Positions 1 through 64,000 of a DNA stretch of 64,000 nucleotides are shown here, in pieces (within the stretch, counting starts at the first letter, position 1; each line of letters starts with the position of its first letter). Both the position numbers and the translations under genes were made by a program. The stretch lies in assembly GCF_034421375.1 (NCBI RefSeq), contig NZ_CP139779.1, positions 3,466,055-3,530,054 on the forward strand. The letters are read 5' to 3'. This stretch comes from Microbacterium invictum. Its GTDB lineage: Bacteria > Actinomycetota > Actinomycetes > Actinomycetales > Microbacteriaceae. The notes beneath the pieces were generated by a model. That model was given only the letters and a program-made list of their open reading frames with translations, ran no database searches and was not told the DNA's origin.

Positions 1-188
1 TCGACCGGATCGCGGCAGGCGGGGCGCTGCGCGGGTCGCACCTCATCCCGAGCGTGCGGGGCGAGCTGCTCGCACGCCTGGGGCGCGCGGAAGAGGCGCG
101 GGCCGAGCTCTTGGCCGCCGCGGCCCTGACCGGGAACGAGCGTGAGGCCGAGGTGCTGCGGGCGAAGGCCGCCGCCGTCGGTGGGTGA
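1..188 (+). CDS. ECF sigma factor, C-terminal end (partial)
   Basis: The gene is cut by the left edge of the window; its reading frame starts at base 3 and ends at TGA 186-188. The visible 61 residues are alpha-helical and rich in Ala, Leu, Arg and Glu, with SVRGELLARLGRAEEARAEL followed by AALTGNEREAEVLRAKAAA. This is the typical TPR-like tail (DUF6596 type) of SigI/SigJ-like ECF RNA polymerase sigma factors, which normally ends in a line such as LLRLGR..EA...Y..A..L..N..ER.FL. The sigma2 and sigma4 domains would lie upstream, outside the window. The assignment rests only on this tail, so it is moderate. No terminator is evident before the next gene. Confidence 0.6.
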   Translation, partial: DRIAAGGALRGSHLIPSVRGELLARLGRAEEARAELLAAAALTGNEREAEVLRAKAAAVGG

Positions 189-394
189 CCCGTGGCGTCC
201 CCAACTCCTGCACCATCGAGGCGAAAGGGTGTGGAAAGGGTTCGCTACGCGCTCCGCGATGAATTCTGCAGGAGTTGAGGACGCTCCCCGCGCCGGCGAC
301 GCGCCGCAGTGGGTTGAGCGGCGCGCGCACGCGCCCTAGGCTCGCGGCAGAGCGTCACCCCGGTTCGGCACCACCCCCGCGAAAGCAGGTTCCG

Positions 395-988
395 ATGGCC
401 CAATTCACCCGCGGATTCGGCTCGCGTCGGCGCGACGCCGACCCGGATCTACCGCCCGGCCAGTACCTCACCACCGACTTCCCGGTTCTGTCGGCCGGTC
501 CGACGCCGCGCATCCCGCTCACGGAGTGGTCGTTCTCGATCCGCACCGAGACCGGCGAGACGGCGAGGTGGAGCTGGGACGAGTTCACGGCCCTGCCGTC
601 GGAGGAGGTCTCCACCGACATCCACTGCGTCACACGCTGGTCGAAGCTCGGCACCTCGTGGCGCGGCGTCGCGCTCGACACGCTCTTCGAAGACGTCGAG
701 ACGAGCTTCGACTTCGTCATGGCGCACTCCTACGGCGGGTACACCACGAACGTGCCGCTCGAAGACCTGCTCGACGGCAAGGCCTGGGTCGCCTACGAGT
801 TCGACGGCGAGCCCCTCGACCCCGAGCACGGCGGCCCGGCCCGGCTGCTCGTGCCGCACCTGTACTTCTGGAAAAGCGCCAAATGGGTACGAGGGCTCGT
901 CATGCAGCAGCACGACGACCCGGGTTTCTGGGAGCAGAACGGCTACCACCTGCGCGGCGACCCTTGGCTGGAGGAGCGGTACTGGTGA
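395..988 (+). CDS. Molybdopterin-dependent oxidoreductase (sulfite-oxidase-like, single domain)
   Basis: The 197-aa product is a stand-alone oxidoreductase molybdopterin-binding domain (sulfite oxidase / YedY fold). The Mo-ligand cysteine is seen in TDIHCVTRWSKLGT (about residue 80). The substrate-pocket and cofactor regions SYGGYTTNVPLEDLL and GPARLLVPHLYFWKSAKWV are conserved for the family. No twin-arginine signal is visible, so it is probably cytoplasmic. The ATG at 395 was chosen over upstream starts because homologues begin with a short FTRGFG..R segment and a GCAGG ribosome site precedes it. It overlaps the flavin reductase gene by 4 nt, which suggests that reductase is its electron partner. 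The substrate is unknown. Confidence 0.88.
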   Translation: MAQFTRGFGSRRRDADPDLPPGQYLTTDFPVLSAGPTPRIPLTEWSFSIRTETGETARWSWDEFTALPSEEVSTDIHCVTRWSKLGTSWRGVALDTLFEDVETSFDFVMAHSYGGYTTNVPLEDLLDGKAWVAYEFDGEPLDPEHGGPARLLVPHLYFWKSAKWVRGLVMQQHDDPGFWEQNGYHLRGDPWLEERYW

Positions 989-1704
989 GGACGACCGGGT
1001 GGCTGCCGGCGCGGATCGCGGCGGTGCGGCCGACCACGAGCCACGCTCGCGTCCTCACCCTCGATGTGGCCGGCTGGCCCGGGAACGACCCCGGACAGCA
1101 CCTCGACATCCGCCTCACCGCGGAGGACGGCTACCAGGCGGAACGGTCGTACTCGATCGCGTCGTCTGGTCCGGGTGAGCGCGTCGAACTCGCCGTCGAC
1201 ACCGTGCCCGACGGCGAGGTGTCTCCCTACCTCGTCCAGGCCGCCGAGGTCGGCGACATGCTCGAGGTGAAGGGTCCGCTCGGCGCATACTTCGTCTGGC
1301 ATGAGACCGACACCGACCCGGTGCAGCTCATCGCCGGAGGGTCGGGAATCGTGCCGCTGCTCGCGATGGCGCGCGCGCACGACAGGTCGGCGAGCACCGC
1401 GCCGTTCCGTCTGCTCTACTCGGTGCGCACACCCGGCGACGCGCTCTACCGCGACGAGATCCTGGGCCTGTCTCAGCGCTCGCTCGACCTCACCTGGGCC
1501 TACACCCGCGAAGCGCCGGAGGGATGGGCCGAGCCCGTCGGGCGCCTCACCGCCGACCGGGTCGCGGCGGCGACCTGGCCGCCCTCGCAGCGTCCCCTCA
1601 CCTTCATCTGCGGGCCGACGCGGTTCGTCGAAGCCGCCGCAGACGCCATGGTCGCCGCCGGCCACGACCCGGCCCGCGTCCGCACCGAACGATTCGGAGG
1701 ATGA
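985..1704 (+). CDS. FAD/NAD(P)-binding ferredoxin-reductase-like oxidoreductase
   Basis: The 239-aa protein has the ferredoxin-NADP reductase fold without a fused iron-sulfur domain. RSYSIAS (about residue 55) is the RxYS flavin-binding motif, GGSGIVPLLAMAR is the NAD(P) pyrophosphate loop, and FICGPTRFVEAAADAMVAAG with a C-terminal RTERFGG is the usual end. The start is a GTG overlapping the TGA of the molybdopterin gene, so translation is probably coupled. It most likely passes electrons between NAD(P)H and the neighbouring molybdoenzyme, possibly in the reductive direction as in MsrP-like or nitrate-reducing systems. That pairing is inferred from context. Confidence 0.88.
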   Translation: MRTTGWLPARIAAVRPTTSHARVLTLDVAGWPGNDPGQHLDIRLTAEDGYQAERSYSIASSGPGERVELAVDTVPDGEVSPYLVQAAEVGDMLEVKGPLGAYFVWHETDTDPVQLIAGGSGIVPLLAMARAHDRSASTAPFRLLYSVRTPGDALYRDEILGLSQRSLDLTWAYTREAPEGWAEPVGRLTADRVAAATWPPSQRPLTFICGPTRFVEAAADAMVAAGHDPARVRTERFGG

Positions 1705-1706
1705 CG

Positions 1707-2042
1707 ATGTCCGACGACCAGACCGGGTCCACCGACCAGGCGAACGACCGCGCCACGCACCCGGGCCGAGACGATCCTCACACCGCGCATATCGTCGACG
1801 GCAACGCGGTGGTCGGCGCCCTCCAGGATCTCCTTGCCGGAGACCTCAGCATGCTGATGCTGGAATGCGGGGGATGCCGCGCCACGGCGCCGCTCGCCGA
1901 ATGGCGCGTCGAGGCCGACCGCGATGCCTTCATCGTGCGGTGCCGATCGTGCACGCATACCCTCTGGACGCTGCTGCGGGATGACCGCGGCGCGGTGCTG
2001 CGGGTGGCTGGAGCCTGCGACATCCGGCCGGCGGCGGTGTAG
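1707..2042 (+). CDS. DUF6510 family protein
   Basis: A 111-aa protein of the DUF6510 type. The core carries two CxxC pairs, LECGGCRATAPLAEW and VRCRSCTHTLW, which look like a small zinc ribbon or possibly a rubredoxin-like site. ATG 1707 was preferred to ATG 1701 because GGAGG (1696-1700) then sits six bases upstream; 1701 would overlap the previous stop as ATGA but leaves no spacer. It is the third gene of the molybdopterin oxidoreductase / reductase unit, a neighbourhood I associate with this family. It may be a metal-binding accessory or electron carrier, but no activity can be read from sequence. Confidence 0.8.
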   Translation: MSDDQTGSTDQANDRATHPGRDDPHTAHIVDGNAVVGALQDLLAGDLSMLMLECGGCRATAPLAEWRVEADRDAFIVRCRSCTHTLWTLLRDDRGAVLRVAGACDIRPAAV

Positions 2043-2060
2043 CAGCCTCCGCGCGAGCCG

Positions 2061-2261
2061 TCACGATCCGGAGATCCGCGTCCACGATGCCTTGCCCTCG
2101 GCGCGCCGCGCCGCCTCGTACGACGAGGGGACGCCGGGCTTTCCTGCGCGGAGGGTGTCGTCATGCGGCGCCGGGCCGGAGCGACCCCGTGGCCTGGTGA
2201 TCCACAGCACCACGGCCGTGACACCGGCGGCGACGCCTCCGAGTGCCAGCAGCTCGATCAT
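2061..2261 (-). CDS. Small single-pass membrane protein, hypothetical
   Basis: A 66-aa product with one N-terminal transmembrane helix (about residues 3-22, IELLALGGVAAGVTAVVLWI) followed by a basic, proline-rich cytoplasmic tail. It converges on the DUF6510 gene with an 18-bp gap. No clear ribosome site lies upstream of the ATG, and no family is recognised. It is plausible because the helix is placed as expected for an N-in anchor and the frame is otherwise unexplained, but it could be spurious. Confidence 0.45.
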   Translation of the reverse strand: MIELLALGGVAAGVTAVVLWITRPRGRSGPAPHDDTLRAGKPGVPSSYEAARRAEGKASWTRISGS

Positions 2262-2300
2262 GCTGAGAGCGTACGCCTGCAGAGGCGCCCGGAGGCCGGA

Positions 2301-2909
2301 TCAGTGGATCGACGCGTCGGCCGCCGTCATCCGCCAGGCGTGGAACACCACCGTCAGACCCGCTCGGGAAGGCGCTGCCACGAGCGGCCCCGCCGCGGCG
2401 TCGGCGGCGCCGTCGAACGGGGCGAGCCGAAGCAGCCGCATAGCCTCGCCGGCGGCACCGCCGGCAACGCCGCCGCGCACGGTGATCGCATCCTCACCCC
2501 GGCTGACCCGGATGACCAGTCGACGGCCGCTCCATTCCGGCACCGCGCCGACCGACCAGTCCGAGCGGCGGTCGGTGACCACCGCTCCCGCGCCGAGCTC
2601 GCCGTCGCAGAACTCGACACCGCTCTTGATCCACCGTTCCGCGTCGATCCGCACGAAGATGCCGGCCTGGTCGAACTGCTCGGTGAAGTCGGCGGTGAAC
2701 TCCACCTCCATCGCCCTGCCGACGGGGAGCGGGGCGATGAGGCCGTGCTCGGACGCGTGCTCGAACCCGTACGCCGTGCGCAGCCACGCGTCGCTTCCCT
2801 CGACGGCCGTGACGACCAGTTCGTCGCCGCGCCGCTCGACGGCCGCGGGCTCATGGGTCCAGCGGCCTTCGGCCCAGTCGATCGGGCGGGGGAAGATCGA
2901 AGTGCTCAT
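2301..2909 (-). CDS. DUF1349 domain-containing protein
   Basis: The 202-aa product matches the DUF1349 (YniA/YuaB-like beta-sandwich, concanavalin/laminin-like) family. It opens with a WxxEP-type line (GRWTHEPAAVERRGDELVV), then DAWLRTAYGF, EVEFTADFTEQFDQAGIFVR and a conserved WIKSGVEFCDGELG, and ends in VVFHAWRMTAAD. Family members are cytoplasmic and of uncertain, possibly carbohydrate-binding, function. The start ATG overlaps the stop of the upstream DUF2256/DUF3253 gene (ATGA, 2906-2909), so the two are co-translated. Nothing seems missing compared with usual family length. Confidence 0.85.
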   Translation of the reverse strand: MSTSIFPRPIDWAEGRWTHEPAAVERRGDELVVTAVEGSDAWLRTAYGFEHASEHGLIAPLPVGRAMEVEFTADFTEQFDQAGIFVRIDAERWIKSGVEFCDGELGAGAVVTDRRSDWSVGAVPEWSGRRLVIRVSRGEDAITVRGGVAGGAAGEAMRLLRLAPFDGAADAAAGPLVAAPSRAGLTVVFHAWRMTAADASIH

Positions 2910-3331
2910 GCTTCCATCGTCGCACCGGAGGCGGGGCGACGCCGGATGCGGATCGGCCCCTTCGCCGTGGACGGATCGACGACGCGCCCGCCCTGAGTGA
3001 TCTCCACCTCGCCTTCCGCCACGAGGCGTCGCGCTGCCCGCCGCGCGGGCTCCATGAGCTCGCGCCACTCCTCGCCGCCGACGTCCTTGGCGGCCTCGGA
3101 GGGACACATCGACGACGTCGCCGCGCGCGCGGCGAGCGTCTGCCGAATGCACGCCTCGAGGGCGCGGTCGACCGGTGTCACGCCCCGCCGACGGCACGCG
3201 TCCGAGCAGTACTTGACCGCGTCCCAGTTCGCCGCCCACTTCGCGCGGTACTCCATGGTGCGGCCGCAGGACGCACAGGTCTTCGGATGCCGCGGCGGGG
3301 CGGCATCCGTCTGTTCGCGTCGACGACCCAT
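2906..3331 (-). CDS. DUF2256 and DUF3253 domain-containing protein
   Basis: The 141-aa protein fuses two small domains. The N-terminal DUF2256-like zinc finger reads KTCASCGRTMEYRAKW..NWDAVKYCSDACRRR (about residues 17-50), with four cysteines in CxxC...CxxxC. The C-terminal DUF3253 winged-helix-like part includes EEWRELMEPARRAARRLVAEGEVEITQGG. This two-domain architecture is common in Actinobacteria and Proteobacteria but has no established biochemical role; DNA or RNA binding is a reasonable guess. It is the first gene of a two-gene unit with the DUF1349 gene. Confidence 0.85.
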   Translation of the reverse strand: MGRRREQTDAAPPRHPKTCASCGRTMEYRAKWAANWDAVKYCSDACRRRGVTPVDRALEACIRQTLAARAATSSMCPSEAAKDVGGEEWRELMEPARRAARRLVAEGEVEITQGGRVVDPSTAKGPIRIRRRPASGATMEA

Positions 3332-3370
3332 ACCTCCATGGTGCCGCGGGCGCAGGGGTCAGCGGGCCGG

Positions 3371-4282
3371 TCACCGCGTGATCGTGGTCGTGCCCGTTGT
3401 CGTCATCGTGACCTCGCGGGCGCCCTCGACGTCTCGGGCCTCCAGGATCATCGACACCGATGAGAAGGCGCCGAGCCGCGACGCGTGGGTGCCGCCGCAC
3501 GGAATCCGCACGGTCGTTCCGGGCAGCTCGCACACCCAGGCGCGACGCGACGACAGCCCGTCGCCGTCCCGATCGATCCGGACCGGCGCGTCGGACGCGA
3601 CCCATTCCGCGAGAAGCATGTTCGCGCGCGAGGCGACGGCGTCGAGACCATCGACGGCGGTCGCGACGAAGCCCTTGCGCCGCAGCGACTTCCCGATCCG
3701 ATAGACGTCGACCGAACCGCCCGGGTGGATGCGGCTCGTCTCGATCGCGAGCGCATCGAAGTTCGGGTGGCCGAGGGCATCCGTCGGGACGTCTTTCGAC
3801 CACGCGTCCGCGAGCGCGGCGTTAAGGGCGAGGGAGGCCAGGTGGCAGACGGTGTGCCCGGCGGACAGCGCGGTGCGATGATCGGCGTCGACGACCGCGC
3901 GCACCTCGGTCGACACCTCCGGGCCCGAGCCCTCGACGATGTGCGCGACGACGAAGACCCAGCCCTCGGTGCCGATCCGGACAGGCAGGTCGGAGCCGAG
4001 CAGCAGCTGTCCGTCCCGGATGCCGCCGACCACCGCGTCCACCACGGGGAACGTCGTTCCCGCTGCCTCGAGGACCGCGCGATCGGCCGGCTGATCGGGC
4101 CAGGCGGCGGTCACGGGGTGCACGCAGGTGACATCGAGGAGGACGGCCGAGCGCCCGTCGCCGAGGTCCTCGACGTGCACCACCCGTCCGGTGCTCGAGG
4201 TGGCCCCCTGCGGGTAGGTGACGATCGTGTCGGTGTCGGGCAGGCCGTTCGGGGCGGAGAGGGTGACGTGAGGCTCGGGCAC
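3371..4282 (-). CDS. Alanyl-tRNA editing protein-like (AlaX/SAD-domain) metal-dependent hydrolase
   Basis: The 303-aa product carries the editing-site signature of class II threonyl/alanyl-tRNA synthetase additional domains. The zinc-binding pairs are seen as AGHTVCHLASLALN (HxxxH, about residues 143-147) and PCGGTHASRLGAFSSV (CxxxH, about 262-266). An N-terminal beta-barrel segment (TDTIVTYPQGATSSTGRVVHVED) resembles the glycine-rich AlaX N-domain. It probably hydrolyses mischarged Ser- or Gly-tRNA(Ala) in trans; the exact specificity cannot be read from sequence. It stands alone, divergent from the following alcohol dehydrogenase. Confidence 0.82.
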   Translation of the reverse strand: MPEPHVTLSAPNGLPDTDTIVTYPQGATSSTGRVVHVEDLGDGRSAVLLDVTCVHPVTAAWPDQPADRAVLEAAGTTFPVVDAVVGGIRDGQLLLGSDLPVRIGTEGWVFVVAHIVEGSGPEVSTEVRAVVDADHRTALSAGHTVCHLASLALNAALADAWSKDVPTDALGHPNFDALAIETSRIHPGGSVDVYRIGKSLRRKGFVATAVDGLDAVASRANMLLAEWVASDAPVRIDRDGDGLSSRRAWVCELPGTTVRIPCGGTHASRLGAFSSVSMILEARDVEGAREVTMTTTGTTTITR

Positions 4283-4324
4283 GCCCCCACCCTAGACGGC
4301 GGCGCGGACGGGTAGATTCGCCCT

Positions 4325-5377
4325 GTGCGCGCCGTCCTCATCCATGCCGTCCGCGGCATGCCGACCGTCACCGACGTCGCCGAGCCCGCGGCCCCGGAGG
4401 GCGGCGTCGTCGTCGACGTCCGCGCGACGGGCCTGTGCCGAAGCGACTGGCACGCCTGGGCCGGCCACGACGAGATCGTCTTCCCGCACGTGCCCGGTCA
4501 CGAACTGGCGGGCGTCGTCTCCGAGGTCGGCACGGGCGTCACCCGCTTCGGCGTCGGCGACCGCGTCACAGTGCCCTTCGTGTGCGGGTGCGGGGTGTGC
4601 GAATGGTGCCGGGCGGGGAACGCCCAGGTGTGCCCCGCCCAGCAGCAGCCGGGGTTCACGCACTGGGGGTCCTTTGCCGAGAAGGTCGCCCTCCACGCCG
4701 CGGACACCAACCTCGTCGCGCTCCCCGAAGGCGTGTCGTTCGAGGCCGCGGCGGCCCTCGGCTGCCGGTTCGCGACGGCCTTCCGGGCGTTGACCGCCCG
4801 GGCCCGCGTCGCCCCGGGCGAATGGGTCACCGTCGTGGGCGCCGGCGGTGTGGGCCTCAGCGTCGTCATGATCGCGATCGCGCTCGGCGCACGCGTGATC
4901 GCGGTCGACACCAATCCGCGCGCCCTCGCCGTCGCGAGCCGCCTCGGCGCGACCGATGTCGTCGTCGGGGGCGCGGACGCGCCACCCGTGCCCGACGTCG
5001 TCCACGAGCTGACCGGCGGGGGCTCGCACGTCTCGGTCGACGCCGTCGGCAGCGCCCAGACCGCCGCCGACGCCGTGCTGAGCCTCCGCCGCGGCGGCCG
5101 GCACGTGCAGATCGGACTGCTGCCGACGGATGACGGACGCTCCGCCGTTCCCATGGCGCGTGCGATCGCGTGGGAGCTCGACATCCTCGGCAGCCACGGG
5201 ATGGCGGCGGCGGACTACCCCGGGATGATGCAGCTCGTCGCGTCGGGCACGCTCCGCCCGCACGACCTCATCGAGCGCGTGATCGGGCTCGATGAGGCAT
5301 CCGCTCTCCTCCCCCGATTCGACACCGCCGCGCCCGCGGGGATGACGATGATCGACCCGCACCTCGGGCTCCCCTAG
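4325..5377 (+). CDS. Zinc-dependent alcohol dehydrogenase (MDR family)
   Basis: The 350-aa product is a medium-chain dehydrogenase. Catalytic zinc ligands are in GLCRSDWHAW and GHELAG. The structural zinc site is the four-cysteine loop CGCGVCEWCRAGNAQVC (about residues 92-108). The Rossmann motif GAGGVGLSVV is followed by an acidic residue (VDTN), suggesting NAD preference. The GTG start at 4325 gives the normal N-terminus MRAVLIHAV. The substrate is unknown. A second family member lies at 7078-8121 and a third at 40158-41195; the three are not close copies. Confidence 0.9.
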   Translation: MRAVLIHAVRGMPTVTDVAEPAAPEGGVVVDVRATGLCRSDWHAWAGHDEIVFPHVPGHELAGVVSEVGTGVTRFGVGDRVTVPFVCGCGVCEWCRAGNAQVCPAQQQPGFTHWGSFAEKVALHAADTNLVALPEGVSFEAAAALGCRFATAFRALTARARVAPGEWVTVVGAGGVGLSVVMIAIALGARVIAVDTNPRALAVASRLGATDVVVGGADAPPVPDVVHELTGGGSHVSVDAVGSAQTAADAVLSLRRGGRHVQIGLLPTDDGRSAVPMARAIAWELDILGSHGMAAADYPGMMQLVASGTLRPHDLIERVIGLDEASALLPRFDTAAPAGMTMIDPHLGLP

Positions 5378-5403
5378 GATCGCTCCGACGGAGGGGGACG
5401 CCG

Positions 5404-5784
5404 ATGACGGCTGGATTCGAACCGGGGTACAGCCAGGGCTACGGGCCCGGCTACGCCGCGATGCCGGCGCCGCAGGGGGCACCGAAGAAGGGCTTCGACA
5501 TCCTCGGGCTCATCGCCGTCATCATCGCGATGGTCTGCCTGCTGCCGACCCTGTTCGTGTTCCTCGTCGGGCTCATCCCGGAGATGAACGCGATCTGGTG
5601 GCTGCTGATCGTGATGATCCCGGCGCTCGGCATCGGCGGAGCGCTCGTGCTGATCCTGGCGATCGCCGGTCTCATCGTCGGCGTCATGCGCCAGCGTCGC
5701 TTCGGCCTGTCGATCACCGGCATCGTGCTCGGCATGCTGATGGTGGTGCCGATCGGGCTGCTGTACTTCAGCTCGATGATGTGA
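5404..5784 (+). CDS. Small integral membrane protein with Gly/Tyr/Pro-rich N-terminus
   Basis: A 126-aa protein. The N-terminus (GYSQGYGPGYAAMPAPQGAPKK, in part) is Gly/Tyr/Pro-rich and cytoplasmic. It is followed by three or four hydrophobic segments: about residues 37-58, 63-85 and 98-120. This resembles DUF4190-type actinobacterial proteins. Its 3' end overlaps the convergent MFS gene by 17 bp. It follows the alcohol dehydrogenase by 26 bp with a GGAGG-like site, so it may be cotranscribed with it. Function unknown. Confidence 0.75.
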   Translation: MTAGFEPGYSQGYGPGYAAMPAPQGAPKKGFDILGLIAVIIAMVCLLPTLFVFLVGLIPEMNAIWWLLIVMIPALGIGGALVLILAIAGLIVGVMRQRRFGLSITGIVLGMLMVVPIGLLYFSSMM

Positions 5785-7075
5785 CGGCGGTGTCCGCCAC
5801 CCGCCGCTCGATGACCGCCATCACGAGGATCGAGATCATCGCGACCGCGGCGAGCCCGATCGTGAGGATCGCCAGGCCGTCGAAGAGCAGCCACTCGGCG
5901 AAGACGCCGCCCAGGACGTTGCCGAGCAGGTAGCCCGCCCCCACGACCACCGAGTACACCCCCATGATGAGGCCCCGGTCCTCGCGGAACTCCGACGAGA
6001 TGTCGCTGAGGTGGGTGAGGGCGGCGGGAGTGAACCCCGCCTCGAGGAACATCCCCGCGATCACGATCGGGATCGCGACCGCCAGCGGCGCGCCGCGGTT
6101 GAGCAGCAGCAGTCCGATCGAGGCGACGACGGCGCCCGCGACGGTGACGAAGAGGGTGGGGATCGTCGGCAGGCGGCCGATGAAGAACGCCCACGCCACG
6201 ATGCACAGGCTGAAGACGAGCACGTAGACGCCGAGGACGGCGGAGAGGCCCGCCTCGTTGTCGGCGAAGGCGCCGGGGAGGAGCTGGCCCTCGGCGGTGC
6301 GATCGCCGGCCAGCACGAAGGTGATCTGCGAGGTGACCCACGTGCCGAGGATGGCGTTGACCGCGATCCATGCCGGCAGGAAGGCGAGCAGGCGCGGTTG
6401 GCCGATGATCCGGATGCGCTCACGGACGCCACGGGCCTGCCGAGGGGCCGCGCCCGCGGCATCCGGTCGCACGAACACGAACACCAGGAGGGATGCCGCG
6501 AGGTAGACGGCGGCGAGCACGACGAACGACCACAGTCCCCACGCTCCGTACAGGAGCGGACCGGTCACCGCCCCGAGCGCAATGCCGCCGGAGGACGACA
6601 GCTCGTAGATGCTCGTCACGCGTCCCCGCCGCATCCGGTCGTCGTCGCTGGCGTCGGCGAGGAGGCCGAGGGTCGCGGGGGCGGCGATCGCGGCTCCCGC
6701 CCCGTCGAGGAGGCGGGAGGTCGCGACGACGGCGATCACGAGGGCGGCGGAGGGCGCGACGGCGATCAGCGAGGCACCGGGCGTGATGAGGATGCCGGCG
6801 GCGGCGAGCAGCGGCGCCGCGATGAGGAAGACGCGACGCCCCCGCCGGTCGCTCGCCGACCCCGCGATGGGGGCGAGGACGAGCTCGGCGAGGAAGCTCA
6901 GCCCCGAGAGCACACCGAGGATGAGGGCGCCGACGGGCGCTCCGGCACGAGCGAGGTCGACGAAGTAGGCCCCGAGCGCCAGAGCACCGGCGGCCGACGC
7001 GGTGCGCAGGAGGAACTGGGCGACCAGCACCGCCGGCGTGCCCACCGGGCGCGCCGCCGTGCGGGGAGCTGCCAC
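5768..7075 (-). CDS. MFS transporter
   Basis: The 435-aa product has about 12 hydrophobic segments. The family's loop 2-3 motif is visible as GSASDRRGRRVFLIAAPL (about residues 74-91), preceded by a long first helix pair. A central cytoplasmic loop (RQARGVRERIRI) separates the two six-helix halves. Drug or metabolite export is likely, but the substrate cannot be told. It is followed after two bases by the end of the alcohol dehydrogenase gene at 7078-8121, so the two probably form an operon transcribed leftwards. Confidence 0.9.
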   Translation of the reverse strand: MAAPRTAARPVGTPAVLVAQFLLRTASAAGALALGAYFVDLARAGAPVGALILGVLSGLSFLAELVLAPIAGSASDRRGRRVFLIAAPLLAAAGILITPGASLIAVAPSAALVIAVVATSRLLDGAGAAIAAPATLGLLADASDDDRMRRGRVTSIYELSSSGGIALGAVTGPLLYGAWGLWSFVVLAAVYLAASLLVFVFVRPDAAGAAPRQARGVRERIRIIGQPRLLAFLPAWIAVNAILGTWVTSQITFVLAGDRTAEGQLLPGAFADNEAGLSAVLGVYVLVFSLCIVAWAFFIGRLPTIPTLFVTVAGAVVASIGLLLLNRGAPLAVAIPIVIAGMFLEAGFTPAALTHLSDISSEFREDRGLIMGVYSVVVGAGYLLGNVLGGVFAEWLLFDGLAILTIGLAAVAMISILVMAVIERRVADTAVTSSS

Positions 7076-7077
7076 CC

Positions 7078-8121
7078 TCAGACCGTCACGAGCACTTTGA
7101 GCGCGTCGCGCGCGTCCATCGCGGCGTACCCGGCGGGCACGTCGTCGATCGGCATCGTGACGTCGAAAACGCGACCGGGCTCGATCGTGCCCTCGAGCAC
7201 CTGCGGGATGGCGTCCTCGATGTAGGCGCGCACCGGCGCGGGGCCGCCCGTGAGGGTGAGGTTCCGCCCGAAGAGCGACCGGAACCCGACCCCGGCCTCT
7301 TCGTACTGGGGCACGCCGACGCGCGAGATCACCCCGCCGGTCCGCGCGACGCGATACGACTGCTCGTAGGCCGGCATGTGCCCGACCGCCTCGAGCACGG
7401 CGTGGCTGCCGAGGCCGTCGGTGATGGCCAGCACCCGCTGGACTCCCTCATCACCGCGCTCGGGCACCACGTGGGTCGCGCCCCATTCGACGCCGAGGTC
7501 GGTGCGCGCGCGGTGACGGCCCATCAGGATGATCGTCTCGGCGCCCAGCTGCTTCGCCGCAAGCACCGCTGACAGCCCGACCGCGCCGTCGCCGACGACG
7601 GTGACGGTCTGGCCGGGGCGCACCCGGGCCATGAACGCGGCGTGATAGCCGGTGAGGTACACGTCCGACAGGGTGAGGAGTGACGGGAGCACCGGGGTGT
7701 CATCCTCGGTCACCCCCGGCACGGGGACGAGGCTGCCGTCGGCGAGGGGGATGCGGGAGAGCTCGGCCTGCAGGCCGGCGGTCTGGCGCGTGGCGTAGAA
7801 GCCGCCGTGCGGGCAGGCCGTCTGGAAACCGTCGCGGCAGGTGGGGCAGGTGTTGTCCGACCAGGCGAAGGGGGCGATGACGAGGTCGCCCTTCTTCACT
7901 GTGGTCACCTCTGGTCCGGTCTCCTCGACGACGCCCAGCAGCTCGTGTCCCATGCTCTGGCCGTGAGAAGACGGCCTCATCGAGTGATACGGGTGCAGGT
8001 CGGAGCCGCAGATGCAGGTGCGGACGGTCCGCACGATCGCGTCGGTCGGATGCTGGATGACGGGATCGGCGACCTCTTCGACGCGCACGTCGCCGGCGCC
8101 GTACATGATGGTGGCCTTCAT
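7078..8121 (-). CDS. Zinc-dependent alcohol dehydrogenase (MDR family)
   Basis: A 347-aa medium-chain dehydrogenase. The N-terminus MKATIMYGAGDVRVEEV, zinc ligands in CICGSDLHPYH and GHELLGVVEE, and a shortened structural-zinc loop (CPTCRDGFQTACPHGG, three cysteines plus a histidine) resemble the IMPDH-region or formaldehyde-dehydrogenase-like subgroup. The nucleotide motif is VGDGAVGLSAVLAAK. The RHRAR segment after the second strand is basic, which suggests NADP use. It lies upstream of the MFS gene with a 2-bp gap. Substrate unknown. Confidence 0.9.
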   Translation of the reverse strand: MKATIMYGAGDVRVEEVADPVIQHPTDAIVRTVRTCICGSDLHPYHSMRPSSHGQSMGHELLGVVEETGPEVTTVKKGDLVIAPFAWSDNTCPTCRDGFQTACPHGGFYATRQTAGLQAELSRIPLADGSLVPVPGVTEDDTPVLPSLLTLSDVYLTGYHAAFMARVRPGQTVTVVGDGAVGLSAVLAAKQLGAETIILMGRHRARTDLGVEWGATHVVPERGDEGVQRVLAITDGLGSHAVLEAVGHMPAYEQSYRVARTGGVISRVGVPQYEEAGVGFRSLFGRNLTLTGGPAPVRAYIEDAIPQVLEGTIEPGRVFDVTMPIDDVPAGYAAMDARDALKVLVTV

Positions 8122-8303
8122 CGCGTTCTCCCCTGCAGCGTCATGTGTTCATCGAAGCACAGCGCGAGCGGCCCCGGTCGCGTCGCGCGCGCTTCGGCCG
8201 GCGACCCGTCGAGAACGGCGGCCCGGCGTCGACCGAGACCGCCGAATTTGACGGGTCGTGACGCACGCGGGGCCAGGCGCACACCGCCCACTACGCTCGA
8301 CCC

Positions 8304-8609
8304 ATGGAGGAATGGGAAGACGATGCGGCGGCGACGCTCGAGCGCCTGAGCGGATCGAAGATGGCGGATGCGTACGTGGGCACCATCCGGATCCTCTCCC
8401 TCACACCGCCCACCCTCCGCCGGCGCTACCAGACCTGCACGATGGACCTGGCGCTCGAAGCGCCGGGGCTCGAGAGCGAGACCCTTCAGACCGAGGTCGT
8501 GCTCGACAAGCGGTACTGGCCCGCCGTGGGAACCGTGCTGCGGGCGCGCATCTCGCGGCGGAAGCCCCGGATGATCGACGCCGACTGGGAGGCGCTCGCG
8601 CGCCGGTGA
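8304..8609 (+). CDS. Conserved actinobacterial hypothetical protein
   Basis: A 101-aa soluble protein with no recognised catalytic motif. It has an acidic start (MEEWEDDAAATLERL), a beta-rich middle (LSLTPPTLRRRYQTCTMDLAL) and the segment VVLDKRYWPAVGTVLRARISRRKPRMIDADWEAL. The latter looks like a short OB- or SH3-like strand set. A promoter-like CTACGCTCG lies just upstream and the frame is well isolated. I do not recognise the family. Confidence 0.6.
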   Translation: MEEWEDDAAATLERLSGSKMADAYVGTIRILSLTPPTLRRRYQTCTMDLALEAPGLESETLQTEVVLDKRYWPAVGTVLRARISRRKPRMIDADWEALARR

Positions 8610-8711
8610 GCACGCGCCGGCCGCCCGCGACGCCTGGGAAACCGCGGTGCAGAGTCGCTGGGGTTGCCGTATCGCGTTGACGTGCCGGCGGGCGACCGGT
8701 TCGATCGAGTC

Positions 8712-9197
8712 ATGAGCCGCCCCGCCTCCCCCGCCGTCCGTCGCACGGTATCGACCGCTGTGTTCCTGCTGGGCGCGCTCTACACCGGCCTCGTCCTCTG
8801 GGTCACGCTTCGCCCGCTGCCGTGGGCGACGGAAGGGTCGGAGGCGCGGTGGGGCATCCTCAACCCGGCGGCCTGGACCGATGAAGCGGCCTGGACCGAC
8901 GGGCGGAGCCTCGAGATCGTGCTCAACGTCCTGATGTTCGTGCCGATCGGGGTCGCGACCGGCCTGCTCCTGCGAGGTGTGCTCGCGCTCGCACTGCCGC
9001 TCCTTCTCACCCTCGGGATCGAGCTGGCGCAGATCCCCCTCGACCGCATCTCGCACCCGCGGGACCTCCTCGCCAACGGGCTGGGCGCCGTCGTCGGTGT
9101 GGCGGTGGCGGCCGTCATCCGTCGTCACCCCGCCTGGCCCGGCCGGGCACGGCGTCAGTCGAACGTGTCCGTCCAACAAGCGATGTCGACCCCGTGA
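8712..9197 (+). CDS. VanZ family membrane protein
   Basis: The 161-aa protein has four hydrophobic segments and the VanZ-like signatures LYTGLVLWVTLRPLPW, LNVLMFVPIGVATGLLLRG and TLGIELAQIPLDRISHPRDL with DLLANGLGAVVG. VanZ proteins confer low-level teicoplanin resistance in some Gram-positives, but most are of unknown function. ATG 8712 was chosen because homologues start just before the first helix; the longer frame would add a charged extension. The 3' end overlaps the convergent PCD/VOC gene by 43 bp. Confidence 0.85.
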   Translation: MSRPASPAVRRTVSTAVFLLGALYTGLVLWVTLRPLPWATEGSEARWGILNPAAWTDEAAWTDGRSLEIVLNVLMFVPIGVATGLLLRGVLALALPLLLTLGIELAQIPLDRISHPRDLLANGLGAVVGVAVAAVIRRHPAWPGRARRQSNVSVQQAMSTP

Positions 9198-9826
9198 TTG
9201 TCGGGCGAGGCGAGCGACCACCATCGCGGTGCGTACGAGTCATCGGCCAGTCTCCCGCCGGCGGCGAGCGCCGCGTCCACCCGCGCCCGCGCCTGATCGG
9301 CGGGAACGAACACGTCGAAGTGCGTCCGCCCGCGACCCGGAGCATCGCCGGTGATCGGATTGAACGCCAGCGGCGGTCCTGCGCGTAACGGGTCGACCGC
9401 GTCGGTGTCGCCGAGCGGGTCGTAGCCGAGCGCCGCCAGGAAGAACGGTCGCGAGTCCACTCCGGAGTGCTGCGCGACGTAGACGCCGACGGTCTGCACG
9501 AGCGACGGATCGGCGACGAGCCCCCGCTGCGTCGCCGCCGCAGAGACCGCAGCGGCGAAAGCCGGGCAGCGCGCGGGGATGCCGTCGAGATCGCGGTACG
9601 GCACCCGGACGACGACCGCTTCCGGACGGAGGTCGATGTCGGGAAGGATGCCGAACCGCTCAGCGGCGTCGAGGATGTCGCCCACGAGTGCAGCGGTGTC
9701 GCGCAGCGAGGGCGAGCGCCAGACCGCCTGCGGGCCCGTGCTGGTCACCCGCCACTGTGCGACATCCGTCGCCGCGTGAAAGGCCGCCGGTGTGATCGTG
9801 CCGGTCCGGCCGTCGTCGTCGGTCAT
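9155..9826 (-). CDS. PCD-like / VOC fusion protein
   Basis: The 223-aa product appears to fuse two small folds. Residues about 20-100 (WRVTSTGPQAVWRSPSLRD, FGILPDIDLRPEAVVVRVPY, FAAAVSAAATQRGL) follow the layout of pterin-4a-carbinolamine dehydratase. The usual HHPD motif reads GILPDIDL, so the catalytic histidines are absent. Residues about 115-223 form a glyoxalase-like (VOC) half-domain with FFLAALGYDPLGDTDAV, RTHFDVFVPADQARARVDAAL and PDNHGVDIACW. Similar two-part proteins occur in Actinobacteria. No reaction can be assigned. Confidence 0.7.
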   Translation of the reverse strand: MTDDDGRTGTITPAAFHAATDVAQWRVTSTGPQAVWRSPSLRDTAALVGDILDAAERFGILPDIDLRPEAVVVRVPYRDLDGIPARCPAFAAAVSAAATQRGLVADPSLVQTVGVYVAQHSGVDSRPFFLAALGYDPLGDTDAVDPLRAGPPLAFNPITGDAPGRGRTHFDVFVPADQARARVDAALAAGGRLADDSYAPRWWSLASPDNHGVDIACWTDTFD

Positions 9827-9883
9827 GTTCCTCCCCCGCCCGGGCCGCGCCCGGCTCGCGATCTCACCAAGGACGGGCTCACG

Positions 9884-10504
9884 CTACTCCGAAGCCCGGA
9901 CGATGGCGCCGTTCCGGGGCATCGATCCGGCGAACCTGATCGGTCGCGCGCGAGCGCGCGTGGGGTCGAGATCGTCCATCGCCTGGACGTGCAGATGCGG
10001 CTCGGTGCTGTTCCCGGAGTTGCCGCAGCCGGCGATCGCATCTCCGATGCCGACGTCCCGGCCCGCGGTCACCGTGATGCTCGACGCCGCGAGGTGGCAG
10101 AGGGCGACGACCGCGTCTCCGGCCTGGATGATCACGTGGTTTCCCGCCAGCGTCCGCCACCCCGCGGCGACGCGTCGTCGTTGGGTCACCGCATAGGCGA
10201 TCGACCGCAACCCCCGGTGGGCGGGATGATCCGGCTCCCCGTCATGCACGTCGACGACGGTTCCGGCGACCGGCGAGAGGATCGGGCGCCCGAATCCGGG
10301 GAACGCCTCGGCGGGCTCGGTGCGCAGGAGCGATCGCAGGGTGAACGGGGCGGAGCGACCGTCAGGGCCGACCGGGACGAAGTCGATCGCGAACGACGAT
10401 GCGAACGCGCGCGTGCCGTGGCTGGGCACCCGATCGGCGGGGCTGTTCTGCACGCGCCAGCACCCTTCGAAGGGGTAGGCCAGCTCGACGACGTCGTCCA
10501 TCAC
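9884..10504 (-). CDS. M23-family (LytM-type) metallopeptidase domain protein
   Basis: The 206-aa product shows the peptidase M23 zinc-site order: SHGTRAFASSFAIDFV (H..D), a beta strand with GNHVIIQAGDAVVALCHL, and EPHLHVQ (HxH, about residue 180). No signal peptide or membrane anchor is seen, which is unusual for a cell-wall endopeptidase and suggests a cytoplasmic member with another substrate or role. The start overlaps the stop of the MerR-HEAT regulator by 4 nt (10501-10504), so the pair is translationally coupled. The upstream HEAT gene makes it a three-gene unit. Confidence 0.82.
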   Translation of the reverse strand: MMDDVVELAYPFEGCWRVQNSPADRVPSHGTRAFASSFAIDFVPVGPDGRSAPFTLRSLLRTEPAEAFPGFGRPILSPVAGTVVDVHDGEPDHPAHRGLRSIAYAVTQRRRVAAGWRTLAGNHVIIQAGDAVVALCHLAASSITVTAGRDVGIGDAIAGCGNSGNSTEPHLHVQAMDDLDPTRARARPIRFAGSMPRNGAIVRASE

Positions 10505-11595
10505 GCGACAGTATCCGAGGGGGCTGGGCCATCCGAGGGGTCTGGGCCGGCCGAGGGGGCTGGGCCGGCCGAGGGGGCTGGGCCGGATCCCCTCTCGGCC
10601 GGGTGCGGGGCGCGGCGGGACAACAGGGCGCGCGCCGTCAGGGCCGTACCGCGGTCATCGTCGTCGAGGAGCGCCGTCAACGCCACGACCGCCTCTGACC
10701 CGGGGATCATTCCGAGCGCGGCCGCCACCCGCCGGCGGGTGTGCGGATCGGCGTCCTCCAGCACGGCGACCAGGGCGGTGACCGCCACTCGGGCGAGATC
10801 CCGGTCGCGCACGAGGCTCACGAGGACGTCGGCTGCGGCGACATCATCCGCTCCGGCGCGGATGAGATCGACGAGGCGCGGCAGGGCCGCCGGGTCTCCG
10901 AGTCGCCCGCGGGTCAGGATGGCCCGTGCGCGCACCCGTGGGTCGTCGCTGTCGTCCGCCGCGGCGATCGCCTCTCGCGCGGCGGGGCTGCCGATCTTCT
11001 CGAGCGCATCGAGGGCGCGTCGTCGTGAGAGCTCGTCGGGCGCATAGAGCGCCTGCACGAGCGCGGGGAGCGCGGCGTCACCGATGCGCGAGAGCGCCCA
11101 CTGCAGCGCCCCGGCCGCGTCGGCGTGCGGTTCGCGCAGGAGCGCGGCGACCAGCACGGTGGCATCCTGATCGGTGGCCCCTCTCGTCAGCGCGGTGCGC
11201 TGTCGCTGCGACGGGGCGGGGCTCTCCAGATCCCGGATGAGCCCGACGGTGTGAAGGACATCTGTCCAGGACCGCGGCTGGGAGTCGTTCACCGCACGAA
11301 GCCGGGCGACGAGCTCTTCCGTGCGGGCGATGCTCTCCTCGGCCCGCGCGATGACCTGTGCGATCAATCGGGACGGGTCGAAGGCGGCATCGTCGAGCAC
11401 CTCGGCGATCTGCGAAAGAGACAGCCCGAGAGAGCGCAGCGCTTCAACATGCAGGAGACGCTCGAGGTCGGCCTCGGTGTACGAGCGGTAGTTGCCCATG
11501 GTCCGTCCGGTCGGGGTCACCACTCCGATGCGGTCGTAGTGGCGCAGCATCCGGGTGCTGAGTCCCGACTGCCGCGCCACCTCGCCGATGAGCAC
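10501..11595 (-). CDS. MerR-family regulator fused to HEAT repeats
   Basis: The 364-aa protein starts with a MerR winged helix (MLIGEVARQSGLSTRMLRHYDRIGVV... NYRSYTEADLERLLHVEALRSLG, residues 1-65) and a dimerisation coil to about residue 105. Instead of a small ligand domain it carries HEAT-type repeats: LVAALLREPHADAAGALQWALSRIG, LVQALYAPDELSRRRALDALEKIG, AIAAADDSDDPRVRARAILTRG and others to about residue 325. The C-terminus is a degenerate PAPSAG repeat. HEAT repeats usually bind protein partners, so the effector may be a protein. The neighbouring HEAT and M23 proteins are candidates. Confidence 0.88.
   Translation of the reverse strand: MLIGEVARQSGLSTRMLRHYDRIGVVTPTGRTMGNYRSYTEADLERLLHVEALRSLGLSLSQIAEVLDDAAFDPSRLIAQVIARAEESIARTEELVARLRAVNDSQPRSWTDVLHTVGLIRDLESPAPSQRQRTALTRGATDQDATVLVAALLREPHADAAGALQWALSRIGDAALPALVQALYAPDELSRRRALDALEKIGSPAAREAIAAADDSDDPRVRARAILTRGRLGDPAALPRLVDLIRAGADDVAAADVLVSLVRDRDLARVAVTALVAVLEDADPHTRRRVAAALGMIPGSEAVVALTALLDDDDRGTALTARALLSRRAPHPAERGSGPAPSAGPAPSAGPDPSDGPAPSDTVA
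10517..10590. repeat. 18-bp in-frame minisatellite in the MerR-HEAT gene
   Basis: About four copies of an 18-base unit, consensus CTGGGCCGGCCGAGGGGG on the + strand, encode the C-terminal repeats PAPSAG / PDPSDG of the regulator. The unit length keeps the frame open, so copy-number change would alter tail length without breaking the gene. Confidence 0.8.
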
Positions 11596-11597
11596 GC

Positions 11598-12266
11598 CTA
11601 CTCCGCCGAGGGCGCTGCGCGCAACGCGACGGCACGCTTGGCCTCGTGGACCGCGGATTCGAACGACTCGTCGGGGTCGTCGATCAGGGCGACGGTCGCC
11701 AGAGCATGCGCGCTGATCGCCTCATCCGAGGATCGAGCCGCCCTCTCGACGCTCGCCCGGGCCGGGTCGCCGAGCGCGGCGAGCGCACGACTGAGCCGCC
11801 GCTGCGTCTCCGCATCGCCTCGGCCGAACTGTGCGGTGAGGCTCGCCGCCAACGCCGCCTCGGATCCCGCGGGCACGAGCCCTGCGGCCGCGCGCCAGGC
11901 GGCAGCGGCGACCTCGTCGTCGGGATCGGCGAGGAGTGCCGGGGTGATCGCGGGCCAGGTGGCGGGATCGGCGATCTTCGAGAGCGTGTGCAGGGCCTGA
12001 CTCCGCGCCTGGGCGACGTCGGATTGGAGCTGGGGCACCAGCGCATCGAGTGTCTGGGCCCGATCCTGCCGCACGAGCGCCCACGTCAGCATGTCGCGGA
12101 CGAAGAAGTCGGGTTCGACCGCGCAACGATCGACGAGCACGTCGATCCAGGCCGGATCGGGGTGGGTTCCCGCCGTCAGCGCCGCCTGCAGACGCCGCGA
12201 CGCATCGGTCACGGCGAGCGCCGCCCGCAGGTTCGTCGCTCGCTGATGTTCTGTCGTATCTGTCAT
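11598..12266 (-). CDS. HEAT-repeat protein
   Basis: A 222-aa, all-helical protein composed of HEAT-like repeats. Examples are VRDMLTWALVRQDRAQTLDALVPQLQ, ARSQALHTLSKIADPATWPAI (each shown in part) and DDEVAAAAWRAAAGLVP. ATG 12266 was chosen because GGAGGT lies five bases upstream; the ORF could extend 5 codons further. It ends two bases before the MerR-HEAT gene and shares its repeat style, so the two may have arisen by duplication or may interact. No enzyme motif is present; a scaffold or partner role is inferred. Confidence 0.82.
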   Translation of the reverse strand: MTDTTEHQRATNLRAALAVTDASRRLQAALTAGTHPDPAWIDVLVDRCAVEPDFFVRDMLTWALVRQDRAQTLDALVPQLQSDVAQARSQALHTLSKIADPATWPAITPALLADPDDEVAAAAWRAAAGLVPAGSEAALAASLTAQFGRGDAETQRRLSRALAALGDPARASVERAARSSDEAISAHALATVALIDDPDESFESAVHEAKRAVALRAAPSAE

Positions 12267-12323
12267 GTGCGACCTCCGCACCCAGTCGACACCCTGTCAC
12301 AGTGAGAAGGTCAAGCGCACCGA

Positions 12324-13202
12324 TCAGTCGACGGTCGCGAAGACCGCGTTCCGCCAGGGGTCGTCGAAAGAGAGTCCCCGGCCGTCGTCGCGCACCGCGA
12401 CGCCGTGGTGGCGCAGACGCTCACCGAGTTCGCCGAGGTCGTCGGCACCGGGGAGCACAAGGTCGACGCGCCCGAGCCCGAGCGCCGGCATGCGCGGGCC
12501 GGCACCGCGCGAGTTCCATACGTTCATCGCCATGTGGTGGTGGTAGCCGCCCGCGCTGACGAAGAGGGCCGAATCCCGGAAGGCGGCGGTCTCGGCGAAA
12601 CCGAGCCCATCGACGTAGAACGCCCGCGCGCCGGCGATGTCGCCCACCGACAGATGTACGTGCCCTACCGCGGCGGCATCACGCGCGGTCGCGCCCGCCG
12701 CCGCATCCTCCGTCAGATGCTCGCGAAGGAACCCGTTGGGGTCGAGGAAGAGCGTTCCCATCTCGATGCGTCCGTGGGTCCACGACCACTCGGTGCGCTC
12801 CCGATCCCAGTACAGCTCGATGCCGTTTCCCTCGGGGTCGGTGAAGTAGAACGCCTGGCTGACCAGGTGATCGGCGCTGCCGGTGAAGGTCTGCGGCGCC
12901 TGACGCGCCACCGAGTACACCGCGGCGGCGAGCGCCGCCTGCGATTCGAACAGGATGGCCGTGTGGTACAGCCCGGCAGCACCCTGCGGCGCATGACGGA
13001 GCTCGGGCGCATGGACGAGGATGACGATGGGTCGCCCCGCGCGCCCGAGAGTGACGGTGTCGCCCTCGGCGCTCAGCACCTCGAGGGTCACGACATCGCG
13101 GTAGAACCACGTCATTCCGTCGAGGTCGCCGACGAGAAGGGTCACCGGGCCCATCGCCGTATCGTCGGCGATGAGGGAAGAGGTCTGGCCCGCGGCATCC
13201 AT
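12324..13202 (-). CDS. Two-domain VOC protein, catechol 2,3-dioxygenase-like (CatE type)
   Basis: The 292-aa protein has two tandem vicinal-oxygen-chelate modules. The first has GPVTLLVGDLDGMTWFYRDV and GLYHTAILFES; the second has VGHVHLSVGDIAGARAFYVD and GGYHHHMAMNVWNSRG. A metal-binding glutamate is likely in NGIELYWDRERTEW. This matches the CatE-like extradiol dioxygenase family. The ring substrate is unknown and no ring-cleavage pathway genes are adjacent. The start at 13202 (MDAAGQ) fits the first VOC strand; a longer 27-residue arginine-rich extension is possible but unlikely. Confidence 0.82.
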   Translation of the reverse strand: MDAAGQTSSLIADDTAMGPVTLLVGDLDGMTWFYRDVVTLEVLSAEGDTVTLGRAGRPIVILVHAPELRHAPQGAAGLYHTAILFESQAALAAAVYSVARQAPQTFTGSADHLVSQAFYFTDPEGNGIELYWDRERTEWSWTHGRIEMGTLFLDPNGFLREHLTEDAAAGATARDAAAVGHVHLSVGDIAGARAFYVDGLGFAETAAFRDSALFVSAGGYHHHMAMNVWNSRGAGPRMPALGLGRVDLVLPGADDLGELGERLRHHGVAVRDDGRGLSFDDPWRNAVFATVD

Positions 13203-13377
13203 GTGCTGTTCAACCCTCGCGGGCGGGCCGGCATTCCTCCGGGGCGCTCGCGCTGCGTCGCCGCGAACTCCCCAAGAACCCATATCGAAACCGCGCCCGA
13301 TGTGTCTACTGTCGTCTCAGGTGCGCGCCCCGATGACCGCGCCGCCCACCCAGGCACTCGATGAAGAGGAGACCCGC

Positions 13378-14373
13378 ATGAAGAAGCTCATCAATGCCCC
13401 CGCCACGGTGCTCGCTGACGCGCTGCGAGGGGTGGAAGCCGCCCATCCCGAACTCGAGGTCGACCACGAGAACCGCCTGGTCCTGCGGCCGACCGCCGGC
13501 ACCGAAGGCCAGGTCGCGCTCGTCTCGGGCGGCGGCTCGGGCCACGAGCCGTTGCACAGCGGTTTCGTCGGCCCGGGCATGCTCGCCGCCGCCTGCGCGG
13601 GCGAGATCTTCACCTCGCCCACCCCCGACCAGATGCTCGCCGCGGCGACGAAGGTGAACACCGGCGCCGGGGTGCTCTTCATCGTGAAGAACTACACCGG
13701 AGACGTGCTGAACTTCGAGATGGCCGCCGACCTCGCGAAGGACGAGGGGATCGAGACCGCCTCGGTCATCGTCGCAGACGACGTCGCCGTGCAGGACTCG
13801 ACCTGGACCGCCGGGCGCCGTGGCATCGGCGGCACCGTCATCGTCGAGAAGGTCGCCGGCGCCGCCGCGGCCGAAGGCCGCTCGCTCGCCGAGGTCGCCG
13901 AAGTCGCCGAGAAGGTCTCGAAGGCGAGCCGCTCCATGGGCGTCGCCCTCACCAGCTGCACCGTCCCGGCGGCGGGCAAGCCGAGCTTCGACCTGCCCGA
14001 GGACGAGATCGAGATGGGCGTCGGCATCCACGGCGAGCCGGGGCGCAAGCGCGTGCCGCTCGCGAGCGCCCACGACATCGCCGGAGAACTCGTGGCGTCG
14101 ATCACCGACGACCTGGACTTCACCGGCACGCCGGTGATCGCCCTGCTCACCGGTCTCGGCGGCACGCCGCTCATCGAGCTCTACGTCGTCTACGCCGAGG
14201 TCGCCGCAGCGTTGAAGGAGCGCGGCATCGAGGTCGCCCGGTCGCTCGTCGGCGATTACATCACGAGCCTCGACATGGCGGGATGCTCGCTGACGCTGAC
14301 CCAGGCGGACGACGAGACGCTACGCCTCTGGGATGCCCCCGTGAACACCACAGGCCTGCGGTGGGGGGCCTGA
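13378..14373 (+). CDS. dhaK: PTS-dependent dihydroxyacetone kinase, substrate-binding subunit DhaK
   Basis: The 331-aa subunit binds dihydroxyacetone covalently through a histidine. The family start MKKLINAP, the substrate loop SGGGSGHEPLHSGFVG, KNYTGDVLNFEMA and the active-site region GVGIHGEPGRKR (His about residue 218) are all present. Length is normal. It is first of dhaK-dhaL-dhaM with gaps of 1 and -4 bp, a complete PTS-type kinase in which phosphate flows EI-HPr-DhaM-DhaL-DHA. No dhaR or dhaS regulator is adjacent. Glycerol or dihydroxyacetone use is the likely role. Confidence 0.97.
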   Translation: MKKLINAPATVLADALRGVEAAHPELEVDHENRLVLRPTAGTEGQVALVSGGGSGHEPLHSGFVGPGMLAAACAGEIFTSPTPDQMLAAATKVNTGAGVLFIVKNYTGDVLNFEMAADLAKDEGIETASVIVADDVAVQDSTWTAGRRGIGGTVIVEKVAGAAAAEGRSLAEVAEVAEKVSKASRSMGVALTSCTVPAAGKPSFDLPEDEIEMGVGIHGEPGRKRVPLASAHDIAGELVASITDDLDFTGTPVIALLTGLGGTPLIELYVVYAEVAAALKERGIEVARSLVGDYITSLDMAGCSLTLTQADDETLRLWDAPVNTTGLRWGA

Positions 14374-14374
14374 G

Positions 14375-15022
14375 ATGACGGATGCCGTCACCACTGCCGC
14401 GCTCGGCGACTGGATCCGTCGAGCCGCCGCCGCGCTGAGCGAGAACGCCGACTACCTCACCCAGCTCGACTCGGCGATCGGCGACGCCGACCACGGCACC
14501 AACATGAACCGGGGGTTCACCGCGGTGACGGCGAAGCTCGAGGCGAGCAAGTCCGCCGACATCCCGGCCCTGTTCAAGACCGTCGGGATGACGCTCATCT
14601 CGTCGGTCGGCGGGGCGAGCGGGCCGCTCTACGGCACCCTGTTCCTCGAGATGGGCAAGAATGCGCCCGCCGGCGGGGAGATGAGCGCGGGCGACCTCGA
14701 GACAGCGCTGCGCGCGGGGGTCGCCGGTGTGGTCGCGCGCGGGCACGCCGAGGCAGGCGACAAGACGATGATCGATGCGTTCGATCCGGCCGTCGAGGCG
14801 CTGTCGGCCTCGGTGGCCGCGGGCGGGTCGGCGGCCGATGCGGTCACGGCGGCGGCCGAGGCGGCGAAGAAGGGATCGGATGCCACCGAGCCGCTCGTCG
14901 CACGCAAGGGGCGCGCCTCGTATCTCGGTGAGCGCAGCGCCGGGCACATCGACCCCGGTTCGGTCTCGGCCACGATCCTGCTGAGGACGCTCGCCGAGGC
15001 GTTGAAGGAGTCTGCCGGGTGA
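14375..15022 (+). CDS. dhaL: Dihydroxyacetone kinase ADP-binding subunit DhaL
   Basis: The 215-aa nucleotide subunit of the PTS-type dihydroxyacetone kinase. The Mg-ADP-binding aspartates are in LDSAIGDADHGTNMNRGF (about residues 32-48), followed by SSVGGASGPLYGTLFLEM and the C-terminal lid GRASYLGERSAGHIDPGS. ADP stays bound and is rephosphorylated by DhaM. It starts one base after the dhaK stop and overlaps the dhaM GTG by four bases, so the three subunits are made together. Confidence 0.97.
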   Translation: MTDAVTTAALGDWIRRAAAALSENADYLTQLDSAIGDADHGTNMNRGFTAVTAKLEASKSADIPALFKTVGMTLISSVGGASGPLYGTLFLEMGKNAPAGGEMSAGDLETALRAGVAGVVARGHAEAGDKTMIDAFDPAVEALSASVAAGGSAADAVTAAAEAAKKGSDATEPLVARKGRASYLGERSAGHIDPGSVSATILLRTLAEALKESAG

Positions 15023-15759
15023 TCGGTTTCGTCGTCGTCTCGCACAGCCGCGCGCTCGCGGAGGCCGCGGTCGACCTCGCGATGCAGATGGTGCACGACG
15101 ATCCGCCGCCGGTGCGGATCGCCTCCGGCGCGATGGGCGGGTTCGGCACCGACGCCGCCGCGATCGCTGAGGCGATCGACGAGCTGTCGGACGCCGATGG
15201 AGTCCTCGTCATGACCGACCTGGGGTCGGCGGTGCTGAGCGCCGAGCTCGCCCTCGACCTTCGGGAGTCGACGCAGCCGGTGCGCATCAGCGACGGGCCG
15301 TTCGTCGAGGGCATGACGGCGGGCATCGTGCGGGCCCTTTCGGGCGCCACGCTCGACGAGGTGGCCGCCGAGGCGCGGGGGGCGCTGGCGGCGAAGCGGC
15401 GGGACGACGGCGCGGAGTCCGCGGCGCCGGCGGCGCCGCCGGCGGGCGAAACCCCGTCCGCCGATGCGCCGGCTCCCGGTCGTGTGGTCGCCGAGGAGAC
15501 CCTCGTCAACGAGGTCGGCCTGCACTCCCGGCCTGCGGCGACCCTGGTGCGCAGTGTGAGGACGTTCACGGCCGACATCCGGATCTCCAACGCCACCTCG
15601 GGAGCGGGGCCGGTGAAGGCCAACAGCATGGTGGGCCTGCTGTCGCTCGGCGCAGCGAAGGGCGACACCCTGCGGATCGAGGCGGACGGCCCGGACGCCG
15701 AGCAGGCCGTGGCCGCCCTGCGGGAGCTGGTCAGGGACGGGTTCGGCGAGAACGACTGA
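15019..15759 (+). CDS. dhaM: Dihydroxyacetone kinase phosphotransfer subunit DhaM with fused HPr domain
   Basis: The 246-aa protein begins with an EIIA(mannose)-like domain (MIGFVVVSHSRALAEAAVDL, with active His about residue 9, and MTDLGSAVLSAELALDL). An Ala/Pro-rich linker (residues about 131-160) leads to an HPr domain with VNEVGLHSRPAATLVRSV (active His about 172) and a regulatory serine region KANSMVGLLSLG. This is the DhaM-HPr architecture, shorter than the enterobacterial form that also carries an EI-like domain. It would still need a separate Enzyme I. The start is a GTG inside the end of dhaL. Confidence 0.95.
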   Translation: MIGFVVVSHSRALAEAAVDLAMQMVHDDPPPVRIASGAMGGFGTDAAAIAEAIDELSDADGVLVMTDLGSAVLSAELALDLRESTQPVRISDGPFVEGMTAGIVRALSGATLDEVAAEARGALAAKRRDDGAESAAPAAPPAGETPSADAPAPGRVVAEETLVNEVGLHSRPAATLVRSVRTFTADIRISNATSGAGPVKANSMVGLLSLGAAKGDTLRIEADGPDAEQAVAALRELVRDGFGEND

Positions 15760-15854
15760 GGCGGCGCCGTTCTCGCCGTCGATGATGTCTGGGGTAGATG
15801 ATTAACTGCATCAAGCACTCGAGAGACGTGCATCCTGGAGGACTTGGAGGAGCC

Positions 15855-16037
15855 ATGGCACCCGTACGAGAGATCACGCACGATGCACTCGTTGCTCGCC
15901 GCGAAGCGATCCTCGATCGCCTCAACCTGAGTCGCACTGAGTTCGAGGCCAGAATCGTCGCAGCAGCTCTCACCCCGGAGGAGTGGGATGCAAAGGACGA
16001 ACTCGAGGGGATTGAGTTCCTACTCGGCAATGACTGA
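15855..16037 (+). CDS. Small protein of unknown function, first gene of a two-gene module
   Basis: A 60-aa product (MAPVREITHDALVARREAIL at its start) predicted as two or three helices, with LSRTEFEARIVAAALTPEEWDAK resembling a short helix-turn-helix or antitoxin-like helical bundle. ATG 15855 has GGAGG four bases upstream, so it was chosen over an earlier ATG at 15798. The stop overlaps the ATG of the next gene (TGATG). Base composition is visibly less GC-rich than the neighbours. No family is recognised; small-partner or antitoxin-like roles are only suggestions. Confidence 0.65.
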   Translation: MAPVREITHDALVARREAILDRLNLSRTEFEARIVAAALTPEEWDAKDELEGIEFLLGND

Positions 16038-16759
16038 TGGCAAACCCTGATCTGGATCTGCAGACGCGGTCAGCCGAATTCGCAGATGAGGTTCAGAGCA
16101 CGCTCCGGCAGGTGCTTCCCGGGACCATACGCGTCGTGTCAGTGACGACACCGCATTCTCATCGGTATTGGGTTCGACCCGACGATCCCGCCCACGGCAA
16201 CCGGATTCCGCTCTACGTAGACGGCGACCACCTCGCGGACCTGACGGCGGAAATGTACCTCAGCATGGATCGGCGCGACGAGTATCTCAAGACCGTCTTG
16301 TCCAAAATGGCAGTGCACTCGACACTCGATCGGCAGCCCTTGATGCGCCTTGAGTTCGACGCAGCAATGCACACGACGCCCACCACCCACTGGCATGTGC
16401 ACGCCGAGCGAGGAGCCCTCTCTCACTTGCTCGCTCGATCCCATGCCGTACGGCCAGGCGAAGTGACAGCACCGCATCAGCTCTCATCTCTCCACTTTCC
16501 CGTTGGTGGTGAACGTTTTCGCCCATGTCTTGAGGACTTCTTGCAGTTCCTCATCCAGGAATGCGGCATCGATTCACTCGAGGGCTGGCGTGACGCACTC
16601 GTTGAGGGTCGAGAACGGTGGCGGCGTCGACAGATCAGGGCGGTGACGCGAGATGCCCCAGCGGAGGCAGCCGAGGTGCTCCGTGGCCTTGGTTGGAGGG
16701 TCGAGGAACCGCAAGCTGGGGCTGGGTATGAGAACCTCCGGACCTTGACGACGTGGTGA
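16037..16759 (+). CDS. Hypothetical protein, second gene of a two-gene module
   Basis: A 240-aa soluble protein I cannot assign. Notable stretches are TTPHSHRYWVRPDDPAHGNRIPLYVDG, DAAMHTTPTTHWHVHAERGAL (histidine-rich, WHVHAER) and HFPVGGERFRPCLEDFLQFLI, each given in part. The C-terminus has a basic helix, EGRERWRRRQIRAVTRDAP. Codon use is less GC-biased than in flanking genes, which suggests acquisition. Translation is coupled to the 60-aa gene upstream. The pairing of a small helical protein with a mid-sized one is typical of toxin-antitoxin or small defence modules, but no nuclease or transferase motif is certain. Confidence 0.7.
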   Translation: MANPDLDLQTRSAEFADEVQSTLRQVLPGTIRVVSVTTPHSHRYWVRPDDPAHGNRIPLYVDGDHLADLTAEMYLSMDRRDEYLKTVLSKMAVHSTLDRQPLMRLEFDAAMHTTPTTHWHVHAERGALSHLLARSHAVRPGEVTAPHQLSSLHFPVGGERFRPCLEDFLQFLIQECGIDSLEGWRDALVEGRERWRRRQIRAVTRDAPAEAAEVLRGLGWRVEEPQAGAGYENLRTLTTW

Positions 16760-16864
16760 CACGCCAGACGAACGGGGAGCTGGACGAGCGCAGCACCGGG
16801 CCACGGGCAACAGCGCGGACTGCCCGGCCGTGACCGCGGGAACGCTCGGCGCTACGGTCTGAGC

Positions 16865-17707
16865 ATGGCATTCGAGATCGGCGCCGCGAGCGCCGCCGAC
16901 GTCACGATGATGGCCGAGTGGGCCGTCACCGAGGGATGGAACCCCGGCGTCACCGACGCGCACGCCTTCGCCGTCGCCGACCCCCGCGGGTTCCTGATCG
17001 GGCGGCTGGACGGCGAGCCCGTGACATCCATCTCGGTCGTCCGGTACGGCGACGACTTCGGCTTCCTGGGGATGTACATCGCCCGAGCCGACGTACGGGG
17101 GCGCGGTCTCGGCTTCCAGACATGGCAGGCCGGGATGGACCGGATGACCGGTCGCGTCGTCGCCCTCGATGGGGTCGTCGCCCAGCAGGACAACTACCGT
17201 CGGTCGGGATTCGTCCCGGCCTGGACGAACATCCGGTACGAAGGGTCGCCGGTGCCCACGCCCGCGCCCTCCGGCGTGCGGGTCGTCGATGCGCGGGAGA
17301 TCCCCTTCGACCGTCTCGCCGCCTACGACCGACGCTGCTTCGGAGCGCCCCGCGACGCCTTCCTCGCCGCCTGGGTGAGTTTGCCGGCCCGCAGCGCCCG
17401 GGTCGCGCTGCGGGGCGAGGAGATCGTCGGTTTCGCGGTGCTCCGCGACGCGGCCGCCGCCTCGCGGCTCGGCCCCGTCTTCGCCGAGGGCGAGTCGGTG
17501 GCGTCGGCGCTCGTGAGCGCGCTCGCCGACGACCGTGGAGCGGGGAAGGTCGCCGTCGACGTGCCCGGTGTCAACGCACGTGCCGTGGCGTGGGCGCAGG
17601 CGCACGGGTGGTCGCCGTCGTTCGAGACCGCGCGCATGTACACGGGCGAGGCACCGGCGATCGAGACGGCCGGCATCTTCGGCATCACCAGCCTTGAGCT
17701 GGGGTGA
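16865..17707 (+). CDS. GNAT acetyltransferase with C-terminal DUF1248/Acetyltransf_18-like domain
   Basis: The 280-aa protein has an N-terminal GNAT fold. The acetyl-CoA loop is seen as MYIARADVRGRGLGFQTWQAG (R/QxxGxG, about residues 78-92). It is followed by QQDNYRRSGFVPAWTNIRYEG. The second half (VRVVDAREIPFDRLAAYDRRCFGAPRD ... GVNARAVAWAQAHGW) is a divergent GNAT-like domain as in Acetyltransf_18 proteins. The substrate is unknown. It stands as a monocistron. Confidence 0.87.
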   Translation: MAFEIGAASAADVTMMAEWAVTEGWNPGVTDAHAFAVADPRGFLIGRLDGEPVTSISVVRYGDDFGFLGMYIARADVRGRGLGFQTWQAGMDRMTGRVVALDGVVAQQDNYRRSGFVPAWTNIRYEGSPVPTPAPSGVRVVDAREIPFDRLAAYDRRCFGAPRDAFLAAWVSLPARSARVALRGEEIVGFAVLRDAAAASRLGPVFAEGESVASALVSALADDRGAGKVAVDVPGVNARAVAWAQAHGWSPSFETARMYTGEAPAIETAGIFGITSLELG

Positions 17708-17785
17708 GGCAGAGGGTGGCGATCCGGATGCCGCGGAGCGGCGGTCGGGCGTAGCGTGTGGGGTACGACGACGAAGGAGACGATC

Positions 17786-18040
17786 GTGAACGACAGGTCC
17801 ACGCCCGACAAGGGCGAGTACACCGACGAAGAGACGCGAGACGGTCGCTTCACCCATCACGACGGCGAGGTGCCGGGGCAGTACGAGGACGCCGAGCGCG
17901 CCGATGGCACGCGCACCGCGGATGGCCGCGAGGTACCCGGCGAGTACGAGGACGCCGAGGGGCGGGGCGGTTCGCACAACCGCCATCCCGACGAGACCCC
18001 GGGCGCATACACCGATGTCGACGGGAGCGAGCACCGGTAG
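17786..18040 (+). CDS. Small acidic repeat protein
   Basis: The 84-aa hydrophilic protein contains three imperfect copies of a short unit: GEVPGQYEDAERADGT, REVPGEYEDAEGRGGS and DETPGAYTDVDGSEH, preceded by KGEYTDEETRDGRF. The core is xxPGxYxDxxG. It has no cysteine, signal peptide or hydrophobic segment and is likely disordered. GTG 17786 is chosen because AAGGAGA lies five bases upstream. A strong hairpin follows the stop. I know similar short proteins in Microbacteriaceae only as hypothetical; a stress-related or hydration role would be a guess. Confidence 0.75.
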   Translation: MNDRSTPDKGEYTDEETRDGRFTHHDGEVPGQYEDAERADGTRTADGREVPGEYEDAEGRGGSHNRHPDETPGAYTDVDGSEHR

Positions 18041-18083
18041 GCGTGTCCGTCGCGCGCTGCGCGGCGCGGCGTCGCGGCCGAGA

Positions 18084-18150
18084 CGAGGACGATCGGTCGA
18101 GGAGAGGATGGACCGGCCCGGATAGTACGCGCCTCGACCGATCGTCCTCG
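18084..18150. terminator. 19-bp perfect inverted repeat (hairpin)
   Basis: CGAGGACGATCGGTCGAGG at 18084-18102 is perfectly complementary to 18132-18150, with a 29-base loop. It lies between the acidic repeat gene and the next GNAT gene, so it is probably a transcription terminator or an mRNA-stabilising hairpin. It lacks a clear T-run, and an operator role is possible. Confidence 0.65.
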
Positions 18151-18195
18151 CGCCGCAGGCAGGCCCGCTCCTGGCTTCGTCGGTAGGGTGAGCCC

Positions 18196-19233
18196 GTGAG
18201 CGAGGACAGCACGGTGGGAACCCGATCCGGTGACCGTGGCGACCCGGCGCTGCCGCAGCATCCGGATGTCGCCCTGTGGCGCACCGCGACCCGCGCGGAT
18301 GTGGATGCCATCCACGGTATCTTCGCGGCGGCGGACGCCGTCGACCATCCGTCGTGGGTCACTCCGCGCGAGGAGATCGCCGACACCTTCGACCTCCCCC
18401 ACATCGACCATGCCCGCGACACCCTGATCGGGTTCGCAGAGGACGGCCGAGCGATCGCCGCCGGCAGCTCCTTCCTGCATCCGTCGAGGAACGAGAAACT
18501 CAGCGTCCACCTGGCCGGATCGGTGCATCCCGACTGGCGGCGGCGGGGCATCGGGCGGGAGTTGTTCGACTGGCAGAACACGCGCGCCGAACAGCAGGTG
18601 GCAGACGCGGCGGCGTCGCTCGCCGAACCGCTTCCCGTCGAGCTGAAGACCTACGCCGAGGCCGTCAACGCCGGCCACCAGGCTCTCGCCGCCGCGTTCG
18701 GGTTCGCCCCGGAGCGGTGGTTCGCGACGATGGTCCGACAGCGATCGGAGGTCCCCGACGTCACGCAGCCCGACGGTGTCGAGGTCGTCGCGTATTCGAG
18801 CGATCGAGAAGATGACGCCCGCGAGGCACGCAACGACGCGTTCCGCGACCACTGGGGCAGCCTCCCCTCGACCCGCGAGGGATGGGCGAAGTTCGTCGGC
18901 AGCGAGTTCTTCCGCGCCGACCTGTCACGGGTCGTGCTCGACGGCGACCGGCGGATCATCGCGTTCTGCCTGGTCACCGTGAACCACGACGACTGGGAGG
19001 CGCGGGGCCGCAGCAACGCGTACATCGACCTCATCGGCGTCGTGCGCGACCGGCGTCGGCAGGGACTCGCGCCGCTGGTGATCTCCCGCGCCCTCCACGC
19101 GATCGCCGATGCCGACATCGACGAGGCGATCCTCGACGTCGACACCGAGAGCCCGACGGGTGCGAACACCCTCTACTCGGGGCTGGGTTTCGTCGCCGAG
19201 GAGCGGTCGGTCGCGCTCGTCCGGCATCTCTAG
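18196..19233 (+). CDS. Tandem-GNAT acetyltransferase
   Basis: A 345-aa protein with two GNAT domains, like mycothiol synthase in layout. The first has [23 protein letters not shown] (about residues 97-119). The second has [24 protein letters not shown] and [19 protein letters not shown], where the RxxGxA loop and the final substrate region are intact. It is not close enough in the visible motifs to call it MshD. It begins with GTG 18196. The 3' end overlaps the convergent glutamate decarboxylase gene by four bases. Confidence 0.87.
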
Positions 19234-20624
19234 TGGTGGAAGCTGCCTGCTTCCTCCTCTGACATCGGCACCGTGATGGGGTGGCTGTCGAAGTGCGCGA
19301 TGGCGGCACGGTAGTCGTCCATCAGCAGCGACGCCTCGTCGCGGCCGAACCCGTGGCGGACGAGGATGCGCTGCACCACCGTGTTCTCGCAGTCGGCGGG
19401 AAGCGAGTACGCCGGCACGAGCCATCCGCGCGTGCGGAGGCGATCCGCGAGATCGAACAGGGTGAAGGGCGCCTCCTGCCCGGCTTTCAGCCGCCACGAG
19501 ATCGCAGGGATGCCGTCGGCCGGCGACCCGTCATGGATGATCTCGAAGGGGCCGAGCTCCGCGATCTCGGCGGCCAGGTGCTGCGCGGTGTCATAACAGG
19601 ACTGCTGTACCCGCCGGTATCCCTCCCGCCCGAGACGGAGCAGCAGGTAGTACTGGGCGACGACCTGCCCGGCCGGGCGGGAGAAGTTCAGCGCGAAGCT
19701 CGGCATGTTGCCGCCGAGGTAGTTGACGTCGAAGATCAGGTCCTTCGGCAGATCGGCGGCGTCGCGCCAGATGATCCACCCGACCCCGAGCGGGGCGAGC
19801 CCGAACTTGTGCCCGCTGGCGTTGATCGACTTCACCCGCGGCAGCCGGAAGTCCCAGACCAGGTCGGGGGTGACGAACGGCGCGAGGAAGCCACCGCTCG
19901 CGGCGTCGACGTGCATCGGCACGTCGAGTCCCGTGTCGCGTTCGAGCTGATCGAGGGCGTCGCTGATCGCGCTCACCGGCTCATATGCGCCGGTGAAGGT
20001 CACCCCGAGCGTCGGCACGACCCCGATGGTGTTCTCGTCGACCCGGGCGAGGGCTTCCTCGGGGGTCATCAGCAAGCGGTCATCCGCCATCGGAACCTCG
20101 CGCAGCTCCACGTCCCAGTACCGCGCGAACTTGTGCCAGCACACCTGCACCGGTCCGGTGACGAGGTTCGGGCGGTCGGCGGGCAGGCCCGCGGCGCGGC
20201 GACGCTCACGCCATTTCCACAGCAGCGCCATCCCGCCGAGCATCGCGGCCTCGCTCGAGCCGGTCGTCGAGGTGCCCATGGTGGCGGCGGCTTCGGGTGA
20301 GTTCCACAGGTCGGCGATGATGTGCACGCAGCGCTCTTCGATCGCCGCCGTCTGCGGGTACTCGTCCTTATCGACCATGTTCTTGTCGATCGACCGCGCC
20401 ATGATGTCCTGGATCTGAGGCTCCAGCCAGGTCTGGCAGAAGGTTGCGAGGTTCTGGCGCGAGTTGCCGTCGAGCATGAGCTCGTCGACCACGATCTGGT
20501 GCGCGCGGTCGGGCAGGTGCTCGTCGTCGGGGATGCGGTACTTCGGCAGAGCGCTTGCGGCGTACGGCGAGGCGAAGACCTCGTCGAGGAGTTCGTCTCT
20601 GAGCGACTTCCGGGTGTGCAGCAC
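19230..20624 (-). CDS. gadB: Glutamate decarboxylase
   Basis: The 464-aa PLP enzyme converts L-glutamate to GABA and CO2, consuming a cytoplasmic proton. It has the class II decarboxylase fold: [21 protein letters not shown], the PLP-binding aspartate region [15 protein letters not shown], and the Schiff-base lysine in [18 protein letters not shown] (about residue 275). The C-terminus ends in SFHH, placing a histidine where the pH-gating His of E. coli GadB lies. Length is normal. No glutamate/GABA antiporter gene is beside it, so an acid-resistance or GABA-shunt role cannot be decided. Confidence 0.95.
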
Positions 20625-20813
20625 GTGCGTCCTCCTCGGATCGCCGTCGTTGCGCGATTCTCGCGGCGAAGGATGACGACGGCCGACCTTCCGCCATCGT
20701 GCCGGTGTTCACAGGCGAGAACCAGCATTGGAGGGTTTCTGGCAGGCTGGGGCGGGGCGCGGGGGGACCGACGCTCGACACGAGAGAACTCACACACACC
20801 AGGGGAGTCATCC

Positions 20814-22424
20814 ATGGAGATCGCCGGAGTCGTCGGCATCCTGATCATCGTCGGCATCGCGGTCGTGGCCGCGGTCGTCATCGGGCTGGTCGCACTGCTG
20901 TTCGCACGCAGCTGGATCAAGGTCGCCCGCGCCGACGAGGCCCTGGTGATCTCGGGGCGCAAGCAGAAGGTGCAGAGTACGGTGCTGGCCGCCGATGGCA
21001 CGAGCTCGTCGGAGATGTCGGAGTCGCCGGTGACGGTGATCGTCAACGGCAAGTCGCTGGTGAATCCGATCACCCAGCGCCACGAGATCATCTCGCTGCG
21101 CTCGCGTCAGGTGTCGCTGAATGCCGAAGCGCAGTCGCTCGACAACGTCACACTGAACGTGGACGGGGTGGCGATCGTGAAGATCGGCTCCGACCCGCTG
21201 TTCGTGCGCCGCGCGGCGGAGCGCTTCGCCTCGCAGGACGCCGCGATCGAGCAGTTCACCACCGAACAGCTCGAGGGTGCCCTCCGCGGCATCGTCGCGA
21301 CCCTCTCGGTGGTCGAGCTCATGCGTGAGCGCAAGAAGTTCTCCGACCAGATCGCCGCCGACGTCTCGCACGAGCTCGCCGAGCAGGGTCTCATCCTCGA
21401 CTCGTTTCAGATCAAGGGCATCACCGACGCGGTGGGCTACATCCAGTCGCTCGGTGCTCCCGAGATCCAGGCGAAGCGCCAGGCGGCAGAGATCGCCCAG
21501 ACCAACGCCGACCGTGCGATCAACCAGAAGATCATCACGAACAAGGAAGCGAACCTCGTCGAGCAGACCGCCCTCGACACCAATACCGCCAACGCGGACG
21601 CGGGTGTCGGCCGGGCGCGGGCCGAGGCCGAGCAGGCCGAGTACCTCGCCCGCGCCCAGGCCGAGCAGGCTGTTCTTCAGCAGCAGGCCGAGAACAAGCA
21701 GGCCCAGCTGGATGCCGATGTCAAGCGTGTCGCGGACGCGCAGCGCTACGAGGCCGAGACCCGCGCGCAGGCCGAGCTGTACACGCGCGAGCGAGCGGCC
21801 GAGGCTGCGGCGATCGAGCAGGTGAAGCAGGCCGAGGCGCGTACGCGCATCGCCGAGCAGCAGGCCGAAGCCGATCGCGCCCGCGCCGCCGGTGAGGCCG
21901 CGGCGGCAGAGTCCAAGGCGACCGGTGAGGCGAACGCGCTGCGCTCCCTCGCGGATGCCGAGGCCACCGCGCGGCGCCTGCGCGCCCAGGCCGAGGCCGA
22001 CGCGATCCGCGCCGAGGGCGAGGCACGCGCCGCGGCGGTGCAGGCCGAGGCCCAGGCCATCGCTTCGAACCAGGAAGCCTTCCTCTCGCAGCGGGTACTC
22101 GACGTGCTGCCCTCGATCATGGCCGAGTTCGCCAAGGGCTACTCCACGATCGGCAACGTCTCGATCATCGGCAGCTCGGGCGACGACGGCGCATCGGATG
22201 TCGTGGGCGGCGACAGCGCGAAGGCGCTGCGCTCGGTCTTCGACAGCGTCGAGTCGGCCACCGGGCTCGACCTGGCCGCGATCATCCAGGGCCAGGCGGT
22301 CGGCCGGGGAATCGGGAGCGGGATGACGGGGGCGGCGGCGCCGGCCTCCGCGGCGGCTGCATCCGCACCGGCGCGCACGCCGGCGGCAACGCGCGACTCC
22401 GTGGACGACGCCGTCGGCGACTGA
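20814..22424 (+). CDS. Flotillin / SPFH-domain membrane protein
   Basis: The 536-aa protein has an N-terminal membrane helix (residues about 5-30), an SPFH/band-7 domain (RARSDEALVISG-like start; TLNVDGVAIVKIGSDPLFVRRAAERF; LRGIVATLSVVELMRERKKFS) and a long Ala/Glu/Gln-rich coiled coil with EAE repeats (about 215-430). The C-terminal tail is Ala/Pro-rich. This is the FloA/FloT-like architecture of functional membrane microdomain organisers. The usual NfeD partner is not adjacent. ATG 20814 has AGGGGAG upstream and starts right at the membrane helix. Confidence 0.92.
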   Translation: MEIAGVVGILIIVGIAVVAAVVIGLVALLFARSWIKVARADEALVISGRKQKVQSTVLAADGTSSSEMSESPVTVIVNGKSLVNPITQRHEIISLRSRQVSLNAEAQSLDNVTLNVDGVAIVKIGSDPLFVRRAAERFASQDAAIEQFTTEQLEGALRGIVATLSVVELMRERKKFSDQIAADVSHELAEQGLILDSFQIKGITDAVGYIQSLGAPEIQAKRQAAEIAQTNADRAINQKIITNKEANLVEQTALDTNTANADAGVGRARAEAEQAEYLARAQAEQAVLQQQAENKQAQLDADVKRVADAQRYEAETRAQAELYTRERAAEAAAIEQVKQAEARTRIAEQQAEADRARAAGEAAAAESKATGEANALRSLADAEATARRLRAQAEADAIRAEGEARAAAVQAEAQAIASNQEAFLSQRVLDVLPSIMAEFAKGYSTIGNVSIIGSSGDDGASDVVGGDSAKALRSVFDSVESATGLDLAAIIQGQAVGRGIGSGMTGAAAPASAAAASAPARTPAATRDSVDDAVGD

Positions 22425-22543
22425 CGGAGGACCGGAGGCGTCAGAGCGACCCGTCGGGCTCGGGCAGCATCCAGTTCGTAGCGAGTGCCGTCGCGCCACG
22501 CAAGGCCCACGCGGACAGGCCCGCTCCGGCATAGCGTCAGAGC

Positions 22544-23353
22544 ATGACTGACCTCTTCGCTCCCCGGCACGCCATCGTGACCGCGTCCGACTCCGGCATC
22601 GGTGCTGCCACGGCCATCGCCCTCGCCGAGGCGGGGCTGGATGTCGGGATCACCTGGCACTCCGATAAGGACGGCGCCGAGCAGACCGCTGCAGAGGTGC
22701 GCGCCCGCGGGTCGCGCGCTGTGGTGACCCGGTTCGACGCCACCGACCTCGAGGGCGCCGCGTCGGTCATCGACGCGCTCGCCGACGACCTCGGTGGCGT
22801 GGACGTCTTCGTCAACAACGCGGGCGGCGGGTCGGGTGGCCCGTTCCTCGACCTGGACCTCGAGGCGTGGCGGAAGGACGTCGTCCTGAACCTCGACGGC
22901 GCCTTCGTGGGTATGCAGGCTGCGGCGCGCCGAATGGTCGCCGCGGGTCGCGGCGGGCGGATCATCGCCGTCACGAGTGTGCACGAGCACCAGCCTCGGG
23001 TGGGAAGTGCCGCCTACGTCGCGTCCAAGCACGGTCTGGGCGGACTTGTGAAGACGATGGCGCAGGAGTTGGGCGAGTACGGCATCACGGTCAACGCGCT
23101 CGGTCCGGGAGAGATCGCCACCCCCCTCAACGACATGGACGCCGAAGAGGCCGAGAAGACGCATCGTCCCGGCATCCCTCTCGGTCGTCCGGGGCGTCCC
23201 GAAGAGATCGCGGCCGTCGCGGCGTTCCTCGCTTCGCCCGCCGCCTCGTATGTGACCGGGGCGAGCTGGGTCGTCGACGGAGGGATGCTGCAGATGGGCC
23301 CGCAGGCGGGGTCGCACCTCACCTCGGACGAGTGGCGTCGCGCCGGCAGTTGA
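22544..23353 (+). CDS. Short-chain dehydrogenase/reductase (SDR)
   Basis: A 269-aa classical SDR. The nucleotide loop reads VTASDSGIGAATAIALAEAG, where the first glycine of TGxxxGIG is replaced (TASDSGIG). NNAGGGSGG follows, then the catalytic serine-tyrosine-lysine in VTSVHEH...SAAYVASKHGL and the PG motif in NALGPGEIATP. The C-terminal end GASWVVDGGMLQMGPQ is complete. It resembles glucose-1-dehydrogenase or YgfF-like oxidoreductases. Substrate unknown. Confidence 0.9.
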   Translation: MTDLFAPRHAIVTASDSGIGAATAIALAEAGLDVGITWHSDKDGAEQTAAEVRARGSRAVVTRFDATDLEGAASVIDALADDLGGVDVFVNNAGGGSGGPFLDLDLEAWRKDVVLNLDGAFVGMQAAARRMVAAGRGGRIIAVTSVHEHQPRVGSAAYVASKHGLGGLVKTMAQELGEYGITVNALGPGEIATPLNDMDAEEAEKTHRPGIPLGRPGRPEEIAAVAAFLASPAASYVTGASWVVDGGMLQMGPQAGSHLTSDEWRRAGS

Positions 23354-23420
23354 GGTCGGGCGGCCTCACCCCTTGCCGATCCGCGGATCGCTGGGTACTG
23401 TCGAGATCCCCGACGGAAGG

Positions 23421-23450
23421 ATGTCGATCATGAGAGCCTACGTACGCTGA
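23421..23450 (+). pseudogene. Possible 5' remnant of a gene (MSIMRAYVR*)
   Basis: A GGAAGG ribosome site at 23415-23420 precedes an ATG, and an in-frame ATG at 23430 opens MRAYVR then TGA. MRAYV is the usual start of zinc or quinone alcohol dehydrogenases, so this may be the stump of a deleted gene. It lies directly against a terminator hairpin. A functional leader peptide cannot be excluded. Confidence 0.3.
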
Positions 23451-23793
23451 AGTACCAAAACGAGCCCCCGCCCGATGTGATCGAGCGGGGGCCTCGTCGT
23501 CGGGCGCCGTAGAGGAGCCGGTCGCGCGGCGGTGCCTCGGCGTCGTGCCCTTCACTGGGCCCCAGCCAGGCGAACCCGATGATGTCACCGTCGATCTCTG
23601 CGACGCGGATCGCCATGTCGTCGCGTCGCTCGGCAAGGACATGCTTCCAGAGCCGCTGGCGACCGGCGATGTATTCGGGGGAGAAGAAGTCAGCGGGGAG
23701 TAGGTGCGAGTAGGTCTCCCGCCACGCCGCGACGTGCACGTCGGCGATCGCTGACGCGTCCGTCGGGCGCGGTGGTCGAATCGTCGCTCTCAT
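23428..23793 (-). pseudogene. Truncated GNAT acetyltransferase
   Basis: The N-terminal part (IRPPRPTDASAIADVHVAAWRETYSHLLPADFFS and VAEIDGDIIGFAWLGPSEG, in part) is a clear RimI-like GNAT start. After RDRLLYG, where the acetyl-CoA loop should begin (Y/FVxPxxxGxGxG), the sequence becomes unrelated (GARRRGPRSITSGG) and reads through a hairpin. The cofactor-binding half is therefore lost, and 121 aa is well short of the usual 160-180. It looks like a deletion product. Confidence 0.6.
23462..23496 (-). terminator. Rho-independent terminator reading leftwards
   Basis: GCCCCCGC (23464-23471) pairs with GCGGGGGC (23485-23492). On the minus strand the stem is followed by TCGTTTT, giving a classical terminator. 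It lies inside the end of the truncated GNAT frame. Confidence 0.7.
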
Positions 23794-23857
23794 GTATCCA
23801 GCGTGTCAGGGGATCCGACGGCCGATCAATCGCTCGACCCGCGTCGAGACCGCTACC

Positions 23858-24784
23858 TCAGGTGGCGGCGAGTGCTCGTCCGAGCGCGTGACCTGAGCCC
23901 CACGCCGTGCGGACAGCGGCCCGATCACCCCAGGCATCGCCGCAGGCGGACAGCCCCGGAGTCCGGGAGAAGGGCTCGCCGGTCGTTCCCACGGGGCGGG
24001 CGAATGTCCAGCGATGGGCGAACGTCGCGGCGGGTTCGGCGTCGATCCGCAGCAGCCGTCGCACGGCGTCGAGAACGGGCGGGATCGCCGCCGCAGGGTC
24101 GGCGAGCTGCCCGCGGGCGCGCTCGGCCGTCGTGTGCACGACGAGCATGGGCGCGGCGTCGCCCCGACGGTCGCCGTCGTCGGCGATGAACGACACGTCC
24201 GGGTCGGCGTCGACGAAGGCACCGTGCAGATCGATCGGCCACTGCCGGCTGTCCCATCGCAGCGCCACGGCGATGACGGGCTCCCACGCGAGCTCGCTGC
24301 CGGGAGCCGCGTCGAGAAGACGCGCAGCCTGCGGGCCTGGCATGGCGAGCACGACCTCGCCGGCCTCGTCCCCGTCGATCCGGTACGGCTCGACGCGCTC
24401 GACAGTGTGTTCGGTGCGCACATCGAGGCCATCTGCGAGATCGACAGCGAGCGATCGCAGCCCTCGCGGCGCAGCCCAGCGCATCGGTCCCGTCTTGCGC
24501 GTCTGCTCGCCGTCGGCGTCGATCACGGCGAAGGTGTCGGTCCAGGGGCGGGCGAGGCCGCGATCCGCCCATCCGCGGACGACGCCGTCGAAGTCGGAAT
24601 CGTCCGGGACGAAGTAGGAAGCGCCGAGATCGACCGGGCGTCCCCAGAGCGTTCGGCTCGAGAGACGCCCGCCGACGCGGCGGCCGCGATCGAGAACGCG
24701 TACCGACAGGCCGCCGGCCGTGGCGGCTCGGGCGCACGCGAGTCCGGAAATCCCGCCGCCGACCACCGTTACGTCCACTGCCAT
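23858..24784 (-). CDS. FAD-dependent oxidoreductase (renalase/amine-oxidase-like)
   Basis: The 308-aa protein opens with the ADP-binding motif VTVVGGGISGLACARAATAGG and the acidic residue of LDRGRRVGGRLSSR (R-x-GGR motif of the monoamine-oxidase/renalase group). It ends with the second FAD motif, GLSACGDAWGDRAAVRTAWGSGHALG (in part). The middle is variable. It is shorter than true amine oxidases and typical for bacterial renalase-like proteins, which oxidise dihydronicotinamide isomers. This substrate is inferred from the family only. Confidence 0.85.
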   Translation of the reverse strand: MAVDVTVVGGGISGLACARAATAGGLSVRVLDRGRRVGGRLSSRTLWGRPVDLGASYFVPDDSDFDGVVRGWADRGLARPWTDTFAVIDADGEQTRKTGPMRWAAPRGLRSLAVDLADGLDVRTEHTVERVEPYRIDGDEAGEVVLAMPGPQAARLLDAAPGSELAWEPVIAVALRWDSRQWPIDLHGAFVDADPDVSFIADDGDRRGDAAPMLVVHTTAERARGQLADPAAAIPPVLDAVRRLLRIDAEPAATFAHRWTFARPVGTTGEPFSRTPGLSACGDAWGDRAAVRTAWGSGHALGRALAAT

Positions 24785-24915
24785 GCATAGATCCTGGCGT
24801 GCCCGCGGACCCGGGCGGGCCGCACCTCGAGAGTCGGTATCGACGAGTCTCGCGAGGAACGTCCTTCCTGAGAGGTTCCGACTCGATAGCCAGGAGTGGA
24901 TGCGACGATGTGTCC

Positions 24916-25557
24916 ATGACCGCTGCCGCGACCTCGCCGCGATCGACCAGTCGCTGGACGACCCGTGCGCTCCAGCCGCTGATCCTCGCGGCGATCATGT
25001 GGGCCATCACGGCATTGGACGCGGTCCTGCCCGGAAGCTGGGTTCGGATGTTCGGCATCGAGTCGTGGGCTCTCGAGGGCCTCGACGGCATCCTGCTCGC
25101 CCACGGCCTGCACTCCGGGTGGCCGCACCTGCTCGCCAACACGATCCCGTTCCTCGTCCTCGGGGTGCTCGTCGCACTCGACGGCATCGGCCGGTTCTGG
25201 GCGGTGACCGCCATCGTCGCGGTGATCGCCGGTGTCGGGACGTGGATCTTGAATGCACCCGGCACCATCACCGTGGGCGCATCCGGCATGGTCTTCGGCT
25301 ACTTCGGCTACCTGGTGGTCCGCGCATTCGTGGCGAGGTCGTTGGGACACGGCATCCTTTACGCGCTGATCGCGCTGACGGTCGTCGCCCTGTACGGCGG
25401 GAGCATGCTAGCCGGGATCTTCCGCGCCGCGGACGGAATCTCCTGGCAGGCGCACCTCTTCGGCGCGATCGGGGGAGCGATCGCGGCGATCGCCCTTCGC
25501 AGGACGCGCGCCGGCGCCCGGTCGCGAGCACCGCAGCCTCATCACCGCGTCGGGTGA
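24916..25557 (+). CDS. Rhomboid-family intramembrane serine protease
   Basis: The 213-aa polytopic protein has six hydrophobic segments. The catalytic serine is in ITVGASGMVFGYFGYL (GxSG, about residue 120) and the catalytic histidine in WQAHLFGAIGGAIA (about residue 186). The upstream helix carries the HLLANTIPFLVLG (HxxxN) motif that forms the oxyanion site. These are the hallmarks of an active rhomboid. ATG 24916 was chosen because the longer frame adds a charged stretch that does not fit a rhomboid N-terminus. Substrates cannot be predicted. Confidence 0.9.
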   Translation: MTAAATSPRSTSRWTTRALQPLILAAIMWAITALDAVLPGSWVRMFGIESWALEGLDGILLAHGLHSGWPHLLANTIPFLVLGVLVALDGIGRFWAVTAIVAVIAGVGTWILNAPGTITVGASGMVFGYFGYLVVRAFVARSLGHGILYALIALTVVALYGGSMLAGIFRAADGISWQAHLFGAIGGAIAAIALRRTRAGARSRAPQPHHRVG

Positions 25558-25655
25558 CGTGTCGCTGACGTCACCGTCAGCCTCGTGGCTTGAGGGTTCG
25601 CAGATCCGGGACTCGCGCGGGTGTCCCGCCGACCGGAGGACACACTCCCGCTGTC

Positions 25656-28220
25656 TTACATCCCCACGGCCATGTCCGTGAAGCGGGAGAAGTGCCCCTG
25701 GAACGCCACAACCACTGTGTCGGTCGGGCCGTTACGGTGCTTCGCCACGATCAGGTCGGCCTCTCCCGCGCGCGGACTGTCTCGCTCGTACGCGGCCTCG
25801 CGATGAAGAAGGACGACCATGTCGGCATCCTGCTCGATCGAACCCGACTCGCGGAGGTCGGACAGCGCCGGCTTCTTGTCCGCCCGCTGTTCGGGACCAC
25901 GGTTCAGCTGCGACAGGGCGATCACCGGCACCTGGAGCTCCTTGGCGAGCAGCTTTAGGGCGCGGGAGAACTCCGACACCTCCTGCTGACGCGACTCGAC
26001 GCGCTTGCCGCTCGTCATCAGCTGCAGGTAATCGATGATGACCATCTTCAGGCCGACCCGCTGCTTGAGGCGTCGACACTTCGCACGGATCTCGACCAGC
26101 GTCATGTTCGGGCTGTCGTCGATGTAGAGGGGAGCATCGTTGATGCGACCGCGCGTGGAGGCGATCGTCGTCCAGTCGCGCGAGTCGAGCGTGCCCTTGC
26201 GCATGTTCTGCAACGGGACCGCCGCCTCCGCGCTCATGAGGCGCATGGCGATCTCGCTCCGCCCCATCTCGAGGGAGAAGACGATGGTCGGCATGTTGTT
26301 CTTGATCGCGGCCGCGCGGGCGAAATCGAGAGCCAGCGTCGAGTTGTGGGTCGGGATCATCGACTCGCCCGCGAGATAGAGGTGGTCGTCGTTGTCGACC
26401 TGCACACAACGCACGGGAACGCTCGGCACCGGCCGGACGGCCGTCACATAGCGCCGACCCGTTCGCGTCGTATCGGCGGGGCGCTCCTGAGCGTGGAGAG
26501 CGCGCTTGCGCTCGAGCCAGAACACATCGTCGGTGGTGGAGAAGTTCAGGATGTAGCAGGTCGACGACTCCGCTGACCGGCCCTTCACGAGTTTCGTGGT
26601 CCGCCCGCACCGATACCCCAGGCTGACGATCAACTCGTACACCGAATCGGCCAGCTTCTTGTTGGTCACGGCGAACTGGCAGGACCCGACGCCTCGCACG
26701 ACCGTTCCGTCGGTGTCGAGCAGCCCCGCCAGCAATTCACGACGCTGCGCCTCAGATGCCCGAAGGTACGCGAGCGGAACGTGCTTGTCGCCGAGGACAC
26801 CGGCTTTGCGAAGGAGGGCAGTGAAAGACCCGTGGTCGTGATGGCAGGCTGCGCAGCGCTGCGCTTCACCCGAGAAGGCCTGACCGCAGTCCGGGCAGGA
26901 CAGGCGCTCCGGATGCGCGCCCTTGTTCTTCGGCCCGCAGGTGCGTCCACACGTGCGGACGTGCGGGTGGCGAGCGCGGAAGCTCGTTCCGCAGATCTCG
27001 CAGACCCGCATGAGCTCCTCCCGCTCGAGCAGCTGCACGGAGTAGAGCATCCCGCCTCGAGCCTCGACACGGAGTCCGCTGCGGCGGATGAAACCGGGGA
27101 TCTCGTCGGTCTCGCTCGTAATGCGATTGCCCGCGGTGTGACCATCACCGAGCCAGGCGCCGAGGGCGTAGGGGGCCACCGGGAGGTCTGCGTCGGGACC
27201 CTGGAGCGGCCGCCCGTTTCGCACGGAGTGATTCGCACGCCGCTCTGCCCCGACGGTAAGGGTCGCGGCCATCTCCTCGGTCGTCACGACCGAAGCCGTC
27301 GCACGACCACCGCGACGCGCGGCGCGCGTCTCGGTCACCCACTGGTGCTCGGCATCGGCGATGATGCGCGACCCGTCGGAGAACTCGACCTCGTAACAGG
27401 GTCGGTCGATCATGACCTCGGTTGCCGCGACGACCCTCGTCGGTCGTCCGTCAGCATCGAAGAGCTCATCGCCGACCTTGACCTCGCCCATCGTGGTCCA
27501 TCCCGTGGGCGTCGGGAGCGGCGTGTCCAGGGCGAGGGCCTTGCCCATCGCCGGCCTCGCCGCCACGACGATCATCTGCCCGGGGTGCAGACCGTTCGTG
27601 AGCTGGTCGAGTCCTGAGAAGCCGGTCGGGATGCCGGTCATCTGGCCGTCGCGGCCGCGGGCCGCCTCGATCTCGTCGACCGCGGCGTCGACGGCGACGG
27701 TGAGCGGGACGTAGTCCTCGGTCTCCTGACCGCTGTTGACCGAGTAGATCTCGGCCTGGGCGTTGTTGACGAGCTCGATCGCGTCGCCCTCGCCCTTGTA
27801 ACCCATCTGCACGATGCGGGTGCCGGCCTCGACGAGACGGCGCAACAGAGCGCGCTCGGCGACGATCGACGCGTAATACCCCGCGTTCGCCGCCGTCGGG
27901 ACGATCGAGGTCAGGGTGTGCAGGTAGTCCGCACCACCCGCTCGCTGCAGGTCACCGGTCTTGATGAGCTCATCCGTGACGGCGATGACGTCTGTCGGCT
28001 CGCCGTGCGAGTACAGCGACAGGATCGCCTCGTAGATGATCTCGTGCTTGGGGATGTAGAAATCCGCGCCGCGCAATGTCTCGATGACGTCGGCGACGGC
28101 GTCTTTCGACAGCAGCATCCCGCCGAGCGTGCTCTGCTCGGCCGCCATGTCGTGCGGCGGCGTGCGCTCCGGCTCGCGTCGACCGCCCATGCGTTCATCA
28201 GAGATGTCTGCGATCGACAT
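25656..28220 (-). CDS. dnaB: Replicative DNA helicase DnaB, interrupted by an intein
   Basis: The precursor is 854 aa; removing the intein (residues 228-626) leaves 455 aa, normal for DnaB. The N-extein holds the N-terminal domain (PHDMAAEQSTLGGMLLSKDAV) and the linker. The P-loop AARPAMGK is cut by the intein between Lys and Ser-Thr, and the C-extein resumes STLALDFARAAAIKN. Walker B is seen in MVIIDYLQLM, then ALSQLNRGPEQR and the arginine region AKHRNGPTDTV. Spliced protein unwinds DNA at the fork. ATG 28220 (MSIADISDER) was chosen; 18 codons more are open upstream. Four DnaA-box-like sequences lie just upstream. The intein and helicase are unambiguous. Confidence 0.97.
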   Translation of the reverse strand: MSIADISDERMGGRREPERTPPHDMAAEQSTLGGMLLSKDAVADVIETLRGADFYIPKHEIIYEAILSLYSHGEPTDVIAVTDELIKTGDLQRAGGADYLHTLTSIVPTAANAGYYASIVAERALLRRLVEAGTRIVQMGYKGEGDAIELVNNAQAEIYSVNSGQETEDYVPLTVAVDAAVDEIEAARGRDGQMTGIPTGFSGLDQLTNGLHPGQMIVVAARPAMGKALALDTPLPTPTGWTTMGEVKVGDELFDADGRPTRVVAATEVMIDRPCYEVEFSDGSRIIADAEHQWVTETRAARRGGRATASVVTTEEMAATLTVGAERRANHSVRNGRPLQGPDADLPVAPYALGAWLGDGHTAGNRITSETDEIPGFIRRSGLRVEARGGMLYSVQLLEREELMRVCEICGTSFRARHPHVRTCGRTCGPKNKGAHPERLSCPDCGQAFSGEAQRCAACHHDHGSFTALLRKAGVLGDKHVPLAYLRASEAQRRELLAGLLDTDGTVVRGVGSCQFAVTNKKLADSVYELIVSLGYRCGRTTKLVKGRSAESSTCYILNFSTTDDVFWLERKRALHAQERPADTTRTGRRYVTAVRPVPSVPVRCVQVDNDDHLYLAGESMIPTHNSTLALDFARAAAIKNNMPTIVFSLEMGRSEIAMRLMSAEAAVPLQNMRKGTLDSRDWTTIASTRGRINDAPLYIDDSPNMTLVEIRAKCRRLKQRVGLKMVIIDYLQLMTSGKRVESRQQEVSEFSRALKLLAKELQVPVIALSQLNRGPEQRADKKPALSDLRESGSIEQDADMVVLLHREAAYERDSPRAGEADLIVAKHRNGPTDTVVVAFQGHFSRFTDMAVGM
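26343..27539 (-). mobile_element. Class 3-type intein with LAGLIDADG endonuclease, inside dnaB
   Basis: The 399-residue intein begins with Ala (ALALDTPLPTPTGWTTMGEV) rather than Cys or Ser and ends in MIPTHN before the extein Ser. Trp in AEHQW (block B, precursor residue 294), Cys in VRCVQVDNDDHLYLAG (block F, 605) and Thr in IPTHN (block G, 624) form the W-C-T triad that defines class 3 inteins. Splicing should start at the block F cysteine. Two LAGLIDADG motifs, ALGAWLGDG (352-360) and LLAGLLDTDG (496-505), mark a homing endonuclease. Acidic residues are kept in both, so it may be active. Confidence 0.93.
26844..27002 (-). other. Zinc-ribbon-like insertion in the intein endonuclease domain
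   Basis: Between the two LAGLIDADG motifs lie eight cysteines in four pairs: C407-xx-C410, C424-xxx-C428, C442-xx-C445 and C456-xx-C459, with His460-His461 next. The segments read VCEICGTSFRARHPHVRTC and SCPDCGQAFSG...RCAACHH. This is consistent with two zinc knuckles, probably adding DNA contacts to the endonuclease. Confidence 0.75.
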
Positions 28221-28637
28221 TGGCGATGTGTACTCCCCACTACTGGTGCGCGCGCGAAGGCGACGACCCGCCACGCCGGCCCCGGGATCCTGAGATCCCG
28301 CAGCGTCCGCGTCGACGCTGTGCGTGCGGCTCGTCCTGAGCTCCCCTCACGGTAGGGAGGGGCTCGGACACTCGCAAGACGACCTGTGGATAACTCTGTG
28401 CAAAGTGTGGGCGAAACGCCGCATGGCCTGTGAACAACCGCTGTGGACAACTTTGGGAATGGCGGGTGCCGCAGCATCCTTTAATGCCTCTCACCTGGTT
28501 TTTCCTTGCTCAACGAATGTGGATAACGATGTGGTTGAAGTAGGCATTGAAGGTTTTTCGACTTGACAAAGAGGTGTGGACAACCGTTGACATCCTGAGC
28601 GGTCGTCTGGATGCCGCGACACGGCGAGGATGGAGGG
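28221..28637. promoter_or_regulatory. dnaB upstream region with a DnaA-box cluster
   Basis: This 417-bp gap separates dnaB from a divergent GNAT gene and is more AT-rich than its surroundings. It contains two perfect TGTGGATAA boxes (28385-28393, 28518-28526) and two TGTGGACAA boxes (28442-28450, 28575-28583), all in the same orientation and spaced 57, 76 and 57 bp. Weaker matches occur at 28406, 28429 and 28530. TTGACA-like elements lie at 28564 and 28587. It may allow DnaA control of dnaB, DnaA titration, or local unwinding. Confidence 0.75.
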
Positions 28638-29144
28638 GTGACGTATCAGATTCTCGAGGTCGACCTCGACGATCCGCGCGCAGCGATGCTCCGCGGCGTG
28701 CTCGACGACGACCTCGGCCGCCGGTACGGACCCCTCAATCAGGACGAGCCCGCAGACGTCACCGCCGCGCGCATCGAGGCACTGCGCGTCACGCCGGCGC
28801 AGGTCGTGGCGACCTGGATCGCCGTCCTCGATGAGACCGCGGTCGGGCACGTCATGCTTCGGCGACTGGGCACCGAATGGGAGCTGAAGCGCCTCATCGT
28901 GACTCCCGGCGCACGCGGTCGTGGGATCGGCCGGGCTCTGAGCGAACGCGTCATCAAGCGAGCGCGGGAGGAGGGTGCGAACCGCGTGATCCTCCAGACC
29001 GGAAAGCCTCAGCCCGAGTCGATCGCCCTGTACGAAGACCTCGGATTCACATCGATCCCGGTGTACGAGCCCTATCGCGCCACGATGCCGAACTCACTCT
29101 GCTTCGCGCTGCCCCTCGTCCAAGACCCCTTGACAGCCTCATAG
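28638..29144 (+). CDS. GNAT acetyltransferase
   Basis: A 168-aa single-domain GNAT. The acetyl-CoA motif is complete: ELKRLIVTPGARGRGIGRALSERVI (R-x-x-G-x-G, residues about 88-102), then AREEGANRVILQTGKPQPESIALYEDLGF. Family members acetylate small molecules or protein N-termini; the substrate is unknown. GTG 28638 has GGAGGGG directly upstream. It is divergent from dnaB and may share the DnaA-box-rich control region. Confidence 0.88.
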   Translation: MTYQILEVDLDDPRAAMLRGVLDDDLGRRYGPLNQDEPADVTAARIEALRVTPAQVVATWIAVLDETAVGHVMLRRLGTEWELKRLIVTPGARGRGIGRALSERVIKRAREEGANRVILQTGKPQPESIALYEDLGFTSIPVYEPYRATMPNSLCFALPLVQDPLTAS

Positions 29145-29227
29145 GCGAGTCATAGCATCGGAAATCCAGGCACCCCAGATCCGCGCGACGTTGCGCGGAG
29201 CGAGTCACTCGCGTGCGGAGGTGAAGG

Positions 29228-30811
29228 ATGGACACGGCAGTTACCGGCCGATACCCGCGGCTCGTGCGGCTTGCGCTCGCGGGCCTCGGCGTCGCGATCG
29301 GATGGATGCTGGTGTCCTTCGTGCTCGGACTCTCGTCCTCGAGCGCCCTCGCCGACGAGTCGCAGGACTCGGGGGGTCTGTTGGGTGCGGTGACGACTGT
29401 CGCCGACGGTGGCGCAGACGCGGTCGGCGCCGTTGCTCAACCCGTTGCCGACACCGCCGGCGACGTCGTGGGCGGGGGGACCGCCACCGTCGAGAAGGTC
29501 GCTGAGCCGGTGACCGACACCGCCGGGGCGGTGGTCTCCAGCGGTGCGGGCACAGTCGAAAAGGTCGCCGAGCCCGTCAGCCACACGGTCGAGCCCGTCA
29601 GTCACACGGTCGAAAAGGTCGCCGAACCTGTCGCCGAGACTGTCGAGACCGTTGCCGAACCCGTGAGCACGGTCGAGACCGTCGCGGAACCGGTCACCGA
29701 CACAGTCGAGAAGGTTGCCGAACCGGTTACCGACACTGTCCAGACCGTCGCGGAACCGGTCACGGATACGACGTCAACCGTTCTGGTGACCGGAACCGAA
29801 ACCCTTGAAAGAGCCACCGCCCCCAAAACCACGGCCGCCGACACCGTGATCGACAGCGCTGTCGACACTGTCGAGGGCGTGGCGTCGCCGGTCACGAATC
29901 CTGTCCTGGAGATCGTGGGGGACCCCGTAACAGAGGTCGTGGGCGGGGGAGCGTCTGCGGTCGATGGCACCGTCGACGCTCTCACCGGAACGGTGGGAAC
30001 CGTCGTCGACGGCGTCACCGACACCGCGGGCGATCTGCTGGATGCTGCGCCGTTGCAGCCGATCGTCAGCCCGGTCGCCGACGTCGCCTCGTCTGCGCTG
30101 GACACTGTCGGCGGCCTGACCGAGTCCGTGGGTGAGCAGGGTCCGGTGACGGGGGTCGTCGACGTGGTGACCGGTGTGGTCGAGCACACCCCGATCGTCG
30201 GCGAGGTCGCCGACGAACTCGGCATCCCCGGTGCGGTCGAGCAGGTCGGCGGGTCGCTGGACGACGGTGTCGAGTCTGTCGGTGAGACCATCGGCGGATC
30301 CGGCGAGAACCTTGCTCCCGCCACTCCGATCGCGGCCCTGCCGGTGGTCCGGCCGCCGCTGGCGACCGAGCGCCCCGGGTCATCCGGCTCTGCTCCTGTT
30401 TCACCCACCGAAACCGCCGAGGATTCCGCTGTTGGCGCCACGACAGCGGGAATGGATGCCGCTGCGGCGGCCTCGTTCGCGGCATCCGGCATCGCTCAGA
30501 TCGGCCATCGACTGACCGGTGCCGCTTCCTCGCCCGCGGGTGCGATCATGCCACACGCGGTAGCCGCCGACTCGAACGACACCATCACCATCGCCGCCAC
30601 CACAGAGCGCGGCGGACCTCTCCACTCACCCGGGGGAGTACTCCCCGGCGATGCCACTGCCGCCGCGTCCGGCGGCACCGGCCTCGGCGCCTGGGGGCTG
30701 ATCGCCTTCGGACCGCTCTTCGCATACCGTGCCTGGATGCGACGTGTCGGTCCTGAAGATGACCGCCTTCCCGGGGCGCCGATCTTCGAGACAGACGCCT
30801 CTCCCGACTGA
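29228..30811 (+). CDS. Secreted/membrane repeat protein with VEKVAEPV repeats
   Basis: The 527-aa protein has an N-terminal signal-anchor helix (RLALAGLGVAIGWMLVSFVL, residues about 14-33) and a small AlaAsp cleavage-like site. It is followed by at least eight imperfect copies of a roughly 11-residue unit, consensus VEKVAEPVTDT (about residues 86-180, DNA 29485-29770). A Val/Thr/Gly-rich beta-prone region follows, then a Pro/Ser linker and a C-terminal hydrophobic helix (GAWGLIAFGPLFAYRAWM). It is probably a cell-surface filament or adhesin. It lies 78 bp upstream of the chaplin-like gene and may be co-expressed. No enzyme motif is present. Confidence 0.8.
   Translation: MDTAVTGRYPRLVRLALAGLGVAIGWMLVSFVLGLSSSSALADESQDSGGLLGAVTTVADGGADAVGAVAQPVADTAGDVVGGGTATVEKVAEPVTDTAGAVVSSGAGTVEKVAEPVSHTVEPVSHTVEKVAEPVAETVETVAEPVSTVETVAEPVTDTVEKVAEPVTDTVQTVAEPVTDTTSTVLVTGTETLERATAPKTTAADTVIDSAVDTVEGVASPVTNPVLEIVGDPVTEVVGGGASAVDGTVDALTGTVGTVVDGVTDTAGDLLDAAPLQPIVSPVADVASSALDTVGGLTESVGEQGPVTGVVDVVTGVVEHTPIVGEVADELGIPGAVEQVGGSLDDGVESVGETIGGSGENLAPATPIAALPVVRPPLATERPGSSGSAPVSPTETAEDSAVGATTAGMDAAAAASFAASGIAQIGHRLTGAASSPAGAIMPHAVAADSNDTITIAATTERGGPLHSPGGVLPGDATAAASGGTGLGAWGLIAFGPLFAYRAWMRRVGPEDDRLPGAPIFETDASPD
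29485..29770 (+). repeat. Tandem 33-39 bp coding repeats (VEKVAEPVTDT)
   Basis: Imperfect tandem units encode VEKVAEPV(T/S/A)(D/H/E)T. Third-position changes are frequent, so the protein repeat is more conserved than the DNA, suggesting selection on the peptide. Confidence 0.75.
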
Positions 30812-30889
30812 TGGACTCCGCGCCGCCCTGCGGCGGCATCCGAGTCATCCGCGTTCGCGCGACATCCATCAGTTCAAGGGAGAACCTTC

Positions 30890-32671
30890 ATGCACACGTT
30901 CGTCAAGCGTGCCCTTTGGGGCACGGTGATCGCCGGCGGTCTCACGCTGTTCGGCACAACGGTCGCCACCGCGGCCGAAACCACGGGGGAGGATGGTCTC
31001 CTCTCCGGCACCCAAGCGGTCGTCGATCTCAACGCACCGGTCTCGGTCGTCGGCAACGCCGTCTCGGTCATCGGTGACAGCGACTCCTCCTCGGAGACGT
31101 CGATGGCTCAGCCGGCGGAGTCAGCGGCCTCGCAGCCGACGGTGACCACCGACGGCTCCGACGGGATCGGATCGGGCTCGCAAGCCGTGCTCGACGTCGA
31201 CGCGCCCGTCACTGTGTCCGGCAACGCCATCTCGGTGCTCGGCGACAGCTCGTCGGAATCCTCGACGACCACGTCGGCGCCGGTGTCGGCGGCGCCGGTC
31301 GCGGCCGAGACGTCCGGCGAGGACAGCATCCTCGGCGGAACGCAGGGACTCGTGTCGGTCGATGCTCCGGTCACCGTCTCGGGCAACGCCATCTCCGGCG
31401 TCGGCGACAGCGACACCAGCTCCGACACCGCCGTCACCACCGGCGGCAATGGCGGAGAGAACGGCGGCGGGATCACCGGCGTGACCTCCGGCGAGGACAG
31501 CATCCTCGGCGGAACCCAGGTCATCGCCCCGATCTCGCTTCCCGTGACGGTCGCCGGAAACGCCATCTCCGGAATCGGCGACAGCGACAGCAGCTCCGAC
31601 ACCGCCGTCACCACCGGCGGCAATGGCGGAGAGAACGGCGGCGGGATCACCGGCGTGACCTCCGGCGAGGACAGCATCCTCGGCGGAACCCAGGTCATCG
31701 CCCCGATCTCGCTTCCCGTGACGGTCGCCGGAAACGCCATCTCCGGAATCGGCGACAGCGACAGCAGCTCCGACACCGCCGTCACCACCGGCGGGAGCGG
31801 CGGCGGGATCACCGGCGTGACCTCCGGCGAGGACAGCTTCCTCGGCGGAACCCAGGTCATCGCCCCGATCTCGCTTCCCGTGACGGTCGCCGGAAACGCC
31901 ATCTCCGGCATCGGCGACAGCGACAGCAGCTCCGACACCGCCGTCACCACCGGCGGCACCGGCGGCGGGATCACCGGCGTAACCTCCGGCGAAGGCAGCA
32001 TCCTCGGCGGAACCCAGATCCTGGCGCCGATCTCGCTTCCGGTCACGATCGGCGGCAACGCCATCTCGGTCATCGGCGACAGCGAGACCGGCTCGACCAC
32101 GGTCGTGCCCGGGACGCCGGGCACCCCGGGTAATCCCGGCACGCCTGGCACTCCTGGGACGCCCGGAACTCCTGGGACGCCTGGCACCCCGGGAACCCCT
32201 GGTCAGCCCGGCACCCCCGGAACCCCTGGTCAGCCCGGCACTCCTGGTCAGCCCGGCACTCCCGGCACCCCTGGTCAGCCTGGAACTCCCGGTCAGCCCG
32301 GCACGCCCGGAACGCCCGGGACTCCCGGTCAGCCCGGCACTCCCGGCACTCCCGGAACCCCTGGCCAGCCCGGCACTCCCGGAACCCCTGGCCAGCCCGG
32401 CACGCCCGGAACGCCTGGCCAGCCCGGAACCCCCGGCACGCCCGGAAACCCCGGTCAGCCCGGAACGCCCGGTACCCCCGGCCAAGCCAGCACCGGCACA
32501 TCCGCTGGCCCGTCATTCGCTGCACAGCGTGTGATGGGCGGCACCGCCACCGCGTCCACGCCCCTCGCCGCCACCGGCGGCACGGTGACCGGCCCGGCAG
32601 CCCTGCTGCTAGCGCTCGGACTCATCGCCCTGGGTGCGGCCCTGCGGACGGTGCGGAGCCGTACGGCGTGA
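30890..32671 (+). CDS. Chaplin-like repeat protein with collagen-like stalk and LAATG anchor
   Basis: The 593-aa protein has a signal peptide ([20 protein letters not shown]... TVATAAE). Seven chaplin-like units follow, each with the core [18 protein letters not shown] preceded by [11 protein letters not shown] (residues about 31-405). A 42-triplet Gly-X-Y region rich in PGT and PGQ (407-532) comes next. The C-terminus has LAATGG, a hydrophobic helix and RSRTA. Chaplins form amphipathic surface films, and LAxTG is the class E sortase signal, so wall anchoring is likely. Unlike most chaplins, the repeats have no cysteine. Repeats 4-6 are nearly identical at DNA level. Confidence 0.88.
31310..32104 (+). 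repeat. Near-identical 162/174-bp chaplin-like repeats
   Basis: Repeat units start at 31310, 31484, 31658, 31820 and 31982. The first two are 174 bp and the next two 162 bp, the difference being a 12-bp piece encoding NGEN-like residues in the linker. Units at 31484 and 31658 are almost identical at nucleotide level, which implies recent duplication and likely copy-number variation between strains. Confidence 0.88.
32108..32485 (+). repeat. Collagen-like Gly-X-Y region, 42 triplets
   Basis: Codons spell uninterrupted PGT/PGQ/PGN triplets (126 residues). Synonymous codons vary (GGC/GGA/GGT/GGG), so the tract is not a recent simple expansion. Such stalks form triple helices and project surface proteins. 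Confidence 0.9.
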
Positions 32672-32678
32672 CACACCC

Positions 32679-32716
32679 GATCACGGTGCGTGCCGCGGGG
32701 GACACGCACCGTGATC
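32679..32716 (+). terminator. 14-bp hairpin terminator after the chaplin-like gene
   Basis: GATCACGGTGCGTG (32679-32692) is perfectly complementary to 32703-32716 with a 10-base loop, eight bases after the stop codon. Confidence 0.8.
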
Positions 32717-33008
32717 GTCACGCCGCTACGACGGATGCCGCGGAGCACCTGCCCCTGGGGATGGGCCGCTCCGCGGCATCCGGTAACACCTGATGGGAGC
32801 AACATCCGGCGAGCTACGACGCCACTGGCCCCGCCGAGAACCCACGATTCTGCCGAGACCCGCGCCGACGCGTGGTGTCTCGGCGCAGGCGTGAGGTCTC
32901 GGCCAACGTGAGAAGGAGAAGCCCGCGAGAACGACGGATGCCGCGGAGCCGCCCCCTGGGAAGAGGGCCGCTCCGCGGCATCCGGAATCCGCTCTGCGGG
33001 TCTACGCG
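32717..33008. repeat. Intergenic region with two GGATGCCGCGGAGC hairpins
   Basis: Between the chaplin-like gene and the convergent rplI, GGATGCCGCGGAGC (32733-32746) pairs with its complement ending at 32781. A second copy (from 32936) pairs with the complement ending at 32983. The loops differ but both contain CCCCTGGG-like sequence. The second hairpin lies just after the rplI stop and is a likely terminator for the rpsF operon. No gene is seen in this stretch. Confidence 0.7.
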
Positions 33009-33461
33009 TTACTTCGCGGCGACGACCTGCAGCGTGATCACGGCGGTGAGGTCGTCACGGAGGCGAACGGTCGCCTCGTGCTCGCCCACGGCCTTGATCG
33101 GCGAGGTGATGTGGATGGTGCGCTTGTCCAGCTCGCCGAGGCCGGCGGCCTTGACCGCGTCGGCCACGTCACCGGTCTTGACCGAGCCGAACAGACGCCC
33201 CTCGGCACCGGCCTTGACGGTCAGCTTGACCGTGTTGGACTCGAGACGGTTCTTCAGCGCGACGGCCTCTTCGTGGTCGTGGAACGCGCGGGCCTCGCGG
33301 GCGGCGCGGATCGACGCCACCTGCTTCTCGCCACCGCGGGTCCACTGCACGGCGAAGCCCTGCGGGATGAGGTAGTTGCGGGCGTACCCGTCCTTGACAT
33401 CGACGACGTCACCGGCCGAGCCGAGGCCGGCGACCTCGTTCGTGAGAATCAGCTTCGACAT
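33009..33461 (-). CDS. rplI: 50S ribosomal protein L9
   Basis: The 150-aa protein has the L9 N-domain ([37 protein letters not shown]) with the rRNA-binding GYARNYLIP motif, the long connecting helix, and a C-domain with [17 protein letters not shown]. Length is normal. It is last of the rpsF-ssb-rpsR-rplI operon; the gap from rpsR is nine bases. Confidence 0.98.
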
Positions 33462-33470
33462 GGGTGCTCC

Positions 33471-33725
33471 TTAGCGGCCAGCGCCGGAGTAGGGCAGGAG
33501 CGCCATTTCGCGGGCGTTCTTGATCGCACGGGCGATCAGACGCTGCTCCTGTACCGAGACACCGGTGATACGACGGGCACGGATCTTGCCGCGCTCCGAG
33601 ATGAACTTGCGAAGCGTGGAGACGTCCTTGTAATCAATGACGCCCACGCGGATCGCCTTCGCGGGGGCGGCGTTCTTCGCGCCCTTCCGCGGCTTGCGGC
33701 GGTCGCCGCTCGACTTTCCAGCCAT
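33471..33725 (-). CDS. rpsR: 30S ribosomal protein S18
   Basis: The 84-aa protein shows the S18 core ([50 protein letters not shown]). The basic N-terminal tail is typical. No CxxC zinc pair is seen near the N-terminus, so it is a C-minus form. It partners S6, encoded in the same operon, on the 30S platform. Confidence 0.98.
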
Positions 33726-33753
33726 GGTTCTTCCTTAGGTATTCGAGATCTGT

Positions 33754-34266
33754 TTAGAACGGAGTGTCGTCGCCGTAGGCGGCGGATCCGGGGGTGCTCC
33801 AGGCGTCGGCGCCGCCGGCGTTCGACGAGCCGGGGGTCGCCCACGGCTCATCCGCCACCTGCGCCTGCTGACGGTTTCCGCCGCCGCCACCGCCGCCACC
33901 GCTCGATGCGCGCGTGACCTGAGCCGTCGCGTAACGCAGCGACGGGCCGATCTCGTCGACCTCGAGCTCGATGGAGGTGCGGTTGTTGCCCTCGCGGTCC
34001 TGGTAGTTGCGCTGCTTCAGGCGACCGGTCGCGATGACGCGGGAGCCCTTGGTCAGCGACCCGGCGACATGCTCGGCGAACTCCCGCCATACGCTCGCGC
34101 GGAGGAACAGCGCGTCGCCATCCTTCCACTCGTTCGCCTGACGGTCGAAGGTACGCGGCGTCGATGCGATCGTGAAGTTCGCGACGGGCAGGCCGTTCTG
34201 CGTGTAGCGCAGCTCGGGGTCTGCCGTGAGGTTTCCCACGACGGTGATGATCGTCTCGCCGGCCAT
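33754..34266 (-). CDS. ssb: Single-stranded DNA-binding protein
   Basis: The 170-aa protein has the SSB OB-fold ([76 protein letters not shown]). A Gly/Gln-rich linker with seven consecutive glycines and an acidic tip (YGDDTPF) follow; the DDTPF tip is the partner-docking sequence. It is placed between rpsF and rpsR as in most Actinobacteria. Confidence 0.98.
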
Positions 34267-34271
34267 CGTCG

Positions 34272-34676
34272 TTACGCCTTCGCTTCAGCCGACTCGCGGC
34301 GCGGGGCCCGGGCGGGAGCGGCAGCCTTGCGGGCGGCCTTCTCGTCGGCGCGCTTCTTCTCGGCGGCGACCATGGCCTGGGCCTCTTCGGCGCGAAGGAC
34401 CTTGGTGCGCATGATGCTCTCGTTGAGCTTCAGCTGACGGTCGAGCTCCTGAGCGGCCTCGCTGGTCGAGGTGAAGTTCACGACGGCGTAGATGCCCTCG
34501 GTCTTCTTCTGGATCTCGTAGGCGAGACGGCGGCGACCCCAGATGTCGACGTTGTCGATCGAGCCATCAGCGTTGGTGATGACCTTCAGGAACTTGTCGA
34601 GGTTCGGGGCGACCTGGCGCTCGTCGATCTCAGGGTTCAGGATGACCATGAGCTCGTACTGGTGCGTGTGCGTCAC
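34272..34676 (-). CDS. rpsF: 30S ribosomal protein S6
   Basis: The 134-aa protein carries the S6 ferredoxin-like fold: [58 protein letters not shown] and [11 protein letters not shown]. The C-terminal Ala/Lys/Arg-rich tail (residues 105-134) is longer than in E. coli but usual for Actinobacteria. It is first in the operon, and its 5' leader has a long inverted repeat. Confidence 0.98.
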
Positions 34677-34716
34677 TTACCCACCTCCTTCGGACTAGAA
34701 CGGCTGCCGGGCATTT

Positions 34717-34797
34717 CCCGGTAGCAGGAGGGTGTGTGCACGTCGTCACGGGCTCACAGGCACGGGGCCCAGCCGGACAACCCTCCCATGCTACCGG
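34717..34797 (-). promoter_or_regulatory. Structured leader of the rpsF operon
   Basis: In the mRNA leader, GGTAGCA-GGGAGGGT-type sequence (34780-34797) is complementary to 34717-34733 apart from one or two bulged bases. A small CCGGG/CCCGG hairpin lies nearer the rpsF start. Such leaders are known to bind S6:S18 for feedback control in many bacteria; here that role is inferred from position and structure only. Confidence 0.45.
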
Positions 34798-34825
34798 ATG
34801 CCCGGTCGCGGCGCGATTCCGCGGG

Positions 34826-35728
34826 TCAGCCGAGGGCGTCGGCGATGGCGCGGATCTCGTCAGGACCGACGCGACAGCACCCGCCGATGCCGCGCGCGCC
34901 CGCGGCGCGCCACGCCGCAGCGTCGTCGGCGAGTGAGCGCCCGGCACCCGACCACCGCCGCTCCGCGGCCCGCCAGGCCTCTCCGCTGTTGGGGTATACC
35001 AGCAGCGGAAGGTCGACGGCCGGACGCAGCACCCCGAGCGCACCCGTCACACCGCGCGGGTCGCAGCAGTTGAGTCCGACGCCCACCACGCAGGAGAGGG
35101 ATGCCGCGATCCCGGCCGCCTCGGCCAGCAACTCGCCGGTGCGCAGCATCCCGTCGTCGCTGATCGTGACGCTCACCCAGGCCGGCAGGTCGACCTCGGC
35201 GAGCTCGGCGCAGATCGCCTCCACCTCGGCCAGAGAGGGAATCGTCTCAACCGCGAGCACGTCGGCGCCCGCCGCGGCCAGCGCCGCGAGGCGCGGGCGG
35301 TGCCACGCCCGCAGCTCGGCCACCGTCATCCCGTAGTCGCCGGTGTACTCGCTGCCGTCGGCACGGGCCGCACCGAAGGGCCCGACCGACGCAGCCACCC
35401 ACGCGTCGGTCGGCGCGAGACCCGCCGCGTCGCGCGCCTCGCGCGCGATCTCGACACTGCGGGTGAGGAGCGCGTCGACCTCGCTCCGGTCCATCCCCAC
35501 GGCAGCGAGACCCTCGTAGCTGACCTGATACGACCCCGAGACGGCCACCCGGGCACCGGCGGCGAAGTACGCCTCGTGGGCGCGGCGCACCGCGCCGGGA
35601 TCATCCCGCAGGAGCCGCGCCGTCCACAGGTGCGACGACAGGTCGTGCCCGTGGGCTTCGAGCAGCGTGCCGAGGCCGCCGTCGAGCACCACGGTCCCCC
35701 GCGTCAGGGCCTCGGCGAGTGTCGGCAC
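34826..35728 (-). CDS. mmuM: Homocysteine S-methyltransferase
   Basis: The 300-aa protein has the zinc-dependent methyltransferase barrel. The substrate region is VVLDGGLGTLLEAHGHDLSS, and the three zinc cysteines are in GVGLNCCDP (about residue 219) and ARGIGGCCRVGP (about 285). It transfers a methyl from S-methylmethionine or S-adenosylmethionine to homocysteine. The GTG at 35728 starts VPTLAEAL just before the barrel; 61 further upstream codons are open but Arg/Asp-rich and unlike the family. No mmuP permease is nearby. Confidence 0.92.
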   Translation of the reverse strand: MPTLAEALTRGTVVLDGGLGTLLEAHGHDLSSHLWTARLLRDDPGAVRRAHEAYFAAGARVAVSGSYQVSYEGLAAVGMDRSEVDALLTRSVEIAREARDAAGLAPTDAWVAASVGPFGAARADGSEYTGDYGMTVAELRAWHRPRLAALAAAGADVLAVETIPSLAEVEAICAELAEVDLPAWVSVTISDDGMLRTGELLAEAAGIAASLSCVVGVGLNCCDPRGVTGALGVLRPAVDLPLLVYPNSGEAWRAAERRWSGAGRSLADDAAAWRAAGARGIGGCCRVGPDEIRAIADALG

Positions 35729-35753
35729 GGCGCCAGTGTAGATCGCGCGGATG

Positions 35754-37088
35754 TCACGATCCGGACGACCCCGTCGACGCCGCCCCCGTCGACGCGGGCG
35801 CGCCGGGGCGGCTGACGACGGTCTGCAGCAGCGCGGTGAGTCCCGCCAGTCCGTCCGCGCGCGCGTACGCCGCGGCGAGCGAGCGCGCCCGCTCGCGGAA
35901 CGAGGGCTCACCCAGCACCCGCTCCACCGCCTGACCGACCGCCCCGGTCGACGGCGTCGAGGTGCGCAGGTTGACGCCGGCCCCCGTCCACCCGACTCGG
36001 GCGCTCACCTCGACCTTGTCCTCGGTCTGACCGGCGACCACCAGCGGCACCCCCGCGGCGAGGGCCTGTTGCACACCGCCGTACCCGCCGTTGGTCACCA
36101 TGACATCGACTCGAGGGAGCAAACGGTCGTAGGGGAGGTACCGCGCGACCCGGGCGTTCGCCGGCACCCGGGCCCCGAGCGCCTCGACCGGACGGCCGCC
36201 CGTCGACACGACGACGAGCACATCCCGCTCGGCGAGCGCCTCGAGCGTCGGCCCGACGAGCTGATCGAAGTCGCTGTTGGCGATCGTGCCCTGCGTGACG
36301 TGGACCACGGGGCGATCGGTGTCGAGGTCGTCCCACCAGGCGGGAACAGAGGAGTCGGATGCCGCGGGCGTCAGGGGCCCCACGAAGTGCACGTTCGGGG
36401 CGAGATCCGAGCGCGGGTACTCGAAGGCCGAGACGCTGAACTGCGCGATCGCGTCCGCGTGGCGCGGCCAGTCGAGGAAGAGGCCGCCGAACGTCGCGCC
36501 CACCTCGCGCCGGCTGAGCGCGTCGGCCTCGCGCTGGACGCCGCCGAAGATGACGTGCCGAGCGGCCACGCGCAGTGCGGCGTTGCGCGCCCGGCCCATC
36601 CACCCCGCTCGCGGCGTGACGCCGAGGCCGAAGGGCGCCGTGTCGCGGCTGGGAACCCCGAGTGGGAAGATCCCGAGCACGATCACCGGCACCCGCTCAC
36701 GGTCGGGGAGGTGGAGGGCGAGCGCCGACCCGAGGAAGAGCGGTTCGGTGAGCACGGCGTCGATCGGGTGTGCGGCGAGTTCCGCGCGCACCATCGCGAG
36801 CTGCGCCGGTGCGGGTCGGAGGAAGAGGGTGCTCATGTCGAAGCGCAGCGCAGCGGGCCCCGTCAGTCCGACCCGGTCGGGAAAGGCCTCGTCGGCGTGG
36901 TCGAGATCGACATCGGCGTCGTCGGTCATCGCGACGAGTTCGGCACCCGCCGCCTGCACCTGCGCCGCGTACCGCCGGCTGGTGAGGAAGCGCACGGTGT
37001 CACCCCGGTCGACGAGGTGACGGGCGATGCGCAGCAGCGGCATGACGTGGCCGTGGGCGGGTGTGCAGGTGATGAGAAAGGTGGACAT
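35754..37088 (-). CDS. Macrolide/UDP-glycosyltransferase-like (GT1, MGT type)
   Basis: The 444-aa GT-B enzyme has the N-terminal acceptor domain (TCTPAHGHVMPLLRIARHLV) and the sugar-nucleotide domain with VVHVTQGTIANSDFDQLV and the donor-binding VTNGGYGGVQQALAAGVPLVV (about 340-360). GT1 enzymes glycosylate small hydrophobic acceptors such as antibiotics, flavonoids or sterols. A divergent TetR gene 67 bp away probably controls it through a palindrome in the gap, a layout typical of inducible detoxification. Confidence 0.9.
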   Translation of the reverse strand: MSTFLITCTPAHGHVMPLLRIARHLVDRGDTVRFLTSRRYAAQVQAAGAELVAMTDDADVDLDHADEAFPDRVGLTGPAALRFDMSTLFLRPAPAQLAMVRAELAAHPIDAVLTEPLFLGSALALHLPDRERVPVIVLGIFPLGVPSRDTAPFGLGVTPRAGWMGRARNAALRVAARHVIFGGVQREADALSRREVGATFGGLFLDWPRHADAIAQFSVSAFEYPRSDLAPNVHFVGPLTPAASDSSVPAWWDDLDTDRPVVHVTQGTIANSDFDQLVGPTLEALAERDVLVVVSTGGRPVEALGARVPANARVARYLPYDRLLPRVDVMVTNGGYGGVQQALAAGVPLVVAGQTEDKVEVSARVGWTGAGVNLRTSTPSTGAVGQAVERVLGEPSFRERARSLAAAYARADGLAGLTALLQTVVSRPGAPASTGAASTGSSGS

Positions 37089-37125
37089 GAGCGGACTCCC
37101 CCGTAGAATCGATAACCCCAGGAAG

Positions 37126-37154
37126 TATTCACTACCCCGTGAGGTTAGTCAATA
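37126..37154. promoter_or_regulatory. Probable TetR operator between divergent genes
   Basis: TATTCACTACCCC (37126-37138) and GAGGTTAGTCAATA (37141-37154) form an imperfect inverted repeat with about 10 of 14 matching positions, centred on 37140. It overlaps the start of the TetR gene and the promoter zone of the glycosyltransferase gene, so one regulator dimer could repress both. Confidence 0.6.
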
Positions 37155-37155
37155 G

Positions 37156-37806
37156 ATGTCTCCCCCCGCAGCCGCCGGCCGCAGCTACCGCTCGGAGCTT
37201 CGCGCGCAGCAGGCGATGCAGACGCGACGGAAGATCGTCGCCGCCGCCGCCGATCTCTTCGCCACGCAGGGCTATCAGGCCACGACCCTCGCCGCGATCG
37301 CGCGGCGCGCCGGCGTCTCGGCCGAGACCGTCAAGGCCGCGGCGTCGAAGGCGGAGCTGCTCATCGCCGCCTTCGAGGTCACGTTCGCCGGCACCGAGGC
37401 CGCACCGTCACTGGCCGAGACCGAGGTCGCCGCCGACGTGCTCGACCTTCCGGACGAGGTGTTCCTCACCACGGTGATCCGCCAGATCGGAAGTGCCAAT
37501 GCCCGCGGGTACGCCCTGTGGACGGTGCTGCTCGGCGCCGCCGCATCCGATCCCGTGGTCGAGGCAGCGCTGCAGGGCATCCTCGACCGTCGCGCCGCCG
37601 ACTACCGTCGGCTCGTCGACGAATTGATCGCACGCCGCCTCGTCCCCTCATCCGCCGATCCACCGGGCCGCGCGGCCGCCGTGTCGTTCCTCCTCTCCCC
37701 CGAGGGGTATCAGCAACTCGTCGGTCAGTCGGGCTGGACCCACGAGGCCTACCTGAGGTGGGCGGAGCGCGCCGTGCGCGCCGAGATGTCCGCGAGCGCG
37801 GGGTAG
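37156..37806 (+). CDS. TetR-family transcriptional regulator
   Basis: The 216-aa repressor-type protein has an N-terminal helix-turn-helix (RRKIVAAAADLFATQGYQAT, LAAIARRAGVSAETVKAAAS, residues about 25-70) and a variable ligand domain with a C-terminal part YQQLVGQSGWTHEAYLRWAERAV found in many TetR proteins. It is divergent from the glycosyltransferase. It is followed after nine bases by a hypothetical gene, so it may also affect that gene. Confidence 0.93.
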   Translation: MSPPAAAGRSYRSELRAQQAMQTRRKIVAAAADLFATQGYQATTLAAIARRAGVSAETVKAAASKAELLIAAFEVTFAGTEAAPSLAETEVAADVLDLPDEVFLTTVIRQIGSANARGYALWTVLLGAAASDPVVEAALQGILDRRAADYRRLVDELIARRLVPSSADPPGRAAAVSFLLSPEGYQQLVGQSGWTHEAYLRWAERAVRAEMSASAG

Positions 37807-37815
37807 CCTGGCGCC

Positions 37816-38832
37816 GTGGCGCGGACACCGATGGAATGGACCGGGGATGTCGTGGCGGGAGCCTGGCTGCGCGACCGACTCGACCCCGACGGCCCGGAGG
37901 GGGGCGCGACCATGCACGCCTGGGTGCCGCGCGGGTACGAGGCCTATGCGCGCATCTTCCACCCGGCTGACCGTGATCGCCCCGTCGGGCGCTCCTGGCC
38001 GCCGCTTCCCTACGGTCGCCACCACCGGGAGTGGGCGGCCTTCCAGGCCGACGCACCGCAGATCGACGCCGAGCGGGTGAGTTGGGCCACCGTGGCCGAG
38101 GCCTTCGGCACCACCATGCACGCCCAGGCGCAGTGGCACGGCGTCGTCGGCTCCCGTGAGGTCGAGGGTGAGGACGGGCCGAGGGATGCCGCGGGCTGGC
38201 GCTACTCCGATCCGCCGACGGGTGAGCTTCCCAGCGACCTCGTCGCCGCCGCGACCCAGACGCTGCTCGCACACACCACCACCCCGGCCGACGGGTTCGT
38301 CGCGCTGTGGGAGGGATGGGGTGGGCTCGTCGGACACCTCGGATACGGTCCATCGCGCGTGCTCTTCACCGCCGCCGGCGACGCCATCGATCCGACGACC
38401 GATCGGCACGCGAACTTCCTCGCGACATCCGCGCGCGACCAGTTCAACGACGTGTTCCGGAAGCCCTCGTGGCAGCCGGGCATCCTCGACGACGAGGTGT
38501 CTCGCGGCGCACGCCTGCGTCTGCCGAACCGCGACCACGTGCTGTTCCACGCCGACCTGACCCTGCTGGCAGACCCGGCGTGGCCGTGGCAGGTGCCGTG
38601 GCGCGACACCGCGCTGGAGGCGCCCGGCGGCGCGGCATCCGCTCTGTCGCCGAGTCTGGTGTGGCCGGCCGACCATGCCTGGGTCCTCGCGACCGAGGTC
38701 GACGCCGACTCCACGGTGATCGCTGGCTCGGCTGCGGCGATCCGCGCGGTGTGCACCGACGCGCGCCTGGAAGCATGGTCGATCGACGAAGGCGCCGACC
38801 TGTCGTGGGGCGGCGATGAGGTGAACGGATGA
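37816..38832 (+). CDS. Conserved actinobacterial hypothetical protein
   Basis: The 338-aa soluble protein is Trp- and Asp-rich, with GYEAYARIFHPADRD, RSWPPLPYGRHHREWAAFQ, ALWEGWGG, YVLFHADLT-like LPNRDHVLFHADLTLLADP, and a C-terminal WPADHAWVLATEVDADSTVIAGS. I know this set as a conserved actinobacterial family with no assigned role, often with predicted beta-rich structure. GTG 37816 is used. The stop overlaps the ATG of the DUF3137 gene, so both are one unit. Confidence 0.78.
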   Translation: MARTPMEWTGDVVAGAWLRDRLDPDGPEGGATMHAWVPRGYEAYARIFHPADRDRPVGRSWPPLPYGRHHREWAAFQADAPQIDAERVSWATVAEAFGTTMHAQAQWHGVVGSREVEGEDGPRDAAGWRYSDPPTGELPSDLVAAATQTLLAHTTTPADGFVALWEGWGGLVGHLGYGPSRVLFTAAGDAIDPTTDRHANFLATSARDQFNDVFRKPSWQPGILDDEVSRGARLRLPNRDHVLFHADLTLLADPAWPWQVPWRDTALEAPGGAASALSPSLVWPADHAWVLATEVDADSTVIAGSAAAIRAVCTDARLEAWSIDEGADLSWGGDEVNG

Positions 38833-40040
38833 CGGCACCGCGGGATGGGGCGATGAGAACGTCGTACCCGTTCGACGCCGGCCCGCTCGTGCAGCCGGTC
38901 GACGGGCGGGCGGTGCGGGAGTTCGCGAGGCGCCTTCGCGCAGAGGGCCGCGTCACCAGCATGTTCGGCTCGCCGCAGGCGATCATCGGATTCGTCGTGG
39001 CCGGCGTCGTCCTGCTGATCGTGGGGTCGTCGTTCCTCAGCGTGATCGCGGGGATCGTGTTCGCATTGGCGCGGAGCAACGGCGTGGCCGCAGCGGTCGC
39101 TGCGCTCGTGCCGACCGTGGTCGTGATCGGGGCGATCGCGCTGGCGGTGGTGCTCATCATCCGTGCGGTGCAGGGCTCGGCCGAGCGCTGGTACCGTCTC
39201 GACGGGTTCGCGCGGGCGAACGGCATGACCTACGTGCCGCAGTTCGGCTCGCCCGGCCTTCCCGGCATGATCTTCTCCCAGGGTCGGTCTCGACAGTCGA
39301 CCGACCTCGTGCGCGGCGACCGGCCCCGATTCGTGGAGTTCGCGAACTACCGCTACGTCACCGGGTCGGGAAAGAACCAGACCACCCACAAGTGGGGCTA
39401 CGTGGCCGTGAAACTCGACGTGCCGCTGCCGCACATCGTCCTCGACGCCACCGGCAACAACGGGCTGTTCGGCTCGAACCTGCCGCTCACCTTCGACCGG
39501 GACCAGCGCCTCAGCCTCGAGGGCGACTTCGACCGCTACTTCTCCCTCTCCTGCCCCGCGGGGTACGAGCGCGACGCCCTGTACCTGTTCACACCCGACA
39601 TCATGGCCCGGTTCATCGACAACGCCGCCGCCCTCGACGTCGAGATCGTCGACGACTGGCTCTTCCTCTACGCCAAGCGCGACTTCTCCACCCTCGACCC
39701 CGCGACGTGGGCCTGGCTGTTCTCCGTGGTCGGCGCGCTGCTCGACAAGCTCGCCCAGTGGGCGCGCTGGCGCGACGAAAGGCTCGGCGACGCGCCCACG
39801 CATGCCGCCCACGCCGCGGCCGCGGCATCCGCTCTTCCCCTGTCCGGATCGTCACCACCGGGCGCGACCGCCGTCCCGTTCGCGGTGCCGGCGGCGTCGC
39901 TGCGACCACCGCCCGGGGTCGCCGCCCCCGGCCGGCGCCTCAAACGCGGCGTCCCGTGGGTCGCGGTCGTGGTGTTCGGTCTCATCGGACTGTTCTGGCT
40001 CATCGCTCAGACGGGATTCCTCGGCCTGTTCTTCCGCTGA
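38829..40040 (+). CDS. DUF3137-like membrane protein
   Basis: The 403-aa product has two N-terminal transmembrane helices (about residues 49-75 and 85-110). A soluble DUF3137-like domain follows (WYRLDGFARANGMTYVPQF, RPRFVEFANYRYVTGSGKN, HIVLDATGNNGLFG, DRDQRLSLEGDFDRYFSLSC). There is an Ala/Pro-rich linker and a third helix at the extreme C-terminus (WVAVVVFGLIGLFWLIAQTG). The family is of unknown function; members sense or bind at the membrane face. It is translationally coupled to the preceding gene. Confidence 0.83.
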   Translation: MTAPRDGAMRTSYPFDAGPLVQPVDGRAVREFARRLRAEGRVTSMFGSPQAIIGFVVAGVVLLIVGSSFLSVIAGIVFALARSNGVAAAVAALVPTVVVIGAIALAVVLIIRAVQGSAERWYRLDGFARANGMTYVPQFGSPGLPGMIFSQGRSRQSTDLVRGDRPRFVEFANYRYVTGSGKNQTTHKWGYVAVKLDVPLPHIVLDATGNNGLFGSNLPLTFDRDQRLSLEGDFDRYFSLSCPAGYERDALYLFTPDIMARFIDNAAALDVEIVDDWLFLYAKRDFSTLDPATWAWLFSVVGALLDKLAQWARWRDERLGDAPTHAAHAAAAASALPLSGSSPPGATAVPFAVPAASLRPPPGVAAPGRRLKRGVPWVAVVVFGLIGLFWLIAQTGFLGLFFR

Positions 40041-40157
40041 CCCGCGCGGCTTCGCCCTTCCCCCTTCTCGCGACGCACTCAGCGGGACGAGGGGTGGTGG
40101 GAAGCCCCGCGGCGGCGGAGAGTGGGGGTGAAGAACCACCCCGAACAAGGAGGCGCC

Positions 40158-41195
40158 ATGAAGGCCGTGCAGTATCGCCAGATCGGAAAGGGGCCCGAGG
40201 TCGTCGAGATCGACATTCCCGAGCCGGGGCCCGGCCAAATACGGCTGAAGGTGACGGCTGCCGGGCTCTGCCACTCCGACTGGTTCCTCATGGATCTGCC
40301 CGAGGAGCAGTACTCCTATGGGCTTCCGCTCACGCTCGGTCACGAGGGCGCCGGCATCGTCGACAAGCTCGGCGACGGCGTTTCGGGAGTCGACGTCGGC
40401 GGCGCGTACGCGGTGTACGGCCCCTGGGGATGCGGGCTCTGCCACGCCTGCGCGCAGGGCGCGGAGAACTACTGCCCGAACGCCGCCGACCTCGGCATCG
40501 CCCCTCCCGGGCTCGGGGCTCCCGGCGCCATGGCCGAGTACATGATCGTCGACGACCCGCGTCACCTGGTGCCCCTCGGCGACCTTGATCCGGTCGAGTT
40601 CGTGTCGCTGACGGACGCCGGCCTGACGCCGTACCACGCGATCCGCGCCGCACAGCACAAGCTCTACCCGGGCGCCACGGCGGTGGTGATCGGGGCAGGT
40701 GGTCTCGGGCACGTGGGCATCCAGATCCTCCGTGCGATCTCAGCCGCCCGCGTGATCGCCGTCGACCTCAACGATGACAAGCTCGCCCTCGCCTCGGAGG
40801 TCGGCGCGCACGAGACGCTGGTGTCGGGGCCCGACACGGCTGCACGCATCCGTGAGCTCACCGGCGGACGCGGAGCGGAGGCGGTCTTCGACTTCGTCGG
40901 CGCACAGCCGACGCTGGACATGTCGCGCGAGGTCGTCGCGATCGACGGGTACATCCACATCGTCGGGATCGGAGGCGGGGTGCTTCCCACGGGGTTCTTC
41001 TCCACACCGTTCGGCGCCGCCGTCCGGGCGCCGTACTGGGGAACGCGATCGGAGCTGCAGGAGGTGTTCGACCTCGCCCGCGTCGGCGAGGTCTCGGTGC
41101 ACGTCGAGCGCTACGGCATCGACGACGCCGTCTCGGCGTACCAGAGGCTGCACGAGGGGACGGTGCGCGGGCGCGCGGTCGTCGTCCCGAGCTGA
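40158..41195 (+). CDS. NAD(P)-dependent zinc alcohol dehydrogenase
   Basis: The 345-aa MDR enzyme has catalytic zinc ligands in AAGLCHSDWFLM and LTLGHEGAGIV, a structural-zinc loop CGLCHACAQGAENYC, and the Rossmann motif VIGAGGLGHVGIQIL with an aspartate (VDLND) that favours NAD. It is close to the secondary alcohol / propanol-preferring dehydrogenase group (AdhA-like). ATG 40158 is chosen because AAGGAGG lies four bases upstream; the longer 12-codon extension is not needed. It is monocistronic. Confidence 0.92.
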   Translation: MKAVQYRQIGKGPEVVEIDIPEPGPGQIRLKVTAAGLCHSDWFLMDLPEEQYSYGLPLTLGHEGAGIVDKLGDGVSGVDVGGAYAVYGPWGCGLCHACAQGAENYCPNAADLGIAPPGLGAPGAMAEYMIVDDPRHLVPLGDLDPVEFVSLTDAGLTPYHAIRAAQHKLYPGATAVVIGAGGLGHVGIQILRAISAARVIAVDLNDDKLALASEVGAHETLVSGPDTAARIRELTGGRGAEAVFDFVGAQPTLDMSREVVAIDGYIHIVGIGGGVLPTGFFSTPFGAAVRAPYWGTRSELQEVFDLARVGEVSVHVERYGIDDAVSAYQRLHEGTVRGRAVVVPS

Positions 41196-41530
41196 ACCCC
41201 ACGGGCCGACCGCGTGCGCAACGGCGGGGCGGGCGGATGACACGCCGGGAAGGGATGCCGCGACGCGGCGTGCCGCGGGCGATCCCTCGATTGCGACCGA
41301 CCGCGAAGTCGCATGCTCCCGACGCCGCCGGCCGAGGCCGGGGTTAGGGTATTGCCGTGCAGATTCGTGTGACGCCCGCGGGGCGTGAGGAGGTCGCCGG
41401 CGCACTGTGCGCCGAGCGGAGGTAGTCGTGCGCGCCGCAGAGCGGCGCCGACACCTCTTCATCGCGGGCGGTCTGCCCGCGGCATCCCATTCCGCTCGCT
41501 CCGAGCGAGCCGCACACGAAAGCCGTCACT
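41196..41530. other. Intergenic stretch, no gene recognised
   Basis: The 335 bp hold a GC-rich sequence after the dehydrogenase stop, a possible -10-like TAGGGTATT near 41345, and a 22-codon open frame from GTG 41357 (VQIRVTPAGREE) that could be a leader or chance. A 68-codon frame from 41407 is very Arg/His-rich and looks spurious. Confidence 0.5.
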
Positions 41531-42019
41531 ATGCACGCACTCATCGAGAAGGACATCCGCGCGTCCTTCGTCAACGCCTCGCAGCGCGAACGCGCCGCCG
41601 TCGCCATGCCTGATCTTGCGGAGATCGACTGGGCCGAACGCGACTTCCTCGGCTGGCGTCCGCCCAAGACGCCGCTTGCCGCCTACGCGGTGATCCCCGT
41701 CGAGGACGACCTCGTCGGGATCGTCCTCCGCCAGACCGAACAGCGCACGCTCGCTCGCACCCAGTGTTCGTGGTGCGAAGACGTGACCCTTCCGAACGAG
41801 GTCGTGCTCTTCAGCGCGAAGCGCGCCGGGCGCGCGGGGCGCAACGGCAACACGGTCGGAACGCTCGTCTGCGAACACTTCGAGTGCTCGCAGAACGTCC
41901 GTCGGCTGCCGCCGCCCGCTTATCTCGGCTTCGACGTCGAGGCGGCCCGGGCGCGTCGGATGGAGGCGCTTCGCCTGCGCATCACCGACTTCGCGCGCGA
42001 TCTCCGCGACAACACCTGA
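41531..42019 (+). CDS. FBP-domain (EF-G-binding, treble-clef zinc finger) protein
   Basis: The 162-aa protein has an N-terminal helical part (FVNASQRERAAVAMPDLAEIDW) and a C-terminal treble-clef zinc finger with RTQCSWCEDVTLP and GTLVCEHFECSQNVRR (four cysteines at about 82, 85, 116 and 121). Related FusB/FBP proteins bind elongation factor G and can relieve fusidic-acid stalling; chromosomal actinobacterial members are of uncertain role. Confidence 0.87.
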   Translation: MHALIEKDIRASFVNASQRERAAVAMPDLAEIDWAERDFLGWRPPKTPLAAYAVIPVEDDLVGIVLRQTEQRTLARTQCSWCEDVTLPNEVVLFSAKRAGRAGRNGNTVGTLVCEHFECSQNVRRLPPPAYLGFDVEAARARRMEALRLRITDFARDLRDNT

Positions 42020-42021
42020 CG

Positions 42022-42109
42022 CTCATCCGCTCGCCGAGAGTGCACCTGGGCGCCGAGAGCGCGGGGTTCACCCGCATTCTCGGCGCGCCGATGCACTCTC
42101 GCGGATGAG
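42022..42109. terminator. Nested inverted repeat between convergent genes
   Basis: CTCATCCGC (42022-42030) and GAGAGTGCA (42036-42044) together match the complement of 42092-42109 apart from a five-base bulge. An inner CGCCGAGA/TCTCGGCG pair (42051, 42078) completes the stem. It is placed to serve as a bidirectional terminator for the FBP and DUF779 genes. Confidence 0.65.
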
Positions 42110-42137
42110 ACCGGCGAGGGCCGGCGCGGTGCCGCGA

Positions 42138-42536
42138 TCACGCCGACGGGGCGAGGCCGAATGTCTCCAGTTCGGCGTCGACGAGCATGCGCGAGCGGAT
42201 GATGAAGCGGTTGCCGGTCGGCCCCTCGACACTGAAGCCCGCGCCGCGGCCGGGCACCACGTCGATCGTGAGGTGCGTGTACTTCCAGTACTCGAACTGC
42301 GCCTCGGAGATGTAGACCTCGATCGGCTCGTCGAGCCCCACCTCGAGCGAGCCCAGGTGCACGTCGCCCGGACCGATGAGGAACATGCCGACCGGGAAGC
42401 ACATCGGTGCGCTGCCGTCGCAGCATCCGCCGGACTGATGGAACATCAGCGGACCGTGCTGGGCGGTGAGGGTGCGGAGCAGGCTTGCCGCCGCGTCCGT
42501 GACGGCCACGCGGCTGTGCGGCTTCGGTTCGCTCAT
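42138..42536 (-). CDS. DUF779 family protein
   Basis: The 132-aa protein has the DUF779 signature MFHQSGGCCDGSAPMCFPVGMF (three cysteines), DVHLGSLEVGLDEPIEVYIS and YWKYTHLTIDVVPGRGAGFSVEG. The cysteine-rich loop suggests a metal or redox site. The family is commonly encoded next to acetaldehyde-type aldehyde dehydrogenases, as here, and may be an accessory or co-regulated factor. Confidence 0.9.
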   Translation of the reverse strand: MSEPKPHSRVAVTDAAASLLRTLTAQHGPLMFHQSGGCCDGSAPMCFPVGMFLIGPGDVHLGSLEVGLDEPIEVYISEAQFEYWKYTHLTIDVVPGRGAGFSVEGPTGNRFIIRSRMLVDAELETFGLAPSA

Positions 42537-42572
42537 CGGTCTCTCCTTTCGGGCGTTTCGTCTCGCTGCGCT

Positions 42573-42608
42573 CGCTCGACGACCGGGCGGGGGACCGGTC
42601 GTCGAGCG
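42573..42608. repeat. Palindromic REP-like element
   Basis: CGCTCGACGACCGG (42573-42586) is perfectly complementary to 42595-42608 with an 8-base loop, extended by outer TCTCGC/GCGAGA pairing. It lies between the aldehyde dehydrogenase and DUF779 genes and could attenuate or stabilise the transcript. Confidence 0.65.
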
Positions 42609-42642
42609 AGCCGCGAAGCGGCGAGGCGAGACGCCGCCGGGT

Positions 42643-44193
42643 TCAGAAGAAGCCCATCGCGCCTTCGGCGTACGACACCAGCAGGTTCTTCGTCTGCTGG
42701 TAGTGGTCGAGCATCTTCAGGTGGTTCTCGCGACCGATGCCGGACTGCTTGTATCCGCCGAACGCCGCGTGCGCCGGGTACTGGTGATAGGTGTTCGTCC
42801 AGACCCGGCCGGCTTCGATCGCCCGGCCCGCGCGGTAGGCGATGTCGCCCGAGCGGCTCCACACCCCGGCGCCCAGGCCGTAGAGCGTGTCGTTGGCGAT
42901 CGAGATGGCGTCGTCGAAGCGGTCGAACGAGGTGACCGAGACGACGGGACCGAAGATCTCCTCCTGGAAGATGCGCATGTCGTTGGTGCCCTCGAACACC
43001 GTCGGGGCGACGTAGTAGCCCTCGGACAGGTCACCGCCGAGGTCGACGCGCTCGCCGCCCGCGAGGAGCTTCGCGCCACCCTGCTTGCCGATGTCGATGT
43101 ACGACAGGATCTTCTCTAGCTGATCGTTCGACGCCTGCGCCCCGATCATCGTGGCGGGGTCCAGCGGATTCCCCTGCACGATCTTCGACACCCTGTCGAG
43201 GCCGTCGCCGAGGAAGCGATCGTAGATCGACCGCTGGATGAGGGCCCGCGACGGGCAGGTGCAGACCTCGCCCTGATTGAGCGCGAAGAACGCGAAGCCC
43301 TCGAGAGCCTTGTCGTAGTACGCGTCGGAGGTGTCGCGCGCGACATCCTCGAAGAAGACATTGGCGCTCTTGCCTCCCAGTTCCAGCGTCACCGGGATGA
43401 GGTTCTGCGAGGCGTACTGCATGATGAGGCGCCCCGTGGTGGTCTCGCCGGTGAAGGCGACCTTTCGGATGCGCTTGTGCTGCGCGAGCGGCGCCCCGGC
43501 CTCGATTCCGAAGCCGTTGACGATGTTCACCACCCCGGCCGGCAGCAGGTCGCCGATGATCTCGAAGAGGAACAGCAGGGATGCCGGGGTCTGCTCCGCC
43601 GGCTTGAGCACGACGCAGTTGCCAGCGGCGAGGGCCGGCGCGAGCTTCCAGGTCGCCATGAGGATCGGGAAGTTCCAGGGGATGATCTGCCCGACCACAC
43701 CGAGCGGCTCGTGAAAGTGATACGCGACCGTGTCCTCGTCGAGCTGGCTGAGCGACCCTTCCTGAGCACGGAGCACACCGGCGAAGTAGCGGAAGTGATC
43801 GACGGCGAGCGGGATGTCGGCGGCGAGCGTCTCGCGTACCGGCTTGCCGTTCTCCCACGTCTCGGCGACGGCGATCTTCTCGAGGTTCTCCTCGATGCGG
43901 TCGGCGATCTTGTTGAGGATCACGGCGCGCTCGGCGGGAGTCGTGCGCTTCCACGACTCGAAGGCGCGCCACGCGACATCCACCGCCCGATCGATGTCTT
44001 CGGAGGTGCCGCGCCCGACCTCGCAGAAGGGCTTGCCGTTGACGGGTGAGATGTTCTCGAAGTACTGGCCCTTGATCGGCTCGACGAACTCGCCGCCGAT
44101 GTAGTGGCCGTACCGGGGACGGTAGTCGGCCAGGGCGCCGCGCTGGCCGGGGGCGGCGTAGATGCTCGACACGCCTTCTTCGACGATGGTCAT
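42643..44193 (-). CDS. Aldehyde dehydrogenase (acetaldehyde/ExaC-like)
   Basis: The 516-aa NAD(P)-dependent enzyme has the N-terminal [20 protein letters not shown], nucleotide-binding [20 protein letters not shown], the catalytic glutamate in [14 protein letters not shown] (about residue 270), and the nucleophilic cysteine in [13 protein letters not shown] (about 308). The C-terminus [10 protein letters not shown] is typical of the ExaC / acetaldehyde dehydrogenase II subgroup. It oxidises acetaldehyde and related aldehydes to acids. It sits between a GAF-type regulator and a DUF779 gene. Confidence 0.94.
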
Positions 44194-44277
44194 GGATGTC
44201 TCCTTCGACAGGTTCGCGACAGGTCGTCGTCGCGTGCCCCGACGCTAGGTCAGCGGAGGTTGCATCCGGTTGCGAGG

Positions 44278-45615
44278 TCACTCCTCGAGCTGCGCGATGC
44301 GCGCCACGAGAGCCGCCCGCTTCGGAGAGCGCGGCGGCAGCATCGATAGGCAGAGCCGGAGGACCTCGACGTCGTCGCCACCCGCAGCGGTGTCGGCGTA
44401 GGCGAGGAGGACCTCGACGGACGCTTCGGCGAGCAGCGCTTCGCGCAGAGTCGAGGCGACCGTGCCGCGGAACTCCTCCACGCCTGGCGCGACCGAATCG
44501 GGCAGCACGTCGCCCCGGTATGCCGAGAGTGCCACCCTATGCGCGCCGCGGTCGAGCAGCGAGAGGAGTTGATGGGCGTCGGTCTCGACCGCGGTCGTCA
44601 GACGGTAGGGCCGTGAGGCGGGGACGAGGGCGGGCGAGATCTTCTCCAGCACTTTGCGGAGGCGCACCATCTCGGCACGAAGCGTCACGACGGCCTCGGG
44701 GTCGCCGTAGACGAGGTCGCTCAGGCGCTCGGCCGAAAGGCCCTGCCGGTGGACGGCGAGGAGCAGCAGGAGCTCCGCATGGCGGCCGCTGACCTCGACG
44801 ACGGATTCCGTGTCGCCGATTCCGACCTCGAGGAGCGCCCGGTCGCGTCCGAGCACACGCAGGGTGGCCCGCAGGGGTGCGGGGCCCTGGGCGCGAGACC
44901 TCAGGCGCGGAGAGGGCGACGGAAGCGATGGTGCCGCCCGCTCACGCAGCCGAGCGATGAGCAACTCGCCCTCGATGGCTCGCGCCGCGGCATCCACCAG
45001 CAGCTGTGCCTGCGGTGTGGCGGCCTCGGGGCCGCCGGTGACGTCGATCACCCCGAGGAGGCGCCGTGTCTCAGGGTCGTGCACCGGAGCCGCCGTGCAC
45101 GACCACGGCTGCACGAGGCGGTTGAAGTGCTCGGCGCCGTGGATCTGCACCGAGCGGTCGAGGGCGAGGGCGGTGCCGGGGGCGGAGGTGCCCACCGCAT
45201 CCTCCGACCAGTTCGCGCCCGCGACGAAGCCCATGTCTCCGGTGAGCGTCCGGATGCGGTGATCGCCGTCGACCCAGATGAGCCGCCCGGCGGCGTCCCC
45301 GACCGCGACGATGACCCCCGACTCGGCGGCGCCGCCGGGGAGCAGCAGCCCGCGCACCATGTCGATGACCGAGCCGAGCGGATGGCTGCGACGGTAGTGG
45401 TCGAGCGCATCGGCGTCGAGATCGAGCGGCGGAAGGTCCTCGGCTCCGACGAGACCCTGAAGCGAACGGCGCCATGAATCGCGGACCAGAGGACGCACGT
45501 CGTCGAGCCGCCGATCGGCGGCGTTGCCGGCGAGCAGCTCCTCGTGCGCGCGCTCGATCAGCAGCCGCGTGGTCTCGGGCGAGACCTCGCGGCGCGACGA
45601 CCACGACGATGTCAC
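44278..45615 (-). CDS. GAF-domain transcriptional regulator of the aldehyde dehydrogenase cluster
   Basis: The 445-aa protein has an N-terminal helical part (RPLVRDSWRRSLQGLVG), a GAF-type sensor (VIVAVGDAAGRLIWVDGDH, WSEDAVGTSAPGTALALDR, WSCTAAPVHDPETRRLLGVIDVTGG) as in AcoR-type activators, and a C-terminal winged-helix-like region (HAELLLLLAVHRQGLSAERLSDLVYGD) instead of an AAA+ domain. GTG 45615 was chosen since GGAG lies five bases upstream and homologues begin with short SRREVS-like sequence. It probably senses alcohol/aldehyde stress. Confidence 0.88.
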   Translation of the reverse strand: MTSSWSSRREVSPETTRLLIERAHEELLAGNAADRRLDDVRPLVRDSWRRSLQGLVGAEDLPPLDLDADALDHYRRSHPLGSVIDMVRGLLLPGGAAESGVIVAVGDAAGRLIWVDGDHRIRTLTGDMGFVAGANWSEDAVGTSAPGTALALDRSVQIHGAEHFNRLVQPWSCTAAPVHDPETRRLLGVIDVTGGPEAATPQAQLLVDAAARAIEGELLIARLRERAAPSLPSPSPRLRSRAQGPAPLRATLRVLGRDRALLEVGIGDTESVVEVSGRHAELLLLLAVHRQGLSAERLSDLVYGDPEAVVTLRAEMVRLRKVLEKISPALVPASRPYRLTTAVETDAHQLLSLLDRGAHRVALSAYRGDVLPDSVAPGVEEFRGTVASTLREALLAEASVEVLLAYADTAAGGDDVEVLRLCLSMLPPRSPKRAALVARIAQLEE

Positions 45616-45629
45616 GCCGGCTCCGTTCG

Positions 45630-45926
45630 TCAGCGAGCGGTTGCCGCCAGTGTACGTCCGCGCGCCCCTCGCTCGAGCAGCGTGGCCAGCGAACGGTCGA
45701 CGTCGTCCACCGCCCACTGCATGACGGCCCCCGCCGGGCCGTCCGGCATCGGCGGTCGGTACCGTCCGTCGATGATGCCGAGCTCGTGCTCGTCGTCGCC
45801 GACCCGGAACTCGATGTACCCCGGCACGACGTAATACGGCTCGATGCCGACCAGGGTCGTGTACCAGTCGCGCGCAGCGTCCAGATCGTCGGCGTAGTAG
45901 CTGATGGTGGCGAATCCTCGAAGCAT
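45630..45926 (-). CDS. VOC-family protein, apparently C-terminally shortened
   Basis: The 98-aa product has the glyoxalase-like start MLRGFATISYYADDLDAARDWYTTLVG and YIEFRVGDDEHELGIIDGRY. It ends in LATLLERGARGRTLAATAR, where homologues continue for about 25 residues through a DPFGN-type strand that carries a metal ligand. The end is therefore missing or diverged, so it may be non-functional. It ends 14 bases before the GAF regulator start and would be cotranscribed with it. Confidence 0.6.
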   Translation of the reverse strand: MLRGFATISYYADDLDAARDWYTTLVGIEPYYVVPGYIEFRVGDDEHELGIIDGRYRPPMPDGPAGAVMQWAVDDVDRSLATLLERGARGRTLAATAR

Positions 45927-46015
45927 GGGCGCTCTCCTGTCCGGTCACCCCCAGCATCCGCTCCGACGCGGTCAGATCCTGTCCGCGGTACCGCCCGCTG
46001 CGCCTTCTCCTCGCG

Positions 46016-46354
46016 TCAGCGCGGAGCGGCGATGAGGTTGATCCGCGCCCAGTCGCCCAGCTGCGCGAGCACCGGGACGAGTTCGCGCCCCGCGTCCGAG
46101 AGCCGGTACGTCACGGCGATCGGCGGACCCGCGTCGACCTCCCGGATGACGAGGCCGGCGTCAGCCAACTCGGTCAGCCGATCCGACAGCACGGCGTCGC
46201 TGATCCCGGTCACCGTCCGGCGCAGCGCGACGAAGGAGAGCTCGCCGCCGCCGAGGGCGTCGATGATCATGCCGTTCCAGCGTTTGCCGAGGATCGAGAA
46301 CGCCAGCGTGACGGCGGCATCGCACTGATGCGCCTCCGCTGCCCGTTCGTCCAC
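46016..46354 (-). CDS. HxlR-family transcriptional regulator
   Basis: The 112-aa winged-helix protein has HQCDAAVTLAFSILGKRWNGMII with the family's single N-terminal cysteine, SFVALRRTVTGISDAVLSDRL (recognition region) and YRLSDAGRELVPVLAQLGDWA. HxlR/HypR-like proteins often sense aldehydes, quinones or disulfide stress through that cysteine. It is divergent from a flavodoxin-like reductase gene 86 bp away, its likely target. Confidence 0.94.
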   Translation of the reverse strand: MDERAAEAHQCDAAVTLAFSILGKRWNGMIIDALGGGELSFVALRRTVTGISDAVLSDRLTELADAGLVIREVDAGPPIAVTYRLSDAGRELVPVLAQLGDWARINLIAAPR

Positions 46355-46372
46355 GTGATGAGTCTACCCGTG

Positions 46373-46387
46373 CTACGCTCGCCGTAG
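46373..46387. promoter_or_regulatory. Candidate HxlR operator
   Basis: The perfect palindrome CTACGctcgcCGTAG lies between the divergent HxlR and reductase genes. A second pair, GATGAGT/ACTCATC, flanks it. Position and symmetry suggest an operator for autoregulation and target control. Confidence 0.5.
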
Positions 46388-46440
46388 TCGCTCTCCTTTT
46401 CATAGTGACTCATCGTTTCCCAGTCGTCGTCAGGAGCATC

Positions 46441-47097
46441 ATGTCCCTCTTCCGCTTGGATGCCAGTGTCTTCCCCGCTCGGTCGGCCAGTCGCGAGCTC
46501 GCCGACCTCGTCGAAGCCGAATGGGTGGCCGCCCATCCCGATTCGTCTGTCACCCGCCGCGACATCGCCGCCGATCCCGTCCCCGCCACCGCGTGGGTCG
46601 ACGCCGTGACGGGCGGGATGACCCCCGAGGCCGACCGGTCGCCCGGGCAGCGAGAGGCTCTCACCCTCGCCCGCACCTTCGCCGACGAGATGATCGACGC
46701 CGACGCGCTCCTCTTCGCCGTGCCGCTGTACAACTACGGCGTCTCGCAGCACTTCAAGTCGTGGTTCGACGTCGCGTACACCGACCCGCGCATCGACCCG
46801 CAGGGCACGGCGCTGAACGGGAAGCCCGCGACGCTCGTGACCGTTCTCGGCGGCAACTACGCGCCGGGTACGCCGAAAGAGGGCTGGGACCACTCGACGG
46901 GATGGCTGCGCCGCGTCCTGCAGGATGTCTGGGGGCTCGACCTTCGCGTCGTGCAGCGTCCCTTCACCCTCGTCGGCGTGAATCCGGCACTCGACGCCTT
47001 CGCCGACACGGCCGCCGAGCTGCGGGAGCAGGCGGAGGCGGGTGCGCGACGATCGGGTCGCGAGATCGCCGAAGCGCACCGCGCGCGCGTCGCCTGA
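46441..47097 (+). CDS. FMN-dependent NAD(P)H oxidoreductase (AzoR/flavodoxin-like fold)
   Basis: The 218-aa protein has the AzoR-type start SLFRLDASVFPARSASRELADL (FMN phosphate loop SxxRxSxS-like), the flavin loop FAVPLYNYGVSQHFKSWFDVAY and VTVLGGNYAPGTPKEGWDHS. Such enzymes reduce quinones and azo compounds by two electrons. The divergent HxlR gene is typical for quinone-stress inducible reductases. ATG 46441 is placed right before the first beta strand. Confidence 0.9.
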   Translation: MSLFRLDASVFPARSASRELADLVEAEWVAAHPDSSVTRRDIAADPVPATAWVDAVTGGMTPEADRSPGQREALTLARTFADEMIDADALLFAVPLYNYGVSQHFKSWFDVAYTDPRIDPQGTALNGKPATLVTVLGGNYAPGTPKEGWDHSTGWLRRVLQDVWGLDLRVVQRPFTLVGVNPALDAFADTAAELREQAEAGARRSGREIAEAHRARVA

Positions 47098-47101
47098 CGC
47101 G

Positions 47102-48532
47102 TCACGCCGAGCGCGCCGCCCACCACGCGCGGAGGCGCCGCTCGGCCTCCTCCTCGCCGAGCACCCCCTCGTCGAGGCGCAGATCGAGGAGGAATCGGTA
47201 GGCCTCGCCGACCTCGCGGCCGGGGCGGATGCTGAGCACCTCCTGGATGCGGTTGCCGTCGAGCTCGGGGCGCACCGCGTCGATCTGCTCCTGCTCCCGC
47301 AGGGCGGCGATGCGATTCTCGATGTCGTCGTACGCCGACGCGAGCCGCATCGCCTTTCGTCGATTGCGCGTCGTCACGTCGGCGCGGGTGAGGATGTGCA
47401 GGCGCTCGAGCTCCGCATCCGCGTCGCGGACATAGCGCCGCACCGCCGAGTCGGTCCACGCGCCCTCGGCGTAGCCGAAGAACCGCAGGTGCAGCTCGAT
47501 CAGCCTCGTCACGGTGCCGATCGTGTCGCTGTCGAACCGCAGCGCCTGCAGGCGCTTGCGCGCCATGCGGGCACCCTTGACGTCGTGATGATGGAAGGTC
47601 ACGCCGCCGCCCGGCTCGAGCCGCCTCGTCGCGGGCTTGCCGATGTCGTGCAGCAGGGCGGCGAGCCGCAGCGGCACGTCGGGCGCGGCATCCGGATTTC
47701 TCTCCCGCTCCAGCTCGATCGTCTGACGCAGCACTGTCAGTGAGTGCTCGTAGACGTCCTTGTGGTGGTGGTGCTCGTCGATCTCGAGGCGGAGCGCCGG
47801 CACTTCGGGGAGGAAGAGATCGATCAGTCCGGTCTCGACGAGAAGCCGGATGCCGCGGACGGGGTCGGCGGTCTGGAGCAGCTTGACCAGCTCACCCTGG
47901 ATGCGCTCGGGGCTCACGATGGAGAGGGTCTCGCGCAGCTCGGTCATCGCCGCAACGGTGTCGGGGTCGACGTCGAACTCCAGCTGTGACGCGAAACGCG
48001 CGGCCCGCAGCATCCGGAGCGGATCGTCGCCGAAGCTCACCCGCGGATCGCCGGGTGTGCGCAATCGCCGCTCGACGAGGTCTTCGACACCCCCGGTCGG
48101 GTCGACGAGGGTGCACGCGGGCACCCTGAGCGCCATCGCGTTCACCGTGAAATCCCGGCGTGCGAGGTCGCCTTCGAGGCTGTCGCCGAATTCGACGGTG
48201 GGCTTGCGGGTCACCCCGTCGTAGCTGTCGGCGCGGTAGGTCGTGATCTCGACGCTCTCGCCCTGCACCTTCGCCCCGATCGTGCCGAACGCGCGGCCGA
48301 TGTCCCACTGCGCGGAGCTGATGGGGGTGACGATCCGCAGGATGTCGTCGGGCGACGCATCGGTGGTGAAGTCGAGGTCGTTCGTCTGCCGCCCCAGGAA
48401 CGCATCGCGCACCGGTCCTCCCACGACCGAGAGTTCCCGCCCGGCGTCGTCGAACGCGGCAGCGAGGGCCGACACGACCGGTGATGCGGCGAGCGCGCTC
48501 AGGCGCGCAAGACCTTCGGCCATGTTGAGCAT
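47102..48532 (-). CDS. cca: CCA tRNA nucleotidyltransferase with HD domain
   Basis: The 476-aa enzyme adds or repairs the 3' CCA of tRNA. The nucleotidyltransferase motif is VVGGPVRDAFLGRQTNDLDFTT (GGxVRD and DxD), followed by RRDFTVNAMAL and the template region DDPLRMLRAARFASQL. An HD phosphohydrolase domain follows with DVYEHSLTVLRQ and LAALLHDIGKP. ATG 48532 gives MLNMAEGLARL; the ORF could extend 23 codons. This gene near murJ and trxB is the standard actinobacterial origin-flank order. Confidence 0.95.
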   Translation of the reverse strand: MLNMAEGLARLSALAASPVVSALAAAFDDAGRELSVVGGPVRDAFLGRQTNDLDFTTDASPDDILRIVTPISSAQWDIGRAFGTIGAKVQGESVEITTYRADSYDGVTRKPTVEFGDSLEGDLARRDFTVNAMALRVPACTLVDPTGGVEDLVERRLRTPGDPRVSFGDDPLRMLRAARFASQLEFDVDPDTVAAMTELRETLSIVSPERIQGELVKLLQTADPVRGIRLLVETGLIDLFLPEVPALRLEIDEHHHHKDVYEHSLTVLRQTIELERERNPDAAPDVPLRLAALLHDIGKPATRRLEPGGGVTFHHHDVKGARMARKRLQALRFDSDTIGTVTRLIELHLRFFGYAEGAWTDSAVRRYVRDADAELERLHILTRADVTTRNRRKAMRLASAYDDIENRIAALREQEQIDAVRPELDGNRIQEVLSIRPGREVGEAYRFLLDLRLDEGVLGEEEAERRLRAWWAARSA

Positions 48533-48554
48533 GGCTTCCACGATATCCGGCGGC

Positions 48555-50144
48555 TCAGTCGGCGAATCGGAGGAAGCCGGTGAACAGCAGCTCCCGCACA
48601 CGCGGCAGCAGGTCGGCGCGCAGCTCGCCCGGGTCGACCTCGAGCAGCTGCGCGATCGCGTCGATGAGGGGTCCGACCGCGAGGTCGCCGTCGCTCGCGC
48701 CGACGAGGGCGGCGAGCGCCGGATCGACGGGCACGACCCGGCCGAACCCGCCGCCCTGGTGCAGTTCGATGACGGTGGGCGCCTCCTCGCCGGGACGGTG
48801 ATGGCGGGCCTCGGTCACATCCGGCGCGACGAGAAGAAGGGATGCCGCGAGCGCGGCGTCGCCGGCAGGTCCGTCGCCGAGCGACACGAGCCGTGCGTGT
48901 GCCTCGAGCGAAGCGGCGAGGTCTGCGCCGGTGGCCTCGACGGTGCCGCGCACCCGCTCGTACCGCTCCAGGGTGACCCGCCACGACGGGGGTCGGTGCA
49001 GCAGCACGTAGCCGAACCCGACCTCGGTGACCCCGCGGCGCGCGAAGTCGTCGAGCCAGGCCTCGATGAGCCGGGCGTACTCCGGCGTTCCGGGTGCCGT
49101 GCCGCCGTCGCGGATCCAGAGCTCGGCGTACGCCAGCGGGTCGAGACGCTCGCGTTCGATCACCCAGGCGTCGAGAGCGACGGGGGCGTCGGCGACCCAG
49201 CCGCGGACCCGGTCGAGCCCGTCCTCACCGTTGCGGTACTCCCAGTTGCCGAGCAGCTGCGCCACCCCGCCCGGTGCGAGATGCACCCCGAGCCCGGTCA
49301 CCACCTCTGCGACCAGAGCGTCGCCTACGAGGCCGCCGTCGCGGTATTCGTAGGCCGGCACCCCGTCTACGCGAGGGGTGATGACGAAGGGCGGGTTCGA
49401 CACGATCCGTTCGAACTGCTCGCCGGGCTCGAGGGGATCGAACAGGCTGCCCAACCGGGTCTCCACGGCCGAGACGTCGTTGAGGAGCGCATTCAGACGG
49501 GTGAAGCGAAGGGCCCTCTCGGAGATGTCCGTCGCCACCACCTGACGGGTGCCGCGCCGGAGCCGCAGGGCCTGGATACCGCAGCCGGTGCCGAGATCCA
49601 GGCCGCGCTCCGCGCCGCCCTGCACGGAGTCGCCCGGCAGCTGCAGCCGGGCGAGCGTCTGCGACGCGCCGCCGACCCCGAGCACGTGACCCTCGGCGAG
49701 TGGCCCGGCGAGGACCGCCTCGTCGAGGTCGCTGGCGATCCACCATTCGCCCTCGCCGTGCTCGTGCACGAACGACTGGGGGCGGATGATGGCGAGCGGC
49801 CGCACCGCGGCATCCTCGTCGTCCGCCTTCTCCACCAGCCCGAGGGCGACCAGTCCCTCGATGCCGGTGCGGGGGACGGATGCCGCGACGCGACCGACGG
49901 ACTCGGTGACGCCCAGCACGAAGAGGCGTCCGAGAACGGCCAGCGGGTCGGTCCGGTCACCGAGGACGGCGACGGCCGGGCCGCGAAGGCCCCGGGCGAT
50001 GGCTGTGTCGGCCGTCGGTCCCCACGCCGCGCGGAGCGCCTCGGACGTGAACCCGGCGGCGCGCAGGTCGTCGCCGAGGGCCCGGCACCGTACCGGATCG
50101 GGCTCGGGAAGCGGCGCGACGGTCGGGCGGGAGGCGGAGCGCAT
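48555..50144 (-). CDS. Class I SAM-dependent methyltransferase (HemK-like core), DUF7059-type N-terminus
   Basis: The 529-aa protein has an N-terminal helical domain (RCRALGDDLRAAGFTSEALRA, DPLAVLGRLFVLG). The methyltransferase core contains GLDLGTGCGIQALRL (SAM loop, about residue 190) and VSNPPFVITPR (NPPF motif for amide or adenine N-methylation). A C-terminal region without known motif ends LPRVRELLFTGFLRFAD. It probably methylates a ribosomal or release-factor glutamine or an adenine; the target is unknown. ATG 50144 was chosen; 50 more codons are open. Confidence 0.88.
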   Translation of the reverse strand: MRSASRPTVAPLPEPDPVRCRALGDDLRAAGFTSEALRAAWGPTADTAIARGLRGPAVAVLGDRTDPLAVLGRLFVLGVTESVGRVAASVPRTGIEGLVALGLVEKADDEDAAVRPLAIIRPQSFVHEHGEGEWWIASDLDEAVLAGPLAEGHVLGVGGASQTLARLQLPGDSVQGGAERGLDLGTGCGIQALRLRRGTRQVVATDISERALRFTRLNALLNDVSAVETRLGSLFDPLEPGEQFERIVSNPPFVITPRVDGVPAYEYRDGGLVGDALVAEVVTGLGVHLAPGGVAQLLGNWEYRNGEDGLDRVRGWVADAPVALDAWVIERERLDPLAYAELWIRDGGTAPGTPEYARLIEAWLDDFARRGVTEVGFGYVLLHRPPSWRVTLERYERVRGTVEATGADLAASLEAHARLVSLGDGPAGDAALAASLLLVAPDVTEARHHRPGEEAPTVIELHQGGGFGRVVPVDPALAALVGASDGDLAVGPLIDAIAQLLEVDPGELRADLLPRVRELLFTGFLRFAD

Positions 50145-50317
50145 CTGCCCATTCAAGCCGAATCCCTCCGCGCCCGACCGCTCGCCGATCAGCCGCCGCC
50201 GGCCGATGGATACGCCGCAGCCCGGAAGGGCATCGGCAACCTCGGAGGACCGGACCGTAGAATCGCACCCGGCCACGGGTCTTCGGTCGCACACAGCGAC
50301 TCCCGCGGCGACTATCT

Positions 50318-52609
50318 ATGACGCTGAGCCCCTCCCGGTCGCGGGCGAGATCCCGACGCGGCCCGCGCGCCCGATGGAGCGCGGCGGTCGCGACCTTCGC
50401 AACCCTGCTCACACTCGTCGCGGCCCCAGCGACCGCGGCCGCCGTGCCCCTCGGAGCGTCCGTCGCGGCGACGCCGCACGGCATTGCCGCCACCCCGGAT
50501 CCGGCTCCGAGCCCGTCGGACACCCCGGCGCTGTCGGGCGAGGTGACCCTCCTCCTCGCTCCCATCGGCGGCGGCGTGGTGTCGGGCGGTCAGGCCCTGA
50601 CCGCCTCGGTCTCCGTCGAGAACGGCACCGCGCTTCCCACGGCCGGGGCCGAGGCCATCCTCTCGGTGGGGCTCGAGGCGCTGCCGGACCGCGGCGCCCT
50701 CGACGGGTGGCTCTCGGGGAGTGAGGGCTCGACCGTGCAGCAGGCCGGGATCGCTCCGGTCGGTGCGGTCGCGTCGGGAGCGCGGCAGACCGTGTCCGTG
50801 ACGGTCGCCGCGGACGACCCCGCGCTGGCCGGCAAGGCTCCCGGGGTCTACCCGCTCACCGCACGCATCGCGGGCCCGGAGGGAGAGCTCGAGGCTCGCA
50901 GCGTCATCGTGGTGCCCGATCCCGCGGCGACCGCGGCCGTCGCCGCCGTGGTGCCGATCACCGCCCCCGGGCTCTCGACGGGGCTCCTCACCGCCGACGA
51001 ACTGGCCACCCTCACCGCCGCCGGCGGCGACCTCGACGCCCAGCTCACCGGTGTCGAGGGCACGGCGGCGATCCTCGCGATCGATCCGGCGATCCTCGCC
51101 AGCATCCGGGTCCTCGGCGACAGTGCGCCCGAGCAGGCCGTGGAGTGGCTCGACCGGCTGATGTCGCTGCCGAATTCTCGGTTCGCGACGCAGTTCGGCG
51201 ACGCAGACGTCGCCACGCAGCTGCGGGCGGGGCTCACGGTGCCCCTGCAGCCGACGTCACTGCAGTCGTACATGGACGCCGACGACTTCGCTCCGAGCGA
51301 TGCCGACGCCGAGGGCGACACCGACGCCGACACAGGCGCAACGGGTGCGCCGAGCGTTGACCCGTCGCCCACGCCCGAGTCCAGTGCGGGGAGCCCCAGC
51401 CCCTCGGCGAGCCCGTCCGCGCCCACCGACCCGTCCGCGCCCGACTACCCCGACCTCGGCGAGCTGCTGTCCGTCGGCAACGCCCGCGAGGCGATGTACT
51501 GGCCCGCCGGCGATGCCGTCGCCCCCGACACCGTCGCCGCCCTGGCGGCCCTCGGCACCGAGAGCTCGCCCGCGCTCACCCTCGTCCCGTCCGAGCGCAC
51601 CACCGCGGGGTCGGACGGCACCGCCGTCCCCGCGAGGGGAGACGCCGGCGGCGCGGGGGTCCTCGTCTACGACAGCCGGCTCTCCGACGCGCTGCAGACC
51701 GCGTCGCTTCTCGACGACGCCGTTCTGCGAGGCGCGGAACTGGCGACGGCGAGCGCCGAGCTGGCCTTCGCGAAGGCCGATGCTCCCGACGCGGCACTCC
51801 TGGTCGCCTTCGACCGCACGTCGTCCCGCTCCTACGTCGCGCTCGATACCGCGATCGCCGCGGCGCTCGAGGCTCCCGGCGTCTCGGCCCTGTCGCTCCC
51901 CGGGCTGATCGCCGTGCCGGCATCGTCGGTCGAGGTCACCGCCCTCACTGACGATGCGGCGGCGATCGAGGCCGAGCGTGCCGCCGCGACATCCGCTCTC
52001 ATCGACGACGAAGCGCGGGTCGGCCGTTTCTCCAGCATCCTGGACGATCCGCAGCTGCTGACCGGACCCGAACGCGCCGAGCTGCTGCAGCTGCTCGGGG
52101 TGTCGTGGCTCGCCACCCCCGCCGCCCGCACTCTTGCCCTCACCGACCATCGCGCGGCGACGGAGGAGACCCTCGCGGCGGTCGAGATGCTGCCCCCGAG
52201 CACCACGCAGCTGATCAGCGCCGACTCCGCCCTGCGACCCTGGGTGCGCAACGACCTCCCCTGGCCGGTGAATCTCGAGCTGCGCGCGGCGCCCGACGAC
52301 GTCCGCCTCGACGTGCAGGAGGTGACGGCCTTCACCGTGCCCGCCGGTTCCAACGCACGCGTCGAGGTTCCGGTGCAGGCGCGGCTGGGCAACGGCGAGG
52401 TGCGCGTCGACCTGCAGCTGCGCAGTCCGACGCTCGAGCCGATCGGACAGACGCAGTCGGTCGAGGTCGTCGTCAGCGCCGAGTGGGAATCGATCGGGCT
52501 CATCGTGCTCGGCACCCTCGTCGGTGTCTTCCTCGTGATCGGGGTGCTGCGCACCATCCGGCGCCTGCGTCGCCGCGAGGCGGCGGCCGACACGGTCCAG
52601 ACCTCATGA
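50318..52609 (+). CDS. DUF6049 family exported membrane protein (upstream of murJ)
   Basis: The 763-aa protein has a twin-Arg-rich signal peptide (SRARSRRGPRARWSAAVATFATL...), a large extracytoplasmic part, and one C-terminal membrane helix (SIGLIVLGTLVGVFLVIGVL) with a basic cytoplasmic tail. A Ser/Pro/Asp-rich linker occurs at about residues 335-375. It matches the actinobacterial DUF6049 family (Rv3909-like), always next to murJ and thought to take part in cell-envelope assembly. The stop overlaps the murJ ATG, so they are coupled. Confidence 0.9.
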   Translation: MTLSPSRSRARSRRGPRARWSAAVATFATLLTLVAAPATAAAVPLGASVAATPHGIAATPDPAPSPSDTPALSGEVTLLLAPIGGGVVSGGQALTASVSVENGTALPTAGAEAILSVGLEALPDRGALDGWLSGSEGSTVQQAGIAPVGAVASGARQTVSVTVAADDPALAGKAPGVYPLTARIAGPEGELEARSVIVVPDPAATAAVAAVVPITAPGLSTGLLTADELATLTAAGGDLDAQLTGVEGTAAILAIDPAILASIRVLGDSAPEQAVEWLDRLMSLPNSRFATQFGDADVATQLRAGLTVPLQPTSLQSYMDADDFAPSDADAEGDTDADTGATGAPSVDPSPTPESSAGSPSPSASPSAPTDPSAPDYPDLGELLSVGNAREAMYWPAGDAVAPDTVAALAALGTESSPALTLVPSERTTAGSDGTAVPARGDAGGAGVLVYDSRLSDALQTASLLDDAVLRGAELATASAELAFAKADAPDAALLVAFDRTSSRSYVALDTAIAAALEAPGVSALSLPGLIAVPASSVEVTALTDDAAAIEAERAAATSALIDDEARVGRFSSILDDPQLLTGPERAELLQLLGVSWLATPAARTLALTDHRAATEETLAAVEMLPPSTTQLISADSALRPWVRNDLPWPVNLELRAAPDDVRLDVQEVTAFTVPAGSNARVEVPVQARLGNGEVRVDLQLRSPTLEPIGQTQSVEVVVSAEWESIGLIVLGTLVGVFLVIGVLRTIRRLRRREAAADTVQTS

Positions 52610-54225
52610 GCGACATCGGGCGCGCCAGCGTCCTCATCGGTGCGGGCACGATCGTGTCGCGCCTGACGGGGCTCCTGCGCAACGTCGTCCTGGTCACCGC
52701 GATCGGCTCCGTCGCCAGCCAAGCCGGAGACGCGTTCGCGACGGCGATCAGCATCCCGAACAGCGTCTACGCGATCATCTCGGCCGGGCTCTTGACGGCC
52801 GTCATCGTGCCGCAGATCGTTCGCGCGGGCGCTCACCCCGATACCGGCCAGGCGTTCATCTCGAAGCTCGTCACCCTCGCGACGATCATCCTCCTCGCCG
52901 CGACGGCCGTGGCGACGGTGCTCGCGCCCTGGCTCGTCGCGCTCTACGCCCCGTCGTACTCCGCAGAGCAGCAGGCACTGGCCGTCGCCTTCGCCTACTG
53001 GCTCCTGCCGCAGATCCTCTTCTTCGGGCTGTTCGCGCTGTTCGGCGAGATCCTCAACGCCCGCCGCGTCTTCGGTCCCTACACCTGGGCGCCGATCGTC
53101 AACAACGTGGTGTCGATCATCGGCTTCCTGATCTTCCTCGCGCTCTTCGGCGGTCCGGTATCCACGGTCACGTCGTGGACTCCGCAGATGATCGCCCTCC
53201 TCGCGGGGAGCGCCACCGCGGGCATCGTCTGCCAGGCCGGGGTGCTGCTGATCTTCTGGCGGCGCGCCGGACTGCGGCTGCGGCCGGATTTCCGCTGGCG
53301 CGGGGTCGGCCTTCGAGGGATCGGGCGCCTCGCGGGCTGGACCTTCCTGATGGTGCTCGTCGGACAGCTGGCGGGCTTCGTCCAGTCTCGGGTGATGTCG
53401 GAGGCCTCGGGGATCGGTGCCGCCGCGCAGGCGTCCGCGAACGCCTGGCTGATCTTCATGCTCCCCTACTCGATCATCGTCCTCTCGATCGGAACCCCCT
53501 ATTTCACCCGCCTCAGCGAGCACGCCACGGCCGGTCGCGACGGCGATGTCCGCAGGGACGTCGTCAGCAGCATCCGGACTCTGGGGCTCTTCACCGTGGT
53601 CGCCGCCGTCGCGATCGCCGTCGCCGCCGTCCCGGCATCACGGATCTTCACCGACGATGCCGCCCAGGCCGTCGAGGCGTCCGCGGTTCTCTGCGCCTAC
53701 CTGGTGAGTCTCGTGCCGCTTGCGGTGCTGTTCGTGGTGCAGCGCACCTTCTACGCCTATGACGACACCCGGACACCCTTCTTCTTCACGCTTCTTCAGG
53801 GCGGCATCGTCGTCGGCACCGCGTGGACGGCGGGCTTCCTCGTGCAGGCGGGGATCATTCCGCTCACCCTCCTGGCCGCCGCGATCGCCCTGGGGCAATC
53901 GAGTGCCACCCTCGTCCAGGTCATCGTGGCCGCCGTGCTGCTTCATCGCCGCATGGATGGCATCGGCGCGCGCTCGTGGACGACAGCCCTTCTGACCTTC
54001 GCTCTCGCTGCCCTGCCCGCGGCGGCTGCGGGATGGGGCGTGTACCTGGCGACCGGAGGAGCGGCGGGCTGGATGGTCGCCGACAAGCTGCTCGGCGCTC
54101 TCGGGGCCGCGGTGATCGGACTTGTGACCCTCGTCGTGTATCTCGGCGTGCTCGCGCTGTTGCGCACGCCCGACCTGGCGCCCGCGCTGGGGATGGTCAG
54201 GCGTTTCCTGCCCGGGAAGAGGTGA
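52606..54225 (+). CDS. murJ: Lipid II flippase MurJ
   Basis: The 539-aa protein has 14 predicted membrane segments. The N-terminal signature is ASVLIGAGTIVSRLTGLLRNVVLVTAIGS, followed by AISIPNSVYAIISAGLLTAVIVPQ. The central cavity arginines lie in the LRNVV and RVMSEASG regions, and LSIGTPYFTRLSEHAT is typical. It flips lipid II across the membrane for peptidoglycan synthesis. The large cytoplasmic kinase-like extension of mycobacterial MviN is absent. Confidence 0.95.
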   Translation: MSDIGRASVLIGAGTIVSRLTGLLRNVVLVTAIGSVASQAGDAFATAISIPNSVYAIISAGLLTAVIVPQIVRAGAHPDTGQAFISKLVTLATIILLAATAVATVLAPWLVALYAPSYSAEQQALAVAFAYWLLPQILFFGLFALFGEILNARRVFGPYTWAPIVNNVVSIIGFLIFLALFGGPVSTVTSWTPQMIALLAGSATAGIVCQAGVLLIFWRRAGLRLRPDFRWRGVGLRGIGRLAGWTFLMVLVGQLAGFVQSRVMSEASGIGAAAQASANAWLIFMLPYSIIVLSIGTPYFTRLSEHATAGRDGDVRRDVVSSIRTLGLFTVVAAVAIAVAAVPASRIFTDDAAQAVEASAVLCAYLVSLVPLAVLFVVQRTFYAYDDTRTPFFFTLLQGGIVVGTAWTAGFLVQAGIIPLTLLAAAIALGQSSATLVQVIVAAVLLHRRMDGIGARSWTTALLTFALAALPAAAAGWGVYLATGGAAGWMVADKLLGALGAAVIGLVTLVVYLGVLALLRTPDLAPALGMVRRFLPGKR

Positions 54226-54327
54226 ATCCGAGCCGGCGCGGGATACCGCTCGTTCACCTCGGGGTTGTGGAATGTCGGGCGTCTACCATGTGTTGAGAAC
54301 CCCGGAAGCAATCGAAAGGGGCGCGTC

Positions 54328-55311
54328 GTGCGTCACGTCATCATCATCGGATCAGGCCCTGCCGGGTACACGGCGGCCATCTACGCGGCCCGGGCCAACC
54401 TCGAACCGCTCGTCATCGCCAGCTCGGTCGAGGCGGGCGGCGAGCTGATGAACACCACCGAGGTGGAGAACTTCCCCGGGTTCCCCGAGGGCATCCAGGG
54501 CCCCGAGCTCATGGCCAAGATGCAGGAGCAGGCCGAGAAGTTCGGCGCTGAAGTCGTCTACGACGATGTCGTGTCGCTCGAGCTCGACGGCGACGTCAAG
54601 CGCGTCACCCTCGGAAGCGGCGCCTCGCACGAGGCCGAGTCGATCGTCTTCGCGACCGGGTCGGCCCCTCGCAAGATCGGCATCGAGGGCGAGTCTCGCC
54701 TGTCGGGCCGCGGTGTCTCGTACTGCGCCACCTGCGACGGGTTCTTCTTCCGTGAGCGCGTCATCGCCGTCGTCGGTGGCGGTGACTCGGCGATGGAAGA
54801 GGCGACGTTCCTGACGAAGTTCGCCTCGAAGGTCTACGTCATCCACCGTCGCGAAGAGCTGCGCGCCTCGAAGATCATGCAGGAGCGTGCCTTCAAGAAC
54901 GACAAGATCGAGTTCGTGTGGAACAGCGAGGTCGTCGACATCCTTGGCGAGGATGCGGTGAACGGCGTCGTCCTCGAGTCGACTGTCGACGGCTCGCGTC
55001 GTGAGCTCGCCCTCGACGGCATCTTCGTCGCGATCGGATACGACCCGCGCGTCCATCTCGTGCACGGCAAGCTCGACCTTACCGACGCGGGGACCGTGTG
55101 GGTCGACGGCCGCTCGTCGCGCACGTCGGTTCCCGGCGTTTTCGCCGCCGGCGACGTGATCGACCCCACGTATCGTCAGGCCGTCACGGCCGCGGGGAGC
55201 GGGACCGTCGCGGCGCTCGACGTCGAGCACTACCTCGCCGCGCTCGGAGAGGCCGGCGCGCCTGCGCCTGACGTCGCTGAGATTGACAACCTGCCGAGTG
55301 TGAACGCCTGA
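54328..55311 (+). CDS. trxB: Thioredoxin reductase
   Basis: The 327-aa flavoenzyme has the FAD motif HVIIIGSGPAGYTAAIYAARA, the redox-active CxxC in YCATCDGFFF (about residues 132-135), the NADPH motif VVGGGDSAMEEATF with HRREELRAS, and GVFAAGDVIDPTYRQAVTAAGSG. It reduces thioredoxin with NADPH. GTG 54328 was chosen since AAAGGGG precedes it and the FAD motif starts three residues later. trxA follows after 87 bp. Confidence 0.97.
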   Translation: MRHVIIIGSGPAGYTAAIYAARANLEPLVIASSVEAGGELMNTTEVENFPGFPEGIQGPELMAKMQEQAEKFGAEVVYDDVVSLELDGDVKRVTLGSGASHEAESIVFATGSAPRKIGIEGESRLSGRGVSYCATCDGFFFRERVIAVVGGGDSAMEEATFLTKFASKVYVIHRREELRASKIMQERAFKNDKIEFVWNSEVVDILGEDAVNGVVLESTVDGSRRELALDGIFVAIGYDPRVHLVHGKLDLTDAGTVWVDGRSSRTSVPGVFAAGDVIDPTYRQAVTAAGSGTVAALDVEHYLAALGEAGAPAPDVAEIDNLPSVNA

Positions 55312-55398
55312 AGCGCGCGCCCGTCGATCGGCTCGGGAACACGACGACGCGTGTGAGCGTTTGAGTACTCAGTTGGACTTGATACGAAGGAGACAGCA

Positions 55399-55722
55399 AT
55401 GACTGCGAAGGCCACCACCTCCGCCACGTTCGAGCAGGATGTCCTGAACGCCGACGGCCCCGTGCTGGTCGACTTCTGGGCCGAATGGTGCGGACCGTGT
55501 CGCATGGTCTCGCCCGTTCTCGACCAGATCCAGGCCGAGAACCCCGAGAAGATCACGGTTCTGAAGCTCAACGTCGACGAGAACCCCGACCTCGCGATGA
55601 AGTACCAGATCACGTCGATCCCGGCGATGAAGGTCTTCAACAAGGGCGAGGTCGAGAAGACGATCATCGGCGCGAAGCCGAAGTTCGCCCTCGAGCAGGA
55701 CCTGGCGTCCTACCTGTCCTGA
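55399..55722 (+). CDS. trxA: Thioredoxin
   Basis: A 107-aa cytoplasmic thioredoxin with the active site VDFWAEWCGPCRMVSPVLDQI and the cis-proline in ITSIPAMKVFNKGE. It is reduced by TrxB, encoded just upstream. AAGGAGA lies seven bases before the ATG. A strong hairpin follows. Confidence 0.98.
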   Translation: MTAKATTSATFEQDVLNADGPVLVDFWAEWCGPCRMVSPVLDQIQAENPEKITVLKLNVDENPDLAMKYQITSIPAMKVFNKGEVEKTIIGAKPKFALEQDLASYLS

Positions 55723-55730
55723 GGCTTCTT

Positions 55731-55778
55731 GCGATAGCCCCGGTTCGCTCGCGTCATCGCGAGGGCCGGGGCTATCGC
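55731..55778 (+). terminator. 13-bp hairpin terminator after trxA
   Basis: GCGATAGCCCCGG (55731-55743) is perfectly complementary to 55766-55778; the loop contains a second small stem (TCGC/GCGA). It lies eight bases after the trxA stop. Confidence 0.85.
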
Positions 55779-55855
55779 CATGTCCGGGCCCCGGTTGTCG
55801 CGCAGGAATATGCCGCGAACGGCATTCTGCACGGATGGCTAGGGGGTGGTCGGCC

Positions 55856-56203
55856 TCAGGACGCGTCTGCCTGCACCGCGGCATCCCACCGGCGGTAGGA
55901 CGTGTCAGGTCCGAGCAAGCGCCACACGGCGCGAGTGAGGGGCGGATAGTCCAGGGCGATCTGACGCAGCACCCGGTAGTGACGTGCAGCGTTCAGTCGA
56001 ACACCGCCATTGGCCTCGATGTGCTCGGCGCGAAGCGTGAGGACGACGAGCTCGTCGACGGTGGGCAGGTCTTCCATGAAATCCCAGGGATCCTCGCCAC
56101 CCCGAAGCCGCTCGGTCACGATCACCGACAACTCGTCCGAGGCCTCCGCGCGCAGCAACTCCAGACTGGCGCGTCGGCGAGGAGAGCGGTCGTGGGACGT
56201 CAC
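55856..56203 (-). CDS. Conserved hypothetical protein beside parB
   Basis: The 115-aa soluble, helical protein contains LELLRAEASDELSVIVTERL, DPWDFMEDLPTVDELVVLTLRAEHI and ALDYPPLTRAVWRLLGPDTSY. No known motif is present. It lies 58 bp downstream of parB on the same strand and could be the last gene of the parAB transcript. I do not recognise the family. Confidence 0.65.
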   Translation of the reverse strand: MTSHDRSPRRRASLELLRAEASDELSVIVTERLRGGEDPWDFMEDLPTVDELVVLTLRAEHIEANGGVRLNAARHYRVLRQIALDYPPLTRAVWRLLGPDTSYRRWDAAVQADAS

Positions 56204-56261
56204 CCGACCAGCCTACGTGCCCGCGCTGACTCTCGGCTCAGCGCGGTGGGAGGTTGTGGAT

Positions 56262-57299
56262 TCAGCTGTCTCCGAAGCCGTTCTCGCCCAGCTCGGCAAG
56301 GATGCGGTTGAGATCCTGAATGCTAGCGAAATCAATGCTGATCTGGCCTTTTCGTGCTGTCAGAGAGATCTTCACACGCGTGTTCAGACGATCACCGAGG
56401 CGCTCCGCGAGCTCGTCGAGGTGGCCTCGTCGCGCGCCCGCCTTCGGACGGGAAGATCGGATCAGACCGGCATCCGTCAGCTTCGCCGCAGACTCCGCGG
56501 CGCGAACCGACAGGTCCTCGTTGACGATCTTGTCGGCGAGGCGCTGCATTGCGTCATCGTCGGGCAGAGAGAGGATGGCGCGGGCGTGACCGGCACTCAG
56601 AACGCCGGCCGCTACCCGCTGCTGCACGGGCACGGGGAGCTTGAGCAGGCGGATGGTGTTGCTGATCTGCGGGCGAGAGCGACCGATGCGGGCCGCCAGC
56701 TCCTCCTGTGTGATGCCGAAGTCTTCGAGGAGCTGCTGGTACGCCGATGCCTCTTCGAGCGGATTGAGCTGCGACCGGTGAAGGTTCTCGAGGAGCGCGT
56801 CACGGAGCAGGTGCTCGTCGGACGTGTCACGGACGACCGCCGGAATGGTGGCGAGTCCCGCTTCGCGCGCGGCACGGGTCCGCCGCTCCCCCATGATGAG
56901 CTCGTAGGACCCGTCGCCGAGGTCACGGACGACGACCGGCTGGAGGACACCGAACTCCCGCACGCTGTGGACGAGCTCCGCGAGGTCGTCGGCGTCGAAG
57001 TGCGTGCGCGGCTGCCGCGGGTTCGGGACGATCGCGTGCGGATCGACCTGCACCAGGCGCGCACCAGGCACGGCGACGAGGTCGGCGGCGTCGTCGGCGG
57101 TCGTCGCCGGCACCGCGTCGTCTCCGGCCGACGGACTCGTGGCGTCAGCTGCGCCGTCATCGACGGACACGGTCTCGGGACGCTCCGCTACCGCGACCGC
57201 GCTCCGAGCGAAGAAGACGTCGGCGGGGCGGGACTCGTTGGGTTCACTGGTGGGGATCAGCGCGCCGATGCCGCGTCCGAGTCCTGTGCGCTTCGCCAT
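56262..57299 (-). CDS. parB: Chromosome partitioning protein ParB
   Basis: The 345-aa CTPase/DNA-binding protein has the start AKRTGLGRGIGALIPTSEP, the N-terminal CTP-binding motifs (NPRQPRTHFD, GERRTRAAREAGLATIPAVV), a parS-recognising helix-turn-helix (ITQEELAARIGRSRPQISNTIRL, in part) and a C-terminal dimerisation domain ending INRILAEL-like NRILAELGENGF. It loads at parS sites, many of which lie 1-2 kb away, and spreads. Its ATG overlaps the parA stop (TGATG). Confidence 0.97.
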   Translation of the reverse strand: MAKRTGLGRGIGALIPTSEPNESRPADVFFARSAVAVAERPETVSVDDGAADATSPSAGDDAVPATTADDAADLVAVPGARLVQVDPHAIVPNPRQPRTHFDADDLAELVHSVREFGVLQPVVVRDLGDGSYELIMGERRTRAAREAGLATIPAVVRDTSDEHLLRDALLENLHRSQLNPLEEASAYQQLLEDFGITQEELAARIGRSRPQISNTIRLLKLPVPVQQRVAAGVLSAGHARAILSLPDDDAMQRLADKIVNEDLSVRAAESAAKLTDAGLIRSSRPKAGARRGHLDELAERLGDRLNTRVKISLTARKGQISIDFASIQDLNRILAELGENGFGDS

Positions 57300-58258
57300 C
57301 AGGCGTCTCCTTCGTGCTGTGTGTTGCTATCGCGGCGGAGGACCTCCACCGCTGCTTCGCGATAAGCGACCGCGCCGGCGGATTGCCCGTCATAGGCGAT
57401 CACCGTCTGCCCGAAGCTCGGTGCCTCCGATACGCGCACCGAACGCGGGATCACCGTCTTCAGAACCTCGTTCGGGAAGTGCGCGCGAACCTCGTCGGCG
57501 ACCTGCTGCGCCAGTCGGGTACGTCCGTCGTACATCGTGAGCATGATCGTCGAGAGGTGAAGCCGGGGATTCAGATGCTTCTGGATCATCCGCACCGTGC
57601 CGAGCAGCTGACTCAGACCCTCGAGCGCGTAGTACTCGCACTGGATCGGAATCAACAGCTCCTGGCCGGCGGCGAAGGCATTGATCGTCAAGAGTCCAAG
57701 GGAAGGCGGGCAGTCGATCAGAACGAAGTCGAGGTGCTCGGGCGTCGTGGCGAGAAAGTCGTCGACGGCCGTGCGAAGCCGATGCTCGCGCGCGACCTGC
57801 GAAACCAGCTCGATCTCCGCCCCTGCAAGGTGGATCGTGCTCGGCGCGCAGAGGAGGTTGTCCGACTCGGGGCTCTTCTGGATGATGTCCGCAAGCGGAA
57901 AGTCGTCGATAAGCACGTCGTAGATGCTGGGCGTGTCGGCATCATGCGGCACACCGAGCGCAGTCGAGGCATTCCCCTGCGGGTCGAGGTCGATGACGAG
58001 GACGCGAGCGCCGAGCGAGGCCAGGGCAGCGGCGAGGTTGACCGTCGTGGTCGTCTTTCCGACCCCGCCCTTCTGGTTCGCGACGGTGAACACGCGAGTC
58101 TTCCCAGAGAATCGCACGTCGACAGTGTCGAGCCGACGCCGTCGCGCAGTGAGATCGGCGAGCTCTCGTGCCAGTGGTGTGTCGTCGAAAGTGACGGAAG
58201 CTGCGGGCGTCCGGTCCTCGGCGTGTTCCACGTGAAACGCTCCGCTCACTTCGTTCAT
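57299..58258 (-). CDS. parA: Chromosome partitioning ATPase ParA (Soj)
   Basis: The 319-aa Walker-type ATPase has the deviant P-loop VANQKGGVGKTTTTVNLAAAL, the switch region VLVIDLDPQGNASTALG, and LDFVLIDCPPSLGLLTINAF. An N-terminal extension of about 60 residues precedes the P-loop, as in other Actinobacteria. ATG 58258 (MNEVSGAFHVEH) was preferred; an ATG at 58291 would add 11 residues but has no spaced ribosome site. Codons for FHVEH contain a near-perfect parS (58224-58239). It drives origin segregation with ParB. Confidence 0.96.
   Translation of the reverse strand: MNEVSGAFHVEHAEDRTPAASVTFDDTPLARELADLTARRRRLDTVDVRFSGKTRVFTVANQKGGVGKTTTTVNLAAALASLGARVLVIDLDPQGNASTALGVPHDADTPSIYDVLIDDFPLADIIQKSPESDNLLCAPSTIHLAGAEIELVSQVAREHRLRTAVDDFLATTPEHLDFVLIDCPPSLGLLTINAFAAGQELLIPIQCEYYALEGLSQLLGTVRMIQKHLNPRLHLSTIMLTMYDGRTRLAQQVADEVRAHFPNEVLKTVIPRSVRVSEAPSFGQTVIAYDGQSAGAVAYREAAVEVLRRDSNTQHEGDA
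58224..58239. promoter_or_regulatory. parS-like site inside parA
   Basis: TGTTCCACGTGAAACG differs by one base from the 14-bp core GTTTCACGTGAAAC. It lies in the first codons of parA. Confidence 0.8.
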
Positions 58259-58426
58259 CACTCGTTCCACTCTAATCGTCCGCTCCGACATCCCCCGACG
58301 CCCACGCGCCGTCCGAGTGTTGTTCCCTTGATGTTCGATCGGCCGTGTGGCCAGCGGTGGCTGGATGTAGTCCCCAGGAAAGCGGTGGTCGAGTCGTCAG
58401 CTCTGCTGCCGTCGAGACCAAGAACA

Positions 58427-58442
58427 TGTTTCACGTGAAACA
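58427..58442. promoter_or_regulatory. parS site (perfect)
   Basis: TGTTTCACGTGAAACA is the complete 16-bp ParB-binding palindrome, upstream of parA. Confidence 0.95.
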
Positions 58443-58507
58443 CCGGAGGGGTGTCTCGCGGCAGAGCACGGGCCCAATTCCGGCGGCGGGGTGGGTGGCT
58501 TCGTCAA

Positions 58508-58523
58508 TGTTTCACGTGAAACG
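58508..58523. promoter_or_regulatory. parS site
   Basis: TGTTTCACGTGAAACG has the perfect 14-bp core. It is the first member of the regular array of about 122-bp period. Confidence 0.95.
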
Positions 58524-58628
58524 CCTGACGTCCACACGCGCCTACGCTGCTCCTCGATTCCCGTGGGCCACCGCCTCGCAGGTGGTGATCGAGTAGGCAG
58601 CTTGCTGCGTTATCGAAACCATCACGAG

Positions 58629-58644
58629 GGTTTCACGTGAAGCT
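58629..58644. promoter_or_regulatory. parS site, one core mismatch
   Basis: GGTTTCACGTGAAGCT: the core has one change (AAGC for AAAC) and both outer bases differ. It occupies the expected place 121 bp after the preceding site. Confidence 0.7.
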
Positions 58645-58748
58645 TGATCTCGATACGCGCCTGCGGCGCTACTCGATCACCAGCACGGCGCGGTCTCACA
58701 TGTGGTAGTCGAGTGGGCAGCTCCGCTACCAGATCGAGACCACGTCAA

Positions 58749-58764
58749 TGTTTCACGTGAAACC
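58749..58764. promoter_or_regulatory. parS site
   Basis: TGTTTCACGTGAAACC has the perfect 14-bp core and lies in the third unit of the array. Confidence 0.95.
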
Positions 58765-58869
58765 CCCAACTCGACACGCCCCTCCAGCTCTACACGATCA
58801 CCAGAACGGCGCCGTCTCACATGCGGTAGTCGAGTGGGCAGCTCCGCTGCCGTAGCGGGACCACGTCGA

Positions 58870-58885
58870 TGTCTCACGCGGGACG
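58870..58885. promoter_or_regulatory. Degenerate parS site
   Basis: TGTCTCACGCGGGACG occupies the parS position of an array unit but has four core changes. It probably no longer binds ParB well. Confidence 0.6.
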
Positions 58886-58990
58886 CCGATCTCGATACGC
58901 GCCTGCAGCGCTACTCGATCGCCAGTAGGGCGCCGTCTCGCATCTGGTGGTCGAGTAGGCAGCTCCGCTGCCGTATCGAGACCTCGTCGA

Positions 58991-59006
58991 TGTTTCACGT
59001 GAAACG
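58991..59006. promoter_or_regulatory. parS site
   Basis: TGTTTCACGTGAAACG has the perfect core. This unit and the next are nearly identical over their whole length. Confidence 0.95.
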
Positions 59007-59113
59007 CTCGATCTCGATTCGCGCCTTCGGTGCTACTCGATCACCAGGACGGCGCCGTCCTCGCATCTGGTGGTCGAGTAGGCAGCTCCGCTGCCGTATC
59101 GAGACCTCGTCGA

Positions 59114-59129
59114 TGTTTCACGTGAAACG
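59114..59129. promoter_or_regulatory. parS site
   Basis: TGTTTCACGTGAAACG has the perfect core. It lies 123 bp from the preceding site. Confidence 0.95.
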
Positions 59130-59236
59130 CTCGATCTCGATTCGCGCCTTCGGTGCTACTCGATCACCAGGACGGCGGCGTCCTCGCAGGTGGTGGTCGA
59201 GTAGGCAGCTCCGCTGCCGTATCGAGACCACGTCGA

Positions 59237-59252
59237 TGTCTCACGCGGGACG
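59237..59252. promoter_or_regulatory. Degenerate parS site
   Basis: TGTCTCACGCGGGACG is identical to the degenerate copy at 58870, including long flanks, so the whole unit was duplicated after the site decayed. Confidence 0.6.
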
Positions 59253-59358
59253 CCGATCTCGATACGCGCCTGCAGCGCTACTCGATCGCCAGTAAGGAAG
59301 CAGTCACACAAGTGGTGCTCGGGTAGGCAGCTCCGCTGCCGTATCGAGACCTCGTCGA

Positions 59359-59374
59359 TGTTTCACGTGAAACC
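59359..59374. promoter_or_regulatory. parS site
   Basis: TGTTTCACGTGAAACC has the perfect core and is the last member of the regular array. Confidence 0.95.
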
Positions 59375-59428
59375 CTTTGTTCCACTTCGGTGGTGAAGAG
59401 GCAGCTTGCTGTCTTCTCCAGGCATCGA

Positions 59429-59444
59429 CGTTTCACGTGAAACA
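59429..59444. promoter_or_regulatory. parS site
   Basis: CGTTTCACGTGAAACA has the perfect core. It lies 70 bp from the preceding site, outside the regular spacing. Confidence 0.95.
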
Positions 59445-59592
59445 CGTGATCTCGGTTCGCGCCTTCGGCGCTAGACGATCTCCGGCGGCTCACCGCTTAT
59501 CAACCGGTGGTCGAGTACCGGGCTCGCTCGTCCTCACGAGACCATGAGCCGCAAACAACATCCATTGAGAGGTTGGTGGCAGCTCACCCGAT

Positions 59593-59892
59593 TCAATCGC
59601 CGCCACCGGGCCGCCGCGGGGGCTTCCGGCTCAGCGCGTTGAGCGAATCCAGTCGGCCGTGAACGAGAGCGAGACGCTTCGCCCGGCCCCACCGTTGCAC
59701 CTGCTTCTCTCTTCGAAAAGCATCGGCCACGTTCTCAAACTCTTCCACGTAGAGCAGGCGGACGGGAAGCCGCCTCTTGGTGTACTCGGAGCCCATGCCT
59801 TCGTTGTGTTGAACGAGGCGCAGACCCAGATCCCTCGTGCTTCCGACATAAGTGGAACGGTCGCTGCACTCGAGGATGTACATGTAGGCCAT
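59593..59892 (-). CDS. GIY-YIG nuclease superfamily protein
   Basis: The 99-aa product is a stand-alone GIY-YIG domain of the UPF0213/YhbQ kind: MAYMYILECSDRSTYVGSTRDLGLRLVQHN (Y-I/L and Y-V-G strands, then arginine and histidine), YTKRRLPVRLLYVEEFENVADAFRREKQVQRW with the catalytic glutamate in RREKQVQ. The start at 59892 matches the family (four residues before YILEC); 8 more codons are open. It lies isolated between two REP arrays. Members have weak or unknown nuclease activity. Confidence 0.88.
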   Translation of the reverse strand: MAYMYILECSDRSTYVGSTRDLGLRLVQHNEGMGSEYTKRRLPVRLLYVEEFENVADAFRREKQVQRWGRAKRLALVHGRLDSLNALSRKPPRRPGGGD

Positions 59893-60013
59893 GGATCGAT
59901 GATCGTCTGACTCCATGCTGCTGCGCCGACAGTTCGGATATTTTGGGGACAGGTGGGTCTGGGCACCAGATGTGCAGGACAGATGGTGAATGACGCCAGT
60001 GACACGGTGCTCA

Positions 60014-60600
60014 GATCTCGATACGCGCCTTCGGCGCTACTCGATCACCGAGGACGCTCCCACGCATCACGCATGCAACGACACACGCCCCGACGTCCTG
60101 GGATACGTCCGCTCGCGCCGGTGGTCGAGTAGGCGGCGCGGCCGCCGTATCGAGACCCAGTCACATTGCCGACCAGCCAGACGAGGCCAGGATCTCGATA
60201 CGCGCCTTCGGCGCTACTCGATCACCGAGGACGCTCCCACGCATCACGCATGCAACGACACACGCTCACGACGTCCCGGGATACGTCCGCTCGAGCCGGT
60301 GGTCGAGTAGGCGGCGCGGCCGCCGTATCGAGACCCAGTCACATTGCCGACCAGCAAGACGAGGCCAGGATCTCGATACGCGCCTTCGGCGCTACTCGAT
60401 CACCAAGGACGCTCCCACGCATCACGCATGCAACGACACACGCTCACGACGTCCCGGGATACGTCCGCTCGAGCCGGTGGTCGAGTAGGCGGCGCAGCCG
60501 CCGTATCGAGACCCAGGCACCCCAGCCGACCAGCCAGCACAGGGTCCGGATCTCGATACGCGCCTCCGGCGCTACTCGATCACCGAGGGGAGCGAGAGAT
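60014..60600. repeat. Tandem REP-like array, ~178-bp units, without parS
   Basis: GATCTCGATACGCGCC starts at 60014, 60191, 60369 and 60549 (spacing 177, 178, 180). Each full unit has a hairpin (TCTCGATACGCGCC, TTCGGCGC, TACTCGATCACC), a spacer with GCATCACGCATGCAACGACA, then the inverted partner GGTGGTCGAGTAGGCGGCGC with CCGCCGTATCGAGACCC. The fourth unit is cut by the 3' end of rsmG. No gene is seen in 59917-60579. Confidence 0.9.
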
Positions 60601-61284
60601 GCGGGCGCGCAGCGCGCGCGTCGGCTCCGACAGGACGCCCTCGCCGAGGACCTCCACGCGCGCATCGACGACATGGAACCTTCGGAATTGCTTCGTCGCC
60701 GCCTCGATCTCGGCCTGCGCGTTCTGACCCTTGAGGAAGATCAACTCGCCGCCGTCGCGAACGAGCGGCGCCGTCAAGGGCAGAAGGCTTCGGAGAACAC
60801 TTACCGCCCGTGCGGTGACAGCGTCGAGCACCGCCCCTTCGCGCCACTCCTCGGCGCGAGCCCGCACGACCTCGACATTCCGAAGCCCCAGGTCTCCCAC
60901 CTGCTCCGAGAGCCACGCCACACGACGCTCCATCGGCTCGATGAGGACCCACTGCACATCGGGCCGCGCGATCGCCAGAAGGATCCCGGGGAGCCCCGCC
61001 CCGGAGCCGACATCGCCGACGCGACCTCCAGCCGGAAACAACGGCGCGGCGATCACACTGTTGAGCACATGACGCGTCCACAGACGGGGGAGCTCGAGCG
61101 GTCCGATGAGACCGCGTTCCTCGCCATGCTCCGCCAACGCCCGAGTGAACCGACGGGCCTGTTCGATCCCATCGCCGAAGAGAGACGCCGCAGCGGCCGG
61201 CTCGGCTTCTATCGGCGCCGGTGTTTCACGTGGAACGCCCGCGTCAGCCACGTCGGATGACCGTGTGACGGTCGGCGCCCTCAC
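60580..61284 (-). CDS. rsmG: 16S rRNA (guanine-527-N7)-methyltransferase RsmG
   Basis: The 234-aa methyltransferase has the SAM motif GGRVGDVGSGAGLPGILLAI (about residues 90-109), PMERRVAWLSEQV and LDAVTARAVSVLRSLLPLTAPL, with ELIFLKGQNAQAEIE near the end. GTG 61284 is preferred since GGAG lies seven bases upstream; it overlaps jag by 41 bp. The N-terminal codons for GVPRETP contain a parS-like site. The last codons and stop (SRSPR, TGA) come from a REP element. Confidence 0.93.
   Translation of the reverse strand: MRAPTVTRSSDVADAGVPRETPAPIEAEPAAAASLFGDGIEQARRFTRALAEHGEERGLIGPLELPRLWTRHVLNSVIAAPLFPAGGRVGDVGSGAGLPGILLAIARPDVQWVLIEPMERRVAWLSEQVGDLGLRNVEVVRARAEEWREGAVLDAVTARAVSVLRSLLPLTAPLVRDGGELIFLKGQNAQAEIEAATKQFRRFHVVDARVEVLGEGVLSEPTRALRARISRSPR
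61222..61237. promoter_or_regulatory. parS-like site inside rsmG
   Basis: TGTTTCACGTGGAACG has one mismatch in the 14-bp core and lies in the N-terminal codons of rsmG. Confidence 0.8.
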
Positions 61285-61753
61285 CGTACGACTCCGAGAC
61301 CAGCCCACGCTCCGCGACGATGTCGTGGATCAGCTTGCGCTCGTAGCTCGACATCGCGGGCAGAGAGGCCTGCGTCGCCCCCTCGTCCAGACGCGCCGCC
61401 GCACGGTCGACGAGCTTCTCGAGCTCGCGCTGCCGCGCGTCGCGCGACCCACCGATGTCGAGGATCACCCGCGACAGTCGCCCGGTACGGTTCTGCACCG
61501 CGATCCGCGTCAACTCCTGCAGCGCCTGAACGGTCTCGGGGTCGGACAGCAGAGAGAGCGAGTCGCCCGACTCACCCTCGACCGACACGTAGGGACGACC
61601 GGCACGAACGTCGAGGGTCAGGTCGCCGTCCACGTCGGCGATATCGAGCAGCCCCTCGATGAAGTCGGCTGCGATATCGCTTTCCTCCTCGAGCTGCTCG
61701 ACGGTCGGTTCTTCGCGATTCGGGCGTGCGTCAACGGGCGCGACGTCAGACAT
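61244..61753 (-). CDS. jag: R3H/KH domain RNA-binding protein Jag (KhpB)
   Basis: The 169-aa protein has an acidic N-terminus, a KH-like domain (ADFIEGLLDIADVDGDLTLDV, PETVQALQELTRIAVQNRTG) and an R3H domain (LPAMSSYERKLIHDIVAERG, with the conserved R..H pair). It binds RNA, and in other Gram-positives acts with KhpA in cell-division and envelope control. The Jag-N domain of Bacillus is lacking, as usual in Actinobacteria. It lies 28 bp downstream of yidC. Confidence 0.95.
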   Translation of the reverse strand: MSDVAPVDARPNREEPTVEQLEEESDIAADFIEGLLDIADVDGDLTLDVRAGRPYVSVEGESGDSLSLLSDPETVQALQELTRIAVQNRTGRLSRVILDIGGSRDARQRELEKLVDRAAARLDEGATQASLPAMSSYERKLIHDIVAERGLVSESYGEGADRHTVIRRG

Positions 61754-61781
61754 GGGTCTTCCTTCGAGGGGAGGGTCGGGT

Positions 61782-62828
61782 TCAGCTCGCCGCGGGATCG
61801 GGCTTCTGCCCCGCCTGCGTGCTCGGACGCTGCTGCTTCTTGGCGCGCTGCTTGCTCATCGGCTGCTGACGCTTCGGCTGCGACGCCTTCGCGCGCTCCG
61901 CTTCTTCGAGGAGGCGCTGCTGCTCAGCCTGGAACTTCTCGATCGGCACGACCTTGCCCGACGAGTCGATGGCCTTGCCCTTCCGGGCGAGCCTCTCTTC
62001 ACGCGCCTTCGCAGCATCCGAACCGGGTGTCGGCATCTCACGGATAACCAGGAACTGCTGCCCCATCGTCCAGAGGTTCGACACGAACCAGTAGATGACG
62101 ACACCGAGCGGGAAGAAGACACCCGAGAACACGAAGGCGAACGGCAGGACGTACAGCATGATCTTCTGCATCTGGTACGCCTGGCCGGTCTTGGCCTCGG
62201 GGGAGAGGTTCTTCGAGATGATCTGCAGCTGAGTGAAGAACTGCGACGCGATCATGAGGACCACGAGCGTGAGCAGGATCACGATCGCTGTGACGTTGCT
62301 CGACTCGAACGCGTTGATCAGCGTCTCGTGCAGCGAGGCGACGCCGAAGAGCTTGGCGTCGTAGAACTGCTGGGTGAGCTCGGCGTTGAGAAGACCGACG
62401 CCGCCGATGCCGGCGTCGGCGTGACGGGTGACATCGTTCAGCACGCTGAACAGCGCGAAGAAGATCGGCATCTGCACGAGCAGCGGCAGACAGCTCGAGA
62501 CCGGCGTCGTGCCGTGCTTCTTGTACAGCGCCATCGTCTCGCGGCTCATCGCCTCGCGGGAAAGCTGATCGCGCTTGCCACGGTACTTCTCCTGAACTTT
62601 TCGCAGTTCAGGGGCAATTTCCATCATCTTCCGCTGGCTCTTGATCTGACGCACGAACAGCGGGATCAGCGCCGCGCGCACGACGATGACGAGACCGACG
62701 ATCGACAGCACCCAGGTGATGCCGTCCGCGGGCGGCAGACCCACCGCGGTGAAGAGCGCGTGCCACGCGACGAGCACGAGCTCGACGACCCATTTCAGGG
62801 GCCAGAGGATGATGCCGATGAGATCCAT
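61782..62828 (-). CDS. yidC: Membrane protein insertase YidC
   Basis: The 348-aa protein has five membrane segments. The N-terminal IGIILWPLKWVVELVLVAWH is followed by the family's cytoplasmic loop (QRKMMEIAPELRKVQEKYRG), then GTTPVSSCLPLLVQMPIFFAL and VLPFAFVFSGVFFPLGVVIYW. The positively charged arginine in the groove lies in AALIPLFVRQIKSQ. The basic tail (KRQQPMSKQRAKKQQ) may contact ribosomes. The gene order rnpA-yidD-yidC is conserved. Confidence 0.97.
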   Translation of the reverse strand: MDLIGIILWPLKWVVELVLVAWHALFTAVGLPPADGITWVLSIVGLVIVVRAALIPLFVRQIKSQRKMMEIAPELRKVQEKYRGKRDQLSREAMSRETMALYKKHGTTPVSSCLPLLVQMPIFFALFSVLNDVTRHADAGIGGVGLLNAELTQQFYDAKLFGVASLHETLINAFESSNVTAIVILLTLVVLMIASQFFTQLQIISKNLSPEAKTGQAYQMQKIMLYVLPFAFVFSGVFFPLGVVIYWFVSNLWTMGQQFLVIREMPTPGSDAAKAREERLARKGKAIDSSGKVVPIEKFQAEQQRLLEEAERAKASQPKRQQPMSKQRAKKQQRPSTQAGQKPDPAAS

Positions 62829-62836
62829 GTGACGGA

Positions 62837-63193
62837 TCAGTCCTTTCCAGGGGTGGCAGGCACGACGAAGCCGTGAGGGGTGATGCCGTGACGGAAGTCG
62901 GAGCGGAGGGGAACGTCATCGACGCCGCCCTTCGCCCAGGGGTGGCAGCGTGCGAGTCGAGCCGCCGTCATGGCCGTCCCGACGACGGCACCGTGCTGCT
63001 GCACTGCACCGACCGCGTAGGCCGAGCACGACGGGTAGTACTTGCACACGTCACCGTACGTGGGGGAGATCGTCGCACGGTAGGCATGGAGAAGGCCGAG
63101 AAGCGCGTTGCGCGGCAGGAGCGGCACAGAAGAGAGGAATGCGGATGCGTCGAAGTGCGCCTCTCCTCGGGCATACGCCGGGAGCACGCTCAT
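62837..63193 (-). CDS. yidD: Membrane protein insertion efficiency factor YidD
   Basis: The 118-aa protein shows the YidD signature [35 protein letters not shown] and [17 protein letters not shown], each in part, with three conserved cysteines. ATG 63193 overlaps the rnpA stop (ATGA), which fixes the start. It assists YidC-dependent insertion at the inner face of the membrane. Confidence 0.95.
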
Positions 63194-63528
63194 GATGCGG
63201 GCCTTCGCGTCAGGCACCGGGTCACGTCGGCACGCAGGTCGGCGAAGGTGGCGGTCGCAGCGCTCGGGAGGGCGCGGATGACCACATCGCGGCCTTCCCC
63301 GACGTCGGGCAGCGCTTCGGCGCAGACTGCCTTCAGCCGTCGCCGGACGGTGTTGCGCACGACGGCGCCACCGACCTGGCGGCTCACGATGAAGCCGAAA
63401 CGCGGTGCAGCAGAGTCTGCACCGCGCATCGTGTAGGTCACCGTGTGGGAGCCCGCACAGCGGCGCCCCCGCCGGACGACCGTTTTGTAGTCCGATCCGC
63501 GGGTGAGCCGATGCGACCGCGCGAGCAC
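63190..63528 (-). CDS. rnpA: Ribonuclease P protein component
   Basis: The 112-aa basic protein has [41 protein letters not shown] with the RNR-like motif ([10 protein letters not shown]), and [17 protein letters not shown]. It binds the RNase P RNA and helps recognise pre-tRNA leaders. It lies eight bases after rpmH, and both are cotranscribed. Confidence 0.97.
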
Positions 63529-63536
63529 CGGTCGGG

Positions 63537-63674
63537 TCAGGCGGAGAGCTCGGTGCGCCCCTTGGAGCGACGAGCCGAGAGGATGGCGCGGCCGGCGCGG
63601 GTGCGCATGCGGGCGCGGAAGCCGTGCTTCTTGGCCCGGCGACGGTTGTTGGGCTGGTAGGTGCGCTTGCTCAT
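63537..63674 (-). CDS. rpmH: 50S ribosomal protein L34
   Basis: The 45-aa protein [20 protein letters not shown]... continues [20 protein letters not shown] and ends TELSA, a textbook L34. The start ATG is 63672-63674 on the minus strand and the stop TGA is at 63537-63539. rpmH next to dnaA is the classical origin-proximal order. Confidence 0.98.
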
Positions 63675-64000
63675 AGAGATCAACTCCGGATCAGGTGTCA
63701 CCGGGACGGGGTTCTACCCTTGGAGGACCGGGGACGACGTTACGGGGACTGCCGCGAGGGCATAAGTCAACCGACTAAGGCTACGTCGAGATGCCCGAGA
63801 ACTCAAACCGACGCGCTCCCGAAGCGTCTCGCCGCACTACCAGTGTGACCTACTTCGACGGTGGCACGACACGCCGCAGCGCCATACAGTGGAGTTTGCT
63901 CCCGCGACCCGCGCTGACTAGCGTGGCTCCGGCAGTTATCCACAGGCCCGGCGTGTCGACTCCGCACGGCCTGGGACCGCGAATCTCACCCGGGGGGCAC
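63675..64000. promoter_or_regulatory. rpmH upstream region, left edge of the dnaA/oriC region
   Basis: The 326 bp hold the rpmH promoter and the start of the dnaA upstream region. One perfect DnaA box TTATCCACA is at 63936-63944. A TTGACT-like element reading towards rpmH is at 63765-63770. dnaA is expected to start on the + strand beyond 64000. Confidence 0.7.

Follow-up and report, generated by a model that had tools for sequence, protein, structure and literature searches.

Why does Microbacterium invictum carry ten parS or parS-like sites packed into ~1 kb between parA and rsmG, and how did so dense a cluster arise? The window, meaning the whole stretch of DNA that was analyzed, is the final 64 kb of the single-contig, 3,530,054-base genome. 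On the minus strand, the gene order is rnpA, yidD, yidC, jag, rsmG, a 2.3-kb interval, parA, and parB, where rnpA and yidD are presumed from position. About 5 kb separate the array from the contig end, and dnaA/oriC is presumed to come next after that end, based on the rnpA-yidC-rsmG order. The 2.3-kb interval contains a tandem array, a GIY-YIG gene, and a second array. Large tandem repeats with periods of 162-336 and 18-45 bp are also found at 31309-32482, distant from the parS array. The principal features of the locus are:

56262-57299, minus strand: parB (ParB_N, HTH_ParB, and ParB_C domains; GERRTR motif present)
57299-58291, minus strand: parA (domain annotation)
58384-59542, unstranded: tandem REP-parS-REP array, intergenic, from parA to the GIY-YIG gene (Tandem Repeats Finder and motif scan)
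59593-59916, minus strand: single-domain Slx1-like (UPF0213-type) GIY-YIG nuclease gene, the companion of the T1 REPs (Pfam PF01541, E 4.7e-16)
60014-60588, unstranded: second T1 REP array, without parS; period 178 bp, 3.2 copies, 94% matches (repeat finder)
60580-61308, minus strand: rsmG (GidB), which bounds the parS cluster on the right (domain annotation)

ParB is canonical, as the N, HTH, and C domains are all found, and it carries the GERRTR motif. A canonical palindromic parS core, GTTTCACGTGAAAC, adjoins parAB. The individual sites, all unstranded, are:

58225-58238: parS with 1 mismatch, within the parA reading frame (motif scan)
58428-58441: perfect parS, REP on the left side only (motif scan and doublet scoring)
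58509-58522: perfect parS (motif scan)
58630-58643: parS with 1 mismatch, hinge of a tail-in REP doublet (motif scan and doublet scoring)
58750-58763: perfect parS, hinge of a degenerate tail-in REP doublet (motif scan and doublet scoring)
58871-58884: decayed parS with 4 mismatches, in register (motif comparison)
58992-59005: perfect parS, hinge of a tail-in REP doublet (motif scan and doublet scoring)
59115-59128: perfect parS, hinge of a tail-in REP doublet (motif scan and doublet scoring)
59238-59251: decayed parS with 4 mismatches, sequence as at 58871 (motif comparison)
59360-59373: perfect parS, REP on the left side only (motif scan and doublet scoring)
59430-59443: perfect parS (motif scan)
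61223-61236: parS with 1 mismatch, within rsmG (motif scan)

The motif scan bears out the two counts of an earlier note on this DNA, namely seven perfect cores with three in-register variants in ~1 kb, and eight sites spaced 120-123 bp apart. The start-to-start steps of these eight, from 58509 to 59360, are 121, 120, 121, 121, 123, 123, and 122 bp. Tandem Repeats Finder reports 7.2 copies with a period of 121 and 82% matches over 58501-59373. Ten sites with at most one mismatch occur in the window, where 100 shuffles give a mean of 0.01. No perfect parS lies outside the array in the whole 3,530,054-base genome. A whole-genome scan allowing two mismatches yields 11 sites, one of them away from the locus (2448009, 2 mismatches), and a reversed control pattern also gives 1 match. 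The variants at 58871 and 59238 share one decayed sequence, GTCTCACGCGGGAC, with identical four transitions. In the part of the Corynebacterium glutamicum study that covers degenerate sites, those with three or more mismatches recruited no ParB (PMC7083940), so the two four-mismatch sites are probably silent.

The earlier note had held clustering to be unusual because parS sites are normally scattered, and this does not hold up. Perfect parS sites number 3-14 in each of 59/59 sampled Microbacterium genomes. Among the sites listed, which in one case are 9 of 10, the spread is 0.8-7.7 kb in 10 genomes of the genus, so that all ten with positions have clusters, and two perfect sites lie 74-104 bp apart in 36/149. 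A similar case is described in part of the Myxococcus xanthus literature, where 3 kb near parA holds 22 putative parS (PMC3899335). A scan for triples of perfect parS spaced 107-137 bp apart, using one genome per species, returned at least 118 stretches, of which the 80 with titles come from many phyla. Among the matches listed, the best spacer pair is at least 70% identical at 42/118 loci and at least 85% identical at 27/118; the maximum between unrelated spacers is 64%. Because dense clusters are usual in Microbacterium, M. xanthus provides an example, and tandem arrays recur, the parS array by itself is not unique.

Some arrays are more regular than that of M. invictum. With at most one mismatch allowed, eleven sites are spaced 125-126 bp apart in L077 and eighteen are spaced 43 or 86 bp apart in L099. 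Together with L051, L105, and L114, these are highly regular arrays from other lineages, with periods of ~125 (L077), 43 (L099), 55 (L051), 124 (L105), and 59 bp (L114) and near-identical spacers, and they are apparently convergent. The 42 repeated-spacer loci agree with an account in which a parS-bearing intergenic segment was plainly duplicated in tandem, the REPs were carried along as passengers, being terminators or old repeats, and the nuclease gene lies nearby without any relation to them. The two best copies of the M. invictum repeat are:

58946-59068, unstranded: best-preserved unit (REP> at 58946-58983, parS, <REP at 59010-59045, linker)
59069-59191, unstranded: second unit copy (REP> at 59069-59106, <REP at 59133-59168)

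The best-preserved unit is composed of a REP> of 38 nt, 8 nt, parS, 4 nt, a <REP of 36 nt, and a 23-nt linker. This anatomy is near certain. Where best kept, the units are REPIN-like doublets, i.e., two inverted T1 REPs with parS in the hinge. The claim of the earlier note that parS was amplified in tandem as part of a REP-like composite unit is supported both by this anatomy and by the period of 121. The two copies are 99% identical, as expected from plain duplication. Eight array sites have no more than one mismatch: four are between inward REPs (58630, 58750, 58992, and 59115), two have a left REP only, and two have no REP.

Predicted single-stranded folding of the 100-nt core common to both units gives a cloverleaf (z = -4.69) in which the two REPs form the lateral stem-loops and parS occupies the middle arm. 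For a unit whose parS is decayed, z = -3.00, and one degraded unit folds no better than chance (z = -0.13). When the two REPs are folded individually, the left one reaches z = -3.02 and the right one does no better than chance (z = -0.64). The two units with decayed sites (starts 58825 and 59192) are 93% identical over 115 nt, which suggests duplication of a unit whose parS was already lost. G051, the relative whose GIY-YIG protein is most similar (84%), has parS in its parA-rsmG interval but lacks a period of the 120-bp type, and the array is therefore probably young.

The T1 palindrome has the layout TCGAGTAG-stem-loop-TATCGAGA. Stems of 4 bp or more are kept in 39 of 59 distinct interiors, and shuffles give a mean of 9.5 and a largest value of 16. 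Like REPs, T1 is a short imperfect palindrome with a stem that is conserved while the sequence varies, and like REPs and REPINs it occurs in inverted doublets. A hairpin finder tolerating few mismatches overlooked these bulged REPs. Exact T1 is present in 19/149 genomes of the genus and lies at many places in G113 (32 copies) and G003 (24 copies). The M. invictum genome has 14 exact copies, 13 at the parS locus and 1 solitary. T1 without parS is found there only in the neighboring array (60014-60588) and in the solitary copy. This near confinement to the parS locus agrees with plain duplication, and with 13/14 copies at one locus T1 is hardly dispersed, so local duplication alone may explain the array.

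Ectopic spread of parS by REPs was considered and rejected. Of 30 T1 loci fetched, 14 are away from parS and none of these has parS within 1.5 kb, so no carriage of parS about the chromosome by REPs is visible. The earlier note had put its reading at risk on a parS-less unit being absent elsewhere and on spacing without a period; relatives have T1 without parS at those 14 loci, and the spacing is periodic.

The solitary T1 REP is located at genome position 1301626 (L173:1501-1531), downstream of a gene that is taken to be groEL from its last residues. At this groEL-like site, a T1 or T1-like REP is present in G051, G121, G017, and G018, in the other orientation in G018, and the REP is absent in G007, G136, and G138. 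In G051, an exact T1 lies within the stretch matched to the solitary site (L313). The presence of a REP downstream of one same gene thus varies by species. A precise empty target-site pair for the solitary copy was sought among relatives and not found.

Classical REPs are mobilized by RAYT transposases. T1 has a GTAG immediately before its inner stem, which would fit classical RAYT-mobilized (GTAG) REPs, with the GIY-YIG gene merely marking repeat-rich places. A profile search for a RAYT-type Y1_Tnp domain, positive in 5/14 control genomes, detected none in the M. invictum genome and one in 1/149 genomes of the genus. The RAYT account would also not predict the nuclease phylogeny described below, which tracks REP type, and it is regarded as highly improbable.

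The gene between the two arrays encodes a single-domain GIY-YIG protein. Its closest solved structures are 1zg2 and 1ywl (UPF0213), which Dunin-Horkawicz et al. 2006 assign to the Slx1 family in the section on these structures (PMC1564403). Homologues are found in 62/149 genomes of the genus, specifically in 18/19 genomes with exact T1 versus 44/130 without. The exception is G003, in which the gene went undetected despite the 24 exact T1 copies; this genome is 94%-complete and fragmented.

In the genus, 75 loci with the gene, including a few gene fragments, were compared with 20 controls over at most 1.5 kb on either side. After masking of the gene and parS, the flanks are rich in repeated 12-mers at 59/75 loci versus 3/20 controls (Fisher p 2.7e-7). 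Inverted repeats span the gene (score of at least 30) at 60/75 loci versus 1/20 controls, and the other 15 fall below this threshold. REP-like flanks are recognized by signature words at 72/75 loci versus 2/20 controls, the words having been derived from the tested loci and the controls being arbitrary stretches, largely of coding sequence, from ten genomes. By REP type, 18 loci are T1, 30 are T2, 19 are T3, 5 are T4, and 3 have none.

A tree was built from 70 of the nuclease proteins after 5 short rows were dropped and 2 YazA outgroup rows were added. Many inner branches are weak because the alignment has few columns (93). REP type combined with parS location requires 8 changes on this tree, with a possible minimum of 7 and a shuffled mean of 41.3, and REP type alone requires 3. 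One locus, L238, which was scored T3 although its T4 words are nearly as numerous, groups with the T4/T2 side. Given the origin of the signature words and the largely coding nature of the controls, the tree is stronger evidence than the flank counts. Taken together, an association between nuclease and REP is very probable. A search of titles and abstracts, preprints and most subscription journals aside, found no description of a GIY-YIG/REP association or of tandem parS with REPs.

Inverted flanks also occur beyond the genus. In a class-level sample, 19/197 genomes have homologues, and 15 of these are outside Microbacterium. Homologous genes from other actinobacterial genera number 26, and the analysis covered 24 of their loci. 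Inverted repeats span the gene at 23/24 of these versus 1/20 controls, 16/24 pass the repeated-12-mer threshold, and parS is near none of the 24. The pairing of particular palindrome families with particular nuclease subfamilies is repeated at unrelated loci, which counts against plain duplication with an unrelated neighbor.

Plasmid homologues were inspected at 14 loci (14 of 40 records listed), of which 8 have inverted flanks: two in Methylobacterium and one each in Novosphingobium, Sphingomonas parapaucimobilis, Sinorhizobium, Azospirillum, Sphingobium, and Rhizobium. The six below the threshold are from Sphingomonas paeninsulae, Acidiphilium, Cupriavidus, and Variovorax, together with the YazA genes of Bacillus and Radiobacillus. 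By eye, the Rhizobium and Azospirillum palindromes read CGTC...CCA, the layout that defines CGTC REPs where Di Nocera et al. set out these elements (PMC3733652). On an Azospirillum lipoferum plasmid (L303:1486-1779), a GIY-YIG gene flanked by CGTC-type palindromes lies between sufB and sufC, an arrangement that looks like an insertion into the suf operon.

Nuclease, REP, and parS occur together at 25 of the 75 loci in the genus. Among these 25, 19 show parA and rsmG with the gene between them, 5 show one of the two, and 1 shows neither. All 18 T1 loci are at parS, as are 6/30 T2 loci and one locus without a typed REP. The location at parS changes twice on the nuclease tree, which most simply means two arrivals in the parS cluster, although change counts do not distinguish gain from loss. 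The gene is co-directional with parA/rsmG at 23 comparable parS-cluster loci and is inverted in G138 (L222:1504-1773). The idea that a GIY-YIG gene in the cluster brings more parS was tried and dropped, as parS numbers are 7.7 (10 genomes) versus 6.7 (49 genomes), with p = 0.27.

The orientation of the REPs is also ordered. The nearest T1 REP points inward toward the gene in 14/16 scored cases on the left and 16/18 on the right, and T2 does so less clearly (20/29 and 21/29). At 23 T1 loci, 32 of 159 parS are within tail-in doublets and 2 are within head-in doublets, compared with 3.0% and 2.6% of random positions; tandem parS copies are not independent in these counts. At least one parS lies in a tail-in doublet at 10/23 loci, and the lengths of the units differ among the loci with such doublets. 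Without four loci that were chosen for parS triples, the counts are 20 versus 2 of 124 parS at 19 loci, 8 of which have one. Individual T1 copies turn their tail to parS in 65 cases and their head in 26. Counted per locus, the preference is 11 versus 4 with 3 undecided and is not significant (p = 0.12). T2 clusters have no tail preference, with 13 tail versus 25 head copies within 60 bp, and among 50 parS at 7 T2 loci there are 5 head-in and 2 tail-in doublets.

The enrichment of parS in T1 doublets at 10/23 loci, with differing unit lengths, is a second point against plain duplication of one segment, which is judged unlikely overall. The same hinge position could instead mean that REP doublets serve the centromere, with hairpins or cruciforms aiding the loading of ParB, its bridging, or the retention of its clamp, and that the array was selected for this. 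The strongly folding cloverleaf of the best-preserved unit is in keeping with such a role, as is the fact that the array contains all of the genome's perfect parS. Yet parS is present in 59/59 sampled genomes and exact T1 in only 19/149, T2 clusters do not share the T1 orientation, and the part of the C. glutamicum study on site number shows that a single parS is sufficient (PMC7083940). Service to the centromere is accordingly considered quite improbable.

The preferred reading, with a probability of about 0.6, is that REP/GIY-YIG elements settled in the ParB-loading parS cluster and that REP-parS-REP was then multiplied by local duplication. REPs and their companion nuclease do lie in the cluster. 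The REPs may have settled there, at a place that tolerates extra intergenic DNA. The REP-parS-REP unit would have been multiplied by slippage or unequal recombination involving the REPs, as its near-identical copies suggest, and for 58946-59191 (99% identical copies) the multiplication would be recent. ParB loads at intact parS and then spreads. It would thus load at the intact array sites, and the extra copies would be largely redundant; most are probably so because one parS suffices in C. glutamicum (PMC7083940).

Whether the nuclease drives REP mobilization is evenly balanced. The Slx1-like enzyme may act on REP hairpins or cruciforms and thereby promote REP copying or recombination. The step is plausible because eukaryotic Slx1 is described, in the passage on its function, as maintaining rDNA copy number (PMC1564403). 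The earlier note had proposed that a REP was co-opted as a parS carrier. The physical part of this proposal stands, as parS is inside a REP composite, and the direction was probably the reverse, with REP/GIY-YIG elements settling in a parS cluster. The part that would surprise a specialist is the REP/GIY-YIG partnership, for which the literature search gave no earlier description; the parS array itself is a variant of a known arrangement.

A broader reading is offered tentatively, at slightly less than even odds. Standalone Slx1-like GIY-YIG proteins would be a second class of REP enzyme beside RAYTs, with REPs specific to each subclade in actinobacteria, CGTC REPs as possible partners, and a reshaped centromere in Microbacterium. 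The elements would, most simply, have entered the Microbacterium parS cluster in two nuclease lineages, and parS would have become hinge cargo of selfish REP doublets. If true, REPs without a RAYT gain a candidate mobilizer, a 100-residue GIY-YIG nuclease with a phylogeny that predicts the adjoining palindrome. The CGTC REPs of alphaproteobacteria might gain the dedicated enzyme that was missing for them in the report of Di Nocera et al. (PMC3733652). A REP element family would also be able to colonize and multiply bacterial centromeres, a small parallel to the repeat-built centromeres of eukaryotes.

Among known systems, RAYT-mobilized REPs, BIMEs, and REPINs are similar in their 20-40-nt imperfect palindromes, inverted doublets, and adjoining dedicated gene with a phylogeny that tracks REP type. 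The T1 system differs in that it has no RAYT, its companion is a GIY-YIG nuclease, parS occupies the hinge, and few copies are dispersed in M. invictum. CGTC-tagged REPs are likewise palindromes reported without a dedicated transposase in the relevant part of Di Nocera et al. 2013 (PMC3733652), and CGTC...CCA palindromes flank the plasmid GIY-YIG homologues of Rhizobium and Azospirillum; the T1 sequence, in contrast, has neither the CGTC tag nor the CCA tail.

Standalone Slx1-like GIY-YIG proteins, including YazA/UPF0213 as treated in part of PMC1564403, share the one domain and the nearest structures 1zg2/1ywl. The YazA-type genes of L308 and L311 differ in having trmN- and rsmI-like neighbors and no repeats on their flanks, and their proteins branch apart from the 70 genus proteins. 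Chromosomal parS clusters, as described in portions of the reports on C. glutamicum (ten parS in 35 kb, PMC7083940) and M. xanthus (PMC3899335), also have multiple canonical parS near parAB and a canonical ParB. Compared with these two, only M. invictum has the 120-123-bp register, the REP doublets, and a nuclease gene inside the cluster.
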